From contig JAJPIL010000022.1 in the NCBI GenBank assembly GCA_021324755.1, forward strand, positions 1 through 64,000: a DNA stretch of 64,000 nucleotides. Direction: 5' to 3'. This stretch comes from Pseudomonadota bacterium (GTDB lineage Bacteria; Desulfobacterota; Binatia; Binatales; Binataceae). The notes under the pieces were generated by a model, which did not search any database, was not told the origin of the DNA, and saw nothing but the letters and a program-made list of their open reading frames with translations. Of the stretch, positions 1 through 64,000 are shown one piece after another. Positions within the stretch are counted from its first letter, which is position 1; every line of letters begins with the position of its first letter. A program made the translations under genes and the position numbers.

Positions 1-258
1 TGGGTGAGTATACTGAATAACGACGCTTTGAGGTCGATCTTTTCGATCCCTTCGCACGTCGTTCCAGTTGCCTATTTATGTGTCGGTTACGCGCAGGAGT
101 TTGCCCCGCGTCCTACGTTGGAGATAGCAGGTTGGGCGCCTCGGCTCCCTTTGGAAGAAGTTGTCTTCTGCGAGCAATGGGGAGAGATTGGCGAGAAGGG
201 TCCAGAATTGGCTCGGCTTGCCCAAGACGCCGCCAACTGGAGCGGAATCCTTGCGTGA
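1..258 (+). CDS. bluB: 5,6-dimethylbenzimidazole synthase BluB, C-terminal part
   Basis: The reading frame is open from the first base of the window, so the gene is cut at its 5' end and only about 85 C-terminal residues are seen. BluB is a nitroreductase-fold flavoenzyme that breaks down FMN with O2 to make DMB, the lower ligand of cobalamin. The visible part matches the family's end: a GWVSI-like stretch, then PVAYLCVGY, RPTLE, GW.PRLPLEEVVF and a final E.WGE. It leads a plus-strand series of cobalamin genes (cbiB, cobT, cobS), which supports the call over another nitroreductase. Oxygen dependence of BluB is family knowledge. Confidence 0.88.
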   Translation, partial: WVSILNNDALRSIFSIPSHVVPVAYLCVGYAQEFAPRPTLEIAGWAPRLPLEEVVFCEQWGEIGEKGPELARLAQDAANWSGILA

Positions 259-519
259 AAAAGTCAGTTAGCGGTGAGCGATGGCGCTAAAAGGCTTTGC
301 GCCAAATAACTGGTAAGCGTGGGCTTAAGCCCAACGGGCTCGATTTCGCGGTGTTTTGCTCGCTCGCCGGAATCTTTTTTGCTCCTGACAAGCTGTCCCA
401 GACGTTCGATGTAGTTTTCGCACTGCGATGCGAAAAAGGCATCGGCGTGTTTGATCGCCGCGAATCCTTGAGCAGATGCGCGCCTGAGGTTTGAATGCGG
501 AAAACGAGCGGGTTGCGAC
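259..519. other. Intergenic region between bluB and cbiB
   Basis: No convincing gene is seen. The small frames here lack family signatures. The stretch contains a perfect 14-base palindrome at 320-333 (core GGGCTTAAGCCC). I looked for a cobalamin riboswitch (B12-box-like conserved core) and did not see one. Confidence 0.4.
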
Positions 520-1494
520 GTGACGGAGCCTTGGGTGTCTGTTTTCTATCAGCCGGTTTCGCTTACAGCATTGGCGTTGCTTGCCGACTGGCTTTTGGGC
601 GATCCATCTTGGATTCCCCATCCGGTCAGGGCGATTGGGTGGGCGATCGAGCAAGGCGAGAGCTGGCTTTACTCTGGGAGTCCGAGGCAGGATCTCGTTA
701 ACGGGGCGGTATTGGCTGTTTCTGTCATTGCACTTAGCGCCGCTGCCGCTTACGCTCTGCTTTTGAGCGCTGCTCTTTTTGGGGAATTTGTTCGAGAAGG
801 CGTTGCCGTGGCGCTCGGATGGACTACGCTTGCTTTGCGCGGGCTTGACGAAGCCGCAAGACGCGTCGAAACCGCCCTGCGCTGCAACGATTATGCAGCT
901 GCTCGGGCCGCTCTGCCCTCGCTGGTGGGTCGCGACCCTGAAACTTTGAATCTGGATGGAATTGTGCGAGCCACGGTCGAGTCGGTTGCGGAAAATGCCT
1001 GCGATGGCGTCATTGCGCCTCTAATTTTTCTTACGTTGGGCGGTCCGGTGATGGCGATCGCCTACAAGGCGATCAACACGTTGGACTCGATGATCGGGTA
1101 TCGAGACCGTCGCTATCTTTTCTTTGGTCGTTTTGCAGCAAGGCTGGATGACGTGGCCAACTACATACCAGCGCGATTTACGGCGCTTTGTATCGTCGTC
1201 GTAAGCGCGCTTATGGGGCGCGGTCGACAGGCTTGGGCGGCGGTGCGGATGAGCGGTAGGTGTCATCCTAGCCCTAACGCTGGATATCCGGAGTCTGCGA
1301 TGGCGGGTGCGCTCGGTATTCAACTGGGAGGGCCGGCTAGTTACGACGGCGAGCTCGAGATGCGGCCGTTTCTCGGCGTTGCCGAACGCGAGGCGGGCGT
1401 GAGCGACATTCGTTCTGCTCGCATGATGCTTCGTGCGGCGTCTTTGACCGCATTTTTTGTGCTGGTTGTCGCCCGCTTGCTTATACTTGGCTAG
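520..1494 (+). CDS. cbiB: Adenosylcobinamide-phosphate synthase (CbiB/CobD)
   Basis: Inner-membrane enzyme that attaches aminopropanol (phosphate) to adenosylcobyric acid, giving adenosylcobinamide (phosphate). It has 324 residues, usual for the family. The N-terminus shows the typical LLADWLLGDPSWIPHPVRAIG pattern. The middle has SVAENACDGVIAPL and KAINTLDSMIGY, both hallmark CbiB segments, and NAGYPESAMAGALG lies near the C-terminus. Several hydrophobic helices are visible at about residues 60-90, 165-180, 210-225 and 305-324. The start is a GTG with only a weak ribosome binding site, but the conserved N-terminal block follows directly. cobT lies 85 bases downstream on the same strand. Confidence 0.93.
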   Translation: MTEPWVSVFYQPVSLTALALLADWLLGDPSWIPHPVRAIGWAIEQGESWLYSGSPRQDLVNGAVLAVSVIALSAAAAYALLLSAALFGEFVREGVAVALGWTTLALRGLDEAARRVETALRCNDYAAARAALPSLVGRDPETLNLDGIVRATVESVAENACDGVIAPLIFLTLGGPVMAIAYKAINTLDSMIGYRDRRYLFFGRFAARLDDVANYIPARFTALCIVVVSALMGRGRQAWAAVRMSGRCHPSPNAGYPESAMAGALGIQLGGPASYDGELEMRPFLGVAEREAGVSDIRSARMMLRAASLTAFFVLVVARLLILG

Positions 1495-1579
1495 CGCGGC
1501 TTTTATAGCCCACAGTTTTCGTCGAGAAAAAGACGGGTCGCTACGGGTCCAGATTACGTTTTGCTAGCAGAGCACGCCT

Positions 1580-2644
1580 ATGGGGCTTTTGGCAGAGACA
1601 ATTGCTTCGATTAAGCCCGCAGACGAAAAAGCCGCGCGCGCCGTGGCGGCGCGATGGGATACGCTGACCAAGCCCCGAGGAAGCCTCGGGCGTCTGGAGG
1701 AGATCGCCTCGCGTTACGCGGCAGTGCGCCGCGACCCCCAAACCAGAACGGGTAAGGGCGCGATCGCGGTTTTCGTGGCAGACCATGGTGTCAGCGAGGA
1801 AGGAGTGAGCGCCTACCCAAAGCAGGTGACGGTGGAGATGCTTCGTAATCTGGCGCGAGGTGGCGCTGCGATAAGCGTTCTTGCCAGACACCTGGGGCTC
1901 GAGCTGGTACTTGTCGACGTGGGCGTGGAAACCGATACGAGCAGCGAGGGACTGCCCGCAGTGATATATCGGCGGCTCGGAGCTGGCACTCGCAACTTTG
2001 CGCGCGAGCCCGCGATGACGGCGGAACAGGCGATAAAGTCGCTCGAAGTCGGGATCGAGGTTGCACGGATGATGGCAGCGCGCGGCGTAACGTTGCTTGG
2101 GATCGGCGAGATGGGTATCGGTAACAGCACAGCTGCCACTGCTGTGCTAGCTGCTCTTGCAGGCATAGCTCCGGGGCTTTTGGCCGGATATGGAACGGGT
2201 CTCGATGAAGAAGGAAGACGGCGCAAGGTTGCGATCGTCGAAAAAGCGCTAGCGCTCCATCGCGACCGGCTCGGTGATGCGTTGGGCGTGCTTGCCTGTG
2301 TGGGAGGATTCGAGATCGGAGCGATGGCTGGCGTGTGCCTGGGCGCTGTCTCATCAGGTGTCGTGCCTGTTGTGGATGGCTTTATCGCTACCGCAGCGGC
2401 GGCACTGGCCGAGCGCTTGTCGCCTGGGATAAGTTCGCAAATGTTTTTCGCTCACCGATCGGCCGACGGTGGACATCAGGCGGTCCTGGATTATTTGAGG
2501 GCCCGACCGATTCTTGACCTTGAGATGCGGCTTGGAGAGGGAACGGGAGCGGCACTGGCGATCGCCGTGATCGATGCTGCGCTGGCGTTGCTGAATAATA
2601 TGGCGACCTTTGCAAGCGCGGGCGTCTCGGACAAAGTGCGATGA
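1580..2644 (+). CDS. cobT: Nicotinate-nucleotide--dimethylbenzimidazole phosphoribosyltransferase (CobT)
   Basis: Soluble enzyme making alpha-ribazole phosphate from DMB and nicotinate mononucleotide, the activation step for the lower ligand. The 354 residues match the usual length. Recognisable blocks are WDTLTKPRGSLGRLE (about residues 26-40), VFVADHGVSEEGVSAYP, the GEMGIGNSTAATAVL block, and the C-terminal RLGEGTGAALA whose Glu is the catalytic base in the family. The upstream bluB supplies its DMB substrate, and cobS follows after 21 bases, so co-transcription is likely. Confidence 0.96.
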   Translation: MGLLAETIASIKPADEKAARAVAARWDTLTKPRGSLGRLEEIASRYAAVRRDPQTRTGKGAIAVFVADHGVSEEGVSAYPKQVTVEMLRNLARGGAAISVLARHLGLELVLVDVGVETDTSSEGLPAVIYRRLGAGTRNFAREPAMTAEQAIKSLEVGIEVARMMAARGVTLLGIGEMGIGNSTAATAVLAALAGIAPGLLAGYGTGLDEEGRRRKVAIVEKALALHRDRLGDALGVLACVGGFEIGAMAGVCLGAVSSGVVPVVDGFIATAAAALAERLSPGISSQMFFAHRSADGGHQAVLDYLRARPILDLEMRLGEGTGAALAIAVIDAALALLNNMATFASAGVSDKVR

Positions 2645-2665
2645 GATAGGGCGCGAAGCTGCGCT

Positions 2666-3445
2666 ATGGAAACGTCAGAGGAGCATTCGCACGCAAACGT
2701 GTGGGGCAGTTTGTGGTGCGAGGCCAGGCTTGCCGCAAGCTTTCTCACGATCGTGCCGATGGGCGTGGCGGGGCAGGCGCCTAACCGCTGTCTAACTGGT
2801 TCGTTCGCGTTTTTCCCGCTCATCGGTTTCTTGATAGGGGCGACTTTGGTCATCGAGGATTTCGTTTTGACTCCGGTCTTTAAAGCTCCGATACGATCGG
2901 TGGGCCTTGTTCTTTCGTTAGCTTTGTTGACCGGATGCGTTCATCTTGACGGTCTCGCTGACGCTGCAGACGCCTTTGGCGCGCGTGGCGACCGCCAACG
3001 CGCGCTCGATGTGATGCGCGACAGCCGAGTCGGCGTGTATGGAGCGGTTGCCTTGTTTTTTGTACTGATAGTTAAGTGCGCGGCACTAACGGCGCTCGAC
3101 GGCTGGACGCGCCGCGTGGCGCTCTACGCAGCGCCCGGGCTCTCGCGTTGGGCGATGGTGGCGACTAGCGAAGGACTGAAGTATCTGCGCGCTGAGGGTG
3201 CGGGAGGAAAGCTTTTGGCACCGTGCCCCACGAGGTTCGCTAGGGCAGGTCTAATGACGCTCGGCGCTCTTTTGCCGGTGATCTGCGGTCCTTTGCTGAT
3301 CGCGCTTGGTGCAGTGGTGCTGCTCGCGCTGGCTGCCAAAGCGTTTTATCGGCGATGGTTGGGTGGGGTTACAGGCGACCTTTTAGGTGCGGTGTGCGAG
3401 CTCAGTGAAGCTCTAGCACTTGTGATCTTTTGCGCCGCCGCTTGA
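2666..3445 (+). CDS. cobS: Adenosylcobinamide-GDP ribazoletransferase (CobS)
   Basis: Integral membrane cobalamin synthase joining adenosylcobinamide-GDP and alpha-ribazole (phosphate), the final assembly step. It has 259 residues with several hydrophobic segments. The signature HLDGLADAADAFG (about residues 93-105) is the metal-binding motif, followed by RALDVMRDSRVGVYG, another CobS hallmark. The C-terminal GGVTGDLLGAVCELSEAL is also typical. The start ATG lies 21 bases after the cobT stop. The gene converges with cobU, 56 bases away. Confidence 0.95.
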   Translation: METSEEHSHANVWGSLWCEARLAASFLTIVPMGVAGQAPNRCLTGSFAFFPLIGFLIGATLVIEDFVLTPVFKAPIRSVGLVLSLALLTGCVHLDGLADAADAFGARGDRQRALDVMRDSRVGVYGAVALFFVLIVKCAALTALDGWTRRVALYAAPGLSRWAMVATSEGLKYLRAEGAGGKLLAPCPTRFARAGLMTLGALLPVICGPLLIALGAVVLLALAAKAFYRRWLGGVTGDLLGAVCELSEALALVIFCAAA

Positions 3446-3501
3446 TTTTCTCGCCTTTGCCGACCGAGTGAAGGTTGTGCTCGATAGCGTTCGCTTGCTT
3501 C

Positions 3502-4047
3502 TTATTTAACTTGCACTGGATAGCCTGCCACCATCAGAATTACGCGGTCGGAGGCTGCCGCAATACGCTGGTTTACCTCTCCCAGAAGGTCGCGGAAACG
3601 GCGGGCGAGCGGATTTTCCGGCACGATTCCCGAGCCGACCTCGCTACTGACGACAACTGTGAAGCACGGCGCCGAACGAAGCGCCTCTGCCAGTTTGGTG
3701 GCCTCCCGCACTACGGCCTCATCGCTGGCTTTGGCGAACAATAAGAGATTCGACAACCAAAGCGTCAGGCAGTCGATAACTGTAACGTCCGCGATCGCGC
3801 CGAGTCTCTCAAGTTTAGCCGATACCTCGAGCGGTTCCTCAACCGTCTCAAAACAATCGGGCCGAGAAGCTCGATGGCGCCGAATTCGCTCGGCCATTTC
3901 CTCATCGAGCGGTTGAGCGGTTGCGATAAAGAAGGCACGACCGCCTCGGTACCTACTCTGGGCAAGCTTAATCGCATGCCTGCTCTTCCCGCTCCTCGCT
4001 CCCCCCGTAATAAGAGCCACTTTGTCGTTTGATTCGCCTGACTTCAT
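3502..4047 (-). CDS. cobU: Bifunctional adenosylcobinamide kinase / adenosylcobinamide-phosphate guanylyltransferase (CobU/CobP)
   Basis: Phosphorylates adenosylcobinamide and then transfers GMP to give adenosylcobinamide-GDP, the CobS substrate. It has 181 residues. A P-loop GGARSGKSRHA sits near residues 15-25, FIATAQPLDEEMAERIRRHRASRP carries the region of the guanylylated His, and EPL, DCLTLWLSNLL and EVGSGIVPENPLARRFRDLLG are all CobU landmarks. It is the only cobalamin gene here on the minus strand, convergent with cobS, so it has its own promoter. Confidence 0.95.
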   Translation of the reverse strand: MKSGESNDKVALITGGARSGKSRHAIKLAQSRYRGGRAFFIATAQPLDEEMAERIRRHRASRPDCFETVEEPLEVSAKLERLGAIADVTVIDCLTLWLSNLLLFAKASDEAVVREATKLAEALRSAPCFTVVVSSEVGSGIVPENPLARRFRDLLGEVNQRIAAASDRVILMVAGYPVQVK

Positions 4048-4247
4048 TGCCTTTCGCTTCCAGGCATACTAGAGCGCTATCCTGTCCAAATTCATATGGA
4101 GATTCGATGGCTGCCCTTCCTCTTTCAAATCGAAGCCTCTAAGCTCACGCCCGATTGAGTTCTGACAGAAATTGGTTTTGACCACGAAGCTGCCTTTTTC
4201 AAGCGCGAAGTCGTCGCTCGATCCTTAGTTGAAGCTCCACTTATCGG

Positions 4248-7220
4248 TTAGACTTCGCGCTCTTCTTCTCGCTGGAAGTAGCGTTCAAAGCACTCTCGTA
4301 CCTCGCGCCGCCGCTCTTTAATTTCGTTCAGAAGGCGCTCGCCAGCATCGGCCGACTCGAATCCCAGTTTGCGCGCCAACGGGGTCAGTTTTGCGGGGTC
4401 TGTGGGGATAGCCCACGCCGGCTGGTCGCTTTCGATGCGCAGCAGATGTTCGACTAAGGAGAGGAACTCGTAATGGGAGATCAGGCGCTCGCAATCGTGT
4501 GGGTCAACCAGCCCTGCCTCCCGGAGCACGGCTAGCAGTCGGCTAGCGGCTCGTTCATTTTGAAGCGCCGGATAGGTTTTGCCGTAACGCAAGGCGAGCA
4601 TCTGTGTCAAAAACTCGACATCGACCAGGCCGCCAGGTCCGTGCTTTAAATTGAGTTGGCTGTCGTTTTCTGGGCTTACTTCATGCTCGATTCGCACGCG
4701 CATGTTTTCAATTTCTTTGACCTCGGCACACCTCAACGAGCGAGCGAAGGCGGCCTCTTTGCGGCAAAGTTCAATTTTTTCACGCAAGCTTAGATCGCCA
4801 GCAACGGCTCTTGCTTTGACAAGCGACTGACGCTCCCACACAGCGGCGCTTGTGCGGTAGTAATCGCGCCAGCTTTCGAGCGCGGTTACAAGCGGTCCAG
4901 CGTTGCCCGATGGCCTAAGCCTCAGATCGACTTTGTAAACGTACCCTTCGCGGGTTTTTGTCTCGAGCACGGCGATAACCTTTTGCGCGACTCGCGCTGC
5001 GGCTTCATGACTTGCGAGCGGGTTTTCTGCGAGTGGTTCGTAGATGAAGATAAGATCGAGATCGGAGTTGTAAGACATTTCGGCCGCTCCAAGTCGGCCC
5101 ATCGCCACGATCGCCATCGCTACACGCTGCGCCGTCGGAATTTTTGGGGCGCACTGCTCGCGCGCAATTTCGAGGGCGAACTCCAAGATAGTCTCAGCAA
5201 GCACGGTGAGCTCGCGCTGGACTTCGCTGAATCCGATTTGCGCGTTGAGGTCGGCCATCGCTATGCGCAAGAACTCCTGATGGCGAAAACTGCGCAGCAT
5301 GTCGAGACGGCTTTCGTAGTCCGGGCACGCGCTGAGCAGGTCGCGCAGTTCGTCGGCAAGTTCCCTCGGTAAGCGGCTTACGCGCGCTAGATCGGACCGT
5401 ACGAGTGTGTCAAGAAGCTCCGGATGACGGATAAAAAGCGCGGAGAGATAGCGACTGGAGGAAAACAGCCGCAAAAGCGCCCGGCGTGTCGGTTCATGGG
5501 TGTCGAGAAGCGAGAGAAACGAGGTTCGGGCTCCCACAGCCGCGATAAACTGGGCGAGATTAGCAAGCGCCATGTCCGGATCGGGTTCATGTCGAATTTC
5601 GTCCAATAGCCGCGGCCCAAGGCTTTCAAGTAGCGCCCGTCGCCGTGGCGTCGAAAGCGCGTACTCAGGGCCTCGAGCAAGAAGCAGCAGATGGTTTGCG
5701 CTCTCTTCGGGATTCTTAAATCCCAGCGCACCGAGCACCGGAGCTGATCGCTCAGGTTCGAGCGCAACGGCCCAGGCCTGTCGCGCGGTTGCAGAAACGG
5801 CTTTCGCGTAAGGCCGTTCGTCCGCGCCCAGAAGTTCGGCAAAGATGCTAGACACTTCGTTGCGGTGCTTCTCCAGCAGCTCGTTGAATCGCTCGACCGC
5901 CTTGGGGCTCTTGCCTAGACCGAGCCGAGCGCTCAAAACGCGCATTGCCGAAACGTCAGCTGGAAGCGTGTGGCTTTGCAAACCTGCCGCTACTTGAAGC
6001 TTGTGTTCGACGTCGCGGAGAAAAACGTACGCCTCGCTAAGTTTGCGGGCGCGTTCCCCATCGATGTAGCCCGCGCGCGCCAATCGTTCAATCGCCTCGA
6101 GCGTGCGCGGTGTTCGTATCCTTGGGTCTCGTCCTCCATAAACCAACGTCAAAGCCTGAACGATAAATTCGAGCTCGCGAATTCCGCCACGGCCAAGCTT
6201 GATATTGCGCGCGACCATCACGGGTTCGCGCATTTCGAACTCTATCTGACGCTTCATCGCCCGCAACTGGCCAAGCGTCTCAAAGTCCGAGTAACGCCGG
6301 TAGATGAAGCGTTCTAGTTCTGCCAAGAACCGGGCGCTCGGAGCTCTGGGACCAGCCACCGGCCGGGCCCGCAACAACACCGCTCGCTCCCAGGTTTGCC
6401 CGAAGCTTTCATAAAACGCCAACGCTTCCTCAAAGGAGGCCACCAAAGGTGCAAAGCGTCCGCCGGGTCTTAGTCTCAAGTCAATTCTGAAGCCGGCGTT
6501 GCGTAGAAGCTCGGTGGTGAGTTCGGCCCGTTTGGTCGCGATCAGTTTGTCCGTGTGGGGATCGTTCCCGACAGCGTCGAAAAGATAGGCCAGATCGAGA
6601 TCGGAGCTCAAATTTAGTTCGCCCGCACCGAGCTTGCCCAAGGCGAAAACGCAGAGCGAAATATCCGGCGCCGGTCGTTCCTTTGCAAAGCGGGTAGCTC
6701 CGAAAAGGGCAGCTTCGATACACCGGTCGGCCAATGCCGACATCGCGGCCATCGTTTCCGTTACGTCCAAACGATCGAGCAAATCACCGACTGCAATCTC
6801 CAGAAAAATCCGCTGCCTACTCAGAGCAAGCCGCTTTTGAAACTCCCCTAGGTCGTCAATTTGGTCGAAGTTGAAATCAATGCCGAGTAGAAGCCTTCTT
6901 AGGTCCTGAGCACGCACCCGGCGAAAAAATTCGAGCCATCGCTGGCCCATCGTGGCTAGCCCGGTTGCGACTAACTCCGAGGCACCTAGGCAAAACACTA
7001 GGTCTTGCGCGACATCCGAGTCGGCTAAAGCCTCTCTGAGTAAGGATGGTGTTTGCTCGGCAAGCTTAAGGAGGAAGGAGCAGGCCAGACGTTCGTCTGG
7101 CGCTTTTACCTCTACAAGATGCCGTCCAAAGGCCGCAAGCCTTTTATCGCCCAGCGCCGCTTCTAGGCGCGGCTGAACGGCATCCCAGTGCACGCTACCG
7201 CCGAGCAAAGTTGTAGCCAT
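4248..7220 (-). CDS. glnE: Bifunctional glutamine synthetase adenylyltransferase / adenylyl-removing enzyme (GlnE)
   Basis: Adds AMP to, and removes it from, a tyrosine of glutamine synthetase in response to nitrogen status. The protein is about 990 residues, typical of full-length GlnE. Two nucleotidyltransferase halves are visible: the N-terminal one with LGKLGAGELNLSSDLDLAYL and the C-terminal one with MGRLGAAEMSYNSDLDLIFIY, both with the DxD metal motif. Helical GlnE regions follow each. I chose the ATG at 7220; a TTG nine codons upstream keeps the frame open, and no clear ribosome binding site separates the two. No glnA or glnB is in view. Confidence 0.95.
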   Translation of the reverse strand: MATTLLGGSVHWDAVQPRLEAALGDKRLAAFGRHLVEVKAPDERLACSFLLKLAEQTPSLLREALADSDVAQDLVFCLGASELVATGLATMGQRWLEFFRRVRAQDLRRLLLGIDFNFDQIDDLGEFQKRLALSRQRIFLEIAVGDLLDRLDVTETMAAMSALADRCIEAALFGATRFAKERPAPDISLCVFALGKLGAGELNLSSDLDLAYLFDAVGNDPHTDKLIATKRAELTTELLRNAGFRIDLRLRPGGRFAPLVASFEEALAFYESFGQTWERAVLLRARPVAGPRAPSARFLAELERFIYRRYSDFETLGQLRAMKRQIEFEMREPVMVARNIKLGRGGIRELEFIVQALTLVYGGRDPRIRTPRTLEAIERLARAGYIDGERARKLSEAYVFLRDVEHKLQVAAGLQSHTLPADVSAMRVLSARLGLGKSPKAVERFNELLEKHRNEVSSIFAELLGADERPYAKAVSATARQAWAVALEPERSAPVLGALGFKNPEESANHLLLLARGPEYALSTPRRRALLESLGPRLLDEIRHEPDPDMALANLAQFIAAVGARTSFLSLLDTHEPTRRALLRLFSSSRYLSALFIRHPELLDTLVRSDLARVSRLPRELADELRDLLSACPDYESRLDMLRSFRHQEFLRIAMADLNAQIGFSEVQRELTVLAETILEFALEIAREQCAPKIPTAQRVAMAIVAMGRLGAAEMSYNSDLDLIFIYEPLAENPLASHEAAARVAQKVIAVLETKTREGYVYKVDLRLRPSGNAGPLVTALESWRDYYRTSAAVWERQSLVKARAVAGDLSLREKIELCRKEAAFARSLRCAEVKEIENMRVRIEHEVSPENDSQLNLKHGPGGLVDVEFLTQMLALRYGKTYPALQNERAASRLLAVLREAGLVDPHDCERLISHYEFLSLVEHLLRIESDQPAWAIPTDPAKLTPLARKLGFESADAGERLLNEIKERRREVRECFERYFQREEEREV

Positions 7221-7599
7221 GCCACTAGCATAGCAGACACGCAACAAGGCGCAGTTGGTCTCGCCGCACCAGTTGCCTAACTGAGCGGTCGAGCCGCTCT
7301 CAGGAGGGCGTTACGGTGCAAGAAGATTAGGTTCGTTTCGGCGGTGCGAAGAGATTATCCGAGCGAAACAACTTCCGATAATTCGGATGTGCACGAAAAG
7401 CAAGACCTAGGTAAACAAATAACTTTTTTCCAGCCACGAACGAAGAGCAGTGCTGATAACGGGATGGACCATCTGCGGCCAGGCTCAGTTACGCGGGGTG
7501 CTCTAACGTTAGGCGAACCCTGGCATCACGCGGGAGGAGCTTTTCTTTTTCTTTAAGGCTTGGTTTCGAAAATAAAAGCCTTTGTGGAAAAGCTTGGAC
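7221..7599. other. Intergenic region between glnE and the lytic transglycosylase gene
   Basis: Both flanking genes are on the minus strand, so this should hold the glnE promoter and the end of the upstream transcript. A 7-base inverted repeat (AAGGCTT at 7555-7561 and AAGCCTT at 7576-7582) could form a hairpin just past the transglycosylase stop. It has no clear U-tract on the minus strand, so I do not call it a terminator. No gene is supported. Confidence 0.35.
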
Positions 7600-8799
7600 T
7601 TAAGCCCGCCGCACTGGCGCGTGATGGTGCCTGTGGTGGGAAGAGCCACTACGGCCGTGACGATGGCCAGCGTGGTGACTCCTTGGATGCCATACGGCAT
7701 GGTGCAAATAGCTATGCCGCGCGCTCGAGGACACCGTGTAAGGACCGCGCCATACGCTGGGCGTAGGGGGTGGGTCGGCCATAGCAATCTCCGTCTCAAT
7801 GCCCGGGAAGTACTTATCCCTGTTCCGGCTGACCTCGAGGGCAGCTAAAAACTCGGCGTAATAATTGCGGGAAGCGAAGCCGAAGTGGGGTCCTCGGTAG
7901 TATTTGAATATCTTTTCAAAGTCGCTTCCTTCAGCAGCGACGGCGTCGTCCATGCCAGCCGTTCCATAAATGTACGCCGTAATGGCGAGCGGCCAACTGC
8001 CGAAGTGCTCATAGTTGCGGCGAAGGATTCGAGCTGCAGCCTCCGTCGAACGCTCAATATCGAAGCGCTCATCATACGAGCGATTTACCACAAGGTCGTA
8101 TTCCCGTGCTGCTGCTGCAGTGAGTTGCCAAAGACCCACAGCGCCAGCGTGCGACCGCGCTCCGGCGTAGAAGCACGATTCAACCCCAGGCAATACGGCT
8201 AATTCCAGAGGAACGCCCGCTATAAGTAGTTCGCGCTCGATTATCGCCTTATAGAAGTCTGCCCTGACCAAACCCGCTCGGAAACGCTCTCGCATCCCTT
8301 GTTGAACTCTGAGGTTGTCTGCAGCCTGAGCGTAATCTGGAAACGGGTCATGTTCGAACAGAGAAGCTACATGGCGCTCGTCGTAACCCAACGGTGGCCA
8401 TCCTTGGCGCAGATGGTCAAAAATATCGCGGTACTTGGCCTTCAAATAAGCGTTGACCCACTCGATTTCACTCGGCGTTGGATCGCCGTAGCCGTCCAAA
8501 TGAAAAACTTCGTAGATTCTCGAAATCTTATCCCGGTCATGAACGATAAAGTCGCGCGTCGAATACCGGGTGAAAACGTCGATCCAAAAGTTCACGTTCG
8601 GCTCGATACTTGGAAAGCGCGGGAAATTCTCGGACGAGTAAGCGCGAATTGCGAACAAACAAATCGGGCTTAAAATTGACAAGAGCAGAAAGGTCTTGAA
8701 CGATCTCTTCAGCCAAAAGTGTGCGCGTTGGCTTCGGGCCCGCCGGTTCTTTACTTCCTCTGCACTAGCTTCGTCTAGGTTTTCTTGTCTCGAGGTCAT
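7600..8799 (-). CDS. Membrane-anchored SLT-family lytic transglycosylase with His-rich C-terminal tail
   Basis: Probable periplasmic murein lytic transglycosylase of family 1 (Slt/MltD-like fold). The chosen ATG at 8799 has a good GGAGG site nine bases upstream; a TTG at 8841 would add 14 residues. An N-terminal membrane segment (about residues 35-52) is followed by the catalytic region: LAVLPGVESCF with the probable catalytic Glu, then AGAVGLWQL, and later FGFASRNYYAEFLAAL. The usual AYNxG-type motif reads AYIYG here. The last 43 residues hold 13 histidines plus many Arg and Ser, which is not part of the family fold. The exact substrate and role are unknown. Confidence 0.85.
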   Translation of the reverse strand: MTSRQENLDEASAEEVKNRRARSQRAHFWLKRSFKTFLLLSILSPICLFAIRAYSSENFPRFPSIEPNVNFWIDVFTRYSTRDFIVHDRDKISRIYEVFHLDGYGDPTPSEIEWVNAYLKAKYRDIFDHLRQGWPPLGYDERHVASLFEHDPFPDYAQAADNLRVQQGMRERFRAGLVRADFYKAIIERELLIAGVPLELAVLPGVESCFYAGARSHAGAVGLWQLTAAAAREYDLVVNRSYDERFDIERSTEAAARILRRNYEHFGSWPLAITAYIYGTAGMDDAVAAEGSDFEKIFKYYRGPHFGFASRNYYAEFLAALEVSRNRDKYFPGIETEIAMADPPPTPSVWRGPYTVSSSARHSYLHHAVWHPRSHHAGHRHGRSGSSHHRHHHAPVRRA

Positions 8800-9409
8800 C
8801 GGCCTTATCCTCCGCGCTCGTGGCCTGATCGTCTCCCTCAACTACAACAGCAAGTATGCAGAGTTTGGCTGAAAATACAAGACTTAACAACTACCAGCAT
8901 AAGCTAATTCCCCGTCTTGGATCTAGCTTCGCGTTGCGACCCGTCCGACGCTTTCTCATCCGCTTATTGCGTTGAAAAGGCTCGAAACCAAAACTGGAAC
9001 ACTACAACTTGGGAAAGCGAGGAGCCGTAAAGCAATCTCGTTCCCCATTCTCAACGAAAGAAAGTCCGATGTTCAAAACAAAGTTTTCGCTGATAAACTG
9101 TGCTTCGTGCTTTTTTAACAGGCCAAATTCAGCGCTTTAAGGTCAGTGAGGGGCGTGACTTTTCGTCGGCAATGGCGGTAGGCAAGCAAATAGTTTCGGG
9201 CGGAATTTACATGACTAGGTTGTTATTCTTAGGAAAATCCAGCAGGTTAGCTCGAGTTGCATAAACGTAAGCGAAGGACTTCCGTGTATTTTTCGTCTTT
9301 TCGACGCCCTGGCGTAGGCTTTTCGTAGAGATCCTTGCGGCGGACGAGCTTGAAGTGATGTCACGCCGTGGCGCTGTCGGGTTATCTTAGAATAGAGACG
9401 ATTTTTAGA
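8800..9409. other. Divergent intergenic region between the lytic transglycosylase gene and aroA
   Basis: About 600 bases separate two divergent genes, and the stretch is AT-richer than its neighbours. It must carry promoters for both directions, but I could not identify a convincing -35/-10 pair. No open frame with family signatures, tRNA or known small RNA was recognised. Confidence 0.35.
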
Positions 9410-10702
9410 ATGCGTACGTTTGGCGAAGAGATCGAGATTTCAGCCGTTGGGCGGTTCGACGCAGTTATAAGAGTGCCAGGCTCAAAAAGTCTTACGAATC
9501 GCGCGCTTTTGCTGGCCGCGATGGCCAGGGGCGCCACCCGCATCACAGGAGCGCTTTTCGCCGACGATACCCGTGCGATGGTCCAGGCGCTACGACAGCT
9601 CGGTTTTGACGTGGTGACAGACGAGCATTCATCCTCGATAGTCGTGGAGGGGCGCGGGGGGGCCATTCCAGCCCATCAGGCAGATCTTTTTGCGGACGGA
9701 GCGGGAACGGTCATGCGCTTTTTGGCCGGTTTCTTGACGCTCGGTAAAGGCCGATACCGGCTCGATGGGAACTCCAGGATGCGGCAGCGGCCGATTGGTC
9801 CGATGGTTGCGGCTTTACAAAGCTTGGGGCTACGAGTGTCTTTCGAAGGAATCCCGGGGTATCCGCCGATTGTTGTTGAAGCTGGACCCGATTCGTTTCG
9901 CGGCGGCAGCTGCACGATTAATGCTGCTATATCTTCCCAGTTTGTAAGCGGGCTTCTTCTGCCGGCTCCGCTTTGGCGCGACGGGCTTCGTCTGACTGTT
10001 ACCCAGGCGGCAGCGCAGCCGTTTATCTGGATGACTGTCGCGCTGATGCGGCAATGGGGTGCGCAAGTCGACTACTTGGGACAGCTTGTCAGCGTGCCCG
10101 GAGGACAGAACTACAAGTCAGCTGGTCGTTTCGAGATCGAGCCGGATGCGTCGAACGCGAGTTACTTTGCGGCCGCGGCAGCCTTGTGCGGAGGCCGAGT
10201 GAGATTACCGGGAGTTTTTATCGGGCAGTCGGTGCAGGGAGATGTGGCGTTTTTGAAGATTCTAGAGAAGATGGGAGCTAAAGTGCGGCAGTATGAGCAA
10301 GGAACGGAAATCTCGGGCACCGGCAGCTTGTGTGGGGTTGACGTTGACATGAGCTCGATACCGGACATGGTGGCGACGCTTGCGGCTTTGGCTCCGTTCG
10401 CCAGCACGCCGACCACGATTCGCAACGTGGGCTTCATTCGGCATCACGAAAGCGACCGTTTGGCGGCTATCGGTCAAGAGCTTAGGCGTTTAGGTGCCGT
10501 TGTGTTCGAGCGGGAGGACGGGCTTTACATCGAGCCGTCTAAGCTTACGCCTAGACAGGCGGTTGAGACATACAACGACCATCGAATCGCGATGGCCTTT
10601 GCGGTAGCTGGGCTTAAGCTTGGGGGTCTTCGGCTCAAGAACCCCGCTTGTGTGACCAAAACTTACCCCACCTTCTTTGACGACCTGGCTTCGCTTGCGT
10701 AA
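9410..10702 (+). CDS. aroA: 3-phosphoshikimate 1-carboxyvinyltransferase (EPSP synthase)
   Basis: Sixth step of the shikimate pathway, joining PEP to shikimate 3-phosphate. From the ATG at 9410 the protein has 430 residues, normal for AroA; a GTG at 9368 would add 14 residues without family similarity. Seen in order: VPGSKSLTNRALLLAA near the N-terminus (phosphate-binding Lys and Ser), the DGAGTVMRFLAG segment, LDGNSRMRQRPIGPM, and the C-terminal NVGFIRHHESDR and TYNDHRIAMAFAVAGL. It stands alone, with neighbours on the opposite strand on both sides. Confidence 0.95.
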   Translation: MRTFGEEIEISAVGRFDAVIRVPGSKSLTNRALLLAAMARGATRITGALFADDTRAMVQALRQLGFDVVTDEHSSSIVVEGRGGAIPAHQADLFADGAGTVMRFLAGFLTLGKGRYRLDGNSRMRQRPIGPMVAALQSLGLRVSFEGIPGYPPIVVEAGPDSFRGGSCTINAAISSQFVSGLLLPAPLWRDGLRLTVTQAAAQPFIWMTVALMRQWGAQVDYLGQLVSVPGGQNYKSAGRFEIEPDASNASYFAAAAALCGGRVRLPGVFIGQSVQGDVAFLKILEKMGAKVRQYEQGTEISGTGSLCGVDVDMSSIPDMVATLAALAPFASTPTTIRNVGFIRHHESDRLAAIGQELRRLGAVVFEREDGLYIEPSKLTPRQAVETYNDHRIAMAFAVAGLKLGGLRLKNPACVTKTYPTFFDDLASLA

Positions 10703-10744
10703 CGCGCGATATCAACCAGTCGTATCGGGCGAAGTAAGCTAGAA

Positions 10745-10850
10745 AACCCTACCGCGGCAGGAAAAAGAAAGGCCAGGTAGGAACAAAAAGGCCCGAGCCC
10801 GCCTCAAAAGCGCAAAGTTAGACAGTGGCCTTTAAGTTGCGAGCTCGGGC
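10745..10850. other. Cluster of interlocking inverted repeats between aroA and gloA
   Basis: Three inverted repeats lie in about 105 bases between two convergent genes. CCTACC at 10748-10753 pairs with 10776-10781. AAAGGCCA at 10768-10775 pairs with 10826-10833. GCCCGAGC at 10791-10798 pairs with 10843-10850. The second and third pairings cross each other, as in an H-type pseudoknot. The position suits a bidirectional transcription end, but no U-tract follows the stems, so a structured RNA is equally possible. Confidence 0.4.
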
Positions 10851-10923
10851 TTCAAGGAGGTCTTAACGAAAATCTCGGCTTCTCGCCGGTCTACGAATCG
10901 GTTCTCCTTAATTCGTAGTATCG

Positions 10924-11328
10924 CTACTCGATTGTCGGCGCGCCTTGTTTTTGTTCAATGAGTTCGACCTTATAGCCGTTAGGATCCTCGAGGAACGCTA
11001 TGACTGGTCCCCCAAATTTCATTGGTCCAGGTTCGCGAACCACCTTGACGCCTTTTTTCTTTAGCTCCTCGCACGTGCGATAGATGTCTTCGACCCCGAT
11101 TGCAATATGGCCGAAAGCGTCGCCAAGGTTATAGCCGGACTTACCCCAGTTGTAGGTCAGCTCGAGAACAGTAGAATCCCGCTCATCCCCATATCCGACA
11201 AAGGCCAGAGTAAATTCTCCGTTCGGATAGTCCTTTTTCCGTAAGAGTTTCATACCGAGTGCGTCGCAATAAAACTTCAAGGACTCGTCCAGATCGTTTA
11301 CCCGCAGCATCGTATGTAGTAGTCTCAC
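10924..11328 (-). CDS. gloA: Lactoylglutathione lyase (glyoxalase I)
   Basis: Isomerises the methylglyoxal-glutathione hemithioacetal to lactoylglutathione. The frame is open further upstream, but a GTG at 11328 has a GGAGGG site a few bases before it and places the four metal ligands at His5, Glu56, His74 and Glu122, the same numbers as in the E. coli enzyme. That gives 134 residues, the family's usual size. Blocks seen include LLHTMLRVNDL, SLKFYCDALGMKLLR, STVLELTYNWG, FGHIAIGV and PNGYKVELIE. A cytochrome c gene lies 86 bases upstream on the same strand. Confidence 0.94.
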   Translation of the reverse strand: MRLLHTMLRVNDLDESLKFYCDALGMKLLRKKDYPNGEFTLAFVGYGDERDSTVLELTYNWGKSGYNLGDAFGHIAIGVEDIYRTCEELKKKGVKVVREPGPMKFGGPVIAFLEDPNGYKVELIEQKQGAPTIE

Positions 11329-11414
11329 TGTCCACCCTCCATAATCTAAAATTTCTTGGCGTGGGGCTAAGACGGCTTCCACGCTAATGTAAATCAAACC
11401 TTTGGGCCGCGATC

Positions 11415-11915
11415 TTAGTCCGTCTGATCCTCGGCGCAAAAACTTCTGATGAAGGCAACGATGTCTGCTATCTGTTCGTCAGTAAGCCTTGCGCCGAAGG
11501 CCGGCATGTCTTTCATCCCAGCCCACCGTCCGCCGTTTTTTATAATGCCATAGAGCGTTGCATCAGACATCAATTTCATCCAGCGGCAATCGGTAAAGCT
11601 ATGAGCGACGCGCATGGAGGGCAAAGGTGGGCTATCATCGGTGCCGTTGGCATTATGGCACCGTGCACAATAGGTCATGTAGTTGGCCCTTGCGCTGGCG
11701 CTTGGCTCAGCGAAGCAAGCTTTTGCTGTAACTGCCGCAAAAAGCAACGCCATGCTCAGCAACCTGGCACAGCGAAAGGCTAACTTCAAAATTTGGCTAG
11801 CTTTTCTGCGCAGAACGATTCTTTCAACCACCTTTACGAGGCTGCAGCCTGACCCGTTAGGGATCCGATCACAGGTCGCCTCCGTCTTGGCGTTCTTCGC
11901 CCTTTTCTGAAGCAT
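11415..11915 (-). CDS. Small c-type cytochrome
   Basis: Single-haem cytochrome c. The haem site CARCH follows ANYMTY, and MKDMPAFGARLTDEQIADIVAFIR near the C-terminus supplies a probable Met axial ligand and the last helix. A hydrophobic signal-type stretch (about residues 43-68 of this frame, ending near KACFA) precedes the domain, so the protein should be exported or membrane-anchored. With the ATG used here the signal would start unusually far in; a GTG at 11831 would give a more normal 138-residue precursor. Neither start has a clear ribosome binding site. The electron-transfer partner is unknown. Confidence 0.82.
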   Translation of the reverse strand: MLQKRAKNAKTEATCDRIPNGSGCSLVKVVERIVLRRKASQILKLAFRCARLLSMALLFAAVTAKACFAEPSASARANYMTYCARCHNANGTDDSPPLPSMRVAHSFTDCRWMKLMSDATLYGIIKNGGRWAGMKDMPAFGARLTDEQIADIVAFIRSFCAEDQTD

Positions 11916-12452
11916 AATTTACGTACGTTTTTTCCCATAAAAAGTAGCCCCTTGGAGCAGACCGCACCAATTAATTAGTCGTGAAACTGAATCAAGCGTG
12001 CGCAGGAGCCCACTTGGGCGCGCAGCATATGTTTTACGCACAGTTTTTATGCGATAGGCAGACCAACTGCTATCCTAAGCCCGCTTGGCGCTCTATTTCT
12101 GCACCGAAAAGAGTTCGACCAATGAGACTTTTTGAGGCCGAATTGCTAGAAAAGTTCGTTCGTCAGATTGGCTCGCTTTCGCCGGCGGCGAGCGGCAAAC
12201 TTCGTGTGATCGGGGCGCCTAGATTAGCTCGAGCTAGTATGGGTTAAGTGAAGGGTCTCTGCGCGATAGGATATTTGGAGAGGTTCGGCGGAAAGGGTCG
12301 CCTAATTTTCCGTTTGAGTGCGAGCTTAATTTGGTGTGAGTTTACGTCAACGTCCGCAAGCTTGAGACTCAACATCACAGCCGCCAATCCTAGCTCGCCT
12401 TTTTTGGCCCTTTTACGCTCGTTTCTAGAGACTGGAATCTGTTGAGGGAAGC
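11916..12452. other. Intergenic region upstream of rsmD
   Basis: The 537 bases lie between the divergent cytochrome c and rsmD genes. Two short plus-strand frames (from 11981 and 12248) show no recognisable domain, signal peptide or ribosome binding site, so I do not annotate them. Promoters for both flanking genes are expected here, but none was clear. Confidence 0.35.
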
Positions 12453-13079
12453 TTGCTTAAGGTAATCGGCGGCACAAATCGAGGGCGCTATTTGAAAAGT
12501 CCCCGTGGTCTTGCTACCAGACCCACTACCTCCAGAGTGAGAGCTTCGATCTTCTCGCGGCTTGCAGCTCGCATCGACTTTGAAGGCCGGCGGGTACTTG
12601 ATCTTTTTGCGGGCAGTGGGTCGCTGGGGATCGAGGCTTTGTCTCGTGGCGCTCAAAACGTGGTTTTCGTGGATTCCAGCCGGGCCGCAGTGGAATCTAT
12701 AAGGCGCAATCTACAAGCTTTGGGCTTAATTCGGCAAGGTCGGATCGAACGTGCCACCGTCGCTCGCGCGCTGTCACGGCTTGCGGCTCGAGGCGAGAAG
12801 TTCAGCCTTGTTTTTATGGATCCGCCCTATGGTTACGGACTGGCCGATCAGGCACTAAGAAAGCTTGTCGAGCTCAATTTGCTGGAAAACGGTGCCTGGA
12901 TCGTAGTAGAAATTTCAACCCGGGAAGAGGCACCGTGTGTGGCCGGCCTTGAACGTGTCGGCGACTATGCTATTGGTGACCATCGGCTTTTGAGTTATAC
13001 CTTTGGCTCGGTTGCCTCGTTAGATCAGGATTCAAGCGGCCATTCAGGTGGGGAGGCCAATGGAGCAGAGCCAAACTAA
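12453..13079 (+). CDS. rsmD: 16S rRNA (guanine(966)-N(2))-methyltransferase RsmD
   Basis: SAM-dependent methyltransferase modifying 16S rRNA. It begins with LKVIGGTNRGRYLKSP, followed by ATRPTTSRVRASIF, the SAM-binding loop LDLFAGSGSLGIEALSRGA (about residues 49-67) and the catalytic MDPPYG motif (about 127-132). The start is a TTG preceded by GAGGGA, which fits the conserved N-terminus. The last 30 residues are a polar extension that runs across the start of coaD; the genes overlap by 20 bases. The rsmD-coaD pair is common in bacteria. Confidence 0.92.
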   Translation: MLKVIGGTNRGRYLKSPRGLATRPTTSRVRASIFSRLAARIDFEGRRVLDLFAGSGSLGIEALSRGAQNVVFVDSSRAAVESIRRNLQALGLIRQGRIERATVARALSRLAARGEKFSLVFMDPPYGYGLADQALRKLVELNLLENGAWIVVEISTREEAPCVAGLERVGDYAIGDHRLLSYTFGSVASLDQDSSGHSGGEANGAEPN

Positions 13080-13572
13080 CCGCAAAACGATTGCTGTGTA
13101 CCCTGGTACTTTCGACCCGATCCATTACGGACACATCGACATCATTCGGCGCGCTGCCAACATCTTTAGCGAAGTGATTGTTGCCGTCGCGTATAACCCG
13201 CATAAGGACCCAGCGCTGTTCAGTGCTGATGAGCGAGTGGAGATGGCTCGCGAGGCAGTTGCTGACCTTGGTCCTCGAGTACGAGTCGATAAGTTCACGG
13301 GTTTGTCCGTAGATTATGCCCAACGGGTAGGGGCCTGCGTTTTGATTCGCAGCTTACGGGCGGTGACGGACTTTGAGTACGAGTTTCAGATGACCCAGAT
13401 GAACAAGTATATCCGCCCGTCGATTGAGACCGTATTTTTGTTTGCCAGTCCCTCGCTGTTTTTTTCGGCTTCGCATCTTATAAAGGAGGTTGCTGGGTAC
13501 GGCGAGCGTCTTCCAGACCTTGTGCCACCTAACGTAATGGAGCGTTTGCGCCGCAAGTTAGGCTTGAATTAG
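13060..13572 (+). CDS. coaD: Phosphopantetheine adenylyltransferase
   Basis: Penultimate step of coenzyme A synthesis, forming dephospho-CoA from 4'-phosphopantetheine and ATP. The nucleotidyltransferase motif is YPGTFDPIHYGHIDII, with the HxGH residues near the N-terminus. The second signature is LIRSLRAVTDFEYEFQM, and the C-terminal SSxLIKEVA-type motif appears as SASHLIKEVAGYG. The ATG at 13060 sits behind GGGGAGG and is preferred over the GTG at 13048. The 170-residue length is normal. Translation is probably coupled to the overlapping rsmD. Confidence 0.95.
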   Translation: MEQSQTNRKTIAVYPGTFDPIHYGHIDIIRRAANIFSEVIVAVAYNPHKDPALFSADERVEMAREAVADLGPRVRVDKFTGLSVDYAQRVGACVLIRSLRAVTDFEYEFQMTQMNKYIRPSIETVFLFASPSLFFSASHLIKEVAGYGERLPDLVPPNVMERLRRKLGLN

Positions 13573-13686
13573 ACGTTTTAGCGAGGATGAAGTGCGCCGG
13601 TGGCTGGTTGGTAACAGGGCCACCTTCGCGTATCTGCGCGTAAACCGGGTCGTGAGGAGCTAAGGGCTTTCGGGATTCAAAAACGT

Positions 13687-14889
13687 ATGGGGCTTAAACT
13701 AAATCGGCGCGTAGCCGCAATCAAACCGTCTGCCACGATGGCTGCTGAAGCGCGCGCTACGCAGATGCGCGAGCAGGGAGTGGACGTAATCTCGCTGGCT
13801 GCCGGAGAGCCCGACTTCGACACACCTGAACGGATCAAGAACGCTGCCCGTAAAGCGTTGGAGGCAGGTCTTACTAAATATACGGCCACTACGGGAACTC
13901 GGGAATTAAAAGAGGCGATTCGTTTCAGGCTCAAGGCCGACACCGGCTTGGAGTACGAGTTGTCGGAGATTGTTGCCTCGGCCGGAGGCAAACAAGCTGC
14001 CAGTAACGTAATTAATACGCTGTTCGATGAGGGCGACGAAGTGATTATTCCCACGCCCGCGTGGGTAAGCTATGCGGCGATGGTCGAGCTTAGCGGTGCA
14101 ACGCCCAAATTCGTGCCAACTCGGGAGGAAGACGGCTTTATCCTAACGCCAAACCAGCTGCGCAGCGTGCTTAACTCTAGGTCTAGAGGCATCATACTCA
14201 ATTCCCCCTGTAATCCTACGGGCGCGGTTTACAATGAGGAGCAGTTGCGCGCGCTGAGCCAGGTTATTTTAGAGGCCGGGTTGTGGGTTATCTCGGACGA
14301 CGTTTACTCCAACATGGTCTACGACGGCGTCGCCCCTCATCTATTTTGTGTCGAACCGCGGCTTAGAGAACGTGGAATAATCGTAAACTCTTTGTCCAAA
14401 ACCTATGCGATGACAGGATGGCGAGTGGGCTTTGCCGTGGGGCCACGAGAAGTGATGAGCGCGGTTGGGCGCCTTCAGTCGCAAAACAGCGGTAACCCGA
14501 ACTCGATCGCCCAGGCGGCAGCCGTGGAAGCTCTTACCGGTCCGCAAGACGAAGTTAAACTTATGATGGAGGAGTTTCGCCGTCGCCGCGCCCTAGTGGT
14601 CGAGCGAGTCCGTGCGTTGCCTGGTTTTGCGTTGACCCATCCTCCCGCAGGCGCTTTTTACGTTTTTCCGAAAGTCGCAAAACTTCTGGGAGCGGTCTGG
14701 AATAACATCACCTTGAACAGCGGGGATCAGCTGGCCGACATGCTTCTCGAGCGAGCGCACGTAGCTGTGGTCGGCGGTACCGACTTCGGATTTCCGGATC
14801 ACATTCGGATCTCCTATGCAAATTCGATCCCCAAGCTTAATGCCGCCTTTGACCGCATCGAGCAGGTGCTACGTACCTTAGGCTTCTAA
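13687..14889 (+). CDS. Class I pyridoxal-phosphate aminotransferase, aspartate aminotransferase type
   Basis: Cytosolic transaminase of the AspC/AatA subgroup Ib, likely exchanging amino groups between aspartate and 2-oxoglutarate. It has 400 residues. Seen in order: ISLAAGEPDFDTP, TKYTATTGTRELKEAI, SAGGKQA, LNSPCNPTGAVY, and the PLP-lysine motif NSLSKTYAMTGWRVGF with the Schiff-base Lys at residue 238. IRISYANS near the end holds the substrate-carboxylate Arg. Prephenate aminotransferase belongs to the same subgroup and cannot be excluded. Confidence 0.9.
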   Translation: MGLKLNRRVAAIKPSATMAAEARATQMREQGVDVISLAAGEPDFDTPERIKNAARKALEAGLTKYTATTGTRELKEAIRFRLKADTGLEYELSEIVASAGGKQAASNVINTLFDEGDEVIIPTPAWVSYAAMVELSGATPKFVPTREEDGFILTPNQLRSVLNSRSRGIILNSPCNPTGAVYNEEQLRALSQVILEAGLWVISDDVYSNMVYDGVAPHLFCVEPRLRERGIIVNSLSKTYAMTGWRVGFAVGPREVMSAVGRLQSQNSGNPNSIAQAAAVEALTGPQDEVKLMMEEFRRRRALVVERVRALPGFALTHPPAGAFYVFPKVAKLLGAVWNNITLNSGDQLADMLLERAHVAVVGGTDFGFPDHIRISYANSIPKLNAAFDRIEQVLRTLGF

Positions 14890-14942
14890 TTCTCTGGCGG
14901 CGTTGAAAAAGCAGCTCTTCGGTCGCTGCCATCGGTGGCGCA

Positions 14943-15656
14943 GTGCGAATAGCTCGCGAACCACGCTGGTCGCTCACCGTCTCTGAAGCTATCGATTTGC
15001 AAAAAAGGATGGCTTCGTGCCTAAGCCTGCGAGGCGGCCCCCGTAACGCTCGCCTCGTCGCTGGTGCCGACGTGGCTTACGACCCATCTGTTCAACGATG
15101 TTTCGCTGCCGTGGTGGTGCTCGAGCGACCCCACCTTGAGGTCGTGGAGGAGGTCACGGCTGACGCAACGGTGAGCTTTCCATACGTTCCGGGTTTGCTT
15201 AGCTTTCGCGAGGGGCCGGTTATTGTCGAGGCGTTCTCAAAACTGAAGGTGAGACCACAGGTCGTGTTTTTTGATGCTCACGGGTACGCCCATCCGCGAC
15301 GCTTCGGTCTTGCCTGCCATATAGGTTATCTGCTCGACATCCCCTCGGTTGGATGCGCCAAGTCTGTGCTCGTTGGAGAACCACAGAGGGCTTTGCCAGA
15401 GAAGGCGCTGTCATGGGTTTGGTTGATCGATAAGGGCGAGCGTGTGGGCGCTGTGTTGCGCACTCAGACGGGGCGTCGTCCAATCTATGTTTCGCCCGGC
15501 TACCGTGTTGGGTTTTTAGCTGCGATACGGCTTGTCAGCGAAGTTCTGGGAAAATTTAGAGTTCCCGAGCCGACGCGTCTGGCCGACATTTTGGTTGAGC
15601 GGCACAAACGAAAATATTTACAGCAGCGAGGCGTAAGAGAACGATTGACCTCATAG
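14943..15656 (+). CDS. nfi: Endonuclease V (deoxyinosine 3'-endonuclease)
   Basis: Repairs deaminated purines by nicking near deoxyinosine. It has 237 residues. The motifs are VAGADVAYD (first catalytic Asp), FPYVPGLLSFREGPVI, and FFDAHGYAHPRRFGLACHIG with the second catalytic Asp and conserved His. The last motif usually reads DGxG at its start; here it is DAHG. The K.G.RVGA and PIYVSPGYRV parts also fit. It starts at a GTG 53 bases after the aminotransferase stop and faces the NUDIX gene, with a hairpin between them. Confidence 0.92.
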   Translation: MRIAREPRWSLTVSEAIDLQKRMASCLSLRGGPRNARLVAGADVAYDPSVQRCFAAVVVLERPHLEVVEEVTADATVSFPYVPGLLSFREGPVIVEAFSKLKVRPQVVFFDAHGYAHPRRFGLACHIGYLLDIPSVGCAKSVLVGEPQRALPEKALSWVWLIDKGERVGAVLRTQTGRRPIYVSPGYRVGFLAAIRLVSEVLGKFRVPEPTRLADILVERHKRKYLQQRGVRERLTS

Positions 15657-15657
15657 T

Positions 15658-15682
15658 ACCGGCCGGTTTACAAGCGGCCGGT
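15658..15682. terminator. Bidirectional hairpin between nfi and the NUDIX gene
   Basis: A perfect 8-base stem (ACCGGCCG at 15658-15665 and CGGCCGGT at 15675-15682) with a 9-base loop fills the 26-base gap between two convergent genes. The stem is GC-rich and followed by TTT on the plus strand, so it probably ends both transcripts. GGCCGGTTTACA also occurs twice here as a direct repeat. Confidence 0.6.
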
Positions 15683-16135
15683 TTACAGATGCTCTTTCGA
15701 AAGCTTGACTTTTGCTGGCGCAGGCGGGCGGCCGGTGCGCAAAAACTCTCTGTAGTCAGCTATGACTTGGGCATGATCGAACGCGAGCGGCGTAGGCGGC
15801 TTGTCAGCATGAAATAATCCCACCTCCTTGGCGTCGTCCTTTGCTTTCGGTTCGCCGCAAGCGCGCCCTACGTACACGACTGTGACCGTATGGCCCCGCG
15901 GGTCCCGGTCAGGGCGAGAGTAAACGCCAAGTAACGCCGTAAGTTCTACCTCGAGCGAGGTCTCTTCAAAAGCTTCTCGCACAGCCGCAAGTTCGACTGA
16001 CTCGCCGACTTCGACAAAGCCACCAGGAAGGGCCCATCCCAGCGGGAAATTCCGGCGCTCGATCAATACGATGCGATCCTCAACCTCAATGATGACGTCT
16101 GCCGCGAGAAGCGGGCAAATAGGTTTCATATTCAT
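15683..16135 (-). CDS. NUDIX hydrolase
   Basis: Small pyrophosphohydrolase of 150 residues. The Nudix box is complete apart from its last Gly: GGFVEVGESVELAAVREAFEET is followed by S where G is usual. The N-terminus PICPLLAADVIIEVEDRIVLIERR and the PLGWALPGGF stretch resemble the ADP-ribose pyrophosphatase-like NUDIX group, with REFLRTGRPP near the end. The substrate cannot be read from the sequence. Two ATGs three codons apart could each serve as start. Confidence 0.88.
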   Translation of the reverse strand: MNMKPICPLLAADVIIEVEDRIVLIERRNFPLGWALPGGFVEVGESVELAAVREAFEETSLEVELTALLGVYSRPDRDPRGHTVTVVYVGRACGEPKAKDDAKEVGLFHADKPPTPLAFDHAQVIADYREFLRTGRPPAPAKVKLSKEHL

Positions 16136-16427
16136 TCATAATACGACCGGTACCGTCCCGAGGGTAGAGCGTTTAACCCAAAAACTCGGCGCATGGCGAA
16201 TTGACGCCTGCGCATCGCATGGCGCGCGCTGAGCTTGCCATTTTCACAAATGTTCTGATAAGACTTCGCCTTGCCGAACACCAATCGTTCGACTTTGCGC
16301 GATCAGTTAGACTTGCAATTCGTCGCTAAGTTTTAGTTGCCCAAGGCGAAAGCTTTAGCTGCGAGAATTTTTGGTGGCGATGAATCGAGAGATCCTGGGC
16401 GAACGACCGCTGTTCAGTGTTTGAACA

Positions 16428-17453
16428 ATGTTAGCTGCGAAAATCTACGATTTTGGTGATATCAGGCTTGAAGAGATGGAGCGGCCGAGGGTGGGTGCCG
16501 ATGATATCCTTGTGCGCGCAGTTGCGTGCGGGCTCTGCTCCAGCGACTTTTTGCCGTGGTACGTCAAGCGCAAGGCACCCTTTGTACTCGGCCATGAGCC
16601 AGTGGGCGTGGTCGAGGAGATCGGCGAAAACGTCCGTGGCTTTTGCCCAGGCCAGCGCGTTTTCGTGCATCATCATGCGCCTTGCTGGCAATGCGCGCCG
16701 TGCCGCCGAGGCGAGTACGTCCAGTGCCCCACGTGGCGCTCGAGCAAGCTTGAACCGGGAGGAATGGCGGAATTCTTTGTCGTTTCTCCGATAAATCAGC
16801 GCGACACGCTCGTGTTGCCAGCAGAGATGTCCGACTTAGACGGAGTGCTAATCGAGCCGGTGGCATGCGCCTTAAAGGCGATGCGCAGAGCGGATATTAA
16901 GCCGGGAGAAACCGTAGTGGTGCTTGGACTTGGTATCATGGGCATTATCAATGTAGCGCTGGCACGCCATCTCGGAGCGGGATTGGTCATCGGTGTCGAT
17001 CTGGTCGAGCAAAGAGCCGTACGCGCCACGCGCTTCGGCGCTGACCTAGGTTTGACGGTGTCCGAAGATAACTTTGTGGCGCAACTTGCGCAGGTTACAG
17101 GCGGCGCGATGGCTGACGTGGTGATTGTGGGACCTGGTACAGCTAGCGCCCTTAAAATGGGCCTTGCCGCCGCTGGCGCGGGTGCACGCGTCGTTCAGTT
17201 CAGTCCCGTCCCGCCACAGGAAACGATCGACATCTCGCCCTATGAGATGTACTTCAAGGAAGTCCGACTTTTGCCGAGTTATTCGTGCGGTCCTGACGAC
17301 ACGCGAGAAGCGCTAAAACTCATTTCTTCGGGCGTACTTCGAGCAGCTAGTCTTGTAAGCCATACGTTTCCAATCAGAGAGGTCGCTCGCGCCTACGCTG
17401 TGGCGCAAACGCCCGAGGCCCTAAAAGTCGTGGTTTCGTTCGACAAACAGTAG
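16428..17453 (+). CDS. Zinc-dependent alcohol dehydrogenase family protein (MDR)
   Basis: Medium-chain dehydrogenase/reductase with NAD(P) and zinc, 341 residues. Catalytic zinc ligands appear as Cys37 (in ACGLCSSD) and His56-Glu57 (in LGHEPVG). Structural zinc ligands are Cys86, Cys89, Cys92 and Cys100 in HAPCWQCAPCRRGEYVQCP. The Rossmann fold shows VVVLGLGIMGIINVALA, with the acidic VIGVDL strand end favouring NAD. The group includes sorbitol, threonine and polyol-type dehydrogenases; the substrate is unknown. A cupin gene follows after 38 bases and may be co-expressed. Confidence 0.9.
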   Translation: MLAAKIYDFGDIRLEEMERPRVGADDILVRAVACGLCSSDFLPWYVKRKAPFVLGHEPVGVVEEIGENVRGFCPGQRVFVHHHAPCWQCAPCRRGEYVQCPTWRSSKLEPGGMAEFFVVSPINQRDTLVLPAEMSDLDGVLIEPVACALKAMRRADIKPGETVVVLGLGIMGIINVALARHLGAGLVIGVDLVEQRAVRATRFGADLGLTVSEDNFVAQLAQVTGGAMADVVIVGPGTASALKMGLAAAGAGARVVQFSPVPPQETIDISPYEMYFKEVRLLPSYSCGPDDTREALKLISSGVLRAASLVSHTFPIREVARAYAVAQTPEALKVVVSFDKQ

Positions 17454-17491
17454 CATAGCAATGACTGAGCGAAACTGGTTCGAGAAAGTGT

Positions 17492-17968
17492 ATGGCAAGC
17501 TCCTTGAAGTCAGGCACTAAGAACTTACGCGTCCAGCAAACCGCGAAGACGCGACAAAAGCCCCCTACACTTCGCCGCTTTAAACCGAACTTCCGATGGG
17601 AAGAAACCGAGCTCGAGCCGTATAAAGTGGCTTCAGGTACCGTGGGCGATTTCCGAGGGGCGTCCCGCCAAGTATTAATCGGTAAGCGCGGCGAACAGGT
17701 CGCATTTCACGTCCGCTACTTTGAGCTAGAACCTCAGGGTTTTACCAGCTTAGAACGCCACCGACATGCTCACGTGGTGATAGCCGTCAGAGGGCGCGGC
17801 TTTGTGAGGGTGGGAGATCAAGAGTATGACGTGTCGCCAATGGACTTGGTCTACATCGGGCCGGACGAGCCACATCAGCTTAAAGCCAGTGCAGACGAAA
17901 GTTTTGGATTCTTTTGCATCGTCAATGCACGACGAGACAAACCGCGACCCATCATCTCAAGGGTGTGA
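17492..17968 (+). CDS. Single-domain cupin protein
   Basis: Protein of 158 residues with one cupin barrel. Motif 1 is seen as SLERHRHAHVVIAVRGRGFV (metal-type His residues), and motif 2 as MDLVYIGPDEPHQLKA. It has a basic, low-complexity N-terminus of about 35 residues. It lies directly downstream of the zinc alcohol dehydrogenase on the same strand, so it may act in the same pathway, but cupins range from dioxygenases to sugar isomerases and no function can be assigned. Confidence 0.8.
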   Translation: MASSLKSGTKNLRVQQTAKTRQKPPTLRRFKPNFRWEETELEPYKVASGTVGDFRGASRQVLIGKRGEQVAFHVRYFELEPQGFTSLERHRHAHVVIAVRGRGFVRVGDQEYDVSPMDLVYIGPDEPHQLKASADESFGFFCIVNARRDKPRPIISRV

Positions 17969-18351
17969 TGCTCAGAAGTACAGCGGCGTGTTGCGCGTAC
18001 CTTCAGCTAGCTAGGGAAAGTCAATGCAAAAGCTACGGCGTTCCCAGCCAAGATTACTTTGAACCAGTATCTTGGCCGCGGCTTACGAAAAGCGGGTTTT
18101 CGGTCCAGGGCTTTCAGGTAGATTGAGAAGGCGGACCGGGAGCCTTGCGGGCCCTAATGCGGCTGGAGGTGACTTAAAACGGTTTCCACTCAGCTCTTGA
18201 AAAAAGCACACCTTGTGCCGGTAGCGAAGGCTCGGTACGGCAAGCTCACTGAAATTGGCAGTCAGGGGCTTGCGCTAACCCGCCCAAGACAAATTTGAAG
18301 TTTGGGCGGTTGGGCAGGGCGGCGCAAGCCCAACTCCTGCCGATAATTTCC
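17969..18351. other. Convergent intergenic region with a large hairpin
   Basis: The 383 bases lie between the ends of the cupin gene and an alanine-zipper lipoprotein gene. The only clear structure is the hairpin at 18257-18341, listed separately. No gene is supported. Confidence 0.4.
18257..18341. terminator. Large nested hairpin, probable transcription end
   Basis: Three nested stems are visible: GGCAG (18257-18261) with CTGCC (18337-18341), GGGCTTGCGC (18266-18275) with its perfect complement (18322-18331), and CCGCCCAA (18280-18287) with TTGGGCGG (18302-18309). It sits 10 bases from the stop of the minus-strand lipoprotein gene and between convergent genes. No long U-tract follows, so it may instead be a structured RNA or a repeat-derived palindrome. 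Confidence 0.5.
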
Positions 18352-18717
18352 TTATGAGCTTGACTTGGCCTTGTGAGCCCGACGATGGCGGCGATGATGC
18401 GACATGGCTCTACGTCGCGGCATCGAGGCCGACGTTTTCTCGGCTATAGCCTCAGCACGCTCAGCCGCTGCTCGAGCGTCGTTAGCGGCTTGCTCAACGC
18501 GGCTTGCGGCAGCTTGCGCTTGCGCGGCAGCCTGTTGAGCCTGTGAAGCAGCTGCATCTGCGCGTGAAGCAGCTTGGTCAGCGCGGCTCGCTGCGTTCAT
18601 CGCCTCCTGAGCCGGGTCTGGCTTGTTCGAGGCACATCCGGCGAGCAAGCTCAGCGCCAACGCTGCTCCCGCTACCCTGGCAACTTTCGAGTGACGCGTA
18701 ATGAACTCGTGTATCAT
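18352..18717 (-). CDS. Alanine-zipper (Lpp-like) lipoprotein with basic His/Arg tail
   Basis: Predicted lipoprotein of 121 residues. The signal peptide ends in the lipobox LLAGC (Cys28). The mature part is a heptad-type coiled coil built of repeated AASRADAAASQAQ-like units, as in Lpp alanine-zipper proteins. The C-terminus RRRAMSHHRRHRRAHKAK is strongly basic and rich in His. A GGAGG site eight bases before the ATG fixes the start. A probable paralogue lies at 21156-21440, on the other side of groEL. It probably links the outer membrane to peptidoglycan or spans the periplasm; this role is inferred. Confidence 0.83.
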   Translation of the reverse strand: MIHEFITRHSKVARVAGAALALSLLAGCASNKPDPAQEAMNAASRADQAASRADAAASQAQQAAAQAQAAASRVEQAANDARAAAERAEAIAEKTSASMPRRRAMSHHRRHRRAHKAKSSS

Positions 18718-18889
18718 CCTCTATCCCTCCTTGAAGTTTTAGCGGCCACAAAATCTATTTTTGGTGGTCCGGTTAAACACAAACTAGGTTTGCTGCAATG
18801 CTGGCACAATGTTCTCTTACCTGCAAGAGGAAATCGAGTTTTCTGGATGGGGAAAATGTCCTCACGTTTGCTCGATTCCACCCTAGGAG

Positions 18890-20551
18890 TTAGAAATCTT
18901 CGTCGCCGAAGTCCTCAAGTCCGTGGCTATGGTCGCCGGCGCCGTGAGGCATCGGCGTCTTCTTTTTCGGTTTTTCCGCTATTGTAGCCTCGGTGGTGAT
19001 CAGCAACGAAGCGACGCTTGCAGCGTTCTCGAGCGCGGTGCGCACGACTTTCACGGGATCGATCACACCCGCGGCCTCGAGCGGTTCGAGCCTCTCGGTC
19101 CGAGCGTTGAAGCCAAAATCGCCTTCACCCTCTAGAACGCGGTGGTAGATAAGCGACGGGTCGCTGCCGGCGTTGTAAGCGATCTGCTTGAGCGGTTCGG
19201 CCAAGGCGCGCAGAACAACCTCCGCCCCGCTCTTTCGATCGCCTTCTAGTCCGAGCTGTTTGATTTGCTCCTCCAGGTAGTTTTGTGCTCTGACCAAAGC
19301 GACACCGCCTCCGGGCACTACGCCCTCCTCGACCGCCGCTCGAAGCGCGTTCACCGCATCTTCGACTCGAGCCTTCTTCTCTTTAAGTTCAGGTTCAGTT
19401 GCGGCTCCAACCTTGATGACTGCCACGCCTGCAGCGAGCTTGGCGAGCCGTTCTTGAAGTTTTTCGCGGTCGTATTCGGAAGTCGTCTCTTTGATTCTGT
19501 TACGAATCTGTTCGATCCGGCCCTGAATGTCTGCTTTCTTTCCGGCGCCGCCCACGATAGTGGTGTTATCTTTGTCGATAGTGACCCTGCTTGCGCGGCC
19601 AAAGCTATCCATTTTGACGTTCTCGAGCTTAATCCCAAGTTCCTCTGCGATCAGCCTGCCTCCGGTCAGGATCGCGATATCTTCGAGCATCTCCTTCCGA
19701 CGCTCTCCGAAGCCAGGTGCTTTGACCGCAGCCACTTTTAGCGTGCCGCGCAGCTTGTTCACTACAAGCGTGGCCAATGCTTCGCCTTCGACGTCTTCCG
19801 CGATGATTAGCAGAGCTCGACCTTCACGCAGCACGAGCTCGAGCACCGGTATGAGCTCGCGCACGTTGGAAATCTTCTTTTCGTGGATGAGAATCAGTGG
19901 CTCTTGAAGCTCGACCGTCATTTTTTCTGGGTCGGTCACAAAGTAGGGCGACAAGTAGCCGCGGTCGAAACGCATTCCTTCGACCACCTCGAGCGTGGTC
20001 TGTAGGCCTCGCGCCTCTTCCACCGTGATGACGCCCTCTTTGCCTACCTTCTGCATCGCCTCAGCTACGATCGAGCCGAGCGTCTGATCGCCGTTGGCCG
20101 CGATCGTGGCCACATGTTCCATCTGGCGAGGCTCCTTCACCTCTTTTGCCATTTGCTTGAGGTACTCGGAAACTTTCTGGACCGCAAGGTCGATCCCGCG
20201 CTTGAGCTCCATCGGCGCGGCGCCCGCCGCCAGCAGTTTAATTCCTTCACGCAAAATCGCCCTGGCGAGTACAGTCGCCGTAGTTGTACCGTCGCCGGCA
20301 ACGTCTTGGGTCTTTTGTGCGACCTCTCGAATCAGCTTGGCGCCCAAATTCTCGAACTTGTCCTCGAATTCAAGCTCTCTGACAACTGTGACACCGTCCT
20401 TCGTAACCAGGGGTGCGCCAAAGCTCCGCTGTATCAGAACGTTTCGCCCTTTAGGGCCCAACGTTACTCTAGCTGCTTCGGCTACCAAAGTCGCTCCTGC
20501 GATAATCCCAGCACGCGCCCGTTCGTGAAGTTCAACAACCTTGGCCGGCAT
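18890..20551 (-). CDS. groEL: 60 kDa chaperonin GroEL
   Basis: ATP-driven protein-folding chamber subunit, 553 residues. Family blocks are all present: [43 protein letters not shown] (catalytic Asp region), [23 protein letters not shown], and [15 protein letters not shown]. No groES is upstream, and no CIRCE operator (GAGTGCTAA-type) is seen in the 600 bases before it. The C-terminus lacks the usual Gly-Gly-Met repeats and ends instead in a Lys/Pro stretch, then [15 protein letters not shown]. The upstream GGAGGTG is about 13 bases from the ATG, further than usual. These traits suggest a secondary GroEL copy. Confidence 0.95.
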
Positions 20552-21155
20552 CGGTCTAAGTTTACACCTCCTTACCGATTGGCTGCGGAATCAGTATTGC
20601 GATCGGGCAGGCCAAGATAATCCTGCCCCAGACGAGCCGTTCTTAAGTTAATCATGAATTCAAGCTTTGCAAGGAGAATTTTCGACTAACTTTGGAACTC
20701 TCTTCCAGACGCAAGAAATGATTCTCCATACGCTCTTCACAGGGTGTCGGACACACTTGCACCTGTTCTCATCCAGCTTCTCGAGGTAAGACCAAAGAGC
20801 GAAGCTCGCTCTGAATCTGACCCAGTCGGCGGTCAGATGCGCGTTTGCCTAAAAGAGCTGGTAAAAGCGCGCCTTGAGTCTAGGTGAGCGAAAACTACGC
20901 GATGGATTTGCTGACAGCTATGCGAATAGCAGATAAAGCTAACAGAAAAGCAATACCTGCCAGCGAATATTCCGCATGCTCTGGGTCGAACAAAAAACTC
21001 GAGCGAGGTGTCGATGCGTTAATGCCCCGCCGAGATTCCCAGTTTTTCGCAACTAATTAAACTTCTCACGGCGCAAAAGGCGGAAAAAGATAATTTTCCG
21101 CCTTCTGCCCCAGGGCAAACAGTGCTTACCTTCGGCTTGGAGCTGCGGCTGCGCG
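20552..21155. other. Intergenic region upstream of groEL
   Basis: The 604 bases separate groEL from the next minus-strand gene and should carry the groEL promoter. I see neither CIRCE nor a clear heat-shock sigma promoter. A strong terminator for the upstream lipoprotein gene lies at 21077-21104. No gene is supported. Confidence 0.4.
21077..21104 (-). terminator. Rho-independent terminator of the alanine-zipper lipoprotein gene
   Basis: Perfect 11-base stem, AAGGCGGAAAA (21077-21087) and TTTTCCGCCTT (21094-21104), with a 6-base loop. Read on the minus strand it is followed by TTTTG. It lies 52 bases past the stop of the gene at 21156-21440. Confidence 0.8.
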
Positions 21156-21440
21156 CTACTTCAGCACTGACGTCCTGAATCCTGCCTCGAGGCGAGCCAC
21201 CGCATCGCGGGCTCGTCGCGCTGCGTCTTCAGCGCTAGCCGCTTGCTGCTCAGCGCGCTGCGCTGCAGCCTGCGCCTGCTGGGCAGCTTGCGTAGCCCGG
21301 TTAGCGGCTGCCTCCGCATTATCGGCGCCAGCCTTGGCGCGCACCGTTGCCTGATTGATTTGCTCCATGTTTGGTCCGCACGCAGCTAACAAGGTTGTTA
21401 CCCCTAAAGCTGCGAGCCAACTAAGCGACGACCTCTTCAT
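21156..21440 (-). CDS. Alanine-zipper (Lpp-like) lipoprotein
   Basis: Predicted lipoprotein of 94 residues with signal peptide and lipobox LLAAC (Cys21). The mature chain is a coiled coil of Ala-rich heptads (AEAAANRATQAAQQAQAAAQRAEQQAAS). A GGGAGGTG site seven bases before the ATG supports the start, and a strong terminator follows. It resembles the protein at 18352-18717 but lacks that protein's basic tail. Lpp-type proteins form trimers that tie the outer membrane to the cell wall; whether this one does is inference. Confidence 0.83.
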   Translation of the reverse strand: MKRSSLSWLAALGVTTLLAACGPNMEQINQATVRAKAGADNAEAAANRATQAAQQAQAAAQRAEQQAASAEDAARRARDAVARLEAGFRTSVLK

Positions 21441-21812
21441 CCGCGTACACCTCCCTGCGTAGGTCTAAAACAAGCATTCCAGAACCCGATCCCGAGCGAA
21501 GCGAGACCGCCCACTTCGACTGCGCCCATACTGACAAATCTGCGCCGCTAACGCAAGCATACCAGCACTTCCAAGGTACAAGGCTTTTTCCCACTTCGCA
21601 TCGCCTCTCCTTCCTATCGCGAGATGGAGGTAGCGGCGAAATTCGTGGGTGGCGGTAAACCGTGCGTCCCAAGTGCGCGGGTGGTCGAGCTTTGCGCTTT
21701 ACAAGTTATTCCGAGCGAGCAAGCGAAACGCTATCATTTATCTGAGTAGGTCGGGCCCGTATTCAGCGGTTGCAACGAGTAAGTTAAGCGTGGCGCAGGA
21801 CTTGGACTGTTT

Positions 21813-22280
21813 ATGATGGGGGGCTTGCCTGGGTCGGTCGAGATTTTCGACGCAACCCGTGATGACTTGCCTGAGATTGTGCAGATTGAGCGACTTTGTT
21901 TTCAGCAGCCTTGGAGCCGAGGTTCGTTTGAGCGCGAATTAACCTTGCCATTCTCGCGGCTCATAGTCGCACGGGTCAACAATTCAACGGTGGGATTTCT
22001 GTGCCGCTGGCTGATTGCGGGCGAGATGCACATCCTCAATTTGGCTGTCCACCCGAAGCTTCGTAGGTTGGGCATCGCCAGCCGCCTGTTGGGGTACGCG
22101 TTGGAGGAAGCACGGACAAAAGACGCAACGGTAGTCACGCTCGAGGTCCGTCGCACGAATCTCGCTGCGCAAAACCTTTATCGCAAATTCCAGTTCGAGG
22201 AGAGGCGGCTTAGGAGAAACTATTACGGCCCTGGTGAAGACGCCCTCGTTATGGAGCGACGACTGCGCTCCGAGAGCTAG
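21813..22280 (+). CDS. rimI: Ribosomal protein S18-alanine N-acetyltransferase RimI (GNAT family)
   Basis: Acetyltransferase of 155 residues. The order DLPEIVQIERLCFQQPWS, then FLCRWLIAGEMHILNLAVHPKLRR, the acetyl-CoA loop RRLGIASRLL, and EVRRTNLAAQNLYRKFQFEE with RRNYY at the end is the RimI pattern. RimI acetylates the N-terminus of S18. In many genomes it lies beside tsaB/tsaD; here tsaD is 12 kb away. Another GNAT activity remains possible. Confidence 0.87.
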   Translation: MMGGLPGSVEIFDATRDDLPEIVQIERLCFQQPWSRGSFERELTLPFSRLIVARVNNSTVGFLCRWLIAGEMHILNLAVHPKLRRLGIASRLLGYALEEARTKDATVVTLEVRRTNLAAQNLYRKFQFEERRLRRNYYGPGEDALVMERRLRSES

Positions 22281-22392
22281 GTAAGCCGATTGCTGCAGTA
22301 GCTGCGGATGCTCTTGGTTTACGACATTTCGCCGCTGCGTCTGAGCGATTAACGCGCCAAGAAAAATACTAGCTTTGATTAGGTCAACGTAC

Positions 22393-22398
22393 TATAAT
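22393..22398 (+). promoter_or_regulatory. Probable -10 element upstream of carD
   Basis: A consensus TATAAT lies 94 bases before the carD start. A TTGATT at 22375-22380 is only 12 bases upstream, too close for a standard -35, so only the -10 match is supported. Confidence 0.35.
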
Positions 22399-22491
22399 TT
22401 TGGGGAGCAGCATCCGGACGCGTGCTTTTTCGGCAAGCTAAGAGGGTAACTTCCCCACATCGCAATCCGTAACTTTTGGCGAAGGTGTCAC

Positions 22492-22983
22492 ATGGCCCTA
22501 GTGTTTAAGAAGGGAGAAAAGGTTGTTTATCCGGCGCACGGAGTCGCCGTAATCGAGGGTATTCAAACGCGAGCCATCTCTGGCACCGAACGCAAGTACT
22601 ACCTTTTGCGTATCCTTGACACTCAGATGACCATCATGGTTCCAACCGACAATGTCGACGCGGTTGGCTTGCGCCGGGTTATCGGAAAAGACACGGTGCA
22701 AAAGATCTACCGGATTTTGCGCGAGCGCAAGGTTCGAGTAGACAGCCAGACGTGGAACCGGCGATATCGGGAGTATACAGAAAAAATCAAGACGGGCTCC
22801 CCTTTGGAGATTGCCAAGGTACTGCGCGACCTTCTCGTGCTCAAGGCGGATAAAGACCTTTCGTTCGGTGAGAGGAAAATTTTGGACACCGCGCGAAATC
22901 TATTGGTCAAGGAACTGTCGATTGCACAGGACCACCCTGAAGAGAAAATACTCGAGGAGCTAAACGTCTTGTTCAACAACTAG
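22492..22983 (+). CDS. carD: CarD-family transcriptional regulator
   Basis: RNA-polymerase-binding regulator of 163 residues. The N-terminal RID domain (about residues 1-60) shows FKKGEKVVYPAHGVAVIEGI and RKYYLLRILDTQMTIMVPTDN, the CarD/CdnL/TRCF pattern that contacts the beta subunit. The helical C-terminal domain follows, with SPLEIAKVLRDLLVLKADKDLSFGER, the DNA-interacting part. CarD proteins stabilise open complexes at many promoters. ispD follows 144 bases downstream, a pairing often seen in deltaproteobacteria. Confidence 0.95.
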   Translation: MALVFKKGEKVVYPAHGVAVIEGIQTRAISGTERKYYLLRILDTQMTIMVPTDNVDAVGLRRVIGKDTVQKIYRILRERKVRVDSQTWNRRYREYTEKIKTGSPLEIAKVLRDLLVLKADKDLSFGERKILDTARNLLVKELSIAQDHPEEKILEELNVLFNN

Positions 22984-23127
22984 CGGCGGTTGCTATGGTG
23001 GGTTGAGGGCTTTGCCTGGGTGTTAAAAAGCAGTAGGCCGCGTTTTGCAACTTTTGGCCCTCAGACGAGCTAATTCCTCACTTTCCCACCTCGCTGGAAG
23101 AGCCGTTCAGGAGATTTCTGGCGGCGT

Positions 23128-23862
23128 GTGGCTTGGCTGGCTGGTGCCGTGCCTGATCAGGGACCTTTTTGGCGCGCTTCCGCGATAATAGTGGCTGCCG
23201 GATGGGGCAGAAGGCTTGGTTTAGGTGTCCCCAAGGCGTTTGTCGAGCTTTGTGGGCGGCCGCTTTTTTACTACCCGCTTCGTGTGGTCGAGACAATCCC
23301 GGAAATCTTTGAAGCTATCTTGACGGTTCCGGCAGGCTTGGAAGCTGCTGCTGAAGAATTGCTGGCCGGGATGGAAGTTAATCTGCCGGTCAAGGTCGTT
23401 GCGGGAGGCGAGAGGCGGCAGGATTCGGTCGAGGCGGGCCTGCGGCTTGTGAGCGCCGAGAGCGAGCTGATCGTCGTGCACGACGCTGCTCGTCCCAATG
23501 CTCCGAGTGAGTTCTTCCGCTCCTGTCTTGCGGCGGCAGCACAATGGGGCGCGGCGCTTTGCGCGATTCCAGTCGCTGACACGCTCAAGCGTGTCGAGCA
23601 TGACGTCGTGTTGGGTACCGTGCCGCGCCAGGGTCTATATCAGGCGCAGACTCCGCAGGCGTTTCGCGCCTCGCTGCTCAAGGCCGCGCACGATAAGGCC
23701 AAGGCGCATGGATGGGAGGTGACCGACGACGCCGAGCTAGTGGAGCGTTTAGGTGCTCAGGTGCGCGTCGTTGAAGGCTCAGCACATAATTTAAAGATTA
23801 CGACCAAACACGACCTGGTTATAGCGGAGATTTTGCTGCGGGAGCTCAAGAGTAAAAGTTGA
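23128..23862 (+). CDS. ispD: 2-C-methyl-D-erythritol 4-phosphate cytidylyltransferase
   Basis: Third step of the MEP isoprenoid pathway, making CDP-ME from MEP and CTP. Seen: IIVAAGWGRRLGLGVPKAFVEL (CTP-binding loop, about residues 20-41), GGERRQDSVEAGL, VHDAARPNAP, IPVADTLKRV, LYQAQTPQAFR, TDDAELVERLG and NLKITTKHDL. The 244-residue length includes a short N-terminal extension; the GTG start is tentative, with a second GTG at 23152. The usual partner ispF is not next to it: the following gene, larE, faces the other way. Confidence 0.94.
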   Translation: MAWLAGAVPDQGPFWRASAIIVAAGWGRRLGLGVPKAFVELCGRPLFYYPLRVVETIPEIFEAILTVPAGLEAAAEELLAGMEVNLPVKVVAGGERRQDSVEAGLRLVSAESELIVVHDAARPNAPSEFFRSCLAAAAQWGAALCAIPVADTLKRVEHDVVLGTVPRQGLYQAQTPQAFRASLLKAAHDKAKAHGWEVTDDAELVERLGAQVRVVEGSAHNLKITTKHDLVIAEILLRELKSKS

Positions 23863-23920
23863 CGAGCAAACTAGAATTGAGCGATTTTTATCGAGTAAGA
23901 GGAGCGAAAGCTTTAACCCA

Positions 23921-24763
23921 TTACTCGCGAGCGTCAACTACTGAAGCGTTTGGCACAACGATTCCCTCGTTGAGCGAACCTGAACGAAAACCCTTTAGGT
24001 CCAAAGCCACAAAGCGAAAGCCAATCTGGTTGAATTCGCGAGCAATCACCTCGCTTACTTGTGGATCGAGCGCGCGAGCCATTTCGTGACGCTCGAGCTC
24101 GAGGCGCGCGACGTCTCCGTGATAACGTACGCGGACGACCTTGAAGCCAAGCTGGCGCAAGATTCGCTCGCCACGTTCGACCTTGCTCAATGCTTCCAGC
24201 GTAATTCGCGTGCCATAAGGAAAGCGCGAAGAAAGACATGGAGAGGATGGTCGGTCCCAGGTTTTGAGACCTAGCTGGCGCGAGAGTTCGCGTATCTCCG
24301 CTTTAGTCAGAGACGCTTCCACCAGCGGGTGGCGAACTTGCTTTTGTTCGGCAGCCTTAATTCCGGGGCGATAGTCGCGCAAATCGTCAAGATTAAGGCC
24401 ATCGACAATATTGCGAATCCCAAGCTTTTTCGCAGTCGCCTCGCACAGCTCAAAAAGATTGCTTTTACACAAGTAGCAGCGGTTTATCGGGTTAGACGCA
24501 TAACCTGGAATTTCCAGTTCGTTAGACTCGACAACCAGATGACGGACACCTAGCAGCCTAGCCAACTCGCGAGCCGACTCGAGGTCCTCTCGCGGCATGG
24601 TGGGCGAGCTCGTGGTCAGGGCAACGACTTTATCGCCTAGCACTTCGGAGGCGACTTTCAGTAGAAAACTTGAATCGACGCCACCCGAAAAAGCGACCAG
24701 CACCGATTCCATCGGTGCCAAGAGGCTACGTAAGTGAGCGAGCTTTTGCGCTAGACCGTCCAT
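23921..24763 (-). CDS. larE: ATP-dependent sulfur transferase LarE, three-cysteine type
   Basis: LarE activates the carboxylates of pyridinium-3,5-biscarboxylate mononucleotide with ATP and installs sulfur for the nickel-pincer cofactor of lactate racemase-type enzymes. The 280-residue protein has the PP-loop SGGVDS at 26-31, then NRCYLCK with Cys96 and Cys99, and DRPSSPCLSSRFPYG with Cys176. Cys176 matches the sacrificial cysteine of Lactobacillus LarE. The extra CxxC marks the subgroup thought to hold a [4Fe-4S] cluster instead. Neither larB nor larC is in the window. The gene lies downstream of cysK on the same strand, 113 bases apart. Confidence 0.87.
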   Translation of the reverse strand: MDGLAQKLAHLRSLLAPMESVLVAFSGGVDSSFLLKVASEVLGDKVVALTTSSPTMPREDLESARELARLLGVRHLVVESNELEIPGYASNPINRCYLCKSNLFELCEATAKKLGIRNIVDGLNLDDLRDYRPGIKAAEQKQVRHPLVEASLTKAEIRELSRQLGLKTWDRPSSPCLSSRFPYGTRITLEALSKVERGERILRQLGFKVVRVRYHGDVARLELERHEMARALDPQVSEVIAREFNQIGFRFVALDLKGFRSGSLNEGIVVPNASVVDARE

Positions 24764-24876
24764 CCGTGGCGCCTTCCGTCACACGCAATTCTGATTGTGC
24801 TTAATGCTCACCACCATGTGCCACACGATTTATTTTGATGCGATCCCCATGCGATTCAACGCGGGCTTTCTGCCTT

Positions 24877-25818
24877 TTAGATACCCTCGTACTGGAAGAG
24901 GTCGGTGGTCAAGTAGCGCTCGCCGGAATCGCAGAACACTGTGGCAACCACCTTGCCCGGTCCAAGCCTGCGTGCGATCCGTACCGCGGCACAACAGTTC
25001 GCGCCGGCCGATATCCCCATCAACAGTCCTTCTTCCCGAGCCAAGCGTCGCGCCCAGATCGCGGCTTCCTCGTCGCTGACCGTCATGACCTCGTCGTAGA
25101 TTTTTTGGTCCAAAATCTCCGGAATAAAACCGGCACCGATGCCCTGGATCTTGTGAAACCCTGGCTCTCCTCCTGACAGCACCGGGGAATTTTCCGGCTC
25201 GACTGCCACGATCAGCACGTCATCTTTGAACCGCTCGCGCAGGTAATGCCCCACGCCAGTGATAGTTCCGCCTGTTCCCACGCCTGCGACGAAAGCGTCA
25301 ATCCGTGGCAGCTGCCGAACAAGCTCGGGGCCTGTAGTTTCATAGTGTATTTGAGGGTTTGCGGGATTCGAGAACTGTTGCGGCATAAAGTAGTCGGGAT
25401 GCTCCTGGACAAGCTCGTGGGCCTTCGCTATCGCCGCGTGCATTCCGCGACTATCTGGCGTCAGAATGACCTGGGCGCCGTAGCCTGCCAAAAGCGAGCG
25501 TCGCTCTTCGCTCATCGTATCCGGCATCGTTAAAATTAGGCGATAGCCCTTGACGGCCGCAATCATCGCCAAACCTATGCCGGTGTTGCCGGAAGTCGGC
25601 TCGACTATCGTGCCCCCGGGTTTGAGGCGTCCTTCGCGTTCGGCGCGCTCGATCATGGCAAGGCAGATACGGTCTTTGACGCTGCCGCCGGGGTTGAACG
25701 TCTCCACCTTGGCCCACACTTCCGCGTCTTGCGCGCCCACGACGCGGTTAAGACGCACTACCGGAGTTCGTCCGATGAGCTCCGTGGGTGAATGTGCAAC
25801 GCTTATCGGCATCGGCAA
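24877..25818 (-). CDS. cysK: Cysteine synthase A (O-acetylserine sulfhydrylase)
   Basis: PLP enzyme making cysteine from O-acetylserine and sulfide, 313 residues. The PLP lysine is Lys48 in [27 protein letters not shown] is the substrate-binding loop, and [15 protein letters not shown] binds the PLP phosphate. The IPEILD and [16 protein letters not shown] parts fit CysK rather than cystathionine beta-synthase, with no extra domain. larE follows on the same strand, so sulfur supply and sulfur transfer may be co-expressed. Confidence 0.94.
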
Positions 25819-26050
25819 AATTAAATCACACTTCTTAAGCCTGTGCGATACGGTTGCAAAATCCTATTGAGCCAAAAACATGCTGCAAAGCCTTAAGCTA
25901 GAGCTAGCTCGCGCGGCTTCGATCTGAAAAACGATCCGAGGCGACAGCCGGTAGGTGCGTTGCACCTTAAGCTTGCGATGTACGAACAGACAAAGGTTTG
26001 CGACACCGGTTTTACAATTGCGCAAGACCGATGTGTTTACGGATGCGTTT

Positions 26051-27055
26051 ATGGATGAAGGGCGCGAGCGGGTCTTGGTGATTTTCCCAGGTGCTTTGGG
26101 AGACCTTGTATGTTTGCTGCCCACGTTGAGGGGGATAGCCCGCCGACATTGTGAAGCTTTTATCGAGCTTATGGCTACGCCGTCGGTAGGCAACTTCTTC
26201 GTGGGGCGGGCGGTTTTGAGACCCGAATTGTCGTGCAACTTACAAGAGGCGGGCCGTGGCATGTTCTTCTCGGTTGCTGAAGCCTACTCGATTGACCGTC
26301 GCGAGGTCACGAATCTTTTTACCGGCAGTCAAGACGGGCTGCACTATTCACGTGGATTCTTTAACAAATTCGCCCACGTTTACTCATTTTTTGCATCCCA
26401 GGAGCCTGTTTTCCGACGCTCCTTGCTTCAGGTGGTAGGCGGTCGGGCGAGTTTCGCGCGGTTTTGTCCGGCTGACGGTCGTCACATAGCTCAGGCCTAT
26501 GCGGCGGAGTTAGGCCTAAACTTGAACGAAGATGAGCTTTACGGTGGCCATCCATGGGTTATCGCAACTCATCGGGACCGCCAGCTGGCCAGGCAAGCGC
26601 TAGAATCGTCGAAATTCGAGCATAAGGATTTCATTGTACTGATGCCCGGAAGCGGGAGCCCGAATAAAAACTGGCCGGCGGAAAAATTCGCTGCTCTCGC
26701 ACGCGAGCTCCATCACCGCTTTGGCGTTGTCGCTTTGTTAGGACCAGCCGAAAAGGGAATCAGAACAACTTTCCAAGGCACCGCGTGCACAGTTATGGAA
26801 GGTCTCGAGCTCTCGACGGTGGCCGGCCTTATGAGCCTCGCGAAAGCCTTTGTCGGCAACGACTCCGGTGTGTCCCATTTAGCGGCGGCTCTCGGAGTGC
26901 CGGGCGTCGTGCTATTTGGCCCCACAGAACCATCGCGATGGAGGCCGCTAGGTAACGTCGCAGTGCTACATTGTCGGCAGCTCGAAAGTCTAGGCGTAAG
27001 CCAGGTTTTGCTAGCTTTGGAGCAGAAACTAACATCAATAGGCCCTCTGGGCTAA
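26051..27055 (+). CDS. Glycosyltransferase family 9 (heptosyltransferase-like)
   Basis: Probable lipopolysaccharide-core glycosyltransferase, about 334 residues from the ATG at 26051; the frame is open 32 codons further upstream but that part lacks similarity. The N-terminal ILVIFPGALGDLV-type block is present (RVLVIFPGALGDLVCLLPTL). The C-terminal half shows IVLMPGSGSPNKNWPAEKFAALA, FVGNDSGVSHLAAALGVPGVVLFGPTEPSRWRP, which bind the ADP-sugar in heptosyltransferases. No other LPS gene is adjacent, so the acceptor is unknown. It is divergent from cysK. Confidence 0.86.
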   Translation: MDEGRERVLVIFPGALGDLVCLLPTLRGIARRHCEAFIELMATPSVGNFFVGRAVLRPELSCNLQEAGRGMFFSVAEAYSIDRREVTNLFTGSQDGLHYSRGFFNKFAHVYSFFASQEPVFRRSLLQVVGGRASFARFCPADGRHIAQAYAAELGLNLNEDELYGGHPWVIATHRDRQLARQALESSKFEHKDFIVLMPGSGSPNKNWPAEKFAALARELHHRFGVVALLGPAEKGIRTTFQGTACTVMEGLELSTVAGLMSLAKAFVGNDSGVSHLAAALGVPGVVLFGPTEPSRWRPLGNVAVLHCRQLESLGVSQVLLALEQKLTSIGPLG

Positions 27056-27085
27056 GTCTTTCGGCTTGTCTACCCGACCGTTTAG

Positions 27086-27101
27086 GTTCAACCGGGTGAA
27101 C
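27086..27101. promoter_or_regulatory. Palindrome GTTCA-N6-TGAAC upstream of htpX
   Basis: A 16-base inverted repeat lies about 200 bases before the htpX start and 17 bases before a TATAAT (27118-27123). The position suits an operator, but no regulator gene is nearby. Confidence 0.3.
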
Positions 27102-27299
27102 TTATCTTCGCGTTGACTATAATCTCAGGCTGACGTAGCGTCAAAAAGAGAGCCTCGGCAACACTTGTGGACCAGTCGGGTAAGCTTAGACGGACTTTCG
27201 TTGATTCGGTCAAGGGTTAAAATACAGAAATAGAAAGACTTGGGGCTTTGGTGAGGTAGGCGATCGCGCTTGGATGCGCGAGGTCGAGGACGGGTAGTT

Positions 27300-28160
27300 A
27301 TGTGGAACACCGTAAAGACGACGCTTCTTTTGGGGCTTCTAACCGGCTTGATAATGCTTATCGGAGGCGCGCTCGGTGGGGAGCGCGGCGTGGTTGTAGC
27401 CTTCGCGTTTGCCGCAGCAATGAATTTTTTTAGTTACTGGTTTTCCGATAGGCTGGTTTTGGCTGCCTACGGTGCTCGTGAGCTCAGTCCTGAGCAGGCG
27501 CCCGAGATATACGAAATAGTCCAGGAGCTTGCGCGGGAAGCGAATATTCCAACGCCTAGATTGTACCTTATCGATAGCGACACGCCCAATGCTTTCGCGA
27601 CGGGTCGCAGCCCCAGGCATGCCGCGGTAGCGGTAACGCGCGGGATATTGCGGATATGCGATCGGCGCGAGCTCAAGGGTGTTCTGGGTCATGAGCTTTC
27701 GCACGTTCTTAACAGAGACATTCTCACGAGCTCGATCGCTGCGACGCTCGCAGGCGCGGTGATGTTGCTTGCGAGCTGGATTAGGTGGGCCGCGATTTTT
27801 GGCGGCGTTGAGGAGCGGCGCGAGGAGGGAGAAGGCGGCATGCTGGGCTTGCTGGTTATGTCGATGCTTGCGCCGTTGGCGGCCTCGCTGATTCAATTGG
27901 CCGTGTCGCGGACGCGCGAATATCAGGCAGACGCCACTGGAGCGCGCCTTGCAAGAGATCCCTTGGCGCTGGCCAGCGCGTTGCGCAAGCTAGAAATTGC
28001 AAATCAACGGCTGCCGCTCGACACTACGCCAGCTACCGCACACCTTTTCATCGTCAACCCGCTTTCGGGAGAGGGCTTGATGCGGCTGTTTTCAACCCAT
28101 CCGCCAATCGAGGACCGCATACGCCGCTTAGAAGCGATGGCCCGGGCACAACAAGCGTAG
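27300..28160 (+). CDS. htpX: HtpX-type membrane metalloprotease (M48)
   Basis: Inner-membrane zinc protease for quality control of membrane proteins. From the ATG at 27300 it has 286 residues. Two N-terminal membrane helices (about residues 5-25 and 30-50) precede a region with [13 protein letters not shown] and the zinc motif [11 protein letters not shown]. Two more hydrophobic stretches follow, then the third ligand region [13 protein letters not shown], and [15 protein letters not shown] at the end. All these are HtpX features. A GTG-type start ten codons upstream is possible. A DUF1844 gene and degP follow, making an envelope-stress neighbourhood. Confidence 0.94.
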
Positions 28161-28173
28161 AGGTCGAACGCAA

Positions 28174-28617
28174 GTGACCGAAGAGCAAGAGAAAACGCGA
28201 GGATTCAAAGTCGAGGACCGGCGGCGCTTCTCGCCCGAGGGCGAACCTCGGCCGGAACACGCCGACAGGGACGAAACTGAGACACAAAGTAGCGAGTCGA
28301 AGGCCCAAACTACCGAAGCGCGTCGAGCCGAAAGAGAGCGACCGAAGCTAGATCCGACGGGTGCCGAGATCAGCTTTTCGGCCTTCATAGTAGGCCTGTC
28401 GACCCAGGCGTTGGTGCACTTGGGCGAGATTCCCGACCCTTCGACTAATCTCGTGGCTCGCGACCTCAACGCGGCTTCTCAAGTGATAGATATCCTGGGG
28501 ATGCTGGAGCAGAAGACGCGGGGCAACTTAACGCCCGAAGAAGAGCGCCTGTTAGCCTCGATTTTGTACGATCTGCGTATGAAGTACGTGGAGTTGACCC
28601 GCGCCGGACTCAGCTAA
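28174..28617 (+). CDS. DUF1844 family protein
   Basis: Protein of 147 residues. The first 60 are charged and low in complexity (many Glu, Arg, Ser). The rest is the DUF1844 domain: SFSAFIVGLSTQALVHLGE, then DLNAASQVIDILGMLEQKT and GNLTPEEERLLASILYDLRMKYVEL. The function of the family is unknown. The gene follows htpX by 13 bases and precedes degP by 42, so the three are likely one transcript. Confidence 0.85.
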   Translation: MTEEQEKTRGFKVEDRRRFSPEGEPRPEHADRDETETQSSESKAQTTEARRAERERPKLDPTGAEISFSAFIVGLSTQALVHLGEIPDPSTNLVARDLNAASQVIDILGMLEQKTRGNLTPEEERLLASILYDLRMKYVELTRAGLS

Positions 28618-28659
28618 AAAGAGGCTTGTGTCAGCAGGCCCGTTCGGGCAAGAACTTAG

Positions 28660-30111
28660 ATGCGGCCTCGGTGGTTGCGCAAAAAAGCTTTTGGGGTTGC
28701 TGGCTTTCTTCTGGTGAGTTTGTTTGTTTTCAAGGCCGAAGCCAGCAGACTCTGGAGTGAAACCGCGCCCCGACAAACCCGAGGGTTGCAGACCCTTCCC
28801 GAATTCGTCGAACTTTCGTCTGAGCTAGTCCCGACTGTTGTTAGCATCGCTATCGAGTCTGAAAAAGGCTCTCATCTCTCTACGTTCTGGTCGTTCGATA
28901 GCGCAAGCCCCTTTGAAGAACTTCCACCACCAGGCCATGGTTTACCTCAGGGCGACGTACACAGCTTAGGTTGTGGCTTTATAATCGACAAACAGGGCTT
29001 TATCGTGACGAACCAGCACGTGGTGGCCGAGCCAGGTCGTATTGTGGTTACCACGCAAGATGGTGAGCAGTACAAAGCAAAAATTATTGGGCAGGATGAA
29101 AAAAGCGACATCGCCCTGCTCAAGATAAATGCTAATCGTCCGTTGCGCTATGCGCCGCTTGGTGACTCTGACAAGCTTAAGGTCGGCGAATGGGTTCTCG
29201 CGATTGGTAATCCTTTCGGCTTCGACCACTCGGTCACGGTCGGTATCGTAAGCGCTGTCGACCGCGTCATACCTGGTAGCTACGGAAAGTTCATACAGAC
29301 CGACGCTTCAATAAACCCCGGCAATTCCGGCGGGCCGCTGATCAACACTCGAGGGGAAGTCGTGGGCGTAAACTCAGAGATTTATACGCGCAGCGGCTCC
29401 AATATTGGAATTGGCTTCGCGATCCCCGTAAATCTTGTCAAAAGCGAGCTCGACCAACTCGAGCGCTTCGGCTACGTAAGCCACGGCTGGCTCGGTGTCT
29501 ATTTGCAGGACGTCACCGAAGAGCTGGAACAGGCCCTAGGCACGCATAACACCCATGGCGCGCTTGTGGCGGATTTGGTGCCGGACAGTCCAGCCAGTCG
29601 GGCCGGCGTCAAACGTGGCGACATCATCCTTGCCTATGACGGCAGGCCGGTAGCCAATTCTTTGATGCTCCCAGTCATGGTTGGCGAGACACCTGCTGGC
29701 CGTCAAGTAAGACTCACGGTGATGCGCGACGGCAAGGTGCGAGAGTTAAAAGTTACGATCGACGCGGCCAAGGAAGCGAGTTCGCCTAAGCAGGCGCCGC
29801 CCGTCACGCCACGCAAAAGCGCCGCCCAGCGCGATCTCGGGCTTGAAGTGGAAGCGCTGCCGCCTGAATGGCTGCACAAGGTGCGCCGCTACGACGCCAG
29901 AGGCGGAGTGATAGTGACGAACGTGACGCCCGGCAGCCCCGCTGAGGAAGCAGGGTTGCATCGGCGTGACGTTATTCTAGAAGTCGATCGCCAGCCCGTT
30001 ACAGATTTGGAAAGCTACCAGCAGGCAGTCAAAACAGCGCATGGGAAGCCCGCGGTCCTTCTGCTCGTCGTGCGGGGGCAAAATACGATGTTTTTGGCGC
30101 TTAAGCCATAA
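28660..30111 (+). CDS. Periplasmic serine protease/chaperone of the DegP/HtrA (Do) family
   Basis: Exported S1C protease, 483 residues. A signal-type hydrophobic stretch (about residues 11-26) is followed by the trypsin-like domain with the triad His120 (TNQHVV), Asp150 (KSDIALLKI) and Ser223 (GNSGGPL). Two PDZ domains follow, the first around 270-360 (GWLGVYLQDV, DSPASRAGVKRGDIIL) and the second around 390-480 (GSPAEEAGLHRRDVILEVDR). This is the Do architecture (DegP/DegQ). It degrades or refolds damaged envelope proteins. Which of DegP, DegQ or MucD it equals cannot be told. Confidence 0.94.
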   Translation: MRPRWLRKKAFGVAGFLLVSLFVFKAEASRLWSETAPRQTRGLQTLPEFVELSSELVPTVVSIAIESEKGSHLSTFWSFDSASPFEELPPPGHGLPQGDVHSLGCGFIIDKQGFIVTNQHVVAEPGRIVVTTQDGEQYKAKIIGQDEKSDIALLKINANRPLRYAPLGDSDKLKVGEWVLAIGNPFGFDHSVTVGIVSAVDRVIPGSYGKFIQTDASINPGNSGGPLINTRGEVVGVNSEIYTRSGSNIGIGFAIPVNLVKSELDQLERFGYVSHGWLGVYLQDVTEELEQALGTHNTHGALVADLVPDSPASRAGVKRGDIILAYDGRPVANSLMLPVMVGETPAGRQVRLTVMRDGKVRELKVTIDAAKEASSPKQAPPVTPRKSAAQRDLGLEVEALPPEWLHKVRRYDARGGVIVTNVTPGSPAEEAGLHRRDVILEVDRQPVTDLESYQQAVKTAHGKPAVLLLVVRGQNTMFLALKP

Positions 30112-30191
30112 AGTTAGCTTTTCCCTAAACCCTGCTGGCCTGCTACCATCTGGTAGAAGTTTTTAAAGACGTCCCAGGGGCTTGTCGTATC

Positions 30192-32597
30192 ATGTCGCTG
30201 AGGCGACTTTTTGTCCTTGTCACGCTCAGCGGTGCGGCCTTGCTGTTGGCGCTCGCGCCTCTCGCCCTGGTTTCTTTTTTTCGCTACTACCGCGAACTGG
30301 AAAACCAGGTGGTCGAACGCCTGTCCAGTCGACGATGGAACATCCCGTCGCGTATTTACTCTGACTCGTTTACCATTTACCCCGGTCAGAAGCTTTCGGA
30401 CATAGGCCTTTTCGAGCGTCTTGCGCGCCTCAACTACCATCGAGTCGAAGGACGTTTGCCACAAGTACGCGGCGAATACCGCTACGAAGCGGACAAGGAA
30501 AGGCTCGATATTTTCCTGCACAGCTTTAGCTATCCCTTTCGCTATTTCGACGGTGAATTGGTCGAGCTTAGAGTTGCGCGCGACGGCACGATTAAGTCGA
30601 TGCGCGACTTGGGGACAGGCAAACCGATCTACTCGCTCGAGCTCGAGCCCGAGCTTATGGGCGGAATCTACCGTGGGGCGTGGGAGCAACGCCGCTTGGT
30701 GCGCTTATCGCAGATACCGCCGCTACTAATTGACGCTATCCTTGCGGCCGAAGACCATCGCTTTTATTCACACAAGGGCGTCGACCTTATAAGGATCATC
30801 AAGGCCGCATGGGTTGATCTGACCAGTCGGCGCGTCCGGCAGGGCGGTTCGACGCTTACCCAGCAGTTGATGAAAAATTTTTTCCTAAGCCCCAAGCGCG
30901 ACTGGCGGCGCAAAATCAAAGAAGCGCTGATGGCCTACATCGCGGAGCGGCGCTTTAGCAAAGAGGAAATCCTAGAAAACTACGTCAACGACATCTATCT
31001 TGGCCAGCGCGGCCAAGAAGGCATCTACGGCGTCTGGGAAGCCTCGGAATTCTACTTCGCCAAGGAGCCACGCGACCTGACGATAGCCGAGATGGCGACG
31101 CTTGCCGGAATGATAAGCTCGCCCAACCGGCTTAATCCACTGCGCCATCCGCAAGCCGCCATTCAGAGACGCAACGAAGTGCTCAAGCTGATGCTCAATG
31201 ACGGCTACATCAGCAAAGCAGCTTACGATGAGGCCGTCGCCAGCAAGCTTCAGGTCCGCGAATCCTTTACCGAAGGCAACGATGCGCCCTATTTCGTCGA
31301 TTACGTCAAACGCGAACTGTCCGAGCGCTATCCGCCAGAGGTGCTGACCGGCGAGGGTTTGCGTATCTTTACCACCCTCGATGTTCACACTCAGAAACTT
31401 GCCGAGCTCGCCGTAGAACGCGGTCTTGAAGCGCTGGAAGCGCAGTACCCGAATTTGAGACGTAAGGAAGCCGAGGATCGGCTCGAGGCTTGCCTGGTCG
31501 CGATCGAGCCTCAAAGCGGCAAGATACGTGCGATGGTGGGAGGGCGCAGTTATTACCAAAGCCAGTTCGACCGGGTCGTGCAATCCAAACGCCAGCCGGG
31601 TTCCGTTTTTAAGCCGGTGACCTATCTTGCCGCGCTCGAGGAGACGCTCTCTGGCGGTCCCGATCGCTTCTTTCCAACCACTCGTATCGAGGATGCGCCG
31701 TTTACCTGGTACTTCGACAACCAGTCGTGGACGCCAAACAACTACAAGGATCGTTATTACGGGCAAGTGACGTTGACTTTTGCGCTCGCAGAGTCGCTCA
31801 ATGCCGCGACATCGCGCTTGGCGTACGCAGTGGGTCTTGACCGCGTGCTGGAAATGGCGCGCAGACTGGGCTTCGGCGAGCTTCCTCATTATCCGTCCGT
31901 GGTCCTCGGCGGCATCGAGGTTTCTCCGATGCAAGTGGCAAGTGCCTACTCCATCATCGCCAACGAGGGACTGAAAGTAGCCCCGTTTGCCGTTCAAGCC
32001 GTGGTGGATGCCAATGGCAAAGTGGTCGAGGGTCACGAACTAAAAGCAGAACAAGTGCTTTCCCCAGCTCTGGCTTACGAGATGATCTTCATGCTCAAGC
32101 AGGTGCTGGATCATGGCACAGCAGTCGGAGCTCGAAAAGCCGGCTTTTGGCGCCCGGCAGCCGGAAAAACCGGTACCACGAACGACTCCAAGGATGCCTG
32201 GTTTGTGGGGTTCACGCCGAATCTCTTGAGTGTCGTGTGGACGGGTTTCGACAAACGCGAGGAGCTCGGCCTTACGGGCGCGCAAGCTGCTCTGCCTATC
32301 TGGACGCGTTTTATGATGGGCGCGACCGCCGCCTATCCAGCGCTCGATTTTACGCCGCCTCCGGACGTCGTGATCGCGCGCGTTGATCCGGTGACCGGCG
32401 GACTTGCCGGCCCAGGATGTCCCCATTCAATCGAGGGAGTTTTTCCCAAAGGCATGGAACCCGCGCAAACCTGCCCACCGCTTTCCGCTCAGGCGACTTC
32501 GGTGTATGGCGGGCCAAACTATCCGTCAACGCAGGCACCAGACGATCCTGCCGTGTCGCCCAGAGAGTTCTTTTCGTTACCAGGCGCCCGTCGTTAA
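30192..32597 (+). CDS. Bifunctional class A penicillin-binding protein (PBP1b-like)
   Basis: Inner-membrane peptidoglycan polymerase and cross-linker, 801 residues. A membrane helix at about 10-30 is followed by a UB2H-like region (about 60-150). The GT51 transglycosylase starts with AAEDHRFYSHKG (catalytic Glu187) and has RQGGSTLTQQLMKNFFL and FSKEEILENYVNDIYLG. The transpeptidase motifs are SxxK at Ser471 (GSVFKP), SLN at 535-537 and KTG at 659-661. The UB2H-like segment and short N-terminus favour PBP1b over PBP1a. No LpoB partner is recognised here. Confidence 0.93.
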   Translation: MSLRRLFVLVTLSGAALLLALAPLALVSFFRYYRELENQVVERLSSRRWNIPSRIYSDSFTIYPGQKLSDIGLFERLARLNYHRVEGRLPQVRGEYRYEADKERLDIFLHSFSYPFRYFDGELVELRVARDGTIKSMRDLGTGKPIYSLELEPELMGGIYRGAWEQRRLVRLSQIPPLLIDAILAAEDHRFYSHKGVDLIRIIKAAWVDLTSRRVRQGGSTLTQQLMKNFFLSPKRDWRRKIKEALMAYIAERRFSKEEILENYVNDIYLGQRGQEGIYGVWEASEFYFAKEPRDLTIAEMATLAGMISSPNRLNPLRHPQAAIQRRNEVLKLMLNDGYISKAAYDEAVASKLQVRESFTEGNDAPYFVDYVKRELSERYPPEVLTGEGLRIFTTLDVHTQKLAELAVERGLEALEAQYPNLRRKEAEDRLEACLVAIEPQSGKIRAMVGGRSYYQSQFDRVVQSKRQPGSVFKPVTYLAALEETLSGGPDRFFPTTRIEDAPFTWYFDNQSWTPNNYKDRYYGQVTLTFALAESLNAATSRLAYAVGLDRVLEMARRLGFGELPHYPSVVLGGIEVSPMQVASAYSIIANEGLKVAPFAVQAVVDANGKVVEGHELKAEQVLSPALAYEMIFMLKQVLDHGTAVGARKAGFWRPAAGKTGTTNDSKDAWFVGFTPNLLSVVWTGFDKREELGLTGAQAALPIWTRFMMGATAAYPALDFTPPPDVVIARVDPVTGGLAGPGCPHSIEGVFPKGMEPAQTCPPLSAQATSVYGGPNYPSTQAPDDPAVSPREFFSLPGARR

Positions 32598-32880
32598 TAT
32601 CTGGGATAAGAAAAGAAAGTAGTCGGACAAACTCTAAGCGGTTCTGCGGCTCTAATCTTCTTAAGCCGACAGCTCCGTCCAAAACGTAGCCAAAGAGTTT
32701 CTCGGCTTTGCGTTCCTGCGCTTACATGAACGCTAGCGAGTCGAGGCCGCTCCTTTTTACCTTACTGGCTTCAAGACTCGTAAACCTTGGCAAATGTGCT
32801 CAAGTAGGTTCGCTTCGAATACGCGGCCGAGTTGAGGTAAGATACTCCTGTAAGAAGCCGAGTACGGTTTTCCCAGTCGG

Positions 32881-34095
32881 ATGAATTTTTGGAACAATCG
32901 CTTGTTTGTCTTGGTAGGTGCGGCGTGCGCTGTTCTAGGCGGATGCTTTAGCGCCACTTCGACTATAAAGCCTTTGCCACCGTTACCACCACTCAGCGAA
33001 GAGTCGGCGCAGCATTCGGTCGAAGCTTCGCCGGAAACGCCGCAACCCGATCGCCTAAGCGAGTCTGCGGGAGTGGAGGAGCAAACGCTCGAGCCGCCGG
33101 CGCCTTCGGCTGAAGCGTCAACAACGCCCAATCCCTCGTCGGCTGAGGCTCAAAGCAACACTGACAACACCTCTGGCGCACAATCGGCCGCGGAGAGTCC
33201 GCCACTTGGGCCGAGCACGATTCCGAGCGCGACGGCGACGCCGGGAAGCGATACTTCGACAGCCACGCCGAGCGACGAAAAGACGTCTGCCAGCGAGCCG
33301 CCATCCAAGCCGAAGACGACGCCAAACTCCGCCGGCGAAAGGGAAACGGTCTCGGGCAGCGAGACGAGCTACCCGCAGGCGGGTGAATCGAGCTCAGCTG
33401 AGGCCACGTCGAATCCTGCGCTTGCAACTGCAGCGCCTGGTCGCAGCACGGAGGAAAGCTTGGTCGGTGGCCCGTCTGCATCTTCTGGTGGCCCGTCTGG
33501 ATCGGCTACAGAAGTTGCACTACTTTCCGCGGTTTCGGATTTTTCCGCCGACCATGACTTGAGTAATCGTTCGCTTAGCGGTTTAATTTCTGATTCGCTT
33601 CCTGCGGCGAAGGCGGCCTCGATGCGGATGGTCGAGCAGGCTCGGGTGCGGTTAAAAGCTAACGACATAAGCGGCGCAATGAGGCTACTTTCGCGGGCAA
33701 TCTCGATCGATCCGACCGATTCGTACGCGTATTTTTACCTGGGGCGAGCTTATCTTGCGAAAAAGGATGCTAAGCAGGCGCTCACTTTCTTCCAGCGCGC
33801 CGCGCTTGGTTTCGCTGCCAATCCCCAGTGGTTGGCCGAGACGCAAGCCTTCGAGGGCTGTGCTCAAGAGTTGCTGGGCAATGTCGCAGAGGCTCGGCAG
33901 GCGTACAAGAGCGCTTTAGCGCAGGCGCCCGACAACTATGTCGCTCAACTGGGGTATGCGCGGGTTGCTTCGGTAGAAGGTGGAACCGAGGTAAGCACGC
34001 CTGATGTCGCGCCAGAAAGTGGTTCCACCTCTCTCGGTAGTCCAAATGAGGTGCAGGACGACCCTGCGGCGTCGTCCGACAATATCGGGCAGTAG
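32881..34095 (+). CDS. TPR lipoprotein with long Ser/Thr/Pro/Glu-rich linker
   Basis: Predicted lipoprotein of 404 residues with lipobox VLGGC (Cys22). Residues about 30-225 form a low-complexity region very rich in Ser, Thr, Pro, Glu and Ala, likely an extended, disordered linker across the periplasm. After it, from about residue 245, two to three tetratricopeptide repeats follow (ARVRLKANDISGAMRLLSRAI, YFYLGRAYLAKKDAKQALTFF, and a third weaker unit). The C-terminus is again low-complexity. TPRs mediate protein contacts. Placed after the penicillin-binding protein gene, it could serve wall synthesis, but this is only a suggestion. Confidence 0.78.
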   Translation: MNFWNNRLFVLVGAACAVLGGCFSATSTIKPLPPLPPLSEESAQHSVEASPETPQPDRLSESAGVEEQTLEPPAPSAEASTTPNPSSAEAQSNTDNTSGAQSAAESPPLGPSTIPSATATPGSDTSTATPSDEKTSASEPPSKPKTTPNSAGERETVSGSETSYPQAGESSSAEATSNPALATAAPGRSTEESLVGGPSASSGGPSGSATEVALLSAVSDFSADHDLSNRSLSGLISDSLPAAKAASMRMVEQARVRLKANDISGAMRLLSRAISIDPTDSYAYFYLGRAYLAKKDAKQALTFFQRAALGFAANPQWLAETQAFEGCAQELLGNVAEARQAYKSALAQAPDNYVAQLGYARVASVEGGTEVSTPDVAPESGSTSLGSPNEVQDDPAASSDNIGQ

Positions 34096-34135
34096 TGAAG
34101 CAGGAGCAGAAGCAAGGGTATAAGCGGAAGGAGTT

Positions 34136-35143
34136 ATGCTGATTCTAGGTATTGAGTCGTCTTGCGATGATGCTGCCGCGGCGGTTCTTGAGACCGCGAC
34201 GCCTGGCAAAGCTGTGGTGCGTTCGAGTGTGGTTGCCAACCAGGAAATCGTTCACAAACGATTCGGCGGTGTGGTGCCGGAGCTCGCTTCACGATACCAC
34301 GTGAGAACGATTTCGCCTGTGATAGAAGCGGCCTTGGAAATTGCGGGTTGTTCGCTCAGCGATATCGACGGTATCGCGGTAACGCGTGGGCCAGGGCTGG
34401 TAGGCTCGCTTTTGGTTGGTCTCATGTGTGCTAAGGGGCTTGCGCAGACGCTCGATCGGCCCTTGGTCGGAGTCAACCATATCGAAGGGCATGTGTTGGC
34501 GCCGCTTTTGGAACACGAGGTCGCGATACCGTATCTGGCGCTAGTAGTCTCGGGAGGTCATTCGGCGATTTTTCTCACCGAAGATTTCGGCAAGTACCGC
34601 CGCCTGGGAAGCACTCGCGACGACGCGGCGGGCGAGGCCTTCGACAAGGTCGCCAAGATGATGGGGCTCGGTTATCCGGGAGGCCGCGTGATCGACGAGT
34701 TGGCTCGCACTGGCGACCGCAAGAAGTTCAACTTCCCGCGCGCGAAGGTTCGCGGCAATGGCTTCGACATGAGCTTCAGCGGAATCAAGACAGCCGTCGC
34801 GCTGACGTTAGGCCGGTGCGGCAACGGTAACGCGCCTGCCCCTTCCGATCTTGCCGCAAGCTTTCAAGAAGCCGTAGTCGATATGTTGCTCAAACCAACG
34901 ATGGAGGCTGCCCGCCGTTACGGCGTCAAAACAATCGCCCTTACCGGTGGCGTGGCTGCCAACTCTCGATTGCGCGAACGGTTGACTGCCGAAGCCGAAA
35001 ATGAAGGTTTTCGCGTAATCGCGCCATCGCTCAAGTACTGCACCGATAATGCCGCGATGATTGCTTTGGCGGGAAGCTACCGCCTTTTGAAAGGCGAACG
35101 GGACGCCGACGATATCGACGCCCAAGCTGCGCTAAGCCTCTGA
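34136..35143 (+). CDS. tsaD: tRNA N6-adenosine threonylcarbamoyltransferase TsaD
   Basis: Transfers threonylcarbamoyl to A37 of ANN-decoding tRNAs. It has 335 residues. The start ILGIESSCDDAAAAVL, the metal site NHIEGH (HxxxH), VSGGHSAIFL, and DDAAGEAFDKVAKMMGLGYPGG are standard, as is the C-terminal GGVAANSRLRE and YCTDNAAMIA. It lies on the plus strand between the TPR lipoprotein and rsmA. Partners tsaB and tsaE are not in view; tsaC is not seen either. Confidence 0.96.
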   Translation: MLILGIESSCDDAAAAVLETATPGKAVVRSSVVANQEIVHKRFGGVVPELASRYHVRTISPVIEAALEIAGCSLSDIDGIAVTRGPGLVGSLLVGLMCAKGLAQTLDRPLVGVNHIEGHVLAPLLEHEVAIPYLALVVSGGHSAIFLTEDFGKYRRLGSTRDDAAGEAFDKVAKMMGLGYPGGRVIDELARTGDRKKFNFPRAKVRGNGFDMSFSGIKTAVALTLGRCGNGNAPAPSDLAASFQEAVVDMLLKPTMEAARRYGVKTIALTGGVAANSRLRERLTAEAENEGFRVIAPSLKYCTDNAAMIALAGSYRLLKGERDADDIDAQAALSL

Positions 35144-35300
35144 GGACGTTCTTTTGACGCTTGCTAAACGTAAGAGAAGAAAGGCGCCGGTGCTATCAAA
35201 GGCGTCTGAGTTTATTAGAGGCTTGTTGGTCTAGCGGCCAGTCGCTTTTTGTCGGCGTCCTGAATTGTCTTTAGCTGTGCGGGTTAAAGTCTTGCAAGCC

Positions 35301-36134
35301 ATGACGGTAGGCGCGACCGGAAAGCCGATTTTCGAAAGGCTTAAACCCAGCAAGGCTCGTGGCCAAAATTTTCTGATTCAGCCAAGCTTGGCTCGGCGTA
35401 TTGTCGAGGCAGCCGAACTGAACGTAGACGACGAAGTGGTCGAAATCGGCGCCGGACTTGGCGCTCTGACCGATTGGCTCGTGCCGAGCCCGGCTCGCCG
35501 CGTCGTGGCGGTCGAGGTCGACTCGCGCCTCGCTTCGTTTCTGCGGGAGCGGTTTTCGGCCACAAACAAAGTTGAAGTAATTTGCGCAGACTTTCTCGCT
35601 TTGGACCTATTCGAACTTGCTGGACGTAGGCCCATCAAGGTGGTGGGAAACTTGCCGTTTTGCGCCGCAACCGCGATTCTGTTGCGCCTTGGGCGCTGGC
35701 GCACGCTTATCTCGCGCATGGTGCTGATGTTTCAGCGCGAAGTCGCTGAGCGAATTCGTGCTAAACCAGGAGAATCGGCATACGGAGCACTGAGCGTGAT
35801 CAGTGCGATCAATTTTTCCGTCGTCGACCACTTTCGCGTAAGCTCTGGCAATTTTTACCCGCGCCCGAAAGTCGATGCCGAAGTTCTGGTGATGACCCCA
35901 AAGCAACACACTGGGACGACGATCGGCGAGGGTTTAGAGAAACTCGTGCGCGCTTCCTTTTCGTGCCCGCGCAAGAAACTACGTAACGCTTTGAGCCTAG
36001 CCCTCAAAGTGCCAAGCGAACGCATCGAATATTGGCTCAAGGAAGGCGGGATCGATCCCGCCGCGCGGCCATCCGATTTGACTTTAGACGACTTCATTCG
36101 TCTGGCAGCCGTCTGTTCTGGGGCGAGTTCGTGA
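35301..36134 (+). CDS. rsmA: 16S rRNA (adenine(1518/1519)-N6)-dimethyltransferase RsmA (KsgA)
   Basis: Dimethylates two adjacent adenines near the 3' end of 16S rRNA. From the ATG at 35301 it has 277 residues; a TTG at 35265 would add 12. The family pattern is KPSKARGQNFLIQPSLARRIVE, then VVEIGAGLGALTDWL (SAM loop), and the catalytic motif NLPF (usually NLPY) in VVGNLPFCAA. FYPRPKVDAEVLVM and FSCPRKKLRNAL close the protein. mutM follows after 22 bases. Confidence 0.94.
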   Translation: MTVGATGKPIFERLKPSKARGQNFLIQPSLARRIVEAAELNVDDEVVEIGAGLGALTDWLVPSPARRVVAVEVDSRLASFLRERFSATNKVEVICADFLALDLFELAGRRPIKVVGNLPFCAATAILLRLGRWRTLISRMVLMFQREVAERIRAKPGESAYGALSVISAINFSVVDHFRVSSGNFYPRPKVDAEVLVMTPKQHTGTTIGEGLEKLVRASFSCPRKKLRNALSLALKVPSERIEYWLKEGGIDPAARPSDLTLDDFIRLAAVCSGASS

Positions 36135-36156
36135 GGCGTCGGCTAGGGAAAGCACT

Positions 36157-37032
36157 GTGCCGGAACTGCCAGAGGTCGAATCGCTCCGTCTAACGCTCAG
36201 TTGTACTGTCCTTGGCAAGACAATCCGCGCGGTCGAAATCCGAAGGTCAAGTCTGCGTGAGCCTATCGCTTGCGAGCTCAGCACCGCCCTTGTCGGTCAG
36301 CAAATAAAAGCGCTGGCTCGCAGGGGGAAATATCTTTTGTTGCGCCTCGATAAAGGGACGTTAGTGATCCACCTCGGAATGAGCGGAAGTCTCACCCATC
36401 GTGTCGCCGCGCGGGGCGAGAATTCGCTTGCCTGCGGCGAAAGGCGAAGCGAGCTTGCCACGGCGCTGCCGCTTGACCCCAAGCACGACCATCTGCAACT
36501 TTCGCTTAACGACGGCACCGAGCTGGTATACAACGATCCTCGTCGCTTCGGACTGTTCAAGTTCGTCGAGGTCGAGGACGCCAATTCTTTGCCAGAACTG
36601 AAAGTCCTCGGTCCAGAGCCGCTAACCGACGAGTTCAACCAGGCTTACTTAGCTGCAAAGCTGCGCAGGCGAAAAGCAGCGATAAAGAACGTTCTGATGG
36701 ACCAACGAGTCGTCGCCGGACTGGGGAATATTTACGCATCCGAGATCCTGTTTCACGCTGGTGTGCGCCCGACACGCAAAGCGTTCTCGTTGACGCTTCG
36801 CGAAATAGGTCGCGTCGTGGACGGTACCAAAACGGTTCTTGCTCGCGCGATCGATGCGGGCGGGACGACGTTTCGCAACTACCTGGACAGCCGTGGGCGA
36901 CCGGGGCGCTTCGCCTCGAGCCTTAGCGTTTACGGCCGAGCGGGCGAGAGCTGTCCTCGATGCCTCGGCAAAATCCGGTGCATCGTCCTGGGACAGCGAT
37001 CCACGTTTTATTGTCCGCGCTGCCAGAAGTAA
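36157..37032 (+). CDS. mutM: Formamidopyrimidine-DNA glycosylase (Fpg/MutM)
   Basis: Base-excision repair glycosylase/AP lyase for 8-oxoguanine and related lesions, 291 residues. The GTG start is fixed by chemistry: the residue after the initiator is the catalytic Pro in PELPEVE. LGMSG with the adjacent Lys region, RFGLFKF, and GLGNIYASEILFHAGVRP are present. The C-terminal zinc finger has four cysteines in CPRCLGKIRCI and FYCPRCQK. The gene is in line with rsmA. Confidence 0.96.
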   Translation: MPELPEVESLRLTLSCTVLGKTIRAVEIRRSSLREPIACELSTALVGQQIKALARRGKYLLLRLDKGTLVIHLGMSGSLTHRVAARGENSLACGERRSELATALPLDPKHDHLQLSLNDGTELVYNDPRRFGLFKFVEVEDANSLPELKVLGPEPLTDEFNQAYLAAKLRRRKAAIKNVLMDQRVVAGLGNIYASEILFHAGVRPTRKAFSLTLREIGRVVDGTKTVLARAIDAGGTTFRNYLDSRGRPGRFASSLSVYGRAGESCPRCLGKIRCIVLGQRSTFYCPRCQK

Positions 37033-37119
37033 GCTTTGAGAGTGGCGCCGGTTGGTGGTTTTGCGGCGACTAACTAAGCTTGTATGAAAGCCATGACGAT
37101 TGGTTCGGTTTGAAGATCG

Positions 37120-37977
37120 ATGGATGACGCGGTGAGGCCGCTGGTAATCAGTTCTTTTGCCTTTGTCGTTGGTGCTTGCCTCGGAAGCTTTGCCGCCACC
37201 GTAGCCTATCGCCTGCCGCGCGGCCTTTCCTTGCTCTGGCCTGGTTCGTTTTGTCCCACTTGTCAAAAAAGCCTTCCGTGGTGGTGTAACATTCCTGTTT
37301 TTTCTTACGTTTTTTTGCGGGGGCGATGCTTTATGTGTCAGGCCTCGATTCCCGCGCGCGATTTCGTGGCCGAGGTGGCTCTCGGAGTTGCAGGCCTATA
37401 TTTAAGCTTAAGCTTTCCGATCTGGGACGCGCTGGCGCGCTTGCTACTGGATAGCGCTTTGATGGCTATAAGCTTGATCGACTTGGAGTGGCGGATAGTT
37501 CCCGACGTCCTGTCATTACCGGGAATAGTATGGGGCGCTTTTTGCGCAACCTTTCTGATGCCTGAGATTGGTTTTCGCCAATCGATCCTCGGTGCGCTGG
37601 TAGGCAGTGGGTTTTTGTACGCGCTGGCTAAGGGCTACGTGCTCGTAAGAAAGCGGGAGGGACTTGGCCTTGGCGACGTTAAACTGATGGGCATGATCGG
37701 CGCATATTTAGGTTTGCCGGGCGCTCTGTTTACGATTTTTTTCGGCGCGCTGTTAGGCTCAGCGGGAGGGATTGCACTCGCTTTGCTTACCACCGCTAGA
37801 ACTGAAATGGCAGCCGAAGGGTCCCATGGCGCGGCCGCGCAAGACGACTCAGCGTCAAGCTCGGTTTCTCTGCTGACGATGTCGGTGCCATTTGCGCCGT
37901 TTCTTTCGCTCGCCGCCGCCGTATATGCGGCTTTTCAGCCGCAATTGGTCGGCTGGTTTTTGGAGAACCACGGATGA
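37120..37977 (+). CDS. Type IV prepilin peptidase/N-methyltransferase (A24 family)
   Basis: Polytopic membrane aspartyl protease that cleaves and methylates type IV pilins or pseudopilins, 285 residues. The N-terminal methylase domain keeps its four cysteines, in FCPTCQK and RCFMCQ. The two catalytic aspartates are in LIDLEWRIVPD and GLGDVKLMGMIG. About seven hydrophobic segments can be counted. No pilin, ATPase or secretin gene is in the window, so the substrate system is elsewhere. Its stop overlaps the tmk start by four bases (ATGA), so translation is probably coupled. Confidence 0.92.
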   Translation: MDDAVRPLVISSFAFVVGACLGSFAATVAYRLPRGLSLLWPGSFCPTCQKSLPWWCNIPVFSYVFLRGRCFMCQASIPARDFVAEVALGVAGLYLSLSFPIWDALARLLLDSALMAISLIDLEWRIVPDVLSLPGIVWGAFCATFLMPEIGFRQSILGALVGSGFLYALAKGYVLVRKREGLGLGDVKLMGMIGAYLGLPGALFTIFFGALLGSAGGIALALLTTARTEMAAEGSHGAAAQDDSASSSVSLLTMSVPFAPFLSLAAAVYAAFQPQLVGWFLENHG

Positions 37978-38627
37978 GTGATGGAATTTTAATCACGTTC
38001 GAAGGCATCGAGGGCTCTGGCAAAACCCACCATGCAGGCCGTTTGGTGGAGTATCTCAACCGCAGCGGTCGCAAAGCGATCCTTACTCACGAGCCGGGCG
38101 GGACGAGCGTAGGCAGCAAAATTCGCGAAATCTTTTTGAATCCATACCTCGAGTTGCATCCGCGGACCGAGCTTTTCTTGGTGCTTGCCGATCGGGCGCA
38201 GCACGTTGCTGAAAAACTTAAACCGGCGTTGGCTCGGGGCGAGATCGTCGTGTCCGATCGGTATGTAGACTCGACTACAGCTTATCAGGGTTATGGTCGA
38301 GGGTTCTACTTCAGTGAAAACGTGCTTGAAACGCTCAATAATCTTGCTGGTGAGGGGCTTGTGCCCGACTTGACGATTTTGCTCGATTGCCCGGTTGAGC
38401 TAGGGCTTGCGCGAGCGCGCAACCGAACTGGGGACGAGGGCGGCGAGCTCGATCGCTTCGAGCTCGAAACCGTCGAATTTCATGCTCGCGTGCGAGAAGG
38501 GTTTTTAACTATCGCCAGCAGGTGTGCGGATCGGATCAAAGTGATCAAGTCCGACGCGCCGCCGGACGTGGTACATCGCGAAATCGTTACGCTTGTGGAA
38601 GATTTTCTGCGCACGCGATGTCGCTAG
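37974..38627 (+). CDS. tmk: Thymidylate kinase
   Basis: Phosphorylates dTMP to dTDP for DNA synthesis, 217 residues. The P-loop is FEGIEGSGKTHHA near the N-terminus, followed by LTHEPGGT, LVLADRAQHV, SDRYVDSTTAYQGYGRG, and PDLTILLDCPVELGLARA. The gene is joined to its neighbours by overlaps on both sides (4 bases with the prepilin peptidase gene, 10 with holB), indicating a tight operon. Confidence 0.96.
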   Translation: MSDGILITFEGIEGSGKTHHAGRLVEYLNRSGRKAILTHEPGGTSVGSKIREIFLNPYLELHPRTELFLVLADRAQHVAEKLKPALARGEIVVSDRYVDSTTAYQGYGRGFYFSENVLETLNNLAGEGLVPDLTILLDCPVELGLARARNRTGDEGGELDRFELETVEFHARVREGFLTIASRCADRIKVIKSDAPPDVVHREIVTLVEDFLRTRCR

Positions 38628-39634
38628 AAGCTGTCGAGCACAACCGAGAAATACTGTCGCGGCTATGCGATGAGCTTAGTCTTCGCCCTGCCCATGCGTA
38701 TTTGCTTTGCGGGCCGCGCGGCTCGGGCAAATCACGAATTGCGCGCGCGCTTGCGTTGACCTTTTTATGCGAACGCGCGCAAGGCCTTAACTTTTGTTGC
38801 AACCTTGCCGATTGTCCGTTGCGAGAGAAAGTCGCTGGAGAAGAAAACGTCGGCGCTGCGATGCGTCAGTGCTCTTGTTGCGCGGGATGCGTCCAGGCGG
38901 CACTCGGAATCCATCCGGATTACCATCTGGTGGAGCGCGAACACGGTCGTACCGAAGTCAGAATAGAGCAGGTACGGGATCTGATCTCGCGCCTGGGGAT
39001 AAAGCCGCTGCGTGCGCGCAGGCGACTGGCGATTATCGATGATGCTGAGACGCTTAGCCACCCGGCGCAACATGCTCTGCTGAAAACGCTCGAGGAACCG
39101 CCCGGTAGCGCTATAATTTTCGTGGTAACCGCCAATCAGCGTGCTCTTCTTCCGACCGTGCGCTCGAGGCTCCGACTGGTGCGGCTACGGCCAGCGCAGG
39201 TTGCTGTTCCAGCGAGCAATGTTTCGAATTCGGCTTCCTCGATGAAGCCGGAGGGCGATGCCGAAATTGAGGCGCTTTTCGAGGCGCTCGTGGAGGCGCA
39301 GCGCATCGGAGCTGTTGAAGCTCGCAGCTTGGCAGAAAAGTTTTTTTCTGGCGGGCGCGAGCAGGCGACGGTCTATCTCGAATGGCTTGCTCAGCGGCTC
39401 GCAGAGGTGATGCGAGTCGAGGTGCTCGGCGAAGAGGCGTTGAGCGAGGTTCCCCCTCATTACAGGGCGCGCGTACTCGAGATTGCGCGCGTCTTGAATT
39501 TGGCTACTGTGCTAAAAGCACTCGAGCTTGCGTTAGACGCTTTGGACGCCGTGAACGCGATGGCGAATCCGGTCGCACAGGCTGAGAGTTGGTGGATTTC
39601 ACTCGGCGAACTTGCCAGAGACGAGCGGCTTTAG
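38618..39634 (+). CDS. holB: DNA polymerase III delta' subunit
   Basis: Clamp-loader subunit, about 338 residues from the ATG at 38618, which overlaps the end of tmk; the frame is open 32 codons upstream but inside tmk. AAA+ features are LLCGPRGSGKSRIARALALTFLC (P-loop), a Cys-rich zinc module around CCAGC, EQVRDLISRLGIKPLRARRRLAIIDDAETL, HALLKTLEEPPGSAIIFVV and PTVRSRLRLVRL. The C-terminal half is more divergent. The tmk-holB pairing supports delta' over DnaX. Confidence 0.9.
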   Translation: MSLEAVEHNREILSRLCDELSLRPAHAYLLCGPRGSGKSRIARALALTFLCERAQGLNFCCNLADCPLREKVAGEENVGAAMRQCSCCAGCVQAALGIHPDYHLVEREHGRTEVRIEQVRDLISRLGIKPLRARRRLAIIDDAETLSHPAQHALLKTLEEPPGSAIIFVVTANQRALLPTVRSRLRLVRLRPAQVAVPASNVSNSASSMKPEGDAEIEALFEALVEAQRIGAVEARSLAEKFFSGGREQATVYLEWLAQRLAEVMRVEVLGEEALSEVPPHYRARVLEIARVLNLATVLKALELALDALDAVNAMANPVAQAESWWISLGELARDERL

Positions 39635-39811
39635 ACGATAATGCGGGATCCTGGATTAGGCAAAGCCCTCGTAATCGCGCTGGTAACAGGCTAATTTCAT
39701 AGCAACAGATGACGTGGTACGAGCTCGCACAGATGAAAAAGTCCAGGAGCGAGAAAAATCTGGGCTGCGCATAGTGCGACTTAAACCGGTGAGACCCATT
39801 GTGAGGTTTCG

Positions 39812-41368
39812 ATGAGCGAAGCGATTCACATTACCACCGCGATTTTTTATTGCAACGCACCTCCTCACGTCGGGAGCGCCTACGAAGCGCTCGCCGCTGA
39901 CGTTTTCGCTCGCCACCAACGGCGCAAGCGTGGCAAGGACAAGGTTACTTTTCTTACCGGCACCGACGAGCATGGCGACAAACTCAAACGCGCTGCCCTT
40001 GCGCACGGGATGGAACCCAAGGCGTTCAGCGACCGCATGAGCGCAGTATTCCGTGACGCCTGGCGCAAACTTAATGTAAGCTTCGACTTCTTCGTGCGCA
40101 CCACCGATCCGTGGCACGAGCAGTTCGTACAGCAAATGCTCAAGCGAACGTATGAGCGGGGAGATATATATTTCGCCGATTATCAGGGGCTCTATTGCGT
40201 AGGATGCGAGCGTTTCTACACCGAAAAAGAGCTGGTCGATGGCAATCTATGTCCCGAGCACAATCGACCGGTCGAGTTTATCAGTGAAGGCAACTACTTC
40301 TTGCGGTTGGAGAAATATCGCGAGCAAGTACGGGAGCATGTCGCGCGCGTGCCAGATTTCATTCGGCCCGAACGTTACCGCAACGAAGCGTTGGCCATGC
40401 TGGCCGAGCCTGTCGGCGATTTATGCATCTCGCGGCCGAAAGCGAGGCTTGATTGGGGTATTGAGCTCCCGTTCGATCCGAACTATGTCACGTACGTGTG
40501 GTACGACGCGTTCTGGGCCTACTTTAGCGAGCCGTGTCGTACGGAACCCGACTTCGCATCACGGATGCTGCCATATACAACCCACTTTATCGGCAAAGAC
40601 ATTCTCAAGACCCACGTCGTCTATTGGCCCGCGATTCTGCTGGCAGCCGGACTACCGCTACCCGGCCACATCAACGTGCACGGTTATCTCATTTTCGGCG
40701 GGGCGCGAATGTCGAAAAGCTCCGGCAATATTGCCGACCCGGTCAGTTACGAGACGACTTACGGCCCTGACGTGCTTCGCTACTTCGTGATGCGGGAGTT
40801 CGTGTTTGGGTTAGATGGCGAGTTCTCCGAAGAGAGACTGATCGAGCGTTACAACGCTGATTTAGCTAACGACCTGGGGAATTTCACTAGCCGCGTCTTA
40901 GCGATGGTGTCGCGTTACTTCGGCGGCGTAGTGCCTGCGGAAATGGAACCTAAGCCGCTTGACACTCACGCCGAGTGGGAGCGAGCTTTGATGGACCGCG
41001 TAAATGGCTTGCCGACACGGGTCGACGACCTGGTCACGAACCTGGCGTTCAAGCAAGCGCTGGAAACTATCTGGGAGGCTCTGGATACGGCCAATAAATA
41101 CGTCGCGGCAACACAGCCCTTCGTTTTGGTGAAAGACCCAGATAAGCGCGGTCAAGCCGCGAGAATTCTTTTTAACTCGCTTGAGGCCTTGAGAATCATC
41201 GCCTCGGAGCTCGAACCCTTCATGCCGGTTACTTCGAAAAAGCTTCTCGACCTGCTGAATGTCGATGTTGAAAGCGCAAGTTTACCACCGGGCGAAGGTA
41301 TTAAACCAGGCCATCGCGTCAAGCCGCCCGTCGCGCTATTCCCACGAATCGGGCAAACAAAGGCTTAG
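39812..41368 (+). CDS. metG: Methionyl-tRNA synthetase
   Basis: Class I aminoacyl-tRNA synthetase, 518 residues. The HIGH motif appears as PPHVGSAYEAL, TGTDEHGDKL follows, zinc-type cysteines are in YCVGCERFY and LCPEHNRP, and the KMSKS motif is RMSKSSGN. The anticodon-binding helical domain occupies the C-terminal 150 residues. It lacks the extra C-terminal tRNA-binding domain found in longer MetRS. The order holB-metG-tatD is common. Confidence 0.96.
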   Translation: MSEAIHITTAIFYCNAPPHVGSAYEALAADVFARHQRRKRGKDKVTFLTGTDEHGDKLKRAALAHGMEPKAFSDRMSAVFRDAWRKLNVSFDFFVRTTDPWHEQFVQQMLKRTYERGDIYFADYQGLYCVGCERFYTEKELVDGNLCPEHNRPVEFISEGNYFLRLEKYREQVREHVARVPDFIRPERYRNEALAMLAEPVGDLCISRPKARLDWGIELPFDPNYVTYVWYDAFWAYFSEPCRTEPDFASRMLPYTTHFIGKDILKTHVVYWPAILLAAGLPLPGHINVHGYLIFGGARMSKSSGNIADPVSYETTYGPDVLRYFVMREFVFGLDGEFSEERLIERYNADLANDLGNFTSRVLAMVSRYFGGVVPAEMEPKPLDTHAEWERALMDRVNGLPTRVDDLVTNLAFKQALETIWEALDTANKYVAATQPFVLVKDPDKRGQAARILFNSLEALRIIASELEPFMPVTSKKLLDLLNVDVESASLPPGEGIKPGHRVKPPVALFPRIGQTKA

Positions 41369-41564
41369 ACCGTTTAGCATATTTCGCCACCGACGCTGCG
41401 CCCATTTTATGGTCTCGCTCAGCTGCGACGAAAAGCGCCGGCGAGTCCTGCTCGCCGTAGGAGGCTGGCAGTGTGAAAGTCGCACAGTTGCTAAATCGAA
41501 ATTTTCGCGTTGCTTAAATTACGCCACTACGTACTTAAAATTGAATCGGGCCGAGTTAAGTTAA

Positions 41565-42401
41565 ATGACTGACCTAATCGATACACACTCCCATCTGGCG
41601 GACCCTCGTCTGCGCGACGAGCTCGAAGTCGTGCTTCAGCGCGCGCGCGATGCTGGGGTTGTTCGCGTAATAGCGATCGGGGCCGCAGGATCGATCGATA
41701 CCGATCGGTTGACGGTGGAGCTTGCGGAGTCTTACGCCCCGGTTTTTGCTGTGGTCGGAGTTCATCCCCATGACGCGAAGGCGTTGGACCGAGCTAGGCT
41801 TGACGCGCTAGAAGCCTTGATCGCGACGTCGAGAAAAGTGGTCGCGGTTGGCGAAACAGGTCTGGATTTCCATTACAACTACTCCTCGCAGGAGCAACAG
41901 GAGAAGGCCCTGGTCGCCCAGCTCGAGCTTGCTGCGCGATGCGATCTGCCAGTTGTGATTCACTGTCGGTTGGCAGAAAAACGTTTGGTCGAGATTCTGA
42001 AACAGGTCGGCGTGCCTCCGCGAGGAGGGGTGATTCATTCGTTCACCGGGGATCGAACGGCTGCCGAAGAGTTTTTGTCGTTGGGTCTTTACCTGTCTTT
42101 TTCGGGTATTCTGACTTTCAAGAACGCCGAGCAGCTAAGAGAAGTTGCACGCCTGGTTCCCGCCGAGCGGATCCTAGTCGAGACGGACGCGCCTTATCTC
42201 GCGCCCCATCCTATGCGTGGGCGGCGCAACGAGCCTGCCTTTGTGCGCTACACACTTGAGCGTCTGGCCGAGGTTCGCAACCAAACCCCTCAGGACCTTG
42301 CCGGCCAAATCATGGCTAACGCGGCTCAGGTTTTCGGCATACAGGTGCTATCGTCCCGTTCCGAAAAAGCCGCATCTGCTACGGAATTTAAAAACAGTTA
42401 A
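41565..42401 (+). CDS. TatD-family metal-dependent hydrolase (DNase)
   Basis: TIM-barrel hydrolase of 278 residues. The metal-binding DTHSHLADPRL opens the protein. GETGLDFHY, VIHCRLAEKRLVEIL, GGVIHSFTGD and LVETDAPYLAPHPMRGRRNEP follow in the TatD order. Family members show 3'-5' DNase activity; in cells the role is unsettled. It is 196 bases after metG, in the usual position. Confidence 0.92.
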   Translation: MTDLIDTHSHLADPRLRDELEVVLQRARDAGVVRVIAIGAAGSIDTDRLTVELAESYAPVFAVVGVHPHDAKALDRARLDALEALIATSRKVVAVGETGLDFHYNYSSQEQQEKALVAQLELAARCDLPVVIHCRLAEKRLVEILKQVGVPPRGGVIHSFTGDRTAAEEFLSLGLYLSFSGILTFKNAEQLREVARLVPAERILVETDAPYLAPHPMRGRRNEPAFVRYTLERLAEVRNQTPQDLAGQIMANAAQVFGIQVLSSRSEKAASATEFKNS

Positions 42402-42447
42402 CAGGACTCTGCTTCTCTAATTACTCTCAACACGGGCTGGAAGGACG

Positions 42448-43431
42448 TTATCTTGCGCAACTAACTTTTCCCCGATCCGCGGCCCACGTACGGAGCGGAG
42501 TGGTAGCCGACCCATCTTGCGTTACTGGTTCGGCAGGGTGTATCTGGATGGCACGCTCGTTATCTGAATGGCTCGAGCGAGCCAGGGTAAAGATCTCGCC
42601 AAGCCATCGCTTCGCCTCGGGGTAATCTTCGCAGTGCAATATGAATTCTTGTCCTCGCGAAACGCTACGCAAGAGCACGTGATCGCAACGATTTGTCCAC
42701 CGACGTAAATTTTCGTGGAAAGAGAGCGGACGGCGGCCTGGCGCCGGATAAAACCATGAAGGCAAGCGCCAGATGCTTCGCAAGCGGCCTGGGGCGGTCA
42801 AACACAAACGGCGGTCGAACTTCGGAAAAAGGCCCGCGCCTGGAAGGCCTAGAGCGATTCCCTCGATTTCTAGCTCGGATGCGCTGACGTAAAGGATGTT
42901 GTGCTTGCGCCTTGGATTGCGAGCCAGGTGTGGATGGTACGCTGCCCAGGGTAGGCGCGACGGCGTCTGTGGCTCTACCGCCAGCACTGCCCCAACCTGA
43001 AGCCATCCGAAGATCACGTGCAGATGAGGCGCGCCGGGCTTGTACCGCCACCGTCCGTGGATGAATTCCACCTGTCTAAACCATCCGAAGAAGAGGAATA
43101 AATCTCCAACGCCAATTTGATGGCGAACTAGGTGGGCGCCTGCGCTGTGGCTTTGGCCAAACAGAGGCCTCCACCCAGGCATGCGAACCGAAAGCGTATT
43201 CGGGTCAAGGTCGGGGTCAAGATGAACCAGGTCGTGAGCTCGAACCCTATTGCGGGACAGGCACTGCACGAGTTTGCCGCCGGGGAGCCCGCGCAGGGTA
43301 ATGTCCTTGTACGCGATTTGCGAACAAGAATCGGGAATAGGAATAGATACGAAAGTGTTATCGGGAAAAATCGGGCTTGGAAAGCCGCCGTTTGCGCTGT
43401 CTACGCCTTTGCGACTTAGAATTATTTTCAC
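42448..43431 (-). CDS. Nmad3 (nucleotide modification associated domain 3) family protein
   Basis: Protein of 327 residues whose N-terminus (ILSRKGVDSANGG, then PSPIFPDNTFVSIPIPD and YKDI) is the Nmad3 pattern, and DLFLFFGWFR, HVIFGWLQVGAV, HNILYVSA and LTAPGRLRSIWRLPSWFYP continue it. The family was named from genome-context links to DNA base modification; no reaction is established. There is no nearby methyltransferase, glycosylase or phage gene to support that link here. An inverted repeat lies upstream at 43488-43513. It converges with tatD. Confidence 0.8.
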   Translation of the reverse strand: MKIILSRKGVDSANGGFPSPIFPDNTFVSIPIPDSCSQIAYKDITLRGLPGGKLVQCLSRNRVRAHDLVHLDPDLDPNTLSVRMPGWRPLFGQSHSAGAHLVRHQIGVGDLFLFFGWFRQVEFIHGRWRYKPGAPHLHVIFGWLQVGAVLAVEPQTPSRLPWAAYHPHLARNPRRKHNILYVSASELEIEGIALGLPGAGLFPKFDRRLCLTAPGRLRSIWRLPSWFYPAPGRRPLSFHENLRRWTNRCDHVLLRSVSRGQEFILHCEDYPEAKRWLGEIFTLARSSHSDNERAIQIHPAEPVTQDGSATTPLRTWAADRGKVSCAR

Positions 43432-43487
43432 GGGCGCAACAGCAAAACCGTCTCCATCTCCCGCGCCCGAAATAGCTACGTGTTCGC

Positions 43488-43513
43488 GTTAATCAGCATC
43501 AAAGGTGATTAAC
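43488..43513. promoter_or_regulatory. Inverted repeat upstream of the Nmad3 gene
   Basis: GTTAATCA (43488-43495) and TGATTAAC (43506-43513) form a perfect 8-base inverted repeat with a 10-base spacer, 57 bases before the Nmad3 start. It could be an operator or hairpin. Confidence 0.4.
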
Positions 43514-43653
43514 AGAAACTGTGCCTAGCCGTTTGGAAACAGGGCTTCAGCTTCGGTTTGTAACCCGTGATGCTGCTGCGGTAACCAACTAAAGTAACGG
43601 CAGAAACTCTATCTCTCTGCAGCGATACTGCACGCAGAACCAGAGGACCGAGG

Positions 43654-44031
43654 CTACTCGGTTTCGCTTTCTTGCCTGAGTTCTTCCAGCTGTCGGCGTT
43701 GCTTTTCGATTTCCTGTTGCTGCTGTTGAATCTGAGCCTGAGTCTGTTGGTTAAGAATTTCTTCGTTTTGCTTTTCGTTGCCAACTAGAAACCCCCCAAC
43801 AGCCCCCAAGCCAGCGCCTATAGCAGATCCGATCAACGGATTTCCGGTGATTGCCCCGATAATCGCTCCGACAGCCGCTCCGGCACCAGCCCCGACTGCA
43901 GTACCTTCCTCGCGGGTCGTAAGCGGTTGCCCGGAGCAACCGCTTACTGTGTAGAGCGCCCAGACTATGCCCACGATGTACAGCAGGCCGCTGCTGCTGA
44001 ACCGGCGACACTTGCCGCTGATAGTTTTCAT
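43654..44031 (-). CDS. Glycine-zipper lipoprotein (copy 1)
   Basis: Predicted outer-membrane lipoprotein, 125 residues from the ATG at 44031, which has a GGGGGA stretch just upstream; the frame extends 15 codons further without a signal-like start. The lipobox is TVSGC. The mature part starts SGQPLTTREEGTAVGAGAGAAVGA and continues as a glycine-zipper membrane hairpin (GAIIGAITGNPLIGSAIGAG), then a Gln/Glu/Arg-rich coiled coil to the end. It is a tandem paralogue of the next gene. Family roles in stress and envelope integrity are suspected only. Confidence 0.83.
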   Translation of the reverse strand: MKTISGKCRRFSSSGLLYIVGIVWALYTVSGCSGQPLTTREEGTAVGAGAGAAVGAIIGAITGNPLIGSAIGAGLGAVGGFLVGNEKQNEEILNQQTQAQIQQQQQEIEKQRRQLEELRQESETE

Positions 44032-44116
44032 AATCCCCCACGGGAGATAACTTGAAATTGGTCGAGGCCTGAACAACCAATCGCGCCTCTGCAGTCAAAC
44101 GGGCTAAGCGCTTGGC

Positions 44117-44503
44117 CTACTCGGTCTCGCTCTCTTGCTTTAGACGTTCAAGTTCTCGACGTTGACGTTCGATTTCTCGCTGCTGGGCTTGGATCTGTGC
44201 CTGTGTTTGCTGGTTTTGAACTTCCTGATTCTGCAGCGCATTGCCTACGAGAAAGCCACCGACCGTGCCCAGACCAGCTCCGAGCAACGTACCGACAACT
44301 GGGTTGCCGGTAATAGCGCCGATCACAGCGCCAGTTGCAGCGCCACCAGCGGCGCCGATTGCCGTGCCTTGTTCGCGAGTGGTCAATGGCTGTCCCGAGC
44401 AACCTACGGTCCCGACCGCTAATATCGAAGCCAATCCCAACACGATCGCTTTGCGGCCCAACACGTTGCTACGAGTCCCCTTTCCGCTTTGAATGATTGC
44501 CAT
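44117..44503 (-). CDS. Glycine-zipper lipoprotein (copy 2)
   Basis: Paralogue of the gene at 43654-44031. Lipobox GTVGC, then the same SGQPLTTRE start, glycine zipper (GAVIGAITGNPVVGTLLGAG) and a coiled coil rich in Gln, Arg and Glu ending in QESETE, as copy 1 does. I chose the ATG at 44503, ten bases after AGAGGGG; an ATG at 44512 is almost on top of that site. The two copies are 85 bases apart and same-strand, a tandem duplication. Confidence 0.83.
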   Translation of the reverse strand: MAIIQSGKGTRSNVLGRKAIVLGLASILAVGTVGCSGQPLTTREQGTAIGAAGGAATGAVIGAITGNPVVGTLLGAGLGTVGGFLVGNALQNQEVQNQQTQAQIQAQQREIERQRRELERLKQESETE

Positions 44504-45097
44504 CGCGCTCATTCCCCTCTCACGTTTCGCTTAATCTAAACTTCGCCCAACCACGGTGAACAACGCGTATACAGTAGCATGCCGTCAAAGGCAAGATGAT
44601 ACCTATTGCTCCACGTTGGAGCCAGTGATTGGCCATGTTATCTAGCGGAGCAACACAGATACCCACAGGTAATCAGTACAGCAAAAATGTAAATTGTGTT
44701 CCCATTTGCGTCAAGTTTCGCCTTGTTATATCGCAAAGCGGTTTTCTAAGAACTAGGGAGGCGGTGATCCAGCTTCAGCCGACACGAAGACGCTTACGCG
44801 AAGCCGAATGTACGATACTCGGGATAGATGACTTGTAACCTGGCGTACGACTGGAACTTTGGGAGAACGGATGAGCGCCAACGTTTCCCTAACCCGCTTT
44901 TCCTGGAATTAAATTCCACCTACTCAGCTATCCAATCCCCATACCCGTCGCTACTATCTCCTCAGCGCAAAACTGATTTATACGCTAGTGCAAATTTTGT
45001 TCCCTCGGCCCGACAGTAACAAATTTCGTCGCGTCTCCTAATCGCGCGATACCGATAAACTCGCAATCTTATTGGACAGCTGGCGCGGCTTTACGCG
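44504..45097. other. Intergenic region between the glycine-zipper pair and the DHA2 transporter gene
   Basis: About 590 AT-richer bases hold the promoter of the glycine-zipper genes on the minus strand. A few short plus-strand frames have no signatures. I see no RNA gene or repeat. Confidence 0.35.
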
Positions 45098-46702
45098 TCA
45101 GTGAGCTTCGCCGACAGGCTTCGTGGTTCGCCTGAGCAGCAAAAACCCCGGGATACATAGCAGTGTCATAAAAGAAAGCAGGCGGTAGATGTCGGTGTAA
45201 GTAAGCAACAAAGCCTGCGACTGCACTGTGTTATAAACCAAGCCGAGCCCCTGTTTCTGGCCTGACGTTAATTGCTTGATGAAGTTAAATGTTGGAGAGC
45301 CGGGTGCGTAGTAGCCGCGATGGCTCAATCGCCACGCTTCAAACGGCGTGAAATGGGCAACAAGGTAGGACTGATGCACCTGGGCGAGGCTTTCTAACAG
45401 ATTGCTAACCATTGAAACTCCGATTGCGGCTCCCGTATTGCGCACCATGTTGTACAAACTTGCGGCATAGCCCATACGCTCGCGCGGAACGCACGAGAGC
45501 GAGGCGGCGGAAAGGATCGGGAACGTCATCCCAGCGCCGAACCCATAAAGCATTATCGGCCCCAGCATCGCCTGACGGCTCAGGTCGAGATTCCATTGCG
45601 ACATCCACCAGGTTGCCAGTGTAGTGCAGAAGAATCCCAGGGCCACAAGCGGCCTAGTGTTTATGCCGCGTCGCGAAAGTTGTGCTGTGAGCAGCAAGCC
45701 CGCCATCGAGGTAAAACCGCGGGGGCCAACCGTAAGACCAGCGGCCCATGCGTCGTACTTCATCAGCTCTTGAGTATAGAGCGGATTCAAAAGGTTAACC
45801 CCGAACAGCGAAATGTAGAGGGCGACTGCAAGCACTACAGCTGCGGCGAACGCAGGAATTGTCATGATCCGCAGGTCCAAGATAGGCGTGGGAAAGCGAA
45901 GCTCGTGGATCACCAATAGAATCATAGAAAGCCCGGAGATCGCGCTGAACCACCAGACCCACGAGGCCGAAAACCAATCCGATCGCTGACCGCGGTCGAG
46001 TATTATCTGCAACAGCCCAAGCCATAACGCCAGCAGCAGAATCCCCAGGTAGTCAGTTTGCTGTTGCGTGGGCTGGCGGCGCAGATAGGGTGGATCTTCG
46101 ATGAAAAGGAACGCCATCAGCGCGGCCAACATCCCGGTCGGAAGATTGATATAAAAGTTCCATCGCCATGACCAGTTGATAGTGATCCATCCGCCCAGCG
46201 TAGGTCCCATGATTGGGGCCACCATCAAGCCTATCCCCCACACCGCCATCGCCATTCCCTGCTCGGCAGGCGGAAAGGTCTCCATCAAGATCGCTTGCGA
46301 GGACGGGATCATCGCCGCGCCCGCGGCTCCTTGGAGCAGACGGAACACCACGATCTGCGCGAGCGACTGAGCCGCGCCACAAAGGCCAGAGGCGACAACG
46401 AAAACCACGACCGAGGTCAGAAAGTAGCGCTTGCGCCCAAAACGGGCCGAGATCCATCCGGTCATCGGGATCATTATCCCGTTAGATACCAGGTAGCTAG
46501 TCAGCACCCAGGTTATTTCGTCGCGGCTTGCCGCGAAACTTCCTTGCATGTATGGCAGCGCGACGTTCACGATCGACGTGTCGAGCACCTCGAGCGTTGC
46601 GCCGAGCATCACAGCAAACGCGACAAACCACTTTTTGGCGCCCGACTTACTCGGTGATGCCGTTTTTTCGGAACTTGTGCTCAACATAGGAAGCCGCATC
46701 AA
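45098..46702 (-). CDS. DHA2-family MFS drug transporter (EmrB/QacA type)
   Basis: Inner-membrane drug:H+ antiporter with 14 predicted helices, 534 residues. LEVLDTSIVNVALPYMQ is the DHA2 motif, followed by WVLTSYLV, SARFGRKRYFLTS (MFS motif A), RLLQGAAGAAMIP and GPTLGGWI (motif C). In EmrB systems an EmrA adaptor and TolC-like channel accompany it; neither gene is adjacent. Its substrate is unknown. Upstream on the same strand, 98 bases away, is a second MFS gene, so the two may share a promoter. Confidence 0.9.
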   Translation of the reverse strand: MMRLPMLSTSSEKTASPSKSGAKKWFVAFAVMLGATLEVLDTSIVNVALPYMQGSFAASRDEITWVLTSYLVSNGIMIPMTGWISARFGRKRYFLTSVVVFVVASGLCGAAQSLAQIVVFRLLQGAAGAAMIPSSQAILMETFPPAEQGMAMAVWGIGLMVAPIMGPTLGGWITINWSWRWNFYINLPTGMLAALMAFLFIEDPPYLRRQPTQQQTDYLGILLLALWLGLLQIILDRGQRSDWFSASWVWWFSAISGLSMILLVIHELRFPTPILDLRIMTIPAFAAAVVLAVALYISLFGVNLLNPLYTQELMKYDAWAAGLTVGPRGFTSMAGLLLTAQLSRRGINTRPLVALGFFCTTLATWWMSQWNLDLSRQAMLGPIMLYGFGAGMTFPILSAASLSCVPRERMGYAASLYNMVRNTGAAIGVSMVSNLLESLAQVHQSYLVAHFTPFEAWRLSHRGYYAPGSPTFNFIKQLTSGQKQGLGLVYNTVQSQALLLTYTDIYRLLSFMTLLCIPGFLLLRRTTKPVGEAH

Positions 46703-46800
46703 GCAAGGCCGATGCAGTTTATGGCTCGATCTTGGGTCCCAAGAGGACTAACGCGACCGTTTGTTTGCAAAATCAGTATTCAATTAAGAAATTTCTAGAC

Positions 46801-48042
46801 TCAGTTATACACCTCCAAAGTTTTTCCGCGTGTCTCTGGCAACGGGAGTGTTGCAAGTACCATGAGCGAATAAGCGAGTAGCGCAAAAAGACCTATTGCC
46901 TGACCGAGCGGCATATGGGAGCTTAGTCGGCCCACCATCGTCGGGAATAACGCGCCGATCGCCCGACCAAAGTTATAAGCAAAACCCTGCCCTGAGCCGC
47001 GAACGCGGCTGGGAAAAAGTTCCGTCAAAAACGGCCCGAGGCCGCTGAAGACGCCGGAAGCAAAAAAACCGAGCGGAAAACCCAAAAACAACATCACAAA
47101 ATCGCTGATAGGTAAGTAGCTGTAGAGCAAGACAATCATAGTCGACGAAACCGCGAAAAGAAAAAAGGTCCGCCGCCGGCCGATCGCGTCGCTCAGGTAC
47201 GCGGCAGTCAAGTATCCGAATAAAGAGCCCACGATTACCACGAACAAATAGCCACCAGTATTCAACACGGAGAGATGGCGTACGGTCTTGAGAAAGGTGG
47301 GCAGCCAAATCGTGATGGCGTAGTAACCGCCTTGGGCACCTGTAACTAGCATCGCGGCGAGCAACGTGGTCGGTAGAAGCGAGGGTGCGAAAATTTCCAG
47401 GAAGGTGAAACGTTGCTGGCGTGCTTCGACCTCGCGCCTGGTCGCTTCGAACACCTCCGGTTCCCGCACGTAACGTTGAATGTAAATCACCAGAAGCGCC
47501 GGGGTGAGTCCTAGAAAGAACATAGCCCGCCAAGCCCAGCTGACGGGCAGGATGCTGAACACTATGGTGTAGGCTATCGCGGCTGCTCCCCAACCCAGAG
47601 CCCATCCGCCTTGCACCACGCCCACAGCTTTGCCCCTGTGGCGCGCCACGATGACCTCGCCCAACAGAACGGCCCCAGCTGCCCATTCACCGCCGAAGCC
47701 CAGCCCTTGAAGGCCTCGAGTTATTAACAATTGCCAGAACGAATTGGTAAAACCACTCAAAAACGTGAACAGCGCGTACCATAAAATCGTTACTTTGAGC
47801 ACTCGCACCCGTCCGAACCGGTCGCTCAGAAGCCCCGCTAACCAGCCGCCAAGCGCCGAAAGCAACAACGTTGCCGTACCCAGCATCCCAGCCTGCGTAT
47901 TAGTGAGTTTCCAAAGGCCTATTAAGCTCGGCATGACGAAGCTGTAAATCTGAACGTCCATTCCATCGAGCGCCCATCCGCCAAGGCAGGCCCAGAAAAC
48001 GTGACGCTCATCCTTTCCCAACTCTTTAAACCAGGTCCACAT
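46801..48042 (-). CDS. MFS transporter, carboxylate/aromatic acid:H+ symporter type
   Basis: Twelve-helix permease of 413 residues. The N-terminus GGWALDGMDVQIYSFVMPSL carries the DxxD-type motif of the AAHS/SHS metabolite:H+ symporter groups. GLLSDRFGRVRVL (motif A) and RGLQGLGFGGEWAAGAVLL are typical, as is AAYLSDAIGRRRTF in the second half and LPETRGKTLE at the end. Likely substrates are organic acids such as aromatic acids, sialic acid or lactate. The nearby glutaryl-CoA-type gene makes an aromatic or dicarboxylic acid attractive, but this is inference. Confidence 0.86.
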   Translation of the reverse strand: MWTWFKELGKDERHVFWACLGGWALDGMDVQIYSFVMPSLIGLWKLTNTQAGMLGTATLLLSALGGWLAGLLSDRFGRVRVLKVTILWYALFTFLSGFTNSFWQLLITRGLQGLGFGGEWAAGAVLLGEVIVARHRGKAVGVVQGGWALGWGAAAIAYTIVFSILPVSWAWRAMFFLGLTPALLVIYIQRYVREPEVFEATRREVEARQQRFTFLEIFAPSLLPTTLLAAMLVTGAQGGYYAITIWLPTFLKTVRHLSVLNTGGYLFVVIVGSLFGYLTAAYLSDAIGRRRTFFLFAVSSTMIVLLYSYLPISDFVMLFLGFPLGFFASGVFSGLGPFLTELFPSRVRGSGQGFAYNFGRAIGALFPTMVGRLSSHMPLGQAIGLFALLAYSLMVLATLPLPETRGKTLEVYN

Positions 48043-48588
48043 GTCCCCCCTCTGACGCGTTCAAATGCCAGTCGCGTAGTAAATTTCTCGGCAAGCTTTT
48101 CGCTAAGTGAGCAGTAATTTTGGTACGCCGCTCAAACTTTCGCTTAAGCCCATGACCTAGGCTCAACTCGCCGCTTAGTTCGCTCTGGCTTTCGCCCGAT
48201 CTTTTGTTGTGTGTGGAGTCCCTGGATGGGCTTAAGTTAGCTTTCGATTCTTGTATCTCCGACCTTGAGTCTCATCTGTATCGTTCCTCTTCGCGGATTA
48301 AGATAGCAAAACGCCAACACCGACGACCTGTTGGCCGAGCGCGTGCCCTTGATCTCAGTGACGATTTCGCTAGGCCGCCGAGATGCGCCATGCCAAGCGC
48401 GCGTCTTTCATCTAGGCTCGGCCTAAGTTATCGCACAAACTTATACCCATCGATACCACGCTCTGCGTTTTACTTGCTCCCTTGCGTAGTTGCGCCACGC
48501 TACGACCAAAAAGTAAACACAGGTTGGTTAAGAAAGCCGTTCACTTTGCAAGGCTTGGCAGGCGAAGTTGCGAAGATGAGGTTTTCTC
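48043..48588. other. Intergenic region with a 10-base inverted repeat
   Basis: The 546 bases lie between two minus-strand genes and should hold the MFS promoter. CTTAAGCCCA (48143-48152) and TGGGCTTAAG (48227-48236) are inverted copies 74 bases apart. The same core sequence forms the palindrome at 320-333. A 134-codon frame at 48204 has no recognisable content. Confidence 0.35.
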
Positions 48589-49593
48589 TTAGGCGGACTG
48601 ATAGATGATTTGGCCGTTTTTTTCGACCTTTAGAGCTTCGCCTTTAGCGCAGGCTAATTCGAGATGAGCCAGTGTCTCGAAGGTTGCGGCCATCGTATGA
48701 AAGACTGGTCGCTCTTCGTCGCCGAACACTGCGTGCGCCACTTCAAACGCCGAGCAGGGTCGTTCCTTTAGCACGTTCAACATTTTTTGCTTGCGCACCC
48801 TATGGTGCTCGATCAGTTGGCGCGCCCGACCTCGATGGTCCCTAAAGACGGGGCCATGCGCAGGTAACACCAGCTGTACGTCCAAGTTCTGGATTTTTTG
48901 CAACGAGTTCAGAAATTCGCGTAACGGATTGCCCTCGTCCTCGGGATAAAGACCGACGTGAGGCGTTATCTTAGGCAGTAGATGGTCGCCGGCTATGAGA
49001 ATTTTTTCTCTTTCCAGGTAAATAACGCAATGTCCAGGGGAGTGTCCCGGGGTCCAGACTATCCTAAGCAGCCGCGTACCCACCTCAAGCTGCAAATTGT
49101 CCTCAAGAAACCCGTCAGGGTCCAACATGGGCTGGTACGCCGCCGTTCCCATCCAGCTCGGCCTCATTAGCTCGGGCGGATATCGGTCTATAGGAAAACC
49201 GTGCTTTCTGAAGAAGGCTAAACTCTCGGGGCGCTGGGTGATTGGGGTACTGGCGATCGAAACGAGGCGCTGAGCTCGGGCAGCGTCCTTGGCATGAATG
49301 TAAACCGTAGCGCCGGTGCGCTCGCGCAGGTAGGAGGAGGCACCGAAATGGTCAGGGTGATGGTGTGTAGCAATTATCAGCTTTATGTCTTGGAATCGGC
49401 ATCCGACAGTTTCCAGGGAACTTTCCAGAGCCGCCAAACTCTGCGGCGTATTCATTCCAGTGTCGACTAAAACCCATCCCGAGCCGCAGTCGAGTAAATA
49501 AATGTTGACCGAGCTCGGACGTGCTGGCAAAGGCAGGCTAATTTCAAAGATACCGGTAGAAATCTCAACCGGCGCGTTCCGTACGTCTTGCAT
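48589..49593 (-). CDS. MBL-fold metallohydrolase
   Basis: Metallo-beta-lactamase fold protein, about 334 residues from the ATG at 49593. The metal-binding HHHPDHFGAS motif follows VLVDTGMNTP, and GHSPGHCVIYL and IAGDHLLPKITPHV give further ligands. A C-terminal winged-helix-like extension (RKQKMLNVLKERPCSAFEVAHAVFG) is typical of the RNase-like/LACTB2 and hydroxyacylglutathione hydrolase-like group. The substrate is unknown; thioesterase activity is possible in this context. Confidence 0.87.
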   Translation of the reverse strand: MQDVRNAPVEISTGIFEISLPLPARPSSVNIYLLDCGSGWVLVDTGMNTPQSLAALESSLETVGCRFQDIKLIIATHHHPDHFGASSYLRERTGATVYIHAKDAARAQRLVSIASTPITQRPESLAFFRKHGFPIDRYPPELMRPSWMGTAAYQPMLDPDGFLEDNLQLEVGTRLLRIVWTPGHSPGHCVIYLEREKILIAGDHLLPKITPHVGLYPEDEGNPLREFLNSLQKIQNLDVQLVLPAHGPVFRDHRGRARQLIEHHRVRKQKMLNVLKERPCSAFEVAHAVFGDEERPVFHTMAATFETLAHLELACAKGEALKVEKNGQIIYQSA

Positions 49594-50075
49594 TATGGTC
49601 CGATGTGGCGGCCGACAGAGCTGTTGCCGCACCCACTAGAATGCGCGAACCAAGCATGGCGACTGATTTATTTGATGGTGTCATCCCGCGCAACATTACT
49701 TTTAGTCAATTCGATTTTTGATTTCAACGTTTGGACCGACGCCGTGGGACCTTGACGCGAAGCAGGGGGTTTGTTTTCCTCAAGCCAGCTTTTGGTTCAG
49801 ACGTGAAGCGTCGCTATAAAGGCGCGGCATTGAGTGCTGGTGTTTGACTCTTTGACATGGGCGCGGTTGAACTGGCTTGTAAGATGGCAGATCACTCGGT
49901 ATAAGCCGCGCAGTAGATCACGAGGTGCCTATCGAAAGCGAGCTTGAGCGATTAAGATTAAGGGTGGGGTGAAATTGCGCGACGGTGTTGTCTGGATATG
50001 AGCGGCTTTGAGAACACTTACGCGTCCCGGTTTTGCACGACGACGCGGAGCCATAGGTTTGAGGGAGATTAGGCA
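49594..50075. other. Divergent intergenic region between the MBL hydrolase and GlcG-like genes
   Basis: About 480 bases hold promoters for both sides. A TTGACA occurs at 49852-49857, without a well-spaced -10. No gene or RNA was recognised. Confidence 0.35.
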
Positions 50076-50492
50076 ATGGAAAAAGCGCGAACTACGCTCA
50101 GTATCACAGCCGAAACAGCTCTTAAGATGGTCGAAGCGGCGGTCGCCAAAGCTAAAGAGCTTGGAGTGCCCATGGCGATCGCGGTGGTTGACGAAGGAGG
50201 AAACTTAAAAGCATTTTGTCGAATGGACGGCGTGGCGGTGATGTGTTCCGATATTGCTCAGAGCAAGGCGTATACGGCCTTGTTTGGAATTCCCACCCAC
50301 GACTTCTTCAACCTTATCAAAGATGACCCGTCGTTGGTGGCTGGGATTCCTAACATTCCCCGCGTTGCCGCGTTCGGCGGAGGCTTCCCCATACGCGTGC
50401 AAAACTCAGTGGTCGGAGCGATCGGCGCAAGCGGCGGCACAGTTGACCAAGACATCACCGTTGTGCAGGCAGCCTTGGCAGCGCTCGACTGA
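50076..50492 (+). CDS. GlcG/HbpS-family haem-binding protein
   Basis: Small protein of 138 residues from the GlcG/HbpS family (DUF336). TAETALKMVEAAVAKAKELGVPMAIAVVDEGGNLKAF begins the domain; QSKAYTALFG, AFGGGFPIR, VVGAIGASGGTVDQDITVVQAAL complete it. Family members bind haem or act as accessory proteins of glycolate or diol metabolism. No glycolate oxidase gene is nearby. Confidence 0.88.
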   Translation: MEKARTTLSITAETALKMVEAAVAKAKELGVPMAIAVVDEGGNLKAFCRMDGVAVMCSDIAQSKAYTALFGIPTHDFFNLIKDDPSLVAGIPNIPRVAAFGGGFPIRVQNSVVGAIGASGGTVDQDITVVQAALAALD

Positions 50493-50799
50493 CAAGCGTG
50501 CCTTCCGCCGGCCGCAGGAACTTACCTCTGACTGTGCGAAGCGACATCCGCGGGTCCTCGGCTACCTAACGCGCGCCTAAGCCGGGATGCCCGGAACAGG
50601 GTAGCCTTCAAATCTCTCGCTTATCTGACCGGCAACGAGGCAGAAATGACGCTGCCAAGGTCAACGTTGGCTTTCTTGTGAGGCATGAGCTACAAGATGT
50701 GTTGATGGCGTTGGCCAGAGGCGGCGAGGCTTCTTTACTTAGCGCACGGGTTACCTTTGCTTTGCGCAGTAATGTAAGCAAGGCCTCTGGAGGAAAACG
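50493..50799. other. Intergenic region upstream of hpnR
   Basis: No gene is supported. The end of this stretch has GGAGGAAAACG in front of the hpnR ATG, a strong ribosome binding site. Confidence 0.4.
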
Positions 50800-52287
50800 A
50801 TGAAACTACTTTTGGTCCATCCAAGCCCCTTGATGTACAGTGAGATTTACTTGCGGCTCGAGCCTATCGGGATGGAGCGCGTGGCATCGGCCGCGTTGGC
50901 TGCGGGCCATGACGTAAGAATGGTGGACCTCCAGATTTTTCGCCATCGAGACCTTTGGCGCGAGTTCGAGGATTTTCGGCCCAATGCGGTCGGCTTTTCG
51001 CTGAATTATCTCGCCAATGTTCCCGAGGTGATCGATCTCGCAAAGGCTATTAAAGAGCGGCGCCCCGACTGTTTCGTGTTTATTGGAGGTCACAGTGGCT
51101 CGTTTATTGCGGGTGAGCTGCTCGAGCATGGAGCGGGTGCAATAGATTGTGTGATCCGGGGTGAAGGCGAGAGCGCAACGCCGATTCTGCTCGAGGCGAT
51201 AGGCGATCCCAAGCTTTCGAAGGTACCCGGAATCGTAACCCGCGACGGATTTGGTCCGCCGCCACAACTTCTACCTGACCTCGACCGTTTTTTCCCGGCA
51301 AGGCATTTGGCTCGCAAACGGTACAAGTATTTTATCGGCGTGCTCGACCCCTGTGCTTCGGTGGAGTTCACCCGGGGATGTCCGTGGGATTGTTCGTTCT
51401 GCAGCGCTTGGACGTTCTACGGGCGCAATTACCGACAATCTTCGCCCGAGGCGGCAGCTGAAGATGTGGCGAATATCAAGGAGCCGAATGTCTTTATAGT
51501 CGATGACGTCGCCTTTATTCATCCCGAACACGGCTTTGCGGTCGGCAAAGAATTGGAAAAGCGCAAGGTAAAAAAACAATATTATCTCGAAACCCGTGCC
51601 GACGTTCTTCTCAGGAACAAAGAGGTTTTCGCTTACTGGCGCCGTCTAGGCCTGCTTTATATGTTCTTGGGCCTCGAAGCGATTGACGAAGAGGGGCTAA
51701 AAGCGTACCGCAAGCGCGCACATCTGGGTACGAATTTCAAGGCGCTCGAGACTGCTCGAGAGTTGGGCTTCACTGTGGCTATCAACATAATTGCGGACCC
51801 CGACTGGGATGAGCGCCGTTTCGAGATTATTCGCGAATGGGCTTTGAGTATTCCGGAGATAGTTCATCTGACAGTTGCGACGCCTTATCCTGGCACCGAG
51901 CTTTGGTACACGGAGTCGCGCCGACTGACGACGCTCGACTACCGTCTGTTTGACATTCAACACGCGGTTTTACCGACCCGCCTGCCGCTCGACAAATTCT
52001 ATAAGGAACTAGTCAAGACTCAGGGCGTTCTCAACCGAAAGCATCTCGGCTTTGCCGCTTTGCGACAGACCGCCGGAATAGCTGCGAGATTACTGGCGCG
52101 GGGACAGACGAACTTCATTACGATGCTCTGGAAGTTCAATAAGGTATACAATGCTGAGCGCCAGTATCAGGACCATTTCCGGCCCGTTAAGTACGCGCTC
52201 AAGCCCCCAAAATCGGTTGGCGTAAAGCCTTCGAGGAGCGAACTTTACATACATGAGGCACGCACAGCTAGCCGAGTTGCAGGTTGA
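50800..52287 (+). CDS. hpnR: Hopanoid C-3 methylase HpnR (B12-binding radical SAM)
   Basis: Radical SAM enzyme of 495 residues, placed as HpnR, which methylates hopanoids at C-3. The N-terminal B12-binding-type domain (LLLVHPSPLMYSE, then DVRMVDLQ) is followed by the iron-sulfur motif CPWDCSFC with Cys194, Cys198 and Cys201. Blocks such as LDPCASVEFTRGCPWDC, FIVDDVAFIHPEHG, YYLETRADVLLRNKEV and FDIQHAVLPTRLPL agree with HpnR as I remember it. Related B12 radical SAM proteins look similar, so a phylogeny would decide. Squalene-hopene cyclase and other hpn genes are not in the window. A strong ribosome binding site fixes the start. Confidence 0.8.
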   Translation: MKLLLVHPSPLMYSEIYLRLEPIGMERVASAALAAGHDVRMVDLQIFRHRDLWREFEDFRPNAVGFSLNYLANVPEVIDLAKAIKERRPDCFVFIGGHSGSFIAGELLEHGAGAIDCVIRGEGESATPILLEAIGDPKLSKVPGIVTRDGFGPPPQLLPDLDRFFPARHLARKRYKYFIGVLDPCASVEFTRGCPWDCSFCSAWTFYGRNYRQSSPEAAAEDVANIKEPNVFIVDDVAFIHPEHGFAVGKELEKRKVKKQYYLETRADVLLRNKEVFAYWRRLGLLYMFLGLEAIDEEGLKAYRKRAHLGTNFKALETARELGFTVAINIIADPDWDERRFEIIREWALSIPEIVHLTVATPYPGTELWYTESRRLTTLDYRLFDIQHAVLPTRLPLDKFYKELVKTQGVLNRKHLGFAALRQTAGIAARLLARGQTNFITMLWKFNKVYNAERQYQDHFRPVKYALKPPKSVGVKPSRSELYIHEARTASRVAG

Positions 52288-52386
52288 GCACCTTAGCCGT
52301 TGCTAATTGGGAGCTGAAAAAGCTGGGCTTTAGCGAAAAAGCCTGCTTTGTCACCAGGTGTAGATACAAATAAAGGTTTTTGCGTG

Positions 52387-52665
52387 ATGCCGGAGACAGG
52401 CCGCAGTTTCGAGGACGATTTAAAGGAGCTCGAGAATATCGTCAACCGCTTGGATTCAGGCGAGCTGGCCTTGGAGGAGTCGATCGAAGCCTTTGAGCGC
52501 GGCGTCCACTTGGTCAAAAGGCTCAACAAGCGGTTGGATGAAATAGAAAGGAAGGTCGAGCTGCTCGTGCGGGAAGCGCATGGGGAGCTCCGCACCATAC
52601 CCTTTTCGGTTCCGCCGTCGACTCAATCCAGTACCCCAGCAGGCGAGGACGAAGAAGAAAGCTAG
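52387..52665 (+). CDS. xseB: Exodeoxyribonuclease VII small subunit
   Basis: Small subunit of ExoVII, 92 residues from the ATG at 52387; the frame is open 13 codons upstream. The family core is SFEDDLKELENIVNRLDSGEL, then ALEESIEAFERGVHLVKRLNKRLDEIERKVELL. The C-terminal tail is polar. In many bacteria it sits in front of ispA and dxs; here neither is present and tlyA follows. Confidence 0.93.
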   Translation: MPETGRSFEDDLKELENIVNRLDSGELALEESIEAFERGVHLVKRLNKRLDEIERKVELLVREAHGELRTIPFSVPPSTQSSTPAGEDEEES

Positions 52666-52914
52666 AGGGCGAGTTCAAGCTGCCGCTGGTGGCAAAGCTT
52701 TTCGAGCCATTCTGTCCGGCCGCGCAAGTCGGACGCTGTTTTTTCGCCTATTCTTGCCCCATCTAATTGCCGCCCTAAAGTTATACTTGAGGGCAGACGC
52801 TTTTTCGGCTCAGTTTTCAGACTGGCAGCGAGTTTGTACGCCAACGAGGGCTAAGACTGCTCATTGCATGACGGTTTACTTTGGACGGAACGAACGCGCA
52901 CACGGTGTCTTTCG

Positions 52915-53658
52915 ATGGGCCAGAGGCGAACGCGCCTTGATGTCGAGCTGGTGCGGCGCGGACTTGCCAAAAGCCGCGAACGCGCCCAACAGCTTATCTT
53001 GGCCGGTCGGGTAAGGGTGAATTCCCGTCCGGCGACCAAGGCTGACATGAACGTGGATTCGTCGGTTCCGATCGACGTATTGCCTTGGGAAAAAGAGTAT
53101 GCCAGTCGAGGCGCCTACAAGCTTCTGGCCGCGCTCGACTATTTCCGCCTGCATCTGGAAGGCCGACGCGCGTTGGACGTAGGCGCTTCGAGCGGCGGTT
53201 TCACTGACGTACTTTTGCGTCGCGGCGTAAGCTCGGTGATAGCCTTGGATGTAGGTTATGGCCAGCTGGCGCTGAGACTACGCCAGGACCCGCGCGTAAT
53301 CGTCAAAGAACGGACAAATATTCGTTACGTAACCCAAGACGACATTCCTTACGCCCCAGACTTGGTAACGATCGATGTGAGCTTTATCTCTCTGCGTCTT
53401 GTGCTGCCTCCGGTACTAAAGCTGATGAGCCGACCAGGGGACGTCATTGCCCTGATTAAACCTCAGTTCGAGGTCGGCAAGGGTAACGTGGGAAAAGGCG
53501 GAGTCGTACGTGATCCGAGCCTCCAGCTCGCCGCAAGAGACGAAATCTTAAATTTCGCCCGCTCAATTGGCCTTGAAGTAATCGGTTCGTTAGAGTCGCC
53601 TATTCTCGGGGACAAGGGCAACAAAGAGTTTCTGACCTTGCTTCATCTTGAACAATAA
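52915..53658 (+). CDS. tlyA: TlyA family rRNA (cytidine-2'-O)-methyltransferase
   Basis: Ribosomal 2'-O-methyltransferase of the TlyA/hemolysin A family, about 247 residues from the ATG at 52915 (the frame opens 17 codons upstream at a TTG). An S4 RNA-binding domain (RLDVELVRRGLAKSRERAQQ to RVNSRPATKAD) precedes the FtsJ-like domain with SRGAYKL, ALDVGASSGGFTDVLLRRG, and ALIKPQFEVG, giving the Lys and Asp of the catalytic set. The target, 16S and/or 23S rRNA, differs between TlyA types and cannot be told here. Confidence 0.93.
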   Translation: MGQRRTRLDVELVRRGLAKSRERAQQLILAGRVRVNSRPATKADMNVDSSVPIDVLPWEKEYASRGAYKLLAALDYFRLHLEGRRALDVGASSGGFTDVLLRRGVSSVIALDVGYGQLALRLRQDPRVIVKERTNIRYVTQDDIPYAPDLVTIDVSFISLRLVLPPVLKLMSRPGDVIALIKPQFEVGKGNVGKGGVVRDPSLQLAARDEILNFARSIGLEVIGSLESPILGDKGNKEFLTLLHLEQ

Positions 53659-53767
53659 AATCTCTTGCTCCTTCGTCATTACATTAACGAGTGCCATCTA
53701 GCCGAGTGATTTGGGACTCTTCGTGCGTCCGGGGTACATTTATCGCTTTGTGGGGGCACTTGAAAGG

Positions 53768-53793
53768 CCCGCCTTTTTGTTTATGCAGGCGGG
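53768..53793. terminator. Possible hairpin terminator downstream of tlyA
   Basis: CCCGCCT (53768-53774) and AGGCGGG (53787-53793) form a 7-base stem with a 12-base loop, followed by TATTTGT. The U-tract is weak, so confidence is limited. Confidence 0.35.
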
Positions 53794-53842
53794 TATTTGT
53801 GGCCAAGACTGATTAAGATGCTTAGTAGGGGAATAAAAGCGC

Positions 53843-54202
53843 GTGCACGATATCAAGTTAAGGCTGATAAAAGGGGCAAGCTTAGTGCTTTGCCTTTTGT
53901 GCCTCGGTTGTAGCCCAGCGGCCAGAATGCGGATGGCGTGTCCGGGCGCGCCTGATGGAGTGTCGGCTAGCTGCAAAGCCTGGGCCCAGCGGACTCTCGA
54001 GGCTACAAACGCAACACCGGCTGACCGTGAACAGGCGGAAAATTACTTGAAAGAGGCTACGGGCAAGCCGATGCCTCCGATGCCGATTTCCCCAGTACAG
54101 ATCCAACAAACCTCCATAGGTTCTCAATGGACTGATGTGACGGGCTCTCTGCACCCGAATCTTTGCAGCAACCTGGGAGGCGGCCACGACTACTGCTTTT
54201 AG
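53843..54202 (+). CDS. Small predicted lipoprotein of unknown function
   Basis: Predicted lipoprotein of 119 residues from a GTG start. The signal peptide ends in the lipobox LCLGC (Cys23). The mature protein has further cysteines (in ACPGAP, ASCKAW, NLCSNL and the last residues HDYCF), enough for two disulfides. The C-terminal 40 residues are Pro/Met-rich then Gly/His-rich. I recognise no family. It stands alone between tlyA and a LysR gene that faces it. Confidence 0.65.
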   Translation: MHDIKLRLIKGASLVLCLLCLGCSPAARMRMACPGAPDGVSASCKAWAQRTLEATNATPADREQAENYLKEATGKPMPPMPISPVQIQQTSIGSQWTDVTGSLHPNLCSNLGGGHDYCF

Positions 54203-54345
54203 CCCTTTTTGCCACACCCGGGGCAATACTGCCCCTCAAAGCTCCTAGGTCCAGGAGCGAGACGGTCAGTTGTGCTAACGACCTGAAGTGAGTGCTGTCG
54301 AAAGTTCGCTAAGCTTAGGCTGCCTGCTTTAAGGGCTAATTGAAC

Positions 54346-55311
54346 TCATCCTGTTTGCGAAGTCGGTTCGGCAGAGTTTCCCTTGCCGTTAACGTCGGCG
54401 CCTGCAGCCTGGCGAGCTTTCAGTTCGGCTAAATCTGTAGTGGTTAAGACTTCGATAAACTTTCGCAACGCAGGCCAAAGTTCGCGGCTACGTTTGTAGA
54501 TAATCGCCAGCGGGCGAAGAAAGCTTTCGCCCTCGAACTCGATGATTTTTACCCAGCCTTGGGCTGCTTCTCGCTCGACCGAAAGCCTCGGCACAATGGC
54601 GATCCCCATCCCGATTTCTACCGCCCGCTTGATCGTCTCAATATTGTCGAACTCCATGACATAGTTGGGCTTGACGTTGTGGGCGCGTAGAACTTTGTCA
54701 GTTGCCTTCCGCGTGCTCTGGTCGCGCTCGTAGCCGATAAAGTTCTCGCCTTGCAATTGAGCAAACGACACTTTGCTCTGCGAGGCTAGCTTGTGATGCC
54801 TCGGCACAATCAAAACCATCTCGTCGGTCCGAAACGGGATGGCGGTTAACTGGCTGCGCTTCACCGGATAGACGACGATACCCAGGTCAATCCGTCCATC
54901 CAGAAGTTCCTCGTATATTCGGTTGGACCGCAGATACTCCAGATGCACGTTCACTGCGGGATAGAGGCGCAAAAACTCGGTCAAATACGGCGGTAACTCA
55001 TGTAGTCCAACGCTATAGACTGTGCCCACGCGGATCGAGCCGGATACCACTGAACCCGCTTCACGCAGGCTGTTGTCCAGCTCCATAAACAAGCGAACAA
55101 TCTCCTTGCTGATGTTGTACAACGTGCGGCCGGCCGCCGTCGCCTTGACGCCGTTGCGCCCTCGCTCAACCAGCCGACAGCCATACTTTTCCTCGAGGGT
55201 GCGCACCTGCTGACTGACCGCAGACTGGGTTACGAAGTTTTGCGAAGCGGCATAAGAAAAACTGCCGCTTTCGATGATGTCGCAGAAAACCTTGAGCGTT
55301 TCTACATGCAT
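54346..55311 (-). CDS. LysR-family transcriptional regulator
   Basis: DNA-binding regulator of 321 residues. The N-terminal winged helix-turn-helix (LKVFCDIIESGSFSYAASQNF, TQSAVSQQVRTLEEKYG, ERGRNG) is the LysR signature, and the effector-binding domain follows (IRVGTVYSVGLHELPPYL, RIDLGIVVYPV, GIAIVPRLSVE). The last 20 residues are a low-complexity tail. It is divergent from the glutaryl-CoA-type dehydrogenase gene, the usual arrangement for a LysR protein and its target. The effector is unknown. Confidence 0.92.
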   Translation of the reverse strand: MHVETLKVFCDIIESGSFSYAASQNFVTQSAVSQQVRTLEEKYGCRLVERGRNGVKATAAGRTLYNISKEIVRLFMELDNSLREAGSVVSGSIRVGTVYSVGLHELPPYLTEFLRLYPAVNVHLEYLRSNRIYEELLDGRIDLGIVVYPVKRSQLTAIPFRTDEMVLIVPRHHKLASQSKVSFAQLQGENFIGYERDQSTRKATDKVLRAHNVKPNYVMEFDNIETIKRAVEIGMGIAIVPRLSVEREAAQGWVKIIEFEGESFLRPLAIIYKRSRELWPALRKFIEVLTTTDLAELKARQAAGADVNGKGNSAEPTSQTG

Positions 55312-55848
55312 CTTCGAGCCTTATGTCAAAGTTAGTATTAGCGAAGCTTAAGTTAAAAATATAACGAGGCGGAACCTTGGTGCAACCCGTCGGCCAACTG
55401 GCCATATCAATCTTTTAGATTAAATTAAATTCGGTGTCCTCGCTTTAAAAACCCTTTCAACGTGCCTCTCTTCCGTCTGTTCGGCCAGCTTTAATTGAGG
55501 GTAGTTAAATTTGAACCGAACACATTGTTCGTTTTGTGAACAGTAAGAGTAACAATTGTCCAAGACAGTTCAACGCCCCAACGCGCCTGTGAACAGAGAG
55601 ATCGCATCAATTGGCCGCGTGGCGCGCTCGCCTCTGGTCTTGACACAGGCTAAACTCCCAACATGGCTTTGTCTTCGCTCCAATCGTTTCTACCGAGTGT
55701 CTGCGCTTGGCTCGTTTTTGCCCTGCGACTTAAGCCGGGTTTTACGCACCTAACGACGACTGTGGTGCACGCAGCAGAGCTTCAAAGCCTGTTGATAAAT
55801 GACGTGATACGATTATGTCCCGCCAAGGAAGCATGAAGGGGGTAAGTG
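55312..55848. other. Divergent regulatory region between the lysR and acyl-CoA dehydrogenase genes
   Basis: A 537-base region expected to carry promoters for both genes and the LysR operator. The clearest structure is the set of GAAC/GTTC half-sites at 55513-55542, listed separately. No gene is seen. Confidence 0.5.
55513..55542. promoter_or_regulatory. Overlapping palindromes, candidate operator
   Basis: Two overlapping palindromes: CGAAC-N5-GTTCG (55517-55531) and TGTTC-N7-GAACA (55526-55542), with one more GAAC upstream. They lie about 200 bases from the lysR start and 300 from the dehydrogenase start. The regulator bound is unknown; LysR is a natural candidate. Confidence 0.45.
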
Positions 55849-57021
55849 ATGACTGCGACGTTGTTGCGTGACTTAGATTACCTTGCGCTGGACGAGCTTC
55901 TTTCGACAGAGGAAAGAATGACGCGCGATGCCGTTAGGCGCTTTGTTGAGCGGGATGTGCTGCCCGTAATCGAGCACCATTTCGCTGCAAGCACGTTTCC
56001 GATGGAGCTCGTGCCGGCGATGGCGGAGCTTGGAATTTTTGGCGCAAGCCTCAAAGGATACGGATGCGCAGGTATGAACGCTATTGCCTATGGCTTGATC
56101 ATGCAGGAACTTGAAGCTGCAGATTCGGGGTTGCGTTCGTTTGCCTCGGTGCAAAGTGCGCTCGCGATGTATGCGATCTATGCGTTTGGGTCCGAGGAAC
56201 AAAAGCGCCGGTTTTTGCCAGAGATGGCCAAGGGAAAACTCATCGGATGTTTCGGGTTGACCGAACCGGACCATGGCTCGGACCCGGGTAGCATGGAAAC
56301 CAAGGCTCAACGCGATGGCGCGGGATGGGTATTGAACGGCACGAAGCGTTGGATAACTAACGGCAGTATCGCCGATCTGGCTATCGTCTGGGCGAAGGTA
56401 GAGGAAGGAATCGCCGGTTTTATCGTGGAGAAAGGCAAACCTGGCTTCTCTGCGCACGAGATGAAAGGCAAGTTTTCGATGCGGGCTTCGATAACCTCGG
56501 AACTCGTTCTCGAAGACGTGCGCCTGAGCGAAAGCGAGCGTTTGCCCCACGCGCGAGGCCTCAGAGCCGCTCTCGCCTGCCTCAATGAAGCCCGTTACGG
56601 AATCGCCTGGGGTGCCGTCGGAGCTGCCCGCACTTGCTACAACTGCGCGTTGGATTACGCAAAGTCGCGCCGCCAGTTCTCACGGCCGATCGCCGGCTAC
56701 CAGTTGGTGCAACAAAAGCTGGTGGAGATGCTCAGCGAAATAACCAAAGCACAGCTCCTATGCTTGCGTTTAGGTCAGCTGAAAAATGAAGGGAAGCTTC
56801 GACCGCAACAAGTTTCCCTAGCTAAGCGCAACAACGTGGCACAGGCGCTTAATATTGCGCGGATGGCTCGCGATATCCTGGGCGCCAACGGTATCGTTAA
56901 CGAATACCCCGTTATTCGTCACATGCTGAACCTGGAGACGGTGAATACCTACGAGGGGACCCACGACATTCACACTCTTATCCTGGGCCGCGATATCACG
57001 GGCCTCGACGCGTTCGATTAA
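55849..57021 (+). CDS. Acyl-CoA dehydrogenase, glutaryl-CoA dehydrogenase type
   Basis: FAD enzyme of about 390 residues. GCFGLTEPDHGSDPGSMET is the FAD-binding loop, and the catalytic base lies in TYEGTHDIHTLILGRDITGL, the form specific to glutaryl-CoA dehydrogenases. DSGLRSFASVQSALAM keeps the Arg that binds the substrate's terminal carboxylate in the known enzyme. It would oxidise and decarboxylate glutaryl-CoA to crotonyl-CoA, as in lysine or aromatic degradation. An AGGGGG site favours the ATG at 55849 over the GTG three bases earlier. The divergent LysR gene may control it. Confidence 0.88.
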   Translation: MTATLLRDLDYLALDELLSTEERMTRDAVRRFVERDVLPVIEHHFAASTFPMELVPAMAELGIFGASLKGYGCAGMNAIAYGLIMQELEAADSGLRSFASVQSALAMYAIYAFGSEEQKRRFLPEMAKGKLIGCFGLTEPDHGSDPGSMETKAQRDGAGWVLNGTKRWITNGSIADLAIVWAKVEEGIAGFIVEKGKPGFSAHEMKGKFSMRASITSELVLEDVRLSESERLPHARGLRAALACLNEARYGIAWGAVGAARTCYNCALDYAKSRRQFSRPIAGYQLVQQKLVEMLSEITKAQLLCLRLGQLKNEGKLRPQQVSLAKRNNVAQALNIARMARDILGANGIVNEYPVIRHMLNLETVNTYEGTHDIHTLILGRDITGLDAFD

Positions 57022-57190
57022 GCCCGCGCACCCAAAGGCGATATCGAATTGCCGCGCGCCTTGAGGCGCTACACAAGCAGGCTCTATCCAAATACTGAAA
57101 CGGGTGACCCGCTGCGGACGAGGCACCGCGCAGCCGCCGAAAACAGTGGTTCAGCGTATCGGCCTATTCGGGCTTAAACTCTAACCCCAA

Positions 57191-58624
57191 TCATGACCCG
57201 TTGGCGAGGCGGCGGGCATACGCGGCGACACTATTGAAGTCGTACTCTCGATACGCTTGAAGCTTTTCCGCCTCGAGCCCACCTTCGGCATGTACGGCGA
57301 GTACCTCCTGGTAACCCCCGAAGTCCGAGGCAGTAAGGTCGCTTATCAAATTCAGCAACCTAAGACGCTCCTCAGCATTCACGCCTTTCGCTCCGCGGAG
57401 GTATTTAAGCACATAAGTGCGCGTAGCTTCGCTGGTCAAGTCTTCCGCGGCGGGGGCCGTGACCAAAAGGCCGCCCGCTAGGTCTTGGACTATCTGGACC
57501 GCCTGATGATAGTTGTGCGCGAAGTGATATTTGGCGACATTGGTCAAAAGCGTGTTCGGAACCGCAAGACCATGTTCAAATGTGCATGCCAAAGCTGCGC
57601 GCTCCGTAAGTCCCTTGACCACGGTATGGTAAACGGCAAGATGCGTAAGCTTGTCACGGACGTGCGAAGCTTTAACGATTCCGTTTGCCTCTGCAACCGC
57701 GTAAGCTGCGCCCACCAGAAGTTCTAGTAATGGCAGCTTGTATGAAATCGCCGTGAATCGGTGGTAGCGCACGAAACTCAAAGCCAGCGGCCCGGCAAAT
57801 TCTGTCTCGCCCTTGAGAAACACGCGTTCATTCGGCACAAATACGTCGTCGAAGACGGTAAGCGTCTCCATCATTTTATGGCGCGCGCTTATGGGATGCT
57901 CGAACGCGTTCTTGGGAGCGCTACCGTGGGGGCTGGCGATAAGCTTGAGCCCGGGGGTTGCTACCGGAAGCGCGAACGAAACGGCGTAGTCCCGGTCCTC
58001 TGGTCTCATCGCCCGAGTAGGAAGAACGATGATTTCGTTGGCGTTAACCGATACCGAGGTGTGAACCTTTGCGCCTCGAACGACGATCCCGTCGCTCAGC
58101 TCCTTTACGATCCTGACGTAACAGTCAGGGTCTTCCTGAGCGCTCGGACCAAGCATGCGGTCACCCTTGACATCGGTTTGAGCGACGGCGAGCGCTAAAT
58201 CGTTGTCTCGGCAATAATGGTAAAACTTTTCTATGCGCTCAAGATAATGAGGCTTGCCTCTGGCGGCCAGCTCCGCACCGACTAATCGCAAAGCAAAAAG
58301 TGCATCGGTGCCGATCTCCTTTATCAGCACCACTAACGTTGCTCCCTCGCGCGTTGCGGCGGCGATAAGCTCGCTGCGCTTGAGCAGATCTTCGGCGGTT
58401 CGCGGCAGGTGGTAGTATCGGCTGTATTCGCGACCGTTCTCCCGCACTACCGCAAGCTCTCTGAATCGAGGGTCCTCGGCCATGCGGTAATCGATGCTGG
58501 CGTGTTCGACAGCTATCTTGATCACTGGGTGAGTGGTCACGTCGTCGACCCGCTCTCCTCGAAAATATACGGCGCGCCCGTCGCGCAGAGACTCTTTGTA
58601 TTGTTCTTCGGTCCTGAGCCCCAC
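57191..58624 (-). CDS. 4-hydroxybutyryl-CoA dehydratase / HpaB-like flavoprotein lacking iron-sulfur ligands
   Basis: Protein of 477 residues in the 4-hydroxyphenylacetate 3-hydroxylase (HpaB)-like family. Its body reads like the dehydratase AbfD: TDVKGDRMLGPSAQEDPDCYVRI, DGIVVRGAKVHTSVSVNANE, VFDDVFVPNERVFL, KASHVRDKL, and AGGLLVTAPAAEDL. By eye alignment, three cysteines that bind the [4Fe-4S] cluster in the Clostridium enzyme are Val99, Glu103 and Tyr295 here, while the His ligand is kept as His288. A dehydratase of the classical kind is therefore unlikely; a flavin-dependent oxygenase or another acyl-CoA reaction is more plausible. It converges with the glutaryl-CoA-type gene. Confidence 0.78.
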   Translation of the reverse strand: MGLRTEEQYKESLRDGRAVYFRGERVDDVTTHPVIKIAVEHASIDYRMAEDPRFRELAVVRENGREYSRYYHLPRTAEDLLKRSELIAAATREGATLVVLIKEIGTDALFALRLVGAELAARGKPHYLERIEKFYHYCRDNDLALAVAQTDVKGDRMLGPSAQEDPDCYVRIVKELSDGIVVRGAKVHTSVSVNANEIIVLPTRAMRPEDRDYAVSFALPVATPGLKLIASPHGSAPKNAFEHPISARHKMMETLTVFDDVFVPNERVFLKGETEFAGPLALSFVRYHRFTAISYKLPLLELLVGAAYAVAEANGIVKASHVRDKLTHLAVYHTVVKGLTERAALACTFEHGLAVPNTLLTNVAKYHFAHNYHQAVQIVQDLAGGLLVTAPAAEDLTSEATRTYVLKYLRGAKGVNAEERLRLLNLISDLTASDFGGYQEVLAVHAEGGLEAEKLQAYREYDFNSVAAYARRLANGS

Positions 58625-58995
58625 GTTCGTTGCTCCTGAATCGATAGGCTAATGTGTGAATCTGGCTATAGCACAGCTTGCGTAGGGTACCGCGGAATAT
58701 CGCGTCGGTACCCAAACGTTACTTGCGCTGGTAAGTTGCGCGGATACGTCTAGCCTAGCATGCCCGGTATTCGCGGGCTAGACAAAACAGGTGTAAACCC
58801 AGGTGCCCCGAACTAAGCGCACGAAACGTGGAAGCAAAAACGGCACGGCGGTGCATACCCCTCAATCGGGCTACTTTTCTCTGAAAGGAAGACTTCAATT
58901 GTTTATGGGGCGTACGCAGGAAGCAAGATGTCTTTAGTTTGGCTGGCGCGACTCGCTTTATAAGCTTAAGCGCGTTTCGGACTTTATTAGCCACT
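58625..58995. other. Intergenic region between pqiC and the HpaB-like gene
   Basis: The 371 bases lie between two minus-strand genes and should hold the HpaB-like promoter. A short frame overlapping this stretch lacks any signature. Nothing else was recognised. Confidence 0.35.
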
Positions 58996-59661
58996 CTAGG
59001 TGGTGGGTTGCGACCGTTCTTTGGTATGCAACTCCAAAATCGCGCGCGCAATTTCGCGACTTAACTCGCCCAAAGCTTCGCTTAATGCTGCTACGCGTGC
59101 GGCCGAGTCCGTGCCGGAAGCTTTGACGCTTAGGCTTGTGGTTCTCGAAACAAGGGCAGCGTTACGGGCGGACCTGACGCTCCATTGTGCCGCAAGGTGA
59201 GCCGTTCCGTAAGCGTCGTTCTCGAACTGGTCAACGCTTATTTCGACTTGGTAATCGACGTGGGTTGAATTGTACCACGGGTAGGTAACGACCTGTTCAG
59301 TACGAAGAAGGTACGCAAGATTGCGCGCCAGGACCTCTCGAAAGTCGACGTCTAAAGGCTCTGCCCAGCGATTCGACTCGGAAATTTGCACCCGGTTTTG
59401 TCCCACCCGGGTCACCATTTCTGTGCGGCGCAGATACGCAGGAAAGTGGATAGGTCCAAGACCCAAGACAAAATTGGTCCCGAACGGCGACGGTTCTGGG
59501 TCCCGAACGGTCGAGCTTAAAATAAAAAAGTGCGTATCCGGTCTACTTGGTTCCAGCAGTGAGCATTGCACAAGCGCAACGCACATAAGCGCTCCCAACA
59601 CGAGCGCGGGCCAGGCTGGAACCTTCTTTTGGAGGCTGTCGCCGCTGTCGCGGAGCTTCAT
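58996..59661 (-). CDS. PqiC-family ABC-transport auxiliary lipoprotein
   Basis: Predicted lipoprotein of 221 residues, lipobox VALVQC near residue 33. The domain (FFILSS, LGPIHFPAYLRRTEMVTRVGQNRV, FREVLARNLAYLLRTEQV, and DYQVEISVDQFEN) is the DUF330/PqiC pattern. PqiC sits at the outer membrane and works with MCE proteins in lipid transport. Its start overlaps the mlaD-like stop by four bases, so it is the last gene of the mlaE-mlaF-mlaD-pqiC operon. Confidence 0.86.
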   Translation of the reverse strand: MKLRDSGDSLQKKVPAWPALVLGALMCVALVQCSLLEPSRPDTHFFILSSTVRDPEPSPFGTNFVLGLGPIHFPAYLRRTEMVTRVGQNRVQISESNRWAEPLDVDFREVLARNLAYLLRTEQVVTYPWYNSTHVDYQVEISVDQFENDAYGTAHLAAQWSVRSARNAALVSRTTSLSVKASGTDSAARVAALSEALGELSREIARAILELHTKERSQPTT

Positions 59662-60623
59662 TGCCTGTCCCGCGCGACGGCTCTACCTCGCAAAAGCGCT
59701 GCCGGGTCGCGTTGGAGATAATCTGCCAGTTCCTGGGTGGCTCGGGCCGCAGCTGCAAGTTGGGTCATCGCATCGGTGATTCTGTAGACCAGCGGCGAAT
59801 CTGGTGCCAAGGTTGTCTGCACCGTCTTTAGAGCGGCATTTGCGTTATTTGAAGCTTCGGCAAGGCTCTCGAGACCCCTTTGCAAAGGGTGCATCTGAGC
59901 GTCTAGATCGTTGGCCAGTCGCCTGACGCTGTCGGCTGTCGCTTTGAGGCTTAAAGTGGCTTGGTGCAACGAAGTCAGCGTGGCATTCAATTGCCGCGAG
60001 GTCATTACGTCACGCATCGCGTTTACGGTAAGTGTGAGCGACTGGACAAGCTGCTCAATATTGACGCTTTCTAGCCGCTTCAGCAGCTGCTCGGCGGTCG
60101 TCTGCGCCTGCTGTAAGGTGGTAGGAATCGTCGGAATCTCCAAATACTTGCTGTTTTTGTCGCCGTAAAAGTGAGCAGGATGGTCGGGATTCAGATCGAG
60201 CGCTACATAGCGCAGGCCTGTTACTAAGCTTTCGGTGGCAAGCTGGGCGCGCAGCCCTTCATCGATCAAGCGCTTAAACGTGGTTGGATTTGTCAGATCG
60301 ACGGGGCCGCCCAGTTCCGTTATCCGGTCCAAGTCGAGCGTGATAATTACTGGAATTCTTATCTGGGCGACCTCGACAGTTCCTTGTGCGTTAGGGAAAT
60401 TCAGCGCAAGCATAATTTTGGTCACTGAGCCAACGTCTACGCCGTGGAACCTCACTGGGGCGCCAACGCTAAGACCGGTCACGTCGCTGCTGAAGTAGCA
60501 GATGAACTGAGTGGTCTCCGAGAAAAGATGTCCCGAACCGAACATCACGATTGCTAGTAAACCAAGGCCGATAGCTCCCAGGACGAAAGCTCCGACTAAA
60601 GCTGGTTTAACTCCTCTTTTCAT
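59658..60623 (-). CDS. MlaD/PqiB-type MCE protein
   Basis: Substrate-binding MCE protein of 321 residues, anchored by an N-terminal helix (residues about 9-30). The single MCE domain shows YFSSDVTGLSVGAPVRFHGVDVGSVTKI and GLRAQLATESLVTGLRYVALDL. A long helical C-terminal region follows (about 180-310), longer than E. coli MlaD. It forms a ring that passes phospholipids between membranes. It overlaps mlaF and pqiC by four bases each. Confidence 0.9.
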   Translation of the reverse strand: MKRGVKPALVGAFVLGAIGLGLLAIVMFGSGHLFSETTQFICYFSSDVTGLSVGAPVRFHGVDVGSVTKIMLALNFPNAQGTVEVAQIRIPVIITLDLDRITELGGPVDLTNPTTFKRLIDEGLRAQLATESLVTGLRYVALDLNPDHPAHFYGDKNSKYLEIPTIPTTLQQAQTTAEQLLKRLESVNIEQLVQSLTLTVNAMRDVMTSRQLNATLTSLHQATLSLKATADSVRRLANDLDAQMHPLQRGLESLAEASNNANAALKTVQTTLAPDSPLVYRITDAMTQLAAAARATQELADYLQRDPAALLRGRAVARDRQ

Positions 60624-61438
60624 GGCTTTGCCTCTTCGTTTGCCGCTTCGCCACGGGTCAGAAATAGGCGCAACTTTGGATCGGTGCTGTTGGCGAGCAG
60701 TTCTTTCGGATGGCCGAGTGCGGTGGCGGTTTTGCGCTCAGGGTCGAGGAACAAGGCGCGGTCTGCGATCGCGAAAATACTTGCCAGGTCGTGCGTTACC
60801 ACAATTATTGTGGCTCCGAGGCTTGCGCGCAATTCGAGTATCAGGTCATCGAGCAGCCGAGCACTGACCGGGTCTAACCCTGAAGACGGCTCGTCGAAAA
60901 ACAACACTTCGGGGTCGAGCGCGATGGCGCGGGCAAGCCCACCTCGTTTGCGCATTCCGCCGCTAAGCTCGTTCGGATAAAAGTCCTCGAAGCCTTTTAG
61001 GCCCACCAGCGCCAGTTTTAGCGAGACGATTTCGCGAATTTCGTCCGGTCCGAGGTCGGTGAACTCAGCCAACGGCAGCCCTACGTTCTCGGCTAGAGTC
61101 ATAGAGCTCCACAGAGCGCCGCCCTGGTAAAGCACGCCGATCCGCCTGAGTACGCGCTCGCGTTCCTCAAGTGCCGTGGTAAAGTTAAGATCGCCATAAA
61201 AGATCTCGCCTGCCAGAGGCTCGACCAGTCCGATCAAGGCGCGCAAAAGCGTGCTCTTGCCTGATCCGCTGCCGCCCATGATGACGAAAATCTCGCCCCG
61301 TCGAATGCTGAAGTTGAGATCTTGCAGTATCAGCCGCTCGCCATAACCCAGAGAAAGGTTGCGAACCACGATATGGTCTGAGCGAGCCGCTGAATGCTTG
61401 CCGTTGCGTTCCATCTTGACTCGCGCGTTATCCCTCAA
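60620..61438 (-). CDS. ABC transporter ATP-binding protein, MlaF type
   Basis: ATPase of 272 residues for the MCE transporter. Walker A is GGSGSGKSTLLRALIG, the signature is LSGGMRKRGGLARAI, and Walker B is VLFFDEPSSGLDP. The GMRKRxxLARA form is typical of MlaF/Ttg2A. It lies between the MlaE permease gene and the MCE gene, supporting lipid transport over other ABC functions. Its stop overlaps the mlaD start. Confidence 0.93.
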   Translation of the reverse strand: MRDNARVKMERNGKHSAARSDHIVVRNLSLGYGERLILQDLNFSIRRGEIFVIMGGSGSGKSTLLRALIGLVEPLAGEIFYGDLNFTTALEERERVLRRIGVLYQGGALWSSMTLAENVGLPLAEFTDLGPDEIREIVSLKLALVGLKGFEDFYPNELSGGMRKRGGLARAIALDPEVLFFDEPSSGLDPVSARLLDDLILELRASLGATIIVVTHDLASIFAIADRALFLDPERKTATALGHPKELLANSTDPKLRLFLTRGEAANEEAKP

Positions 61439-61536
61439 GCGGCTTTCACATCTACTTTGGCAATCAAGGAACTTTCTGTTTTAATCCCACTTGCAAACGA
61501 AGTAAGCAAAGGCATGCAATTGTCGATTCCCGGCAC

Positions 61537-62712
61537 TTAGATATTGAGAATACGAAAAATGAAAGCGAACATTCCGCACGCCACGACGATCCATACGATA
61601 GCGTCGACCACTGCAGCTGTCGTTGCCGACCCTACGGCCGCCGAGCTTGCCTCTCCCTGAAAGCCCCGCCAGCATCCGGCAAGCGCGATCAGCACGCCAT
61701 AGACCGTAGCTTTTACGAGACCGCCGAGCATGCTCCCCAAAGTCACGGCAGCGGCGGTGCGGTGGAAGTAAGCTCTAAAGGAAATACCCAGCACGCCGGC
61801 GGCCACCGACGCCCCGCCAACCATCCCGAGAAAATCTGCGTACAGGCATAGAAGCGGCATCATCACTACGAGCGCGATAAAGCGAGGCAACACCAGAAAT
61901 TCTATTGGTGCGATCCCCATCGTCTGCAGCGCGTCGATTTCCTCGGCGACCCGCATCGTGCCGAGCTCTGCCGCGTAGGCGGCGCCAGTGCGTCCTGCCA
62001 TAATTATCGCGGTCATCATCGCTCCCATGTCGCGCGCGATGCCTATCCCAACTAGGTCCGCCACATAGATAGTGGCGCCGAACTGTTGAAGCTGCACCGC
62101 TCCCATAAAGGCTAAGATCGTACCGACCAGAAAGCTTATTAAAGAGACAATGCCCAGCGCGCGGGCGCTACATCCATAGACCTGAACTACCAGGTCCGAA
62201 AAGCGCATGCGGGCTTTGCCTAACAGAAGTTTTGCAAATGCGATGCTCACTTGACCGATAAACTCGAGCAGGCTCGTCCAGGTAGCGTAAAACCCTAAAG
62301 CTCGAAGTCCAACACGCTCGAGGAGCGACGGATGGAACTCGGTTTTCTTTGAAACTGTTTCCTCGTTCGGTGCGCTACGGTCCTCGTCGCTTTCGACTAA
62401 CTCGAGGAGGCGCTTCAACCCCTGTGGAAGACCTTCGGTTTCGACTCTAATCCCGTGTTGCCGGCAGATGCCGATAAGCCTCACCACAAAGGCCAAAAGA
62501 CTCGTATCCCAGCTCTCGAGACCCGTGGTGTCGAAGACGATTTTCTCTGGTCGGCTATCGTCTTTGAGTCTATCAGTTATGCCTTCGACCGATGGCAGAC
62601 CCCGGCCGATACGCCATCTGCCCTTAAGGGAAACGACTAGACCCAAACTGGCGTCCCGTGTGATTTCGACCTGGCGCGTATTTGCTGAGCTTAAAACGCT
62701 AGTCACCGTCAC
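61537..62712 (-). CDS. MlaE-type permease with N-terminal STAS domain
   Basis: Membrane permease of 391 residues. The first 120 residues form a STAS-like domain (LVVSLKGRWRIG, KIVFDTTGLESWDTSLLAFVVRL), equal to MlaB in separate systems and here fused to the permease. The MlaE part shows RMRFSDLVVQVYGCSARALGIVSLISFLVGTILAFMGAVQLQQFG (several helices) and EIDALQTMGIAPIEFLVLPR. A separate mlaC gene is absent from the operon. It starts the operon, 98 bases ahead of mlaF. Confidence 0.92.
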   Translation of the reverse strand: MTVTSVLSSANTRQVEITRDASLGLVVSLKGRWRIGRGLPSVEGITDRLKDDSRPEKIVFDTTGLESWDTSLLAFVVRLIGICRQHGIRVETEGLPQGLKRLLELVESDEDRSAPNEETVSKKTEFHPSLLERVGLRALGFYATWTSLLEFIGQVSIAFAKLLLGKARMRFSDLVVQVYGCSARALGIVSLISFLVGTILAFMGAVQLQQFGATIYVADLVGIGIARDMGAMMTAIIMAGRTGAAYAAELGTMRVAEEIDALQTMGIAPIEFLVLPRFIALVVMMPLLCLYADFLGMVGGASVAAGVLGISFRAYFHRTAAAVTLGSMLGGLVKATVYGVLIALAGCWRGFQGEASSAAVGSATTAAVVDAIVWIVVACGMFAFIFRILNI

Positions 62713-63281
62713 TAATTACGCCAAAGAGTAGCACGTAAGCGCAGGTAAAGCTTCGCGGCCGGCAAGACTTTTACTGCTCTCGTAAGCTTCGTAGGAAACT
62801 TTGCAACCACAGCGTCAAATAGAGCAATTTCAGCATCAACATACCTCGAGGTTATAGGTGCATGGTTGACGTTAAAAAAGGGGAGGGCAACTGAGTAGCG
62901 AGCTAACGGAACGAAAAGCGCTTAATGTTGAGCGACATTAAAACCGAAGGGTCTTGAGTCAGCGTCGCTATCGCCGCGCCACTGGGATGGATCACTCGAC
63001 TTAGATATTGACTGCACTGTTTTGTGTGGTGCGCGTAGTTGAGCCGACTTTTGTAAAACTGGAAAACTGGGGTGCGGTCGTTTCGGGACCAAACATGCGG
63101 CACAGAGGTGTCAAAGACGCAAGCCCCCTTGTGCCAATAAGCTCCGTGCTCATTTTATCTTAAAGCTTCTCTGAACAGCGTAATGTGTTTCACGATAAAA
63201 CGGTCAGTTAGGCCCCATGTCGTCGGTCAGACGGCTTGGTCGACGCAGGCAATGGTGAAACTTGCAGGCTCGCCAGCTCAA
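62713..63281. other. Intergenic region upstream of the mlaE-mlaF-mlaD-pqiC operon
   Basis: The 569 bases separate two minus-strand genes and should carry the operon promoter. I see no gene, tRNA or obvious repeat. Confidence 0.35.
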
Positions 63282-63794
63282 TTAGAGAATTGACCGTCTT
63301 GATTGGGAGAGCTTTTTGCCCCATGTCGGCTCCCAGTCGTTACCGAACATGTCGGTGACCTTGCCCGGTTCATCGAAGAATCGGTTCGGCACTTGGAAAA
63401 TCGCTATCATTAGCGCGCCTTCCGGCGTCCAAGCCTCGTGGCGGCTACCGGCGGGTCGCCACACGAAGTCTCCTGGCCCCACTTCCCCCTCGTGGTCTAC
63501 CAGACGCCCCTCCAGCACATAAGTTTGCTCCACCAAAACGTGCTCGTGGTCGGGAAGTCTGGCACCCGGCGCCATTCGAAAAAGACAAGTGACCTGGCCT
63601 TTTTCTTGGTCAAGGTAAAGCGTTTTGACCTCCACGCCGGGAAACTTGGTTTTTTGCCAAGGCAGCTCTTTGACGCGCACGAAACGCGATGATTGCGCCC
63701 TCGAGCTCTCACACTTTTCAGCCCGCGGATTAACTCGATCCATCTCGGTTGTTTCAACCTCGAGCAGAACCTGTCTCCCAAAGTATAGCATCAC
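63282..63794 (-). CDS. Cupin-domain protein, ChrR/anti-sigma-like cupin
   Basis: Protein of 170 residues with one cupin barrel: FRMAPGARLPDHEHVLVEQTYVLEGRLVDHEG, GDFVWRPAGSRHEAW and EGALMIAIFQVPNRFF. These motifs resemble ChrR-type cupins and the acetylacetone or dihydroxyacetophenone dioxygenase-like group. The start is uncertain: an ATG at 63743 would remove 17 poorly conserved residues. Its function is unknown. Confidence 0.78.
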   Translation of the reverse strand: MMLYFGRQVLLEVETTEMDRVNPRAEKCESSRAQSSRFVRVKELPWQKTKFPGVEVKTLYLDQEKGQVTCLFRMAPGARLPDHEHVLVEQTYVLEGRLVDHEGEVGPGDFVWRPAGSRHEAWTPEGALMIAIFQVPNRFFDEPGKVTDMFGNDWEPTWGKKLSQSRRSIL

Positions 63795-64000
63795 GAGGCG
63801 GCTTTTAGCGACAACGAGTCTGAAAGTAAGCGCGTTTCACTCTCAGTTGGTTTTTCTAAAGATTCAGCTGGCGCACTGTAACATCGCTGATCCGGGCTTT
63901 GCTCAAGTAGTCTTTGTGCGTAAGAATCAGCAGCTTAACTTCACAAAGGCATCGATGTCTTATCCGTGTGCCGCAGCGCAGCTTTATAAGCGTAGCACGC

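Follow-up and report, generated by a model that had tools for sequence, protein, structure and literature searches.

At position 57191 to 58624 of the 64,000-nucleotide stretch of DNA analysed here (the window), a gene of a soil bacterium encodes a homologue of 4-hydroxybutyryl-CoA dehydratase (AbfD), the textbook case of radical catalysis by a flavin and an iron-sulfur cluster. The original prediction described this protein as an AbfD-like body that had lost three of the four cluster ligands. We asked whether the protein can carry the cluster, where it belongs in its superfamily and which reaction it might catalyse in place of dehydration.

Domains, fold and cluster ligands

The open reading frame starts with a GTG codon at 58624 and its stop codon ends at 57191 (Table 1). 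The protein belongs to the HpaB/AbfD superfamily, as both Pfam domains matched over their full length and above gathering score: HpaB_N (PF11794) with an E-value of 6.6e-85 and 285.4 bits against a cut-off of 35, and HpaB (PF03241) with 2.7e-54 and 183.8 bits against a cut-off of 25. No acyl-CoA dehydrogenase Pfam domain was matched at 1e-3, and PADLOC returned no match. The curated HpaB models TIGR02309 (226.2 bits, cut-off 480.2) and TIGR02310 (140.5 bits, cut-off 885.2) stayed below threshold. In agreement with the predicted AbfD-like body, the best solved relative found by phmmer was AbfD (1u8v, 249.7 bits), followed by the Nitrosopumilus enzyme (6vjr, 218.0 bits) and Thermus HpaB (2yyg, 205.9 bits). 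The AlphaFold model (mean pLDDT 94.3) was also closest to 1u8v, with a Z-score of 46.4 over 473 residues, next to 45.9 for 6vjr and 44.5 for 2yyl; Foldseek TM-scores of 0.93, 0.92 and 0.92 gave no separation. Since Z-scores and TM-scores were nearly equal, the fold alone left the choice between AbfD and HpaB undecided.

We take the [4Fe-4S] ligands of AbfD to be C99, C103, H292 and C299, where the letters C, C, H and C were seen in the alignment. The ligand columns were read from two alignments, one by phmmer to chain 1u8v_A and one by MAFFT of 91 rows, which agreed that C99, C103 and C299 are replaced by V99, E103 and Y295, leaving H288 (H292 in AbfD) as the only ligand kept. These are the residues that had been predicted, no cysteine was found at a ligand position, and the usual [4Fe-4S] cluster cannot be built with three of its four ligands replaced. 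On these grounds the protein is almost certainly free of this cluster. Across the 86 family rows of the MAFFT alignment, position 299 was tyrosine and position 292 was histidine in 86/86, so the replacement is not due to chance. Among 60 compared members, H288, R289, Y295, H445 and E447 were invariant. A cluster site elsewhere in the protein was rejected because its only three cysteines (138, 168 and 347) are not invariant among relatives: residue 138 is cysteine in 39/60 and residue 347 in 19/60, and residue 168 is most often tyrosine (25) or phenylalanine (13).

The active site showed three changes beyond those originally predicted, Y296 of AbfD being replaced by A292, E455 by L442 and A460 by E447. 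The AbfD residues E257, R293 and K300 are kept as E253, R289 and K296, and T190 corresponds to S190. Y296, E455, E257 and T190 are presumably the residues that start the radical in AbfD; the set found here is A292, L442, E253 and S190, with two of the four replaced. Y296 and E455 reportedly take part in the radical start, and their mutation is said to abolish activity.

Table 1. Positions of the gene, its active-site codons and the neighbouring genes in the window.
Feature	Position	Strand	Basis or conservation
Cluster-less AbfD/HpaB-superfamily flavoprotein CDS, 477 aa, stop included	57191..58624	-	ORF, Pfam, phmmer
V99 codon, at AbfD ligand C99	58328..58330	-	Both alignments; V 29, P 28, I 1, gap 2 of 60 relatives
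E103 codon, at AbfD ligand C103	58316..58318	-	E 36, D 21, L 2, V 1 of 60 relatives
E253 codon, at AbfD E257	57866..57868	-	E 39, D 19, H 2 of 60 relatives
H288 codon, at AbfD ligand H292	57761..57763	-	H in 60/60 relatives
A292 codon, at AbfD Y296	57749..57751	-	A 41, G 19 of 60 relatives
Y295 codon, at AbfD ligand C299	57740..57742	-	Y in 60/60 relatives
L442 codon, at AbfD E455	57299..57301	-	MAFFT alignment
E447 codon, at AbfD A460	57284..57286	-	E in 60/60 clade members; G in most cluster-bearing rows
Acyl-CoA dehydrogenase, glutaryl-CoA dehydrogenase kind, convergent with the gene	55846..57021	+	Start GTG 55846 or ATG 55849
LysR-type regulator, beyond the dehydrogenase and divergent from it	54346..55311	-	ORF list, Pfam

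Distribution, phylogeny and history of the cluster

Orthologs were searched in 57 genomes at a threshold of at least 70% identity and were found in 34/35 genomes of the window's family, 3/3 of a second family in the class and 0/19 others; the only family genome without one is 53% complete. A decaying copy, whether a pseudogene or a chance loss of the ligands, was rejected: these residues do not vary between phyla, and the gene is kept in 34 of the 35 family genomes. One ortholog (G030:C8:13166-14589) is split over two adjacent frames, covering query residues 1-140 and 141-475, by a frameshift or an assembly error. Profiling of contigs gave at least 80 loci, which fall into three clades: clade A, with Binatota-type loci; clade B, with Chloroflexota, Methylomirabilota, Acidobacteriota, Tectomicrobia, some Desulfobacterota and one betaproteobacterial record (58-64% identity); and clade C, with Desulfobacterota, Bacillota and others (42-46% identity).

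A tree was built on 85 rows of a 122-row alignment, after 37 near-duplicates had been removed by hand and the columns of the ligands and of the C-terminal site excluded. The query grouped with clades A and B (24 rows, support 100/100), and this group was nested in a 41-row clade (100/97) together with clade C and some paralogs from anaerobes. The 13 HpaB-type rows split off with support of 100/100 and the query lies outside them, so that the position within HpaB monooxygenases which would have contradicted the original prediction was not seen. The four-ligand rows and L116 formed a separate clade of 26 rows (100/99), again without the query; its union with the 41-row clade was weak (88/62). 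Columns conserved at 97% or more in 60 clade rows (55 in all) were also compared with 36 AbfD-side and 13 HpaB rows, a column counting as shared above 85%: 23 were common to the four-ligand AbfD side only, 1 to HpaB only, 8 to both and 23 to neither, the HpaB share being lowered because its 13 rows are few and diverse. By the features compared, the protein falls on the superfamily's AbfD side and is a member of neither 4HBD nor HpaB. It has in common with AbfD (1u8v; N. maritimus 6vjr) the fold, the 23 exclusive columns, H292-R293, K300, E257 and, for its clade, an acyl-CoA setting, but differs at C99, C103, C299, Y296, E455 and A460 and by its place outside the four-ligand clade. It represents a conserved new variant within the known HpaB/AbfD superfamily.

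The wording of the original prediction, that the ligands had been lost, is unproven. The tree requires one change for C99, two for C103 and three for the C299 motif, and with HpaB as the outgroup C99 is most simply explained by a gain on the AbfD branch, the shorter of the two histories. This is opposed by four rows inside the 41-row clade (L133, 4890-6422; L134; L135; L139, a gene near 4998) that keep H292-R293 and C103 and have valine at C99, three of the four also keeping the C299 motif (C-K). These four proteins may be three-ligand intermediates whose retained cysteines are relics. A single loss of the cluster, by which the 47 AbfD-side rows that lack it would all form one clade, was disfavoured (AU p 0.0134, for a grouping named after the tree had been seen). 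A further set of rows (L112, L113, L114, L115, L117 and L138) lacks both the cysteine ligands and the histidine and carries the motif WERLGG or WERIGG; its hosts are genomes of the Binatota family and one other genome.

Gene neighbourhood in the window and in other phyla

The original prediction had the gene converging with a glutaryl-CoA-type dehydrogenase gene and a LysR regulator. The former does converge with it, and its kind was confirmed by 494 bits to 2eba and 445 bits to 1sir, all NCBIfam models staying below cut-off; the LysR gene is not convergent but diverges from the dehydrogenase (Table 1). Among 38 clade-A loci examined, the dehydrogenase stands beside the gene in 8 and a LysR gene is near it in 7, so the adjacency of the dehydrogenase is a matter of local synteny. 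The check suggested with the original prediction was for a clade of ligand-less members with conserved neighbours; the clade was recovered, and conservation of the neighbours is not supported. Many clade-A loci have housekeeping genes or an SDR next to the gene.

Of 26 clade-B loci, 5 carry an AMP-ligase no more than two genes away (AMP-binding was confirmed in L091), and L083 has a CoA-transferase pair ahead of the gene; many other loci, for example in Dehalococcoidia, are without acyl-CoA genes nearby. Clade C has an SDR no more than two genes away in 16/19 loci, and the operon in L094 also holds genes for a thiolase, a ChsH2-type OB-fold protein, a MaoC-type hydratase, a FabK/NMO-type protein and an acyl-CoA dehydrogenase. 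The genes found beside it in other phyla suggest acyl-CoA catabolism. The predicted link to an acyl-CoA or aromatic pathway therefore stands as to its first half, an acyl-CoA setting being likely, but specific support for an aromatic pathway was not found. Branched-chain-type ABC transporter genes were read from the sequence by eye beside loci of clades B and C, as were genes for a 3-hydroxyacyl-CoA dehydrogenase next to L132 and L136.

SDRs were more frequent within two genes than far from the gene, at 31/129 against 3/272 in clade A, 7/96 against 2/160 in clade B and 16/64 against 0/104 in clade C, counts that are not independent as the clade-A loci share descent. A single conserved SDR partner was rejected: the SDRs of clades A, B and C belong to different tree branches or subfamilies, and none stands beside the gene in the window; in the genome of the window, the best match to the clade-A SDR reaches 40%. 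In three loci (L060, L061 and L085) there is a second copy of clade A. A TPP-enzyme gene, verified by Pfam in L085, lies close by on its upstream side, and a gene that looks luciferase-like by eye lies close by downstream.

Candidate chemistry

The cluster site is replaced by other conserved residues, and the protein is therefore likely to perform another, so far unstudied step in acyl-CoA metabolism. We favour, with a probability of about 60%, the view that this AbfD-side protein is an FAD enzyme free of iron-sulfur and converts an acyl-CoA by acid-base or two-electron flavin chemistry rather than by ketyl-radical dehydration. That the substrate is an acyl-CoA is a rather likely component of this reading, suggested by neighbours and relatives; the thin acyl-CoA context in the window's own family, where the dehydrogenase is adjacent in the 8/38 loci given above, is a point against it. 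FAD would be placed as in AbfD and HpaB, and E103 (or aspartate), Y295, H288 and E447 would border the cavity occupied by the cluster in AbfD. If H288 and/or E447 moved protons at the acyl chain and E253-S190 contacted the flavin N5, the reaction would be of this acid-base or two-electron kind.

AbfD has a second activity as a vinylacetyl-CoA isomerase, part of which survives air damage to the cluster. By analogy with this activity, isomerisation of a double bond in an unsaturated acyl-CoA would be the likeliest single reaction, although it is less likely than not; alpha,beta- or gamma-dehydrogenation ranks next. BbuA, which according to PMC8364193 is a gamma-butyrobetainyl-CoA lyase of the acyl-CoA dehydrogenase family with about 10% identity to 4HBD, offers an analogue for the capabilities of an enzyme of this sort: it uses a flavin, lacks the AbfD cluster and performs a redox-neutral C4 elimination on an acyl-CoA.

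The best surviving alternative, though an unlikely one, is an oxidase or reductase resembling acyl-CoA dehydrogenases, in which a hydride passes from the acyl chain to the flavin, with E447 or E103 as the base and ETF as the partner. The overall fold is common to acyl-CoA dehydrogenases (Z about 23-24), and the disappearance of radical-start residues together with the new invariant E447 would suit such a reaction. However, identity to these enzymes in the structural alignment is about 15%, their Pfam domains find no match in the protein, and the clade-C operon already holds an acyl-CoA dehydrogenase.

Less probable still is a two-component, FADH2-dependent monooxygenase of group D (HpaB/HadA-like) that hydroxylates an aromatic or CoA-bound substrate with O2 and is served by an unlinked reductase. 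The protein has the Pfam domains and fold (2yyl) of HpaB-type enzymes (2yyg, 9lft, HadA) and, as they do, a Thr or Ser at position 190 and an acidic residue at 253. The host genome is of the aerobic type (four COX1 matches), so oxygen chemistry would be possible there, and it has one PF01613 reductase, located on another contig. This reading was nevertheless rejected as the first choice on the tree, the flavin-site arginines and the lack of a linked PF01613 reductase on the draft contigs. Besides the separate clade and the scores far below the TIGR02309 and TIGR02310 cut-offs, the HpaB residues R100, R225 and R433 (Tth columns), each arginine in 14/14 HpaB rows, are L100, S231 and Y438 in the query, and H142 is V147. 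Position 100 is leucine in 56/60 clade rows, and arginine is found at position 231 in 21/60. Equivalents of HadA Arg101, Arg233 and Arg439 are universal in FADH-using group D enzymes, according to PMC8342789; the query has L100, S231 and Y438 at the three, 233 and 439 being paired with the Tth columns by offset. A PF01613 flavin reductase was linked to the gene in 0/17 genomes, a count that covers PF01613 only and draws on short draft contigs. Three of 16 clade-B and clade-C genomes had no PF01613 gene at all, and the single case on the same contig lay ~528 kb from the gene. COX1 was absent from 6/8 clade-C genomes, which came without completeness values, and COX1-family hits were found in 2/8.

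A true 4-hydroxyacyl-CoA dehydratase that removes water with E103, Y295 and E447 as acid catalysts replacing the Lewis-acid iron is the least credible of the three and very improbable: H288, E253, S190 and K296 are kept, ionisable residues fill the cluster space and one locus (L136) combines a clade member (9407-10783) with a four-ligand copy (4944-6386), but Y296 and E455, whose AbfD mutants are reportedly inactive, are replaced, and the C3 proton of a 4-hydroxyacyl-CoA is not acidic without radical activation.

Extended from this protein to its relatives, the reading of a cluster-free acyl-CoA enzyme becomes more speculative. The 41-row clade might consist of such enzymes, widespread in uncultured soil and sediment bacteria, with chemistry undescribed for the AbfD fold (flavin-assisted isomerisation, elimination or dehydrogenation by H288, Y295 and E447), and might show that [4Fe-4S] was added to a flavin-only acyl-CoA enzyme en route to AbfD; we consider this conceivable, with the balance somewhat against it. 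A search of open-licence papers found no description of a cluster-less AbfD clade. A conserved sister clade with the histidine kept and the cysteines replaced by defined residues would help to probe what the flavin site does alone and the order in which cluster and radical chemistry arose, and would caution against the automatic names 'HpaB' and '4-hydroxybutyryl-CoA dehydratase' for genes of the clade in carbon-cycle surveys.

In L136, both AbfD-family genes are on the minus strand, and a gene between them (8020-8892) was read by eye as a 3-hydroxyacyl-CoA dehydrogenase. This locus and L140-L171 come from genomes of anaerobes with many full-ligand AbfD-family paralogs, up to 9 family matches being found in one of them (G060), and the number of full-ligand paralogs in these anaerobes is far above the need of one 4-hydroxybutyrate pathway.
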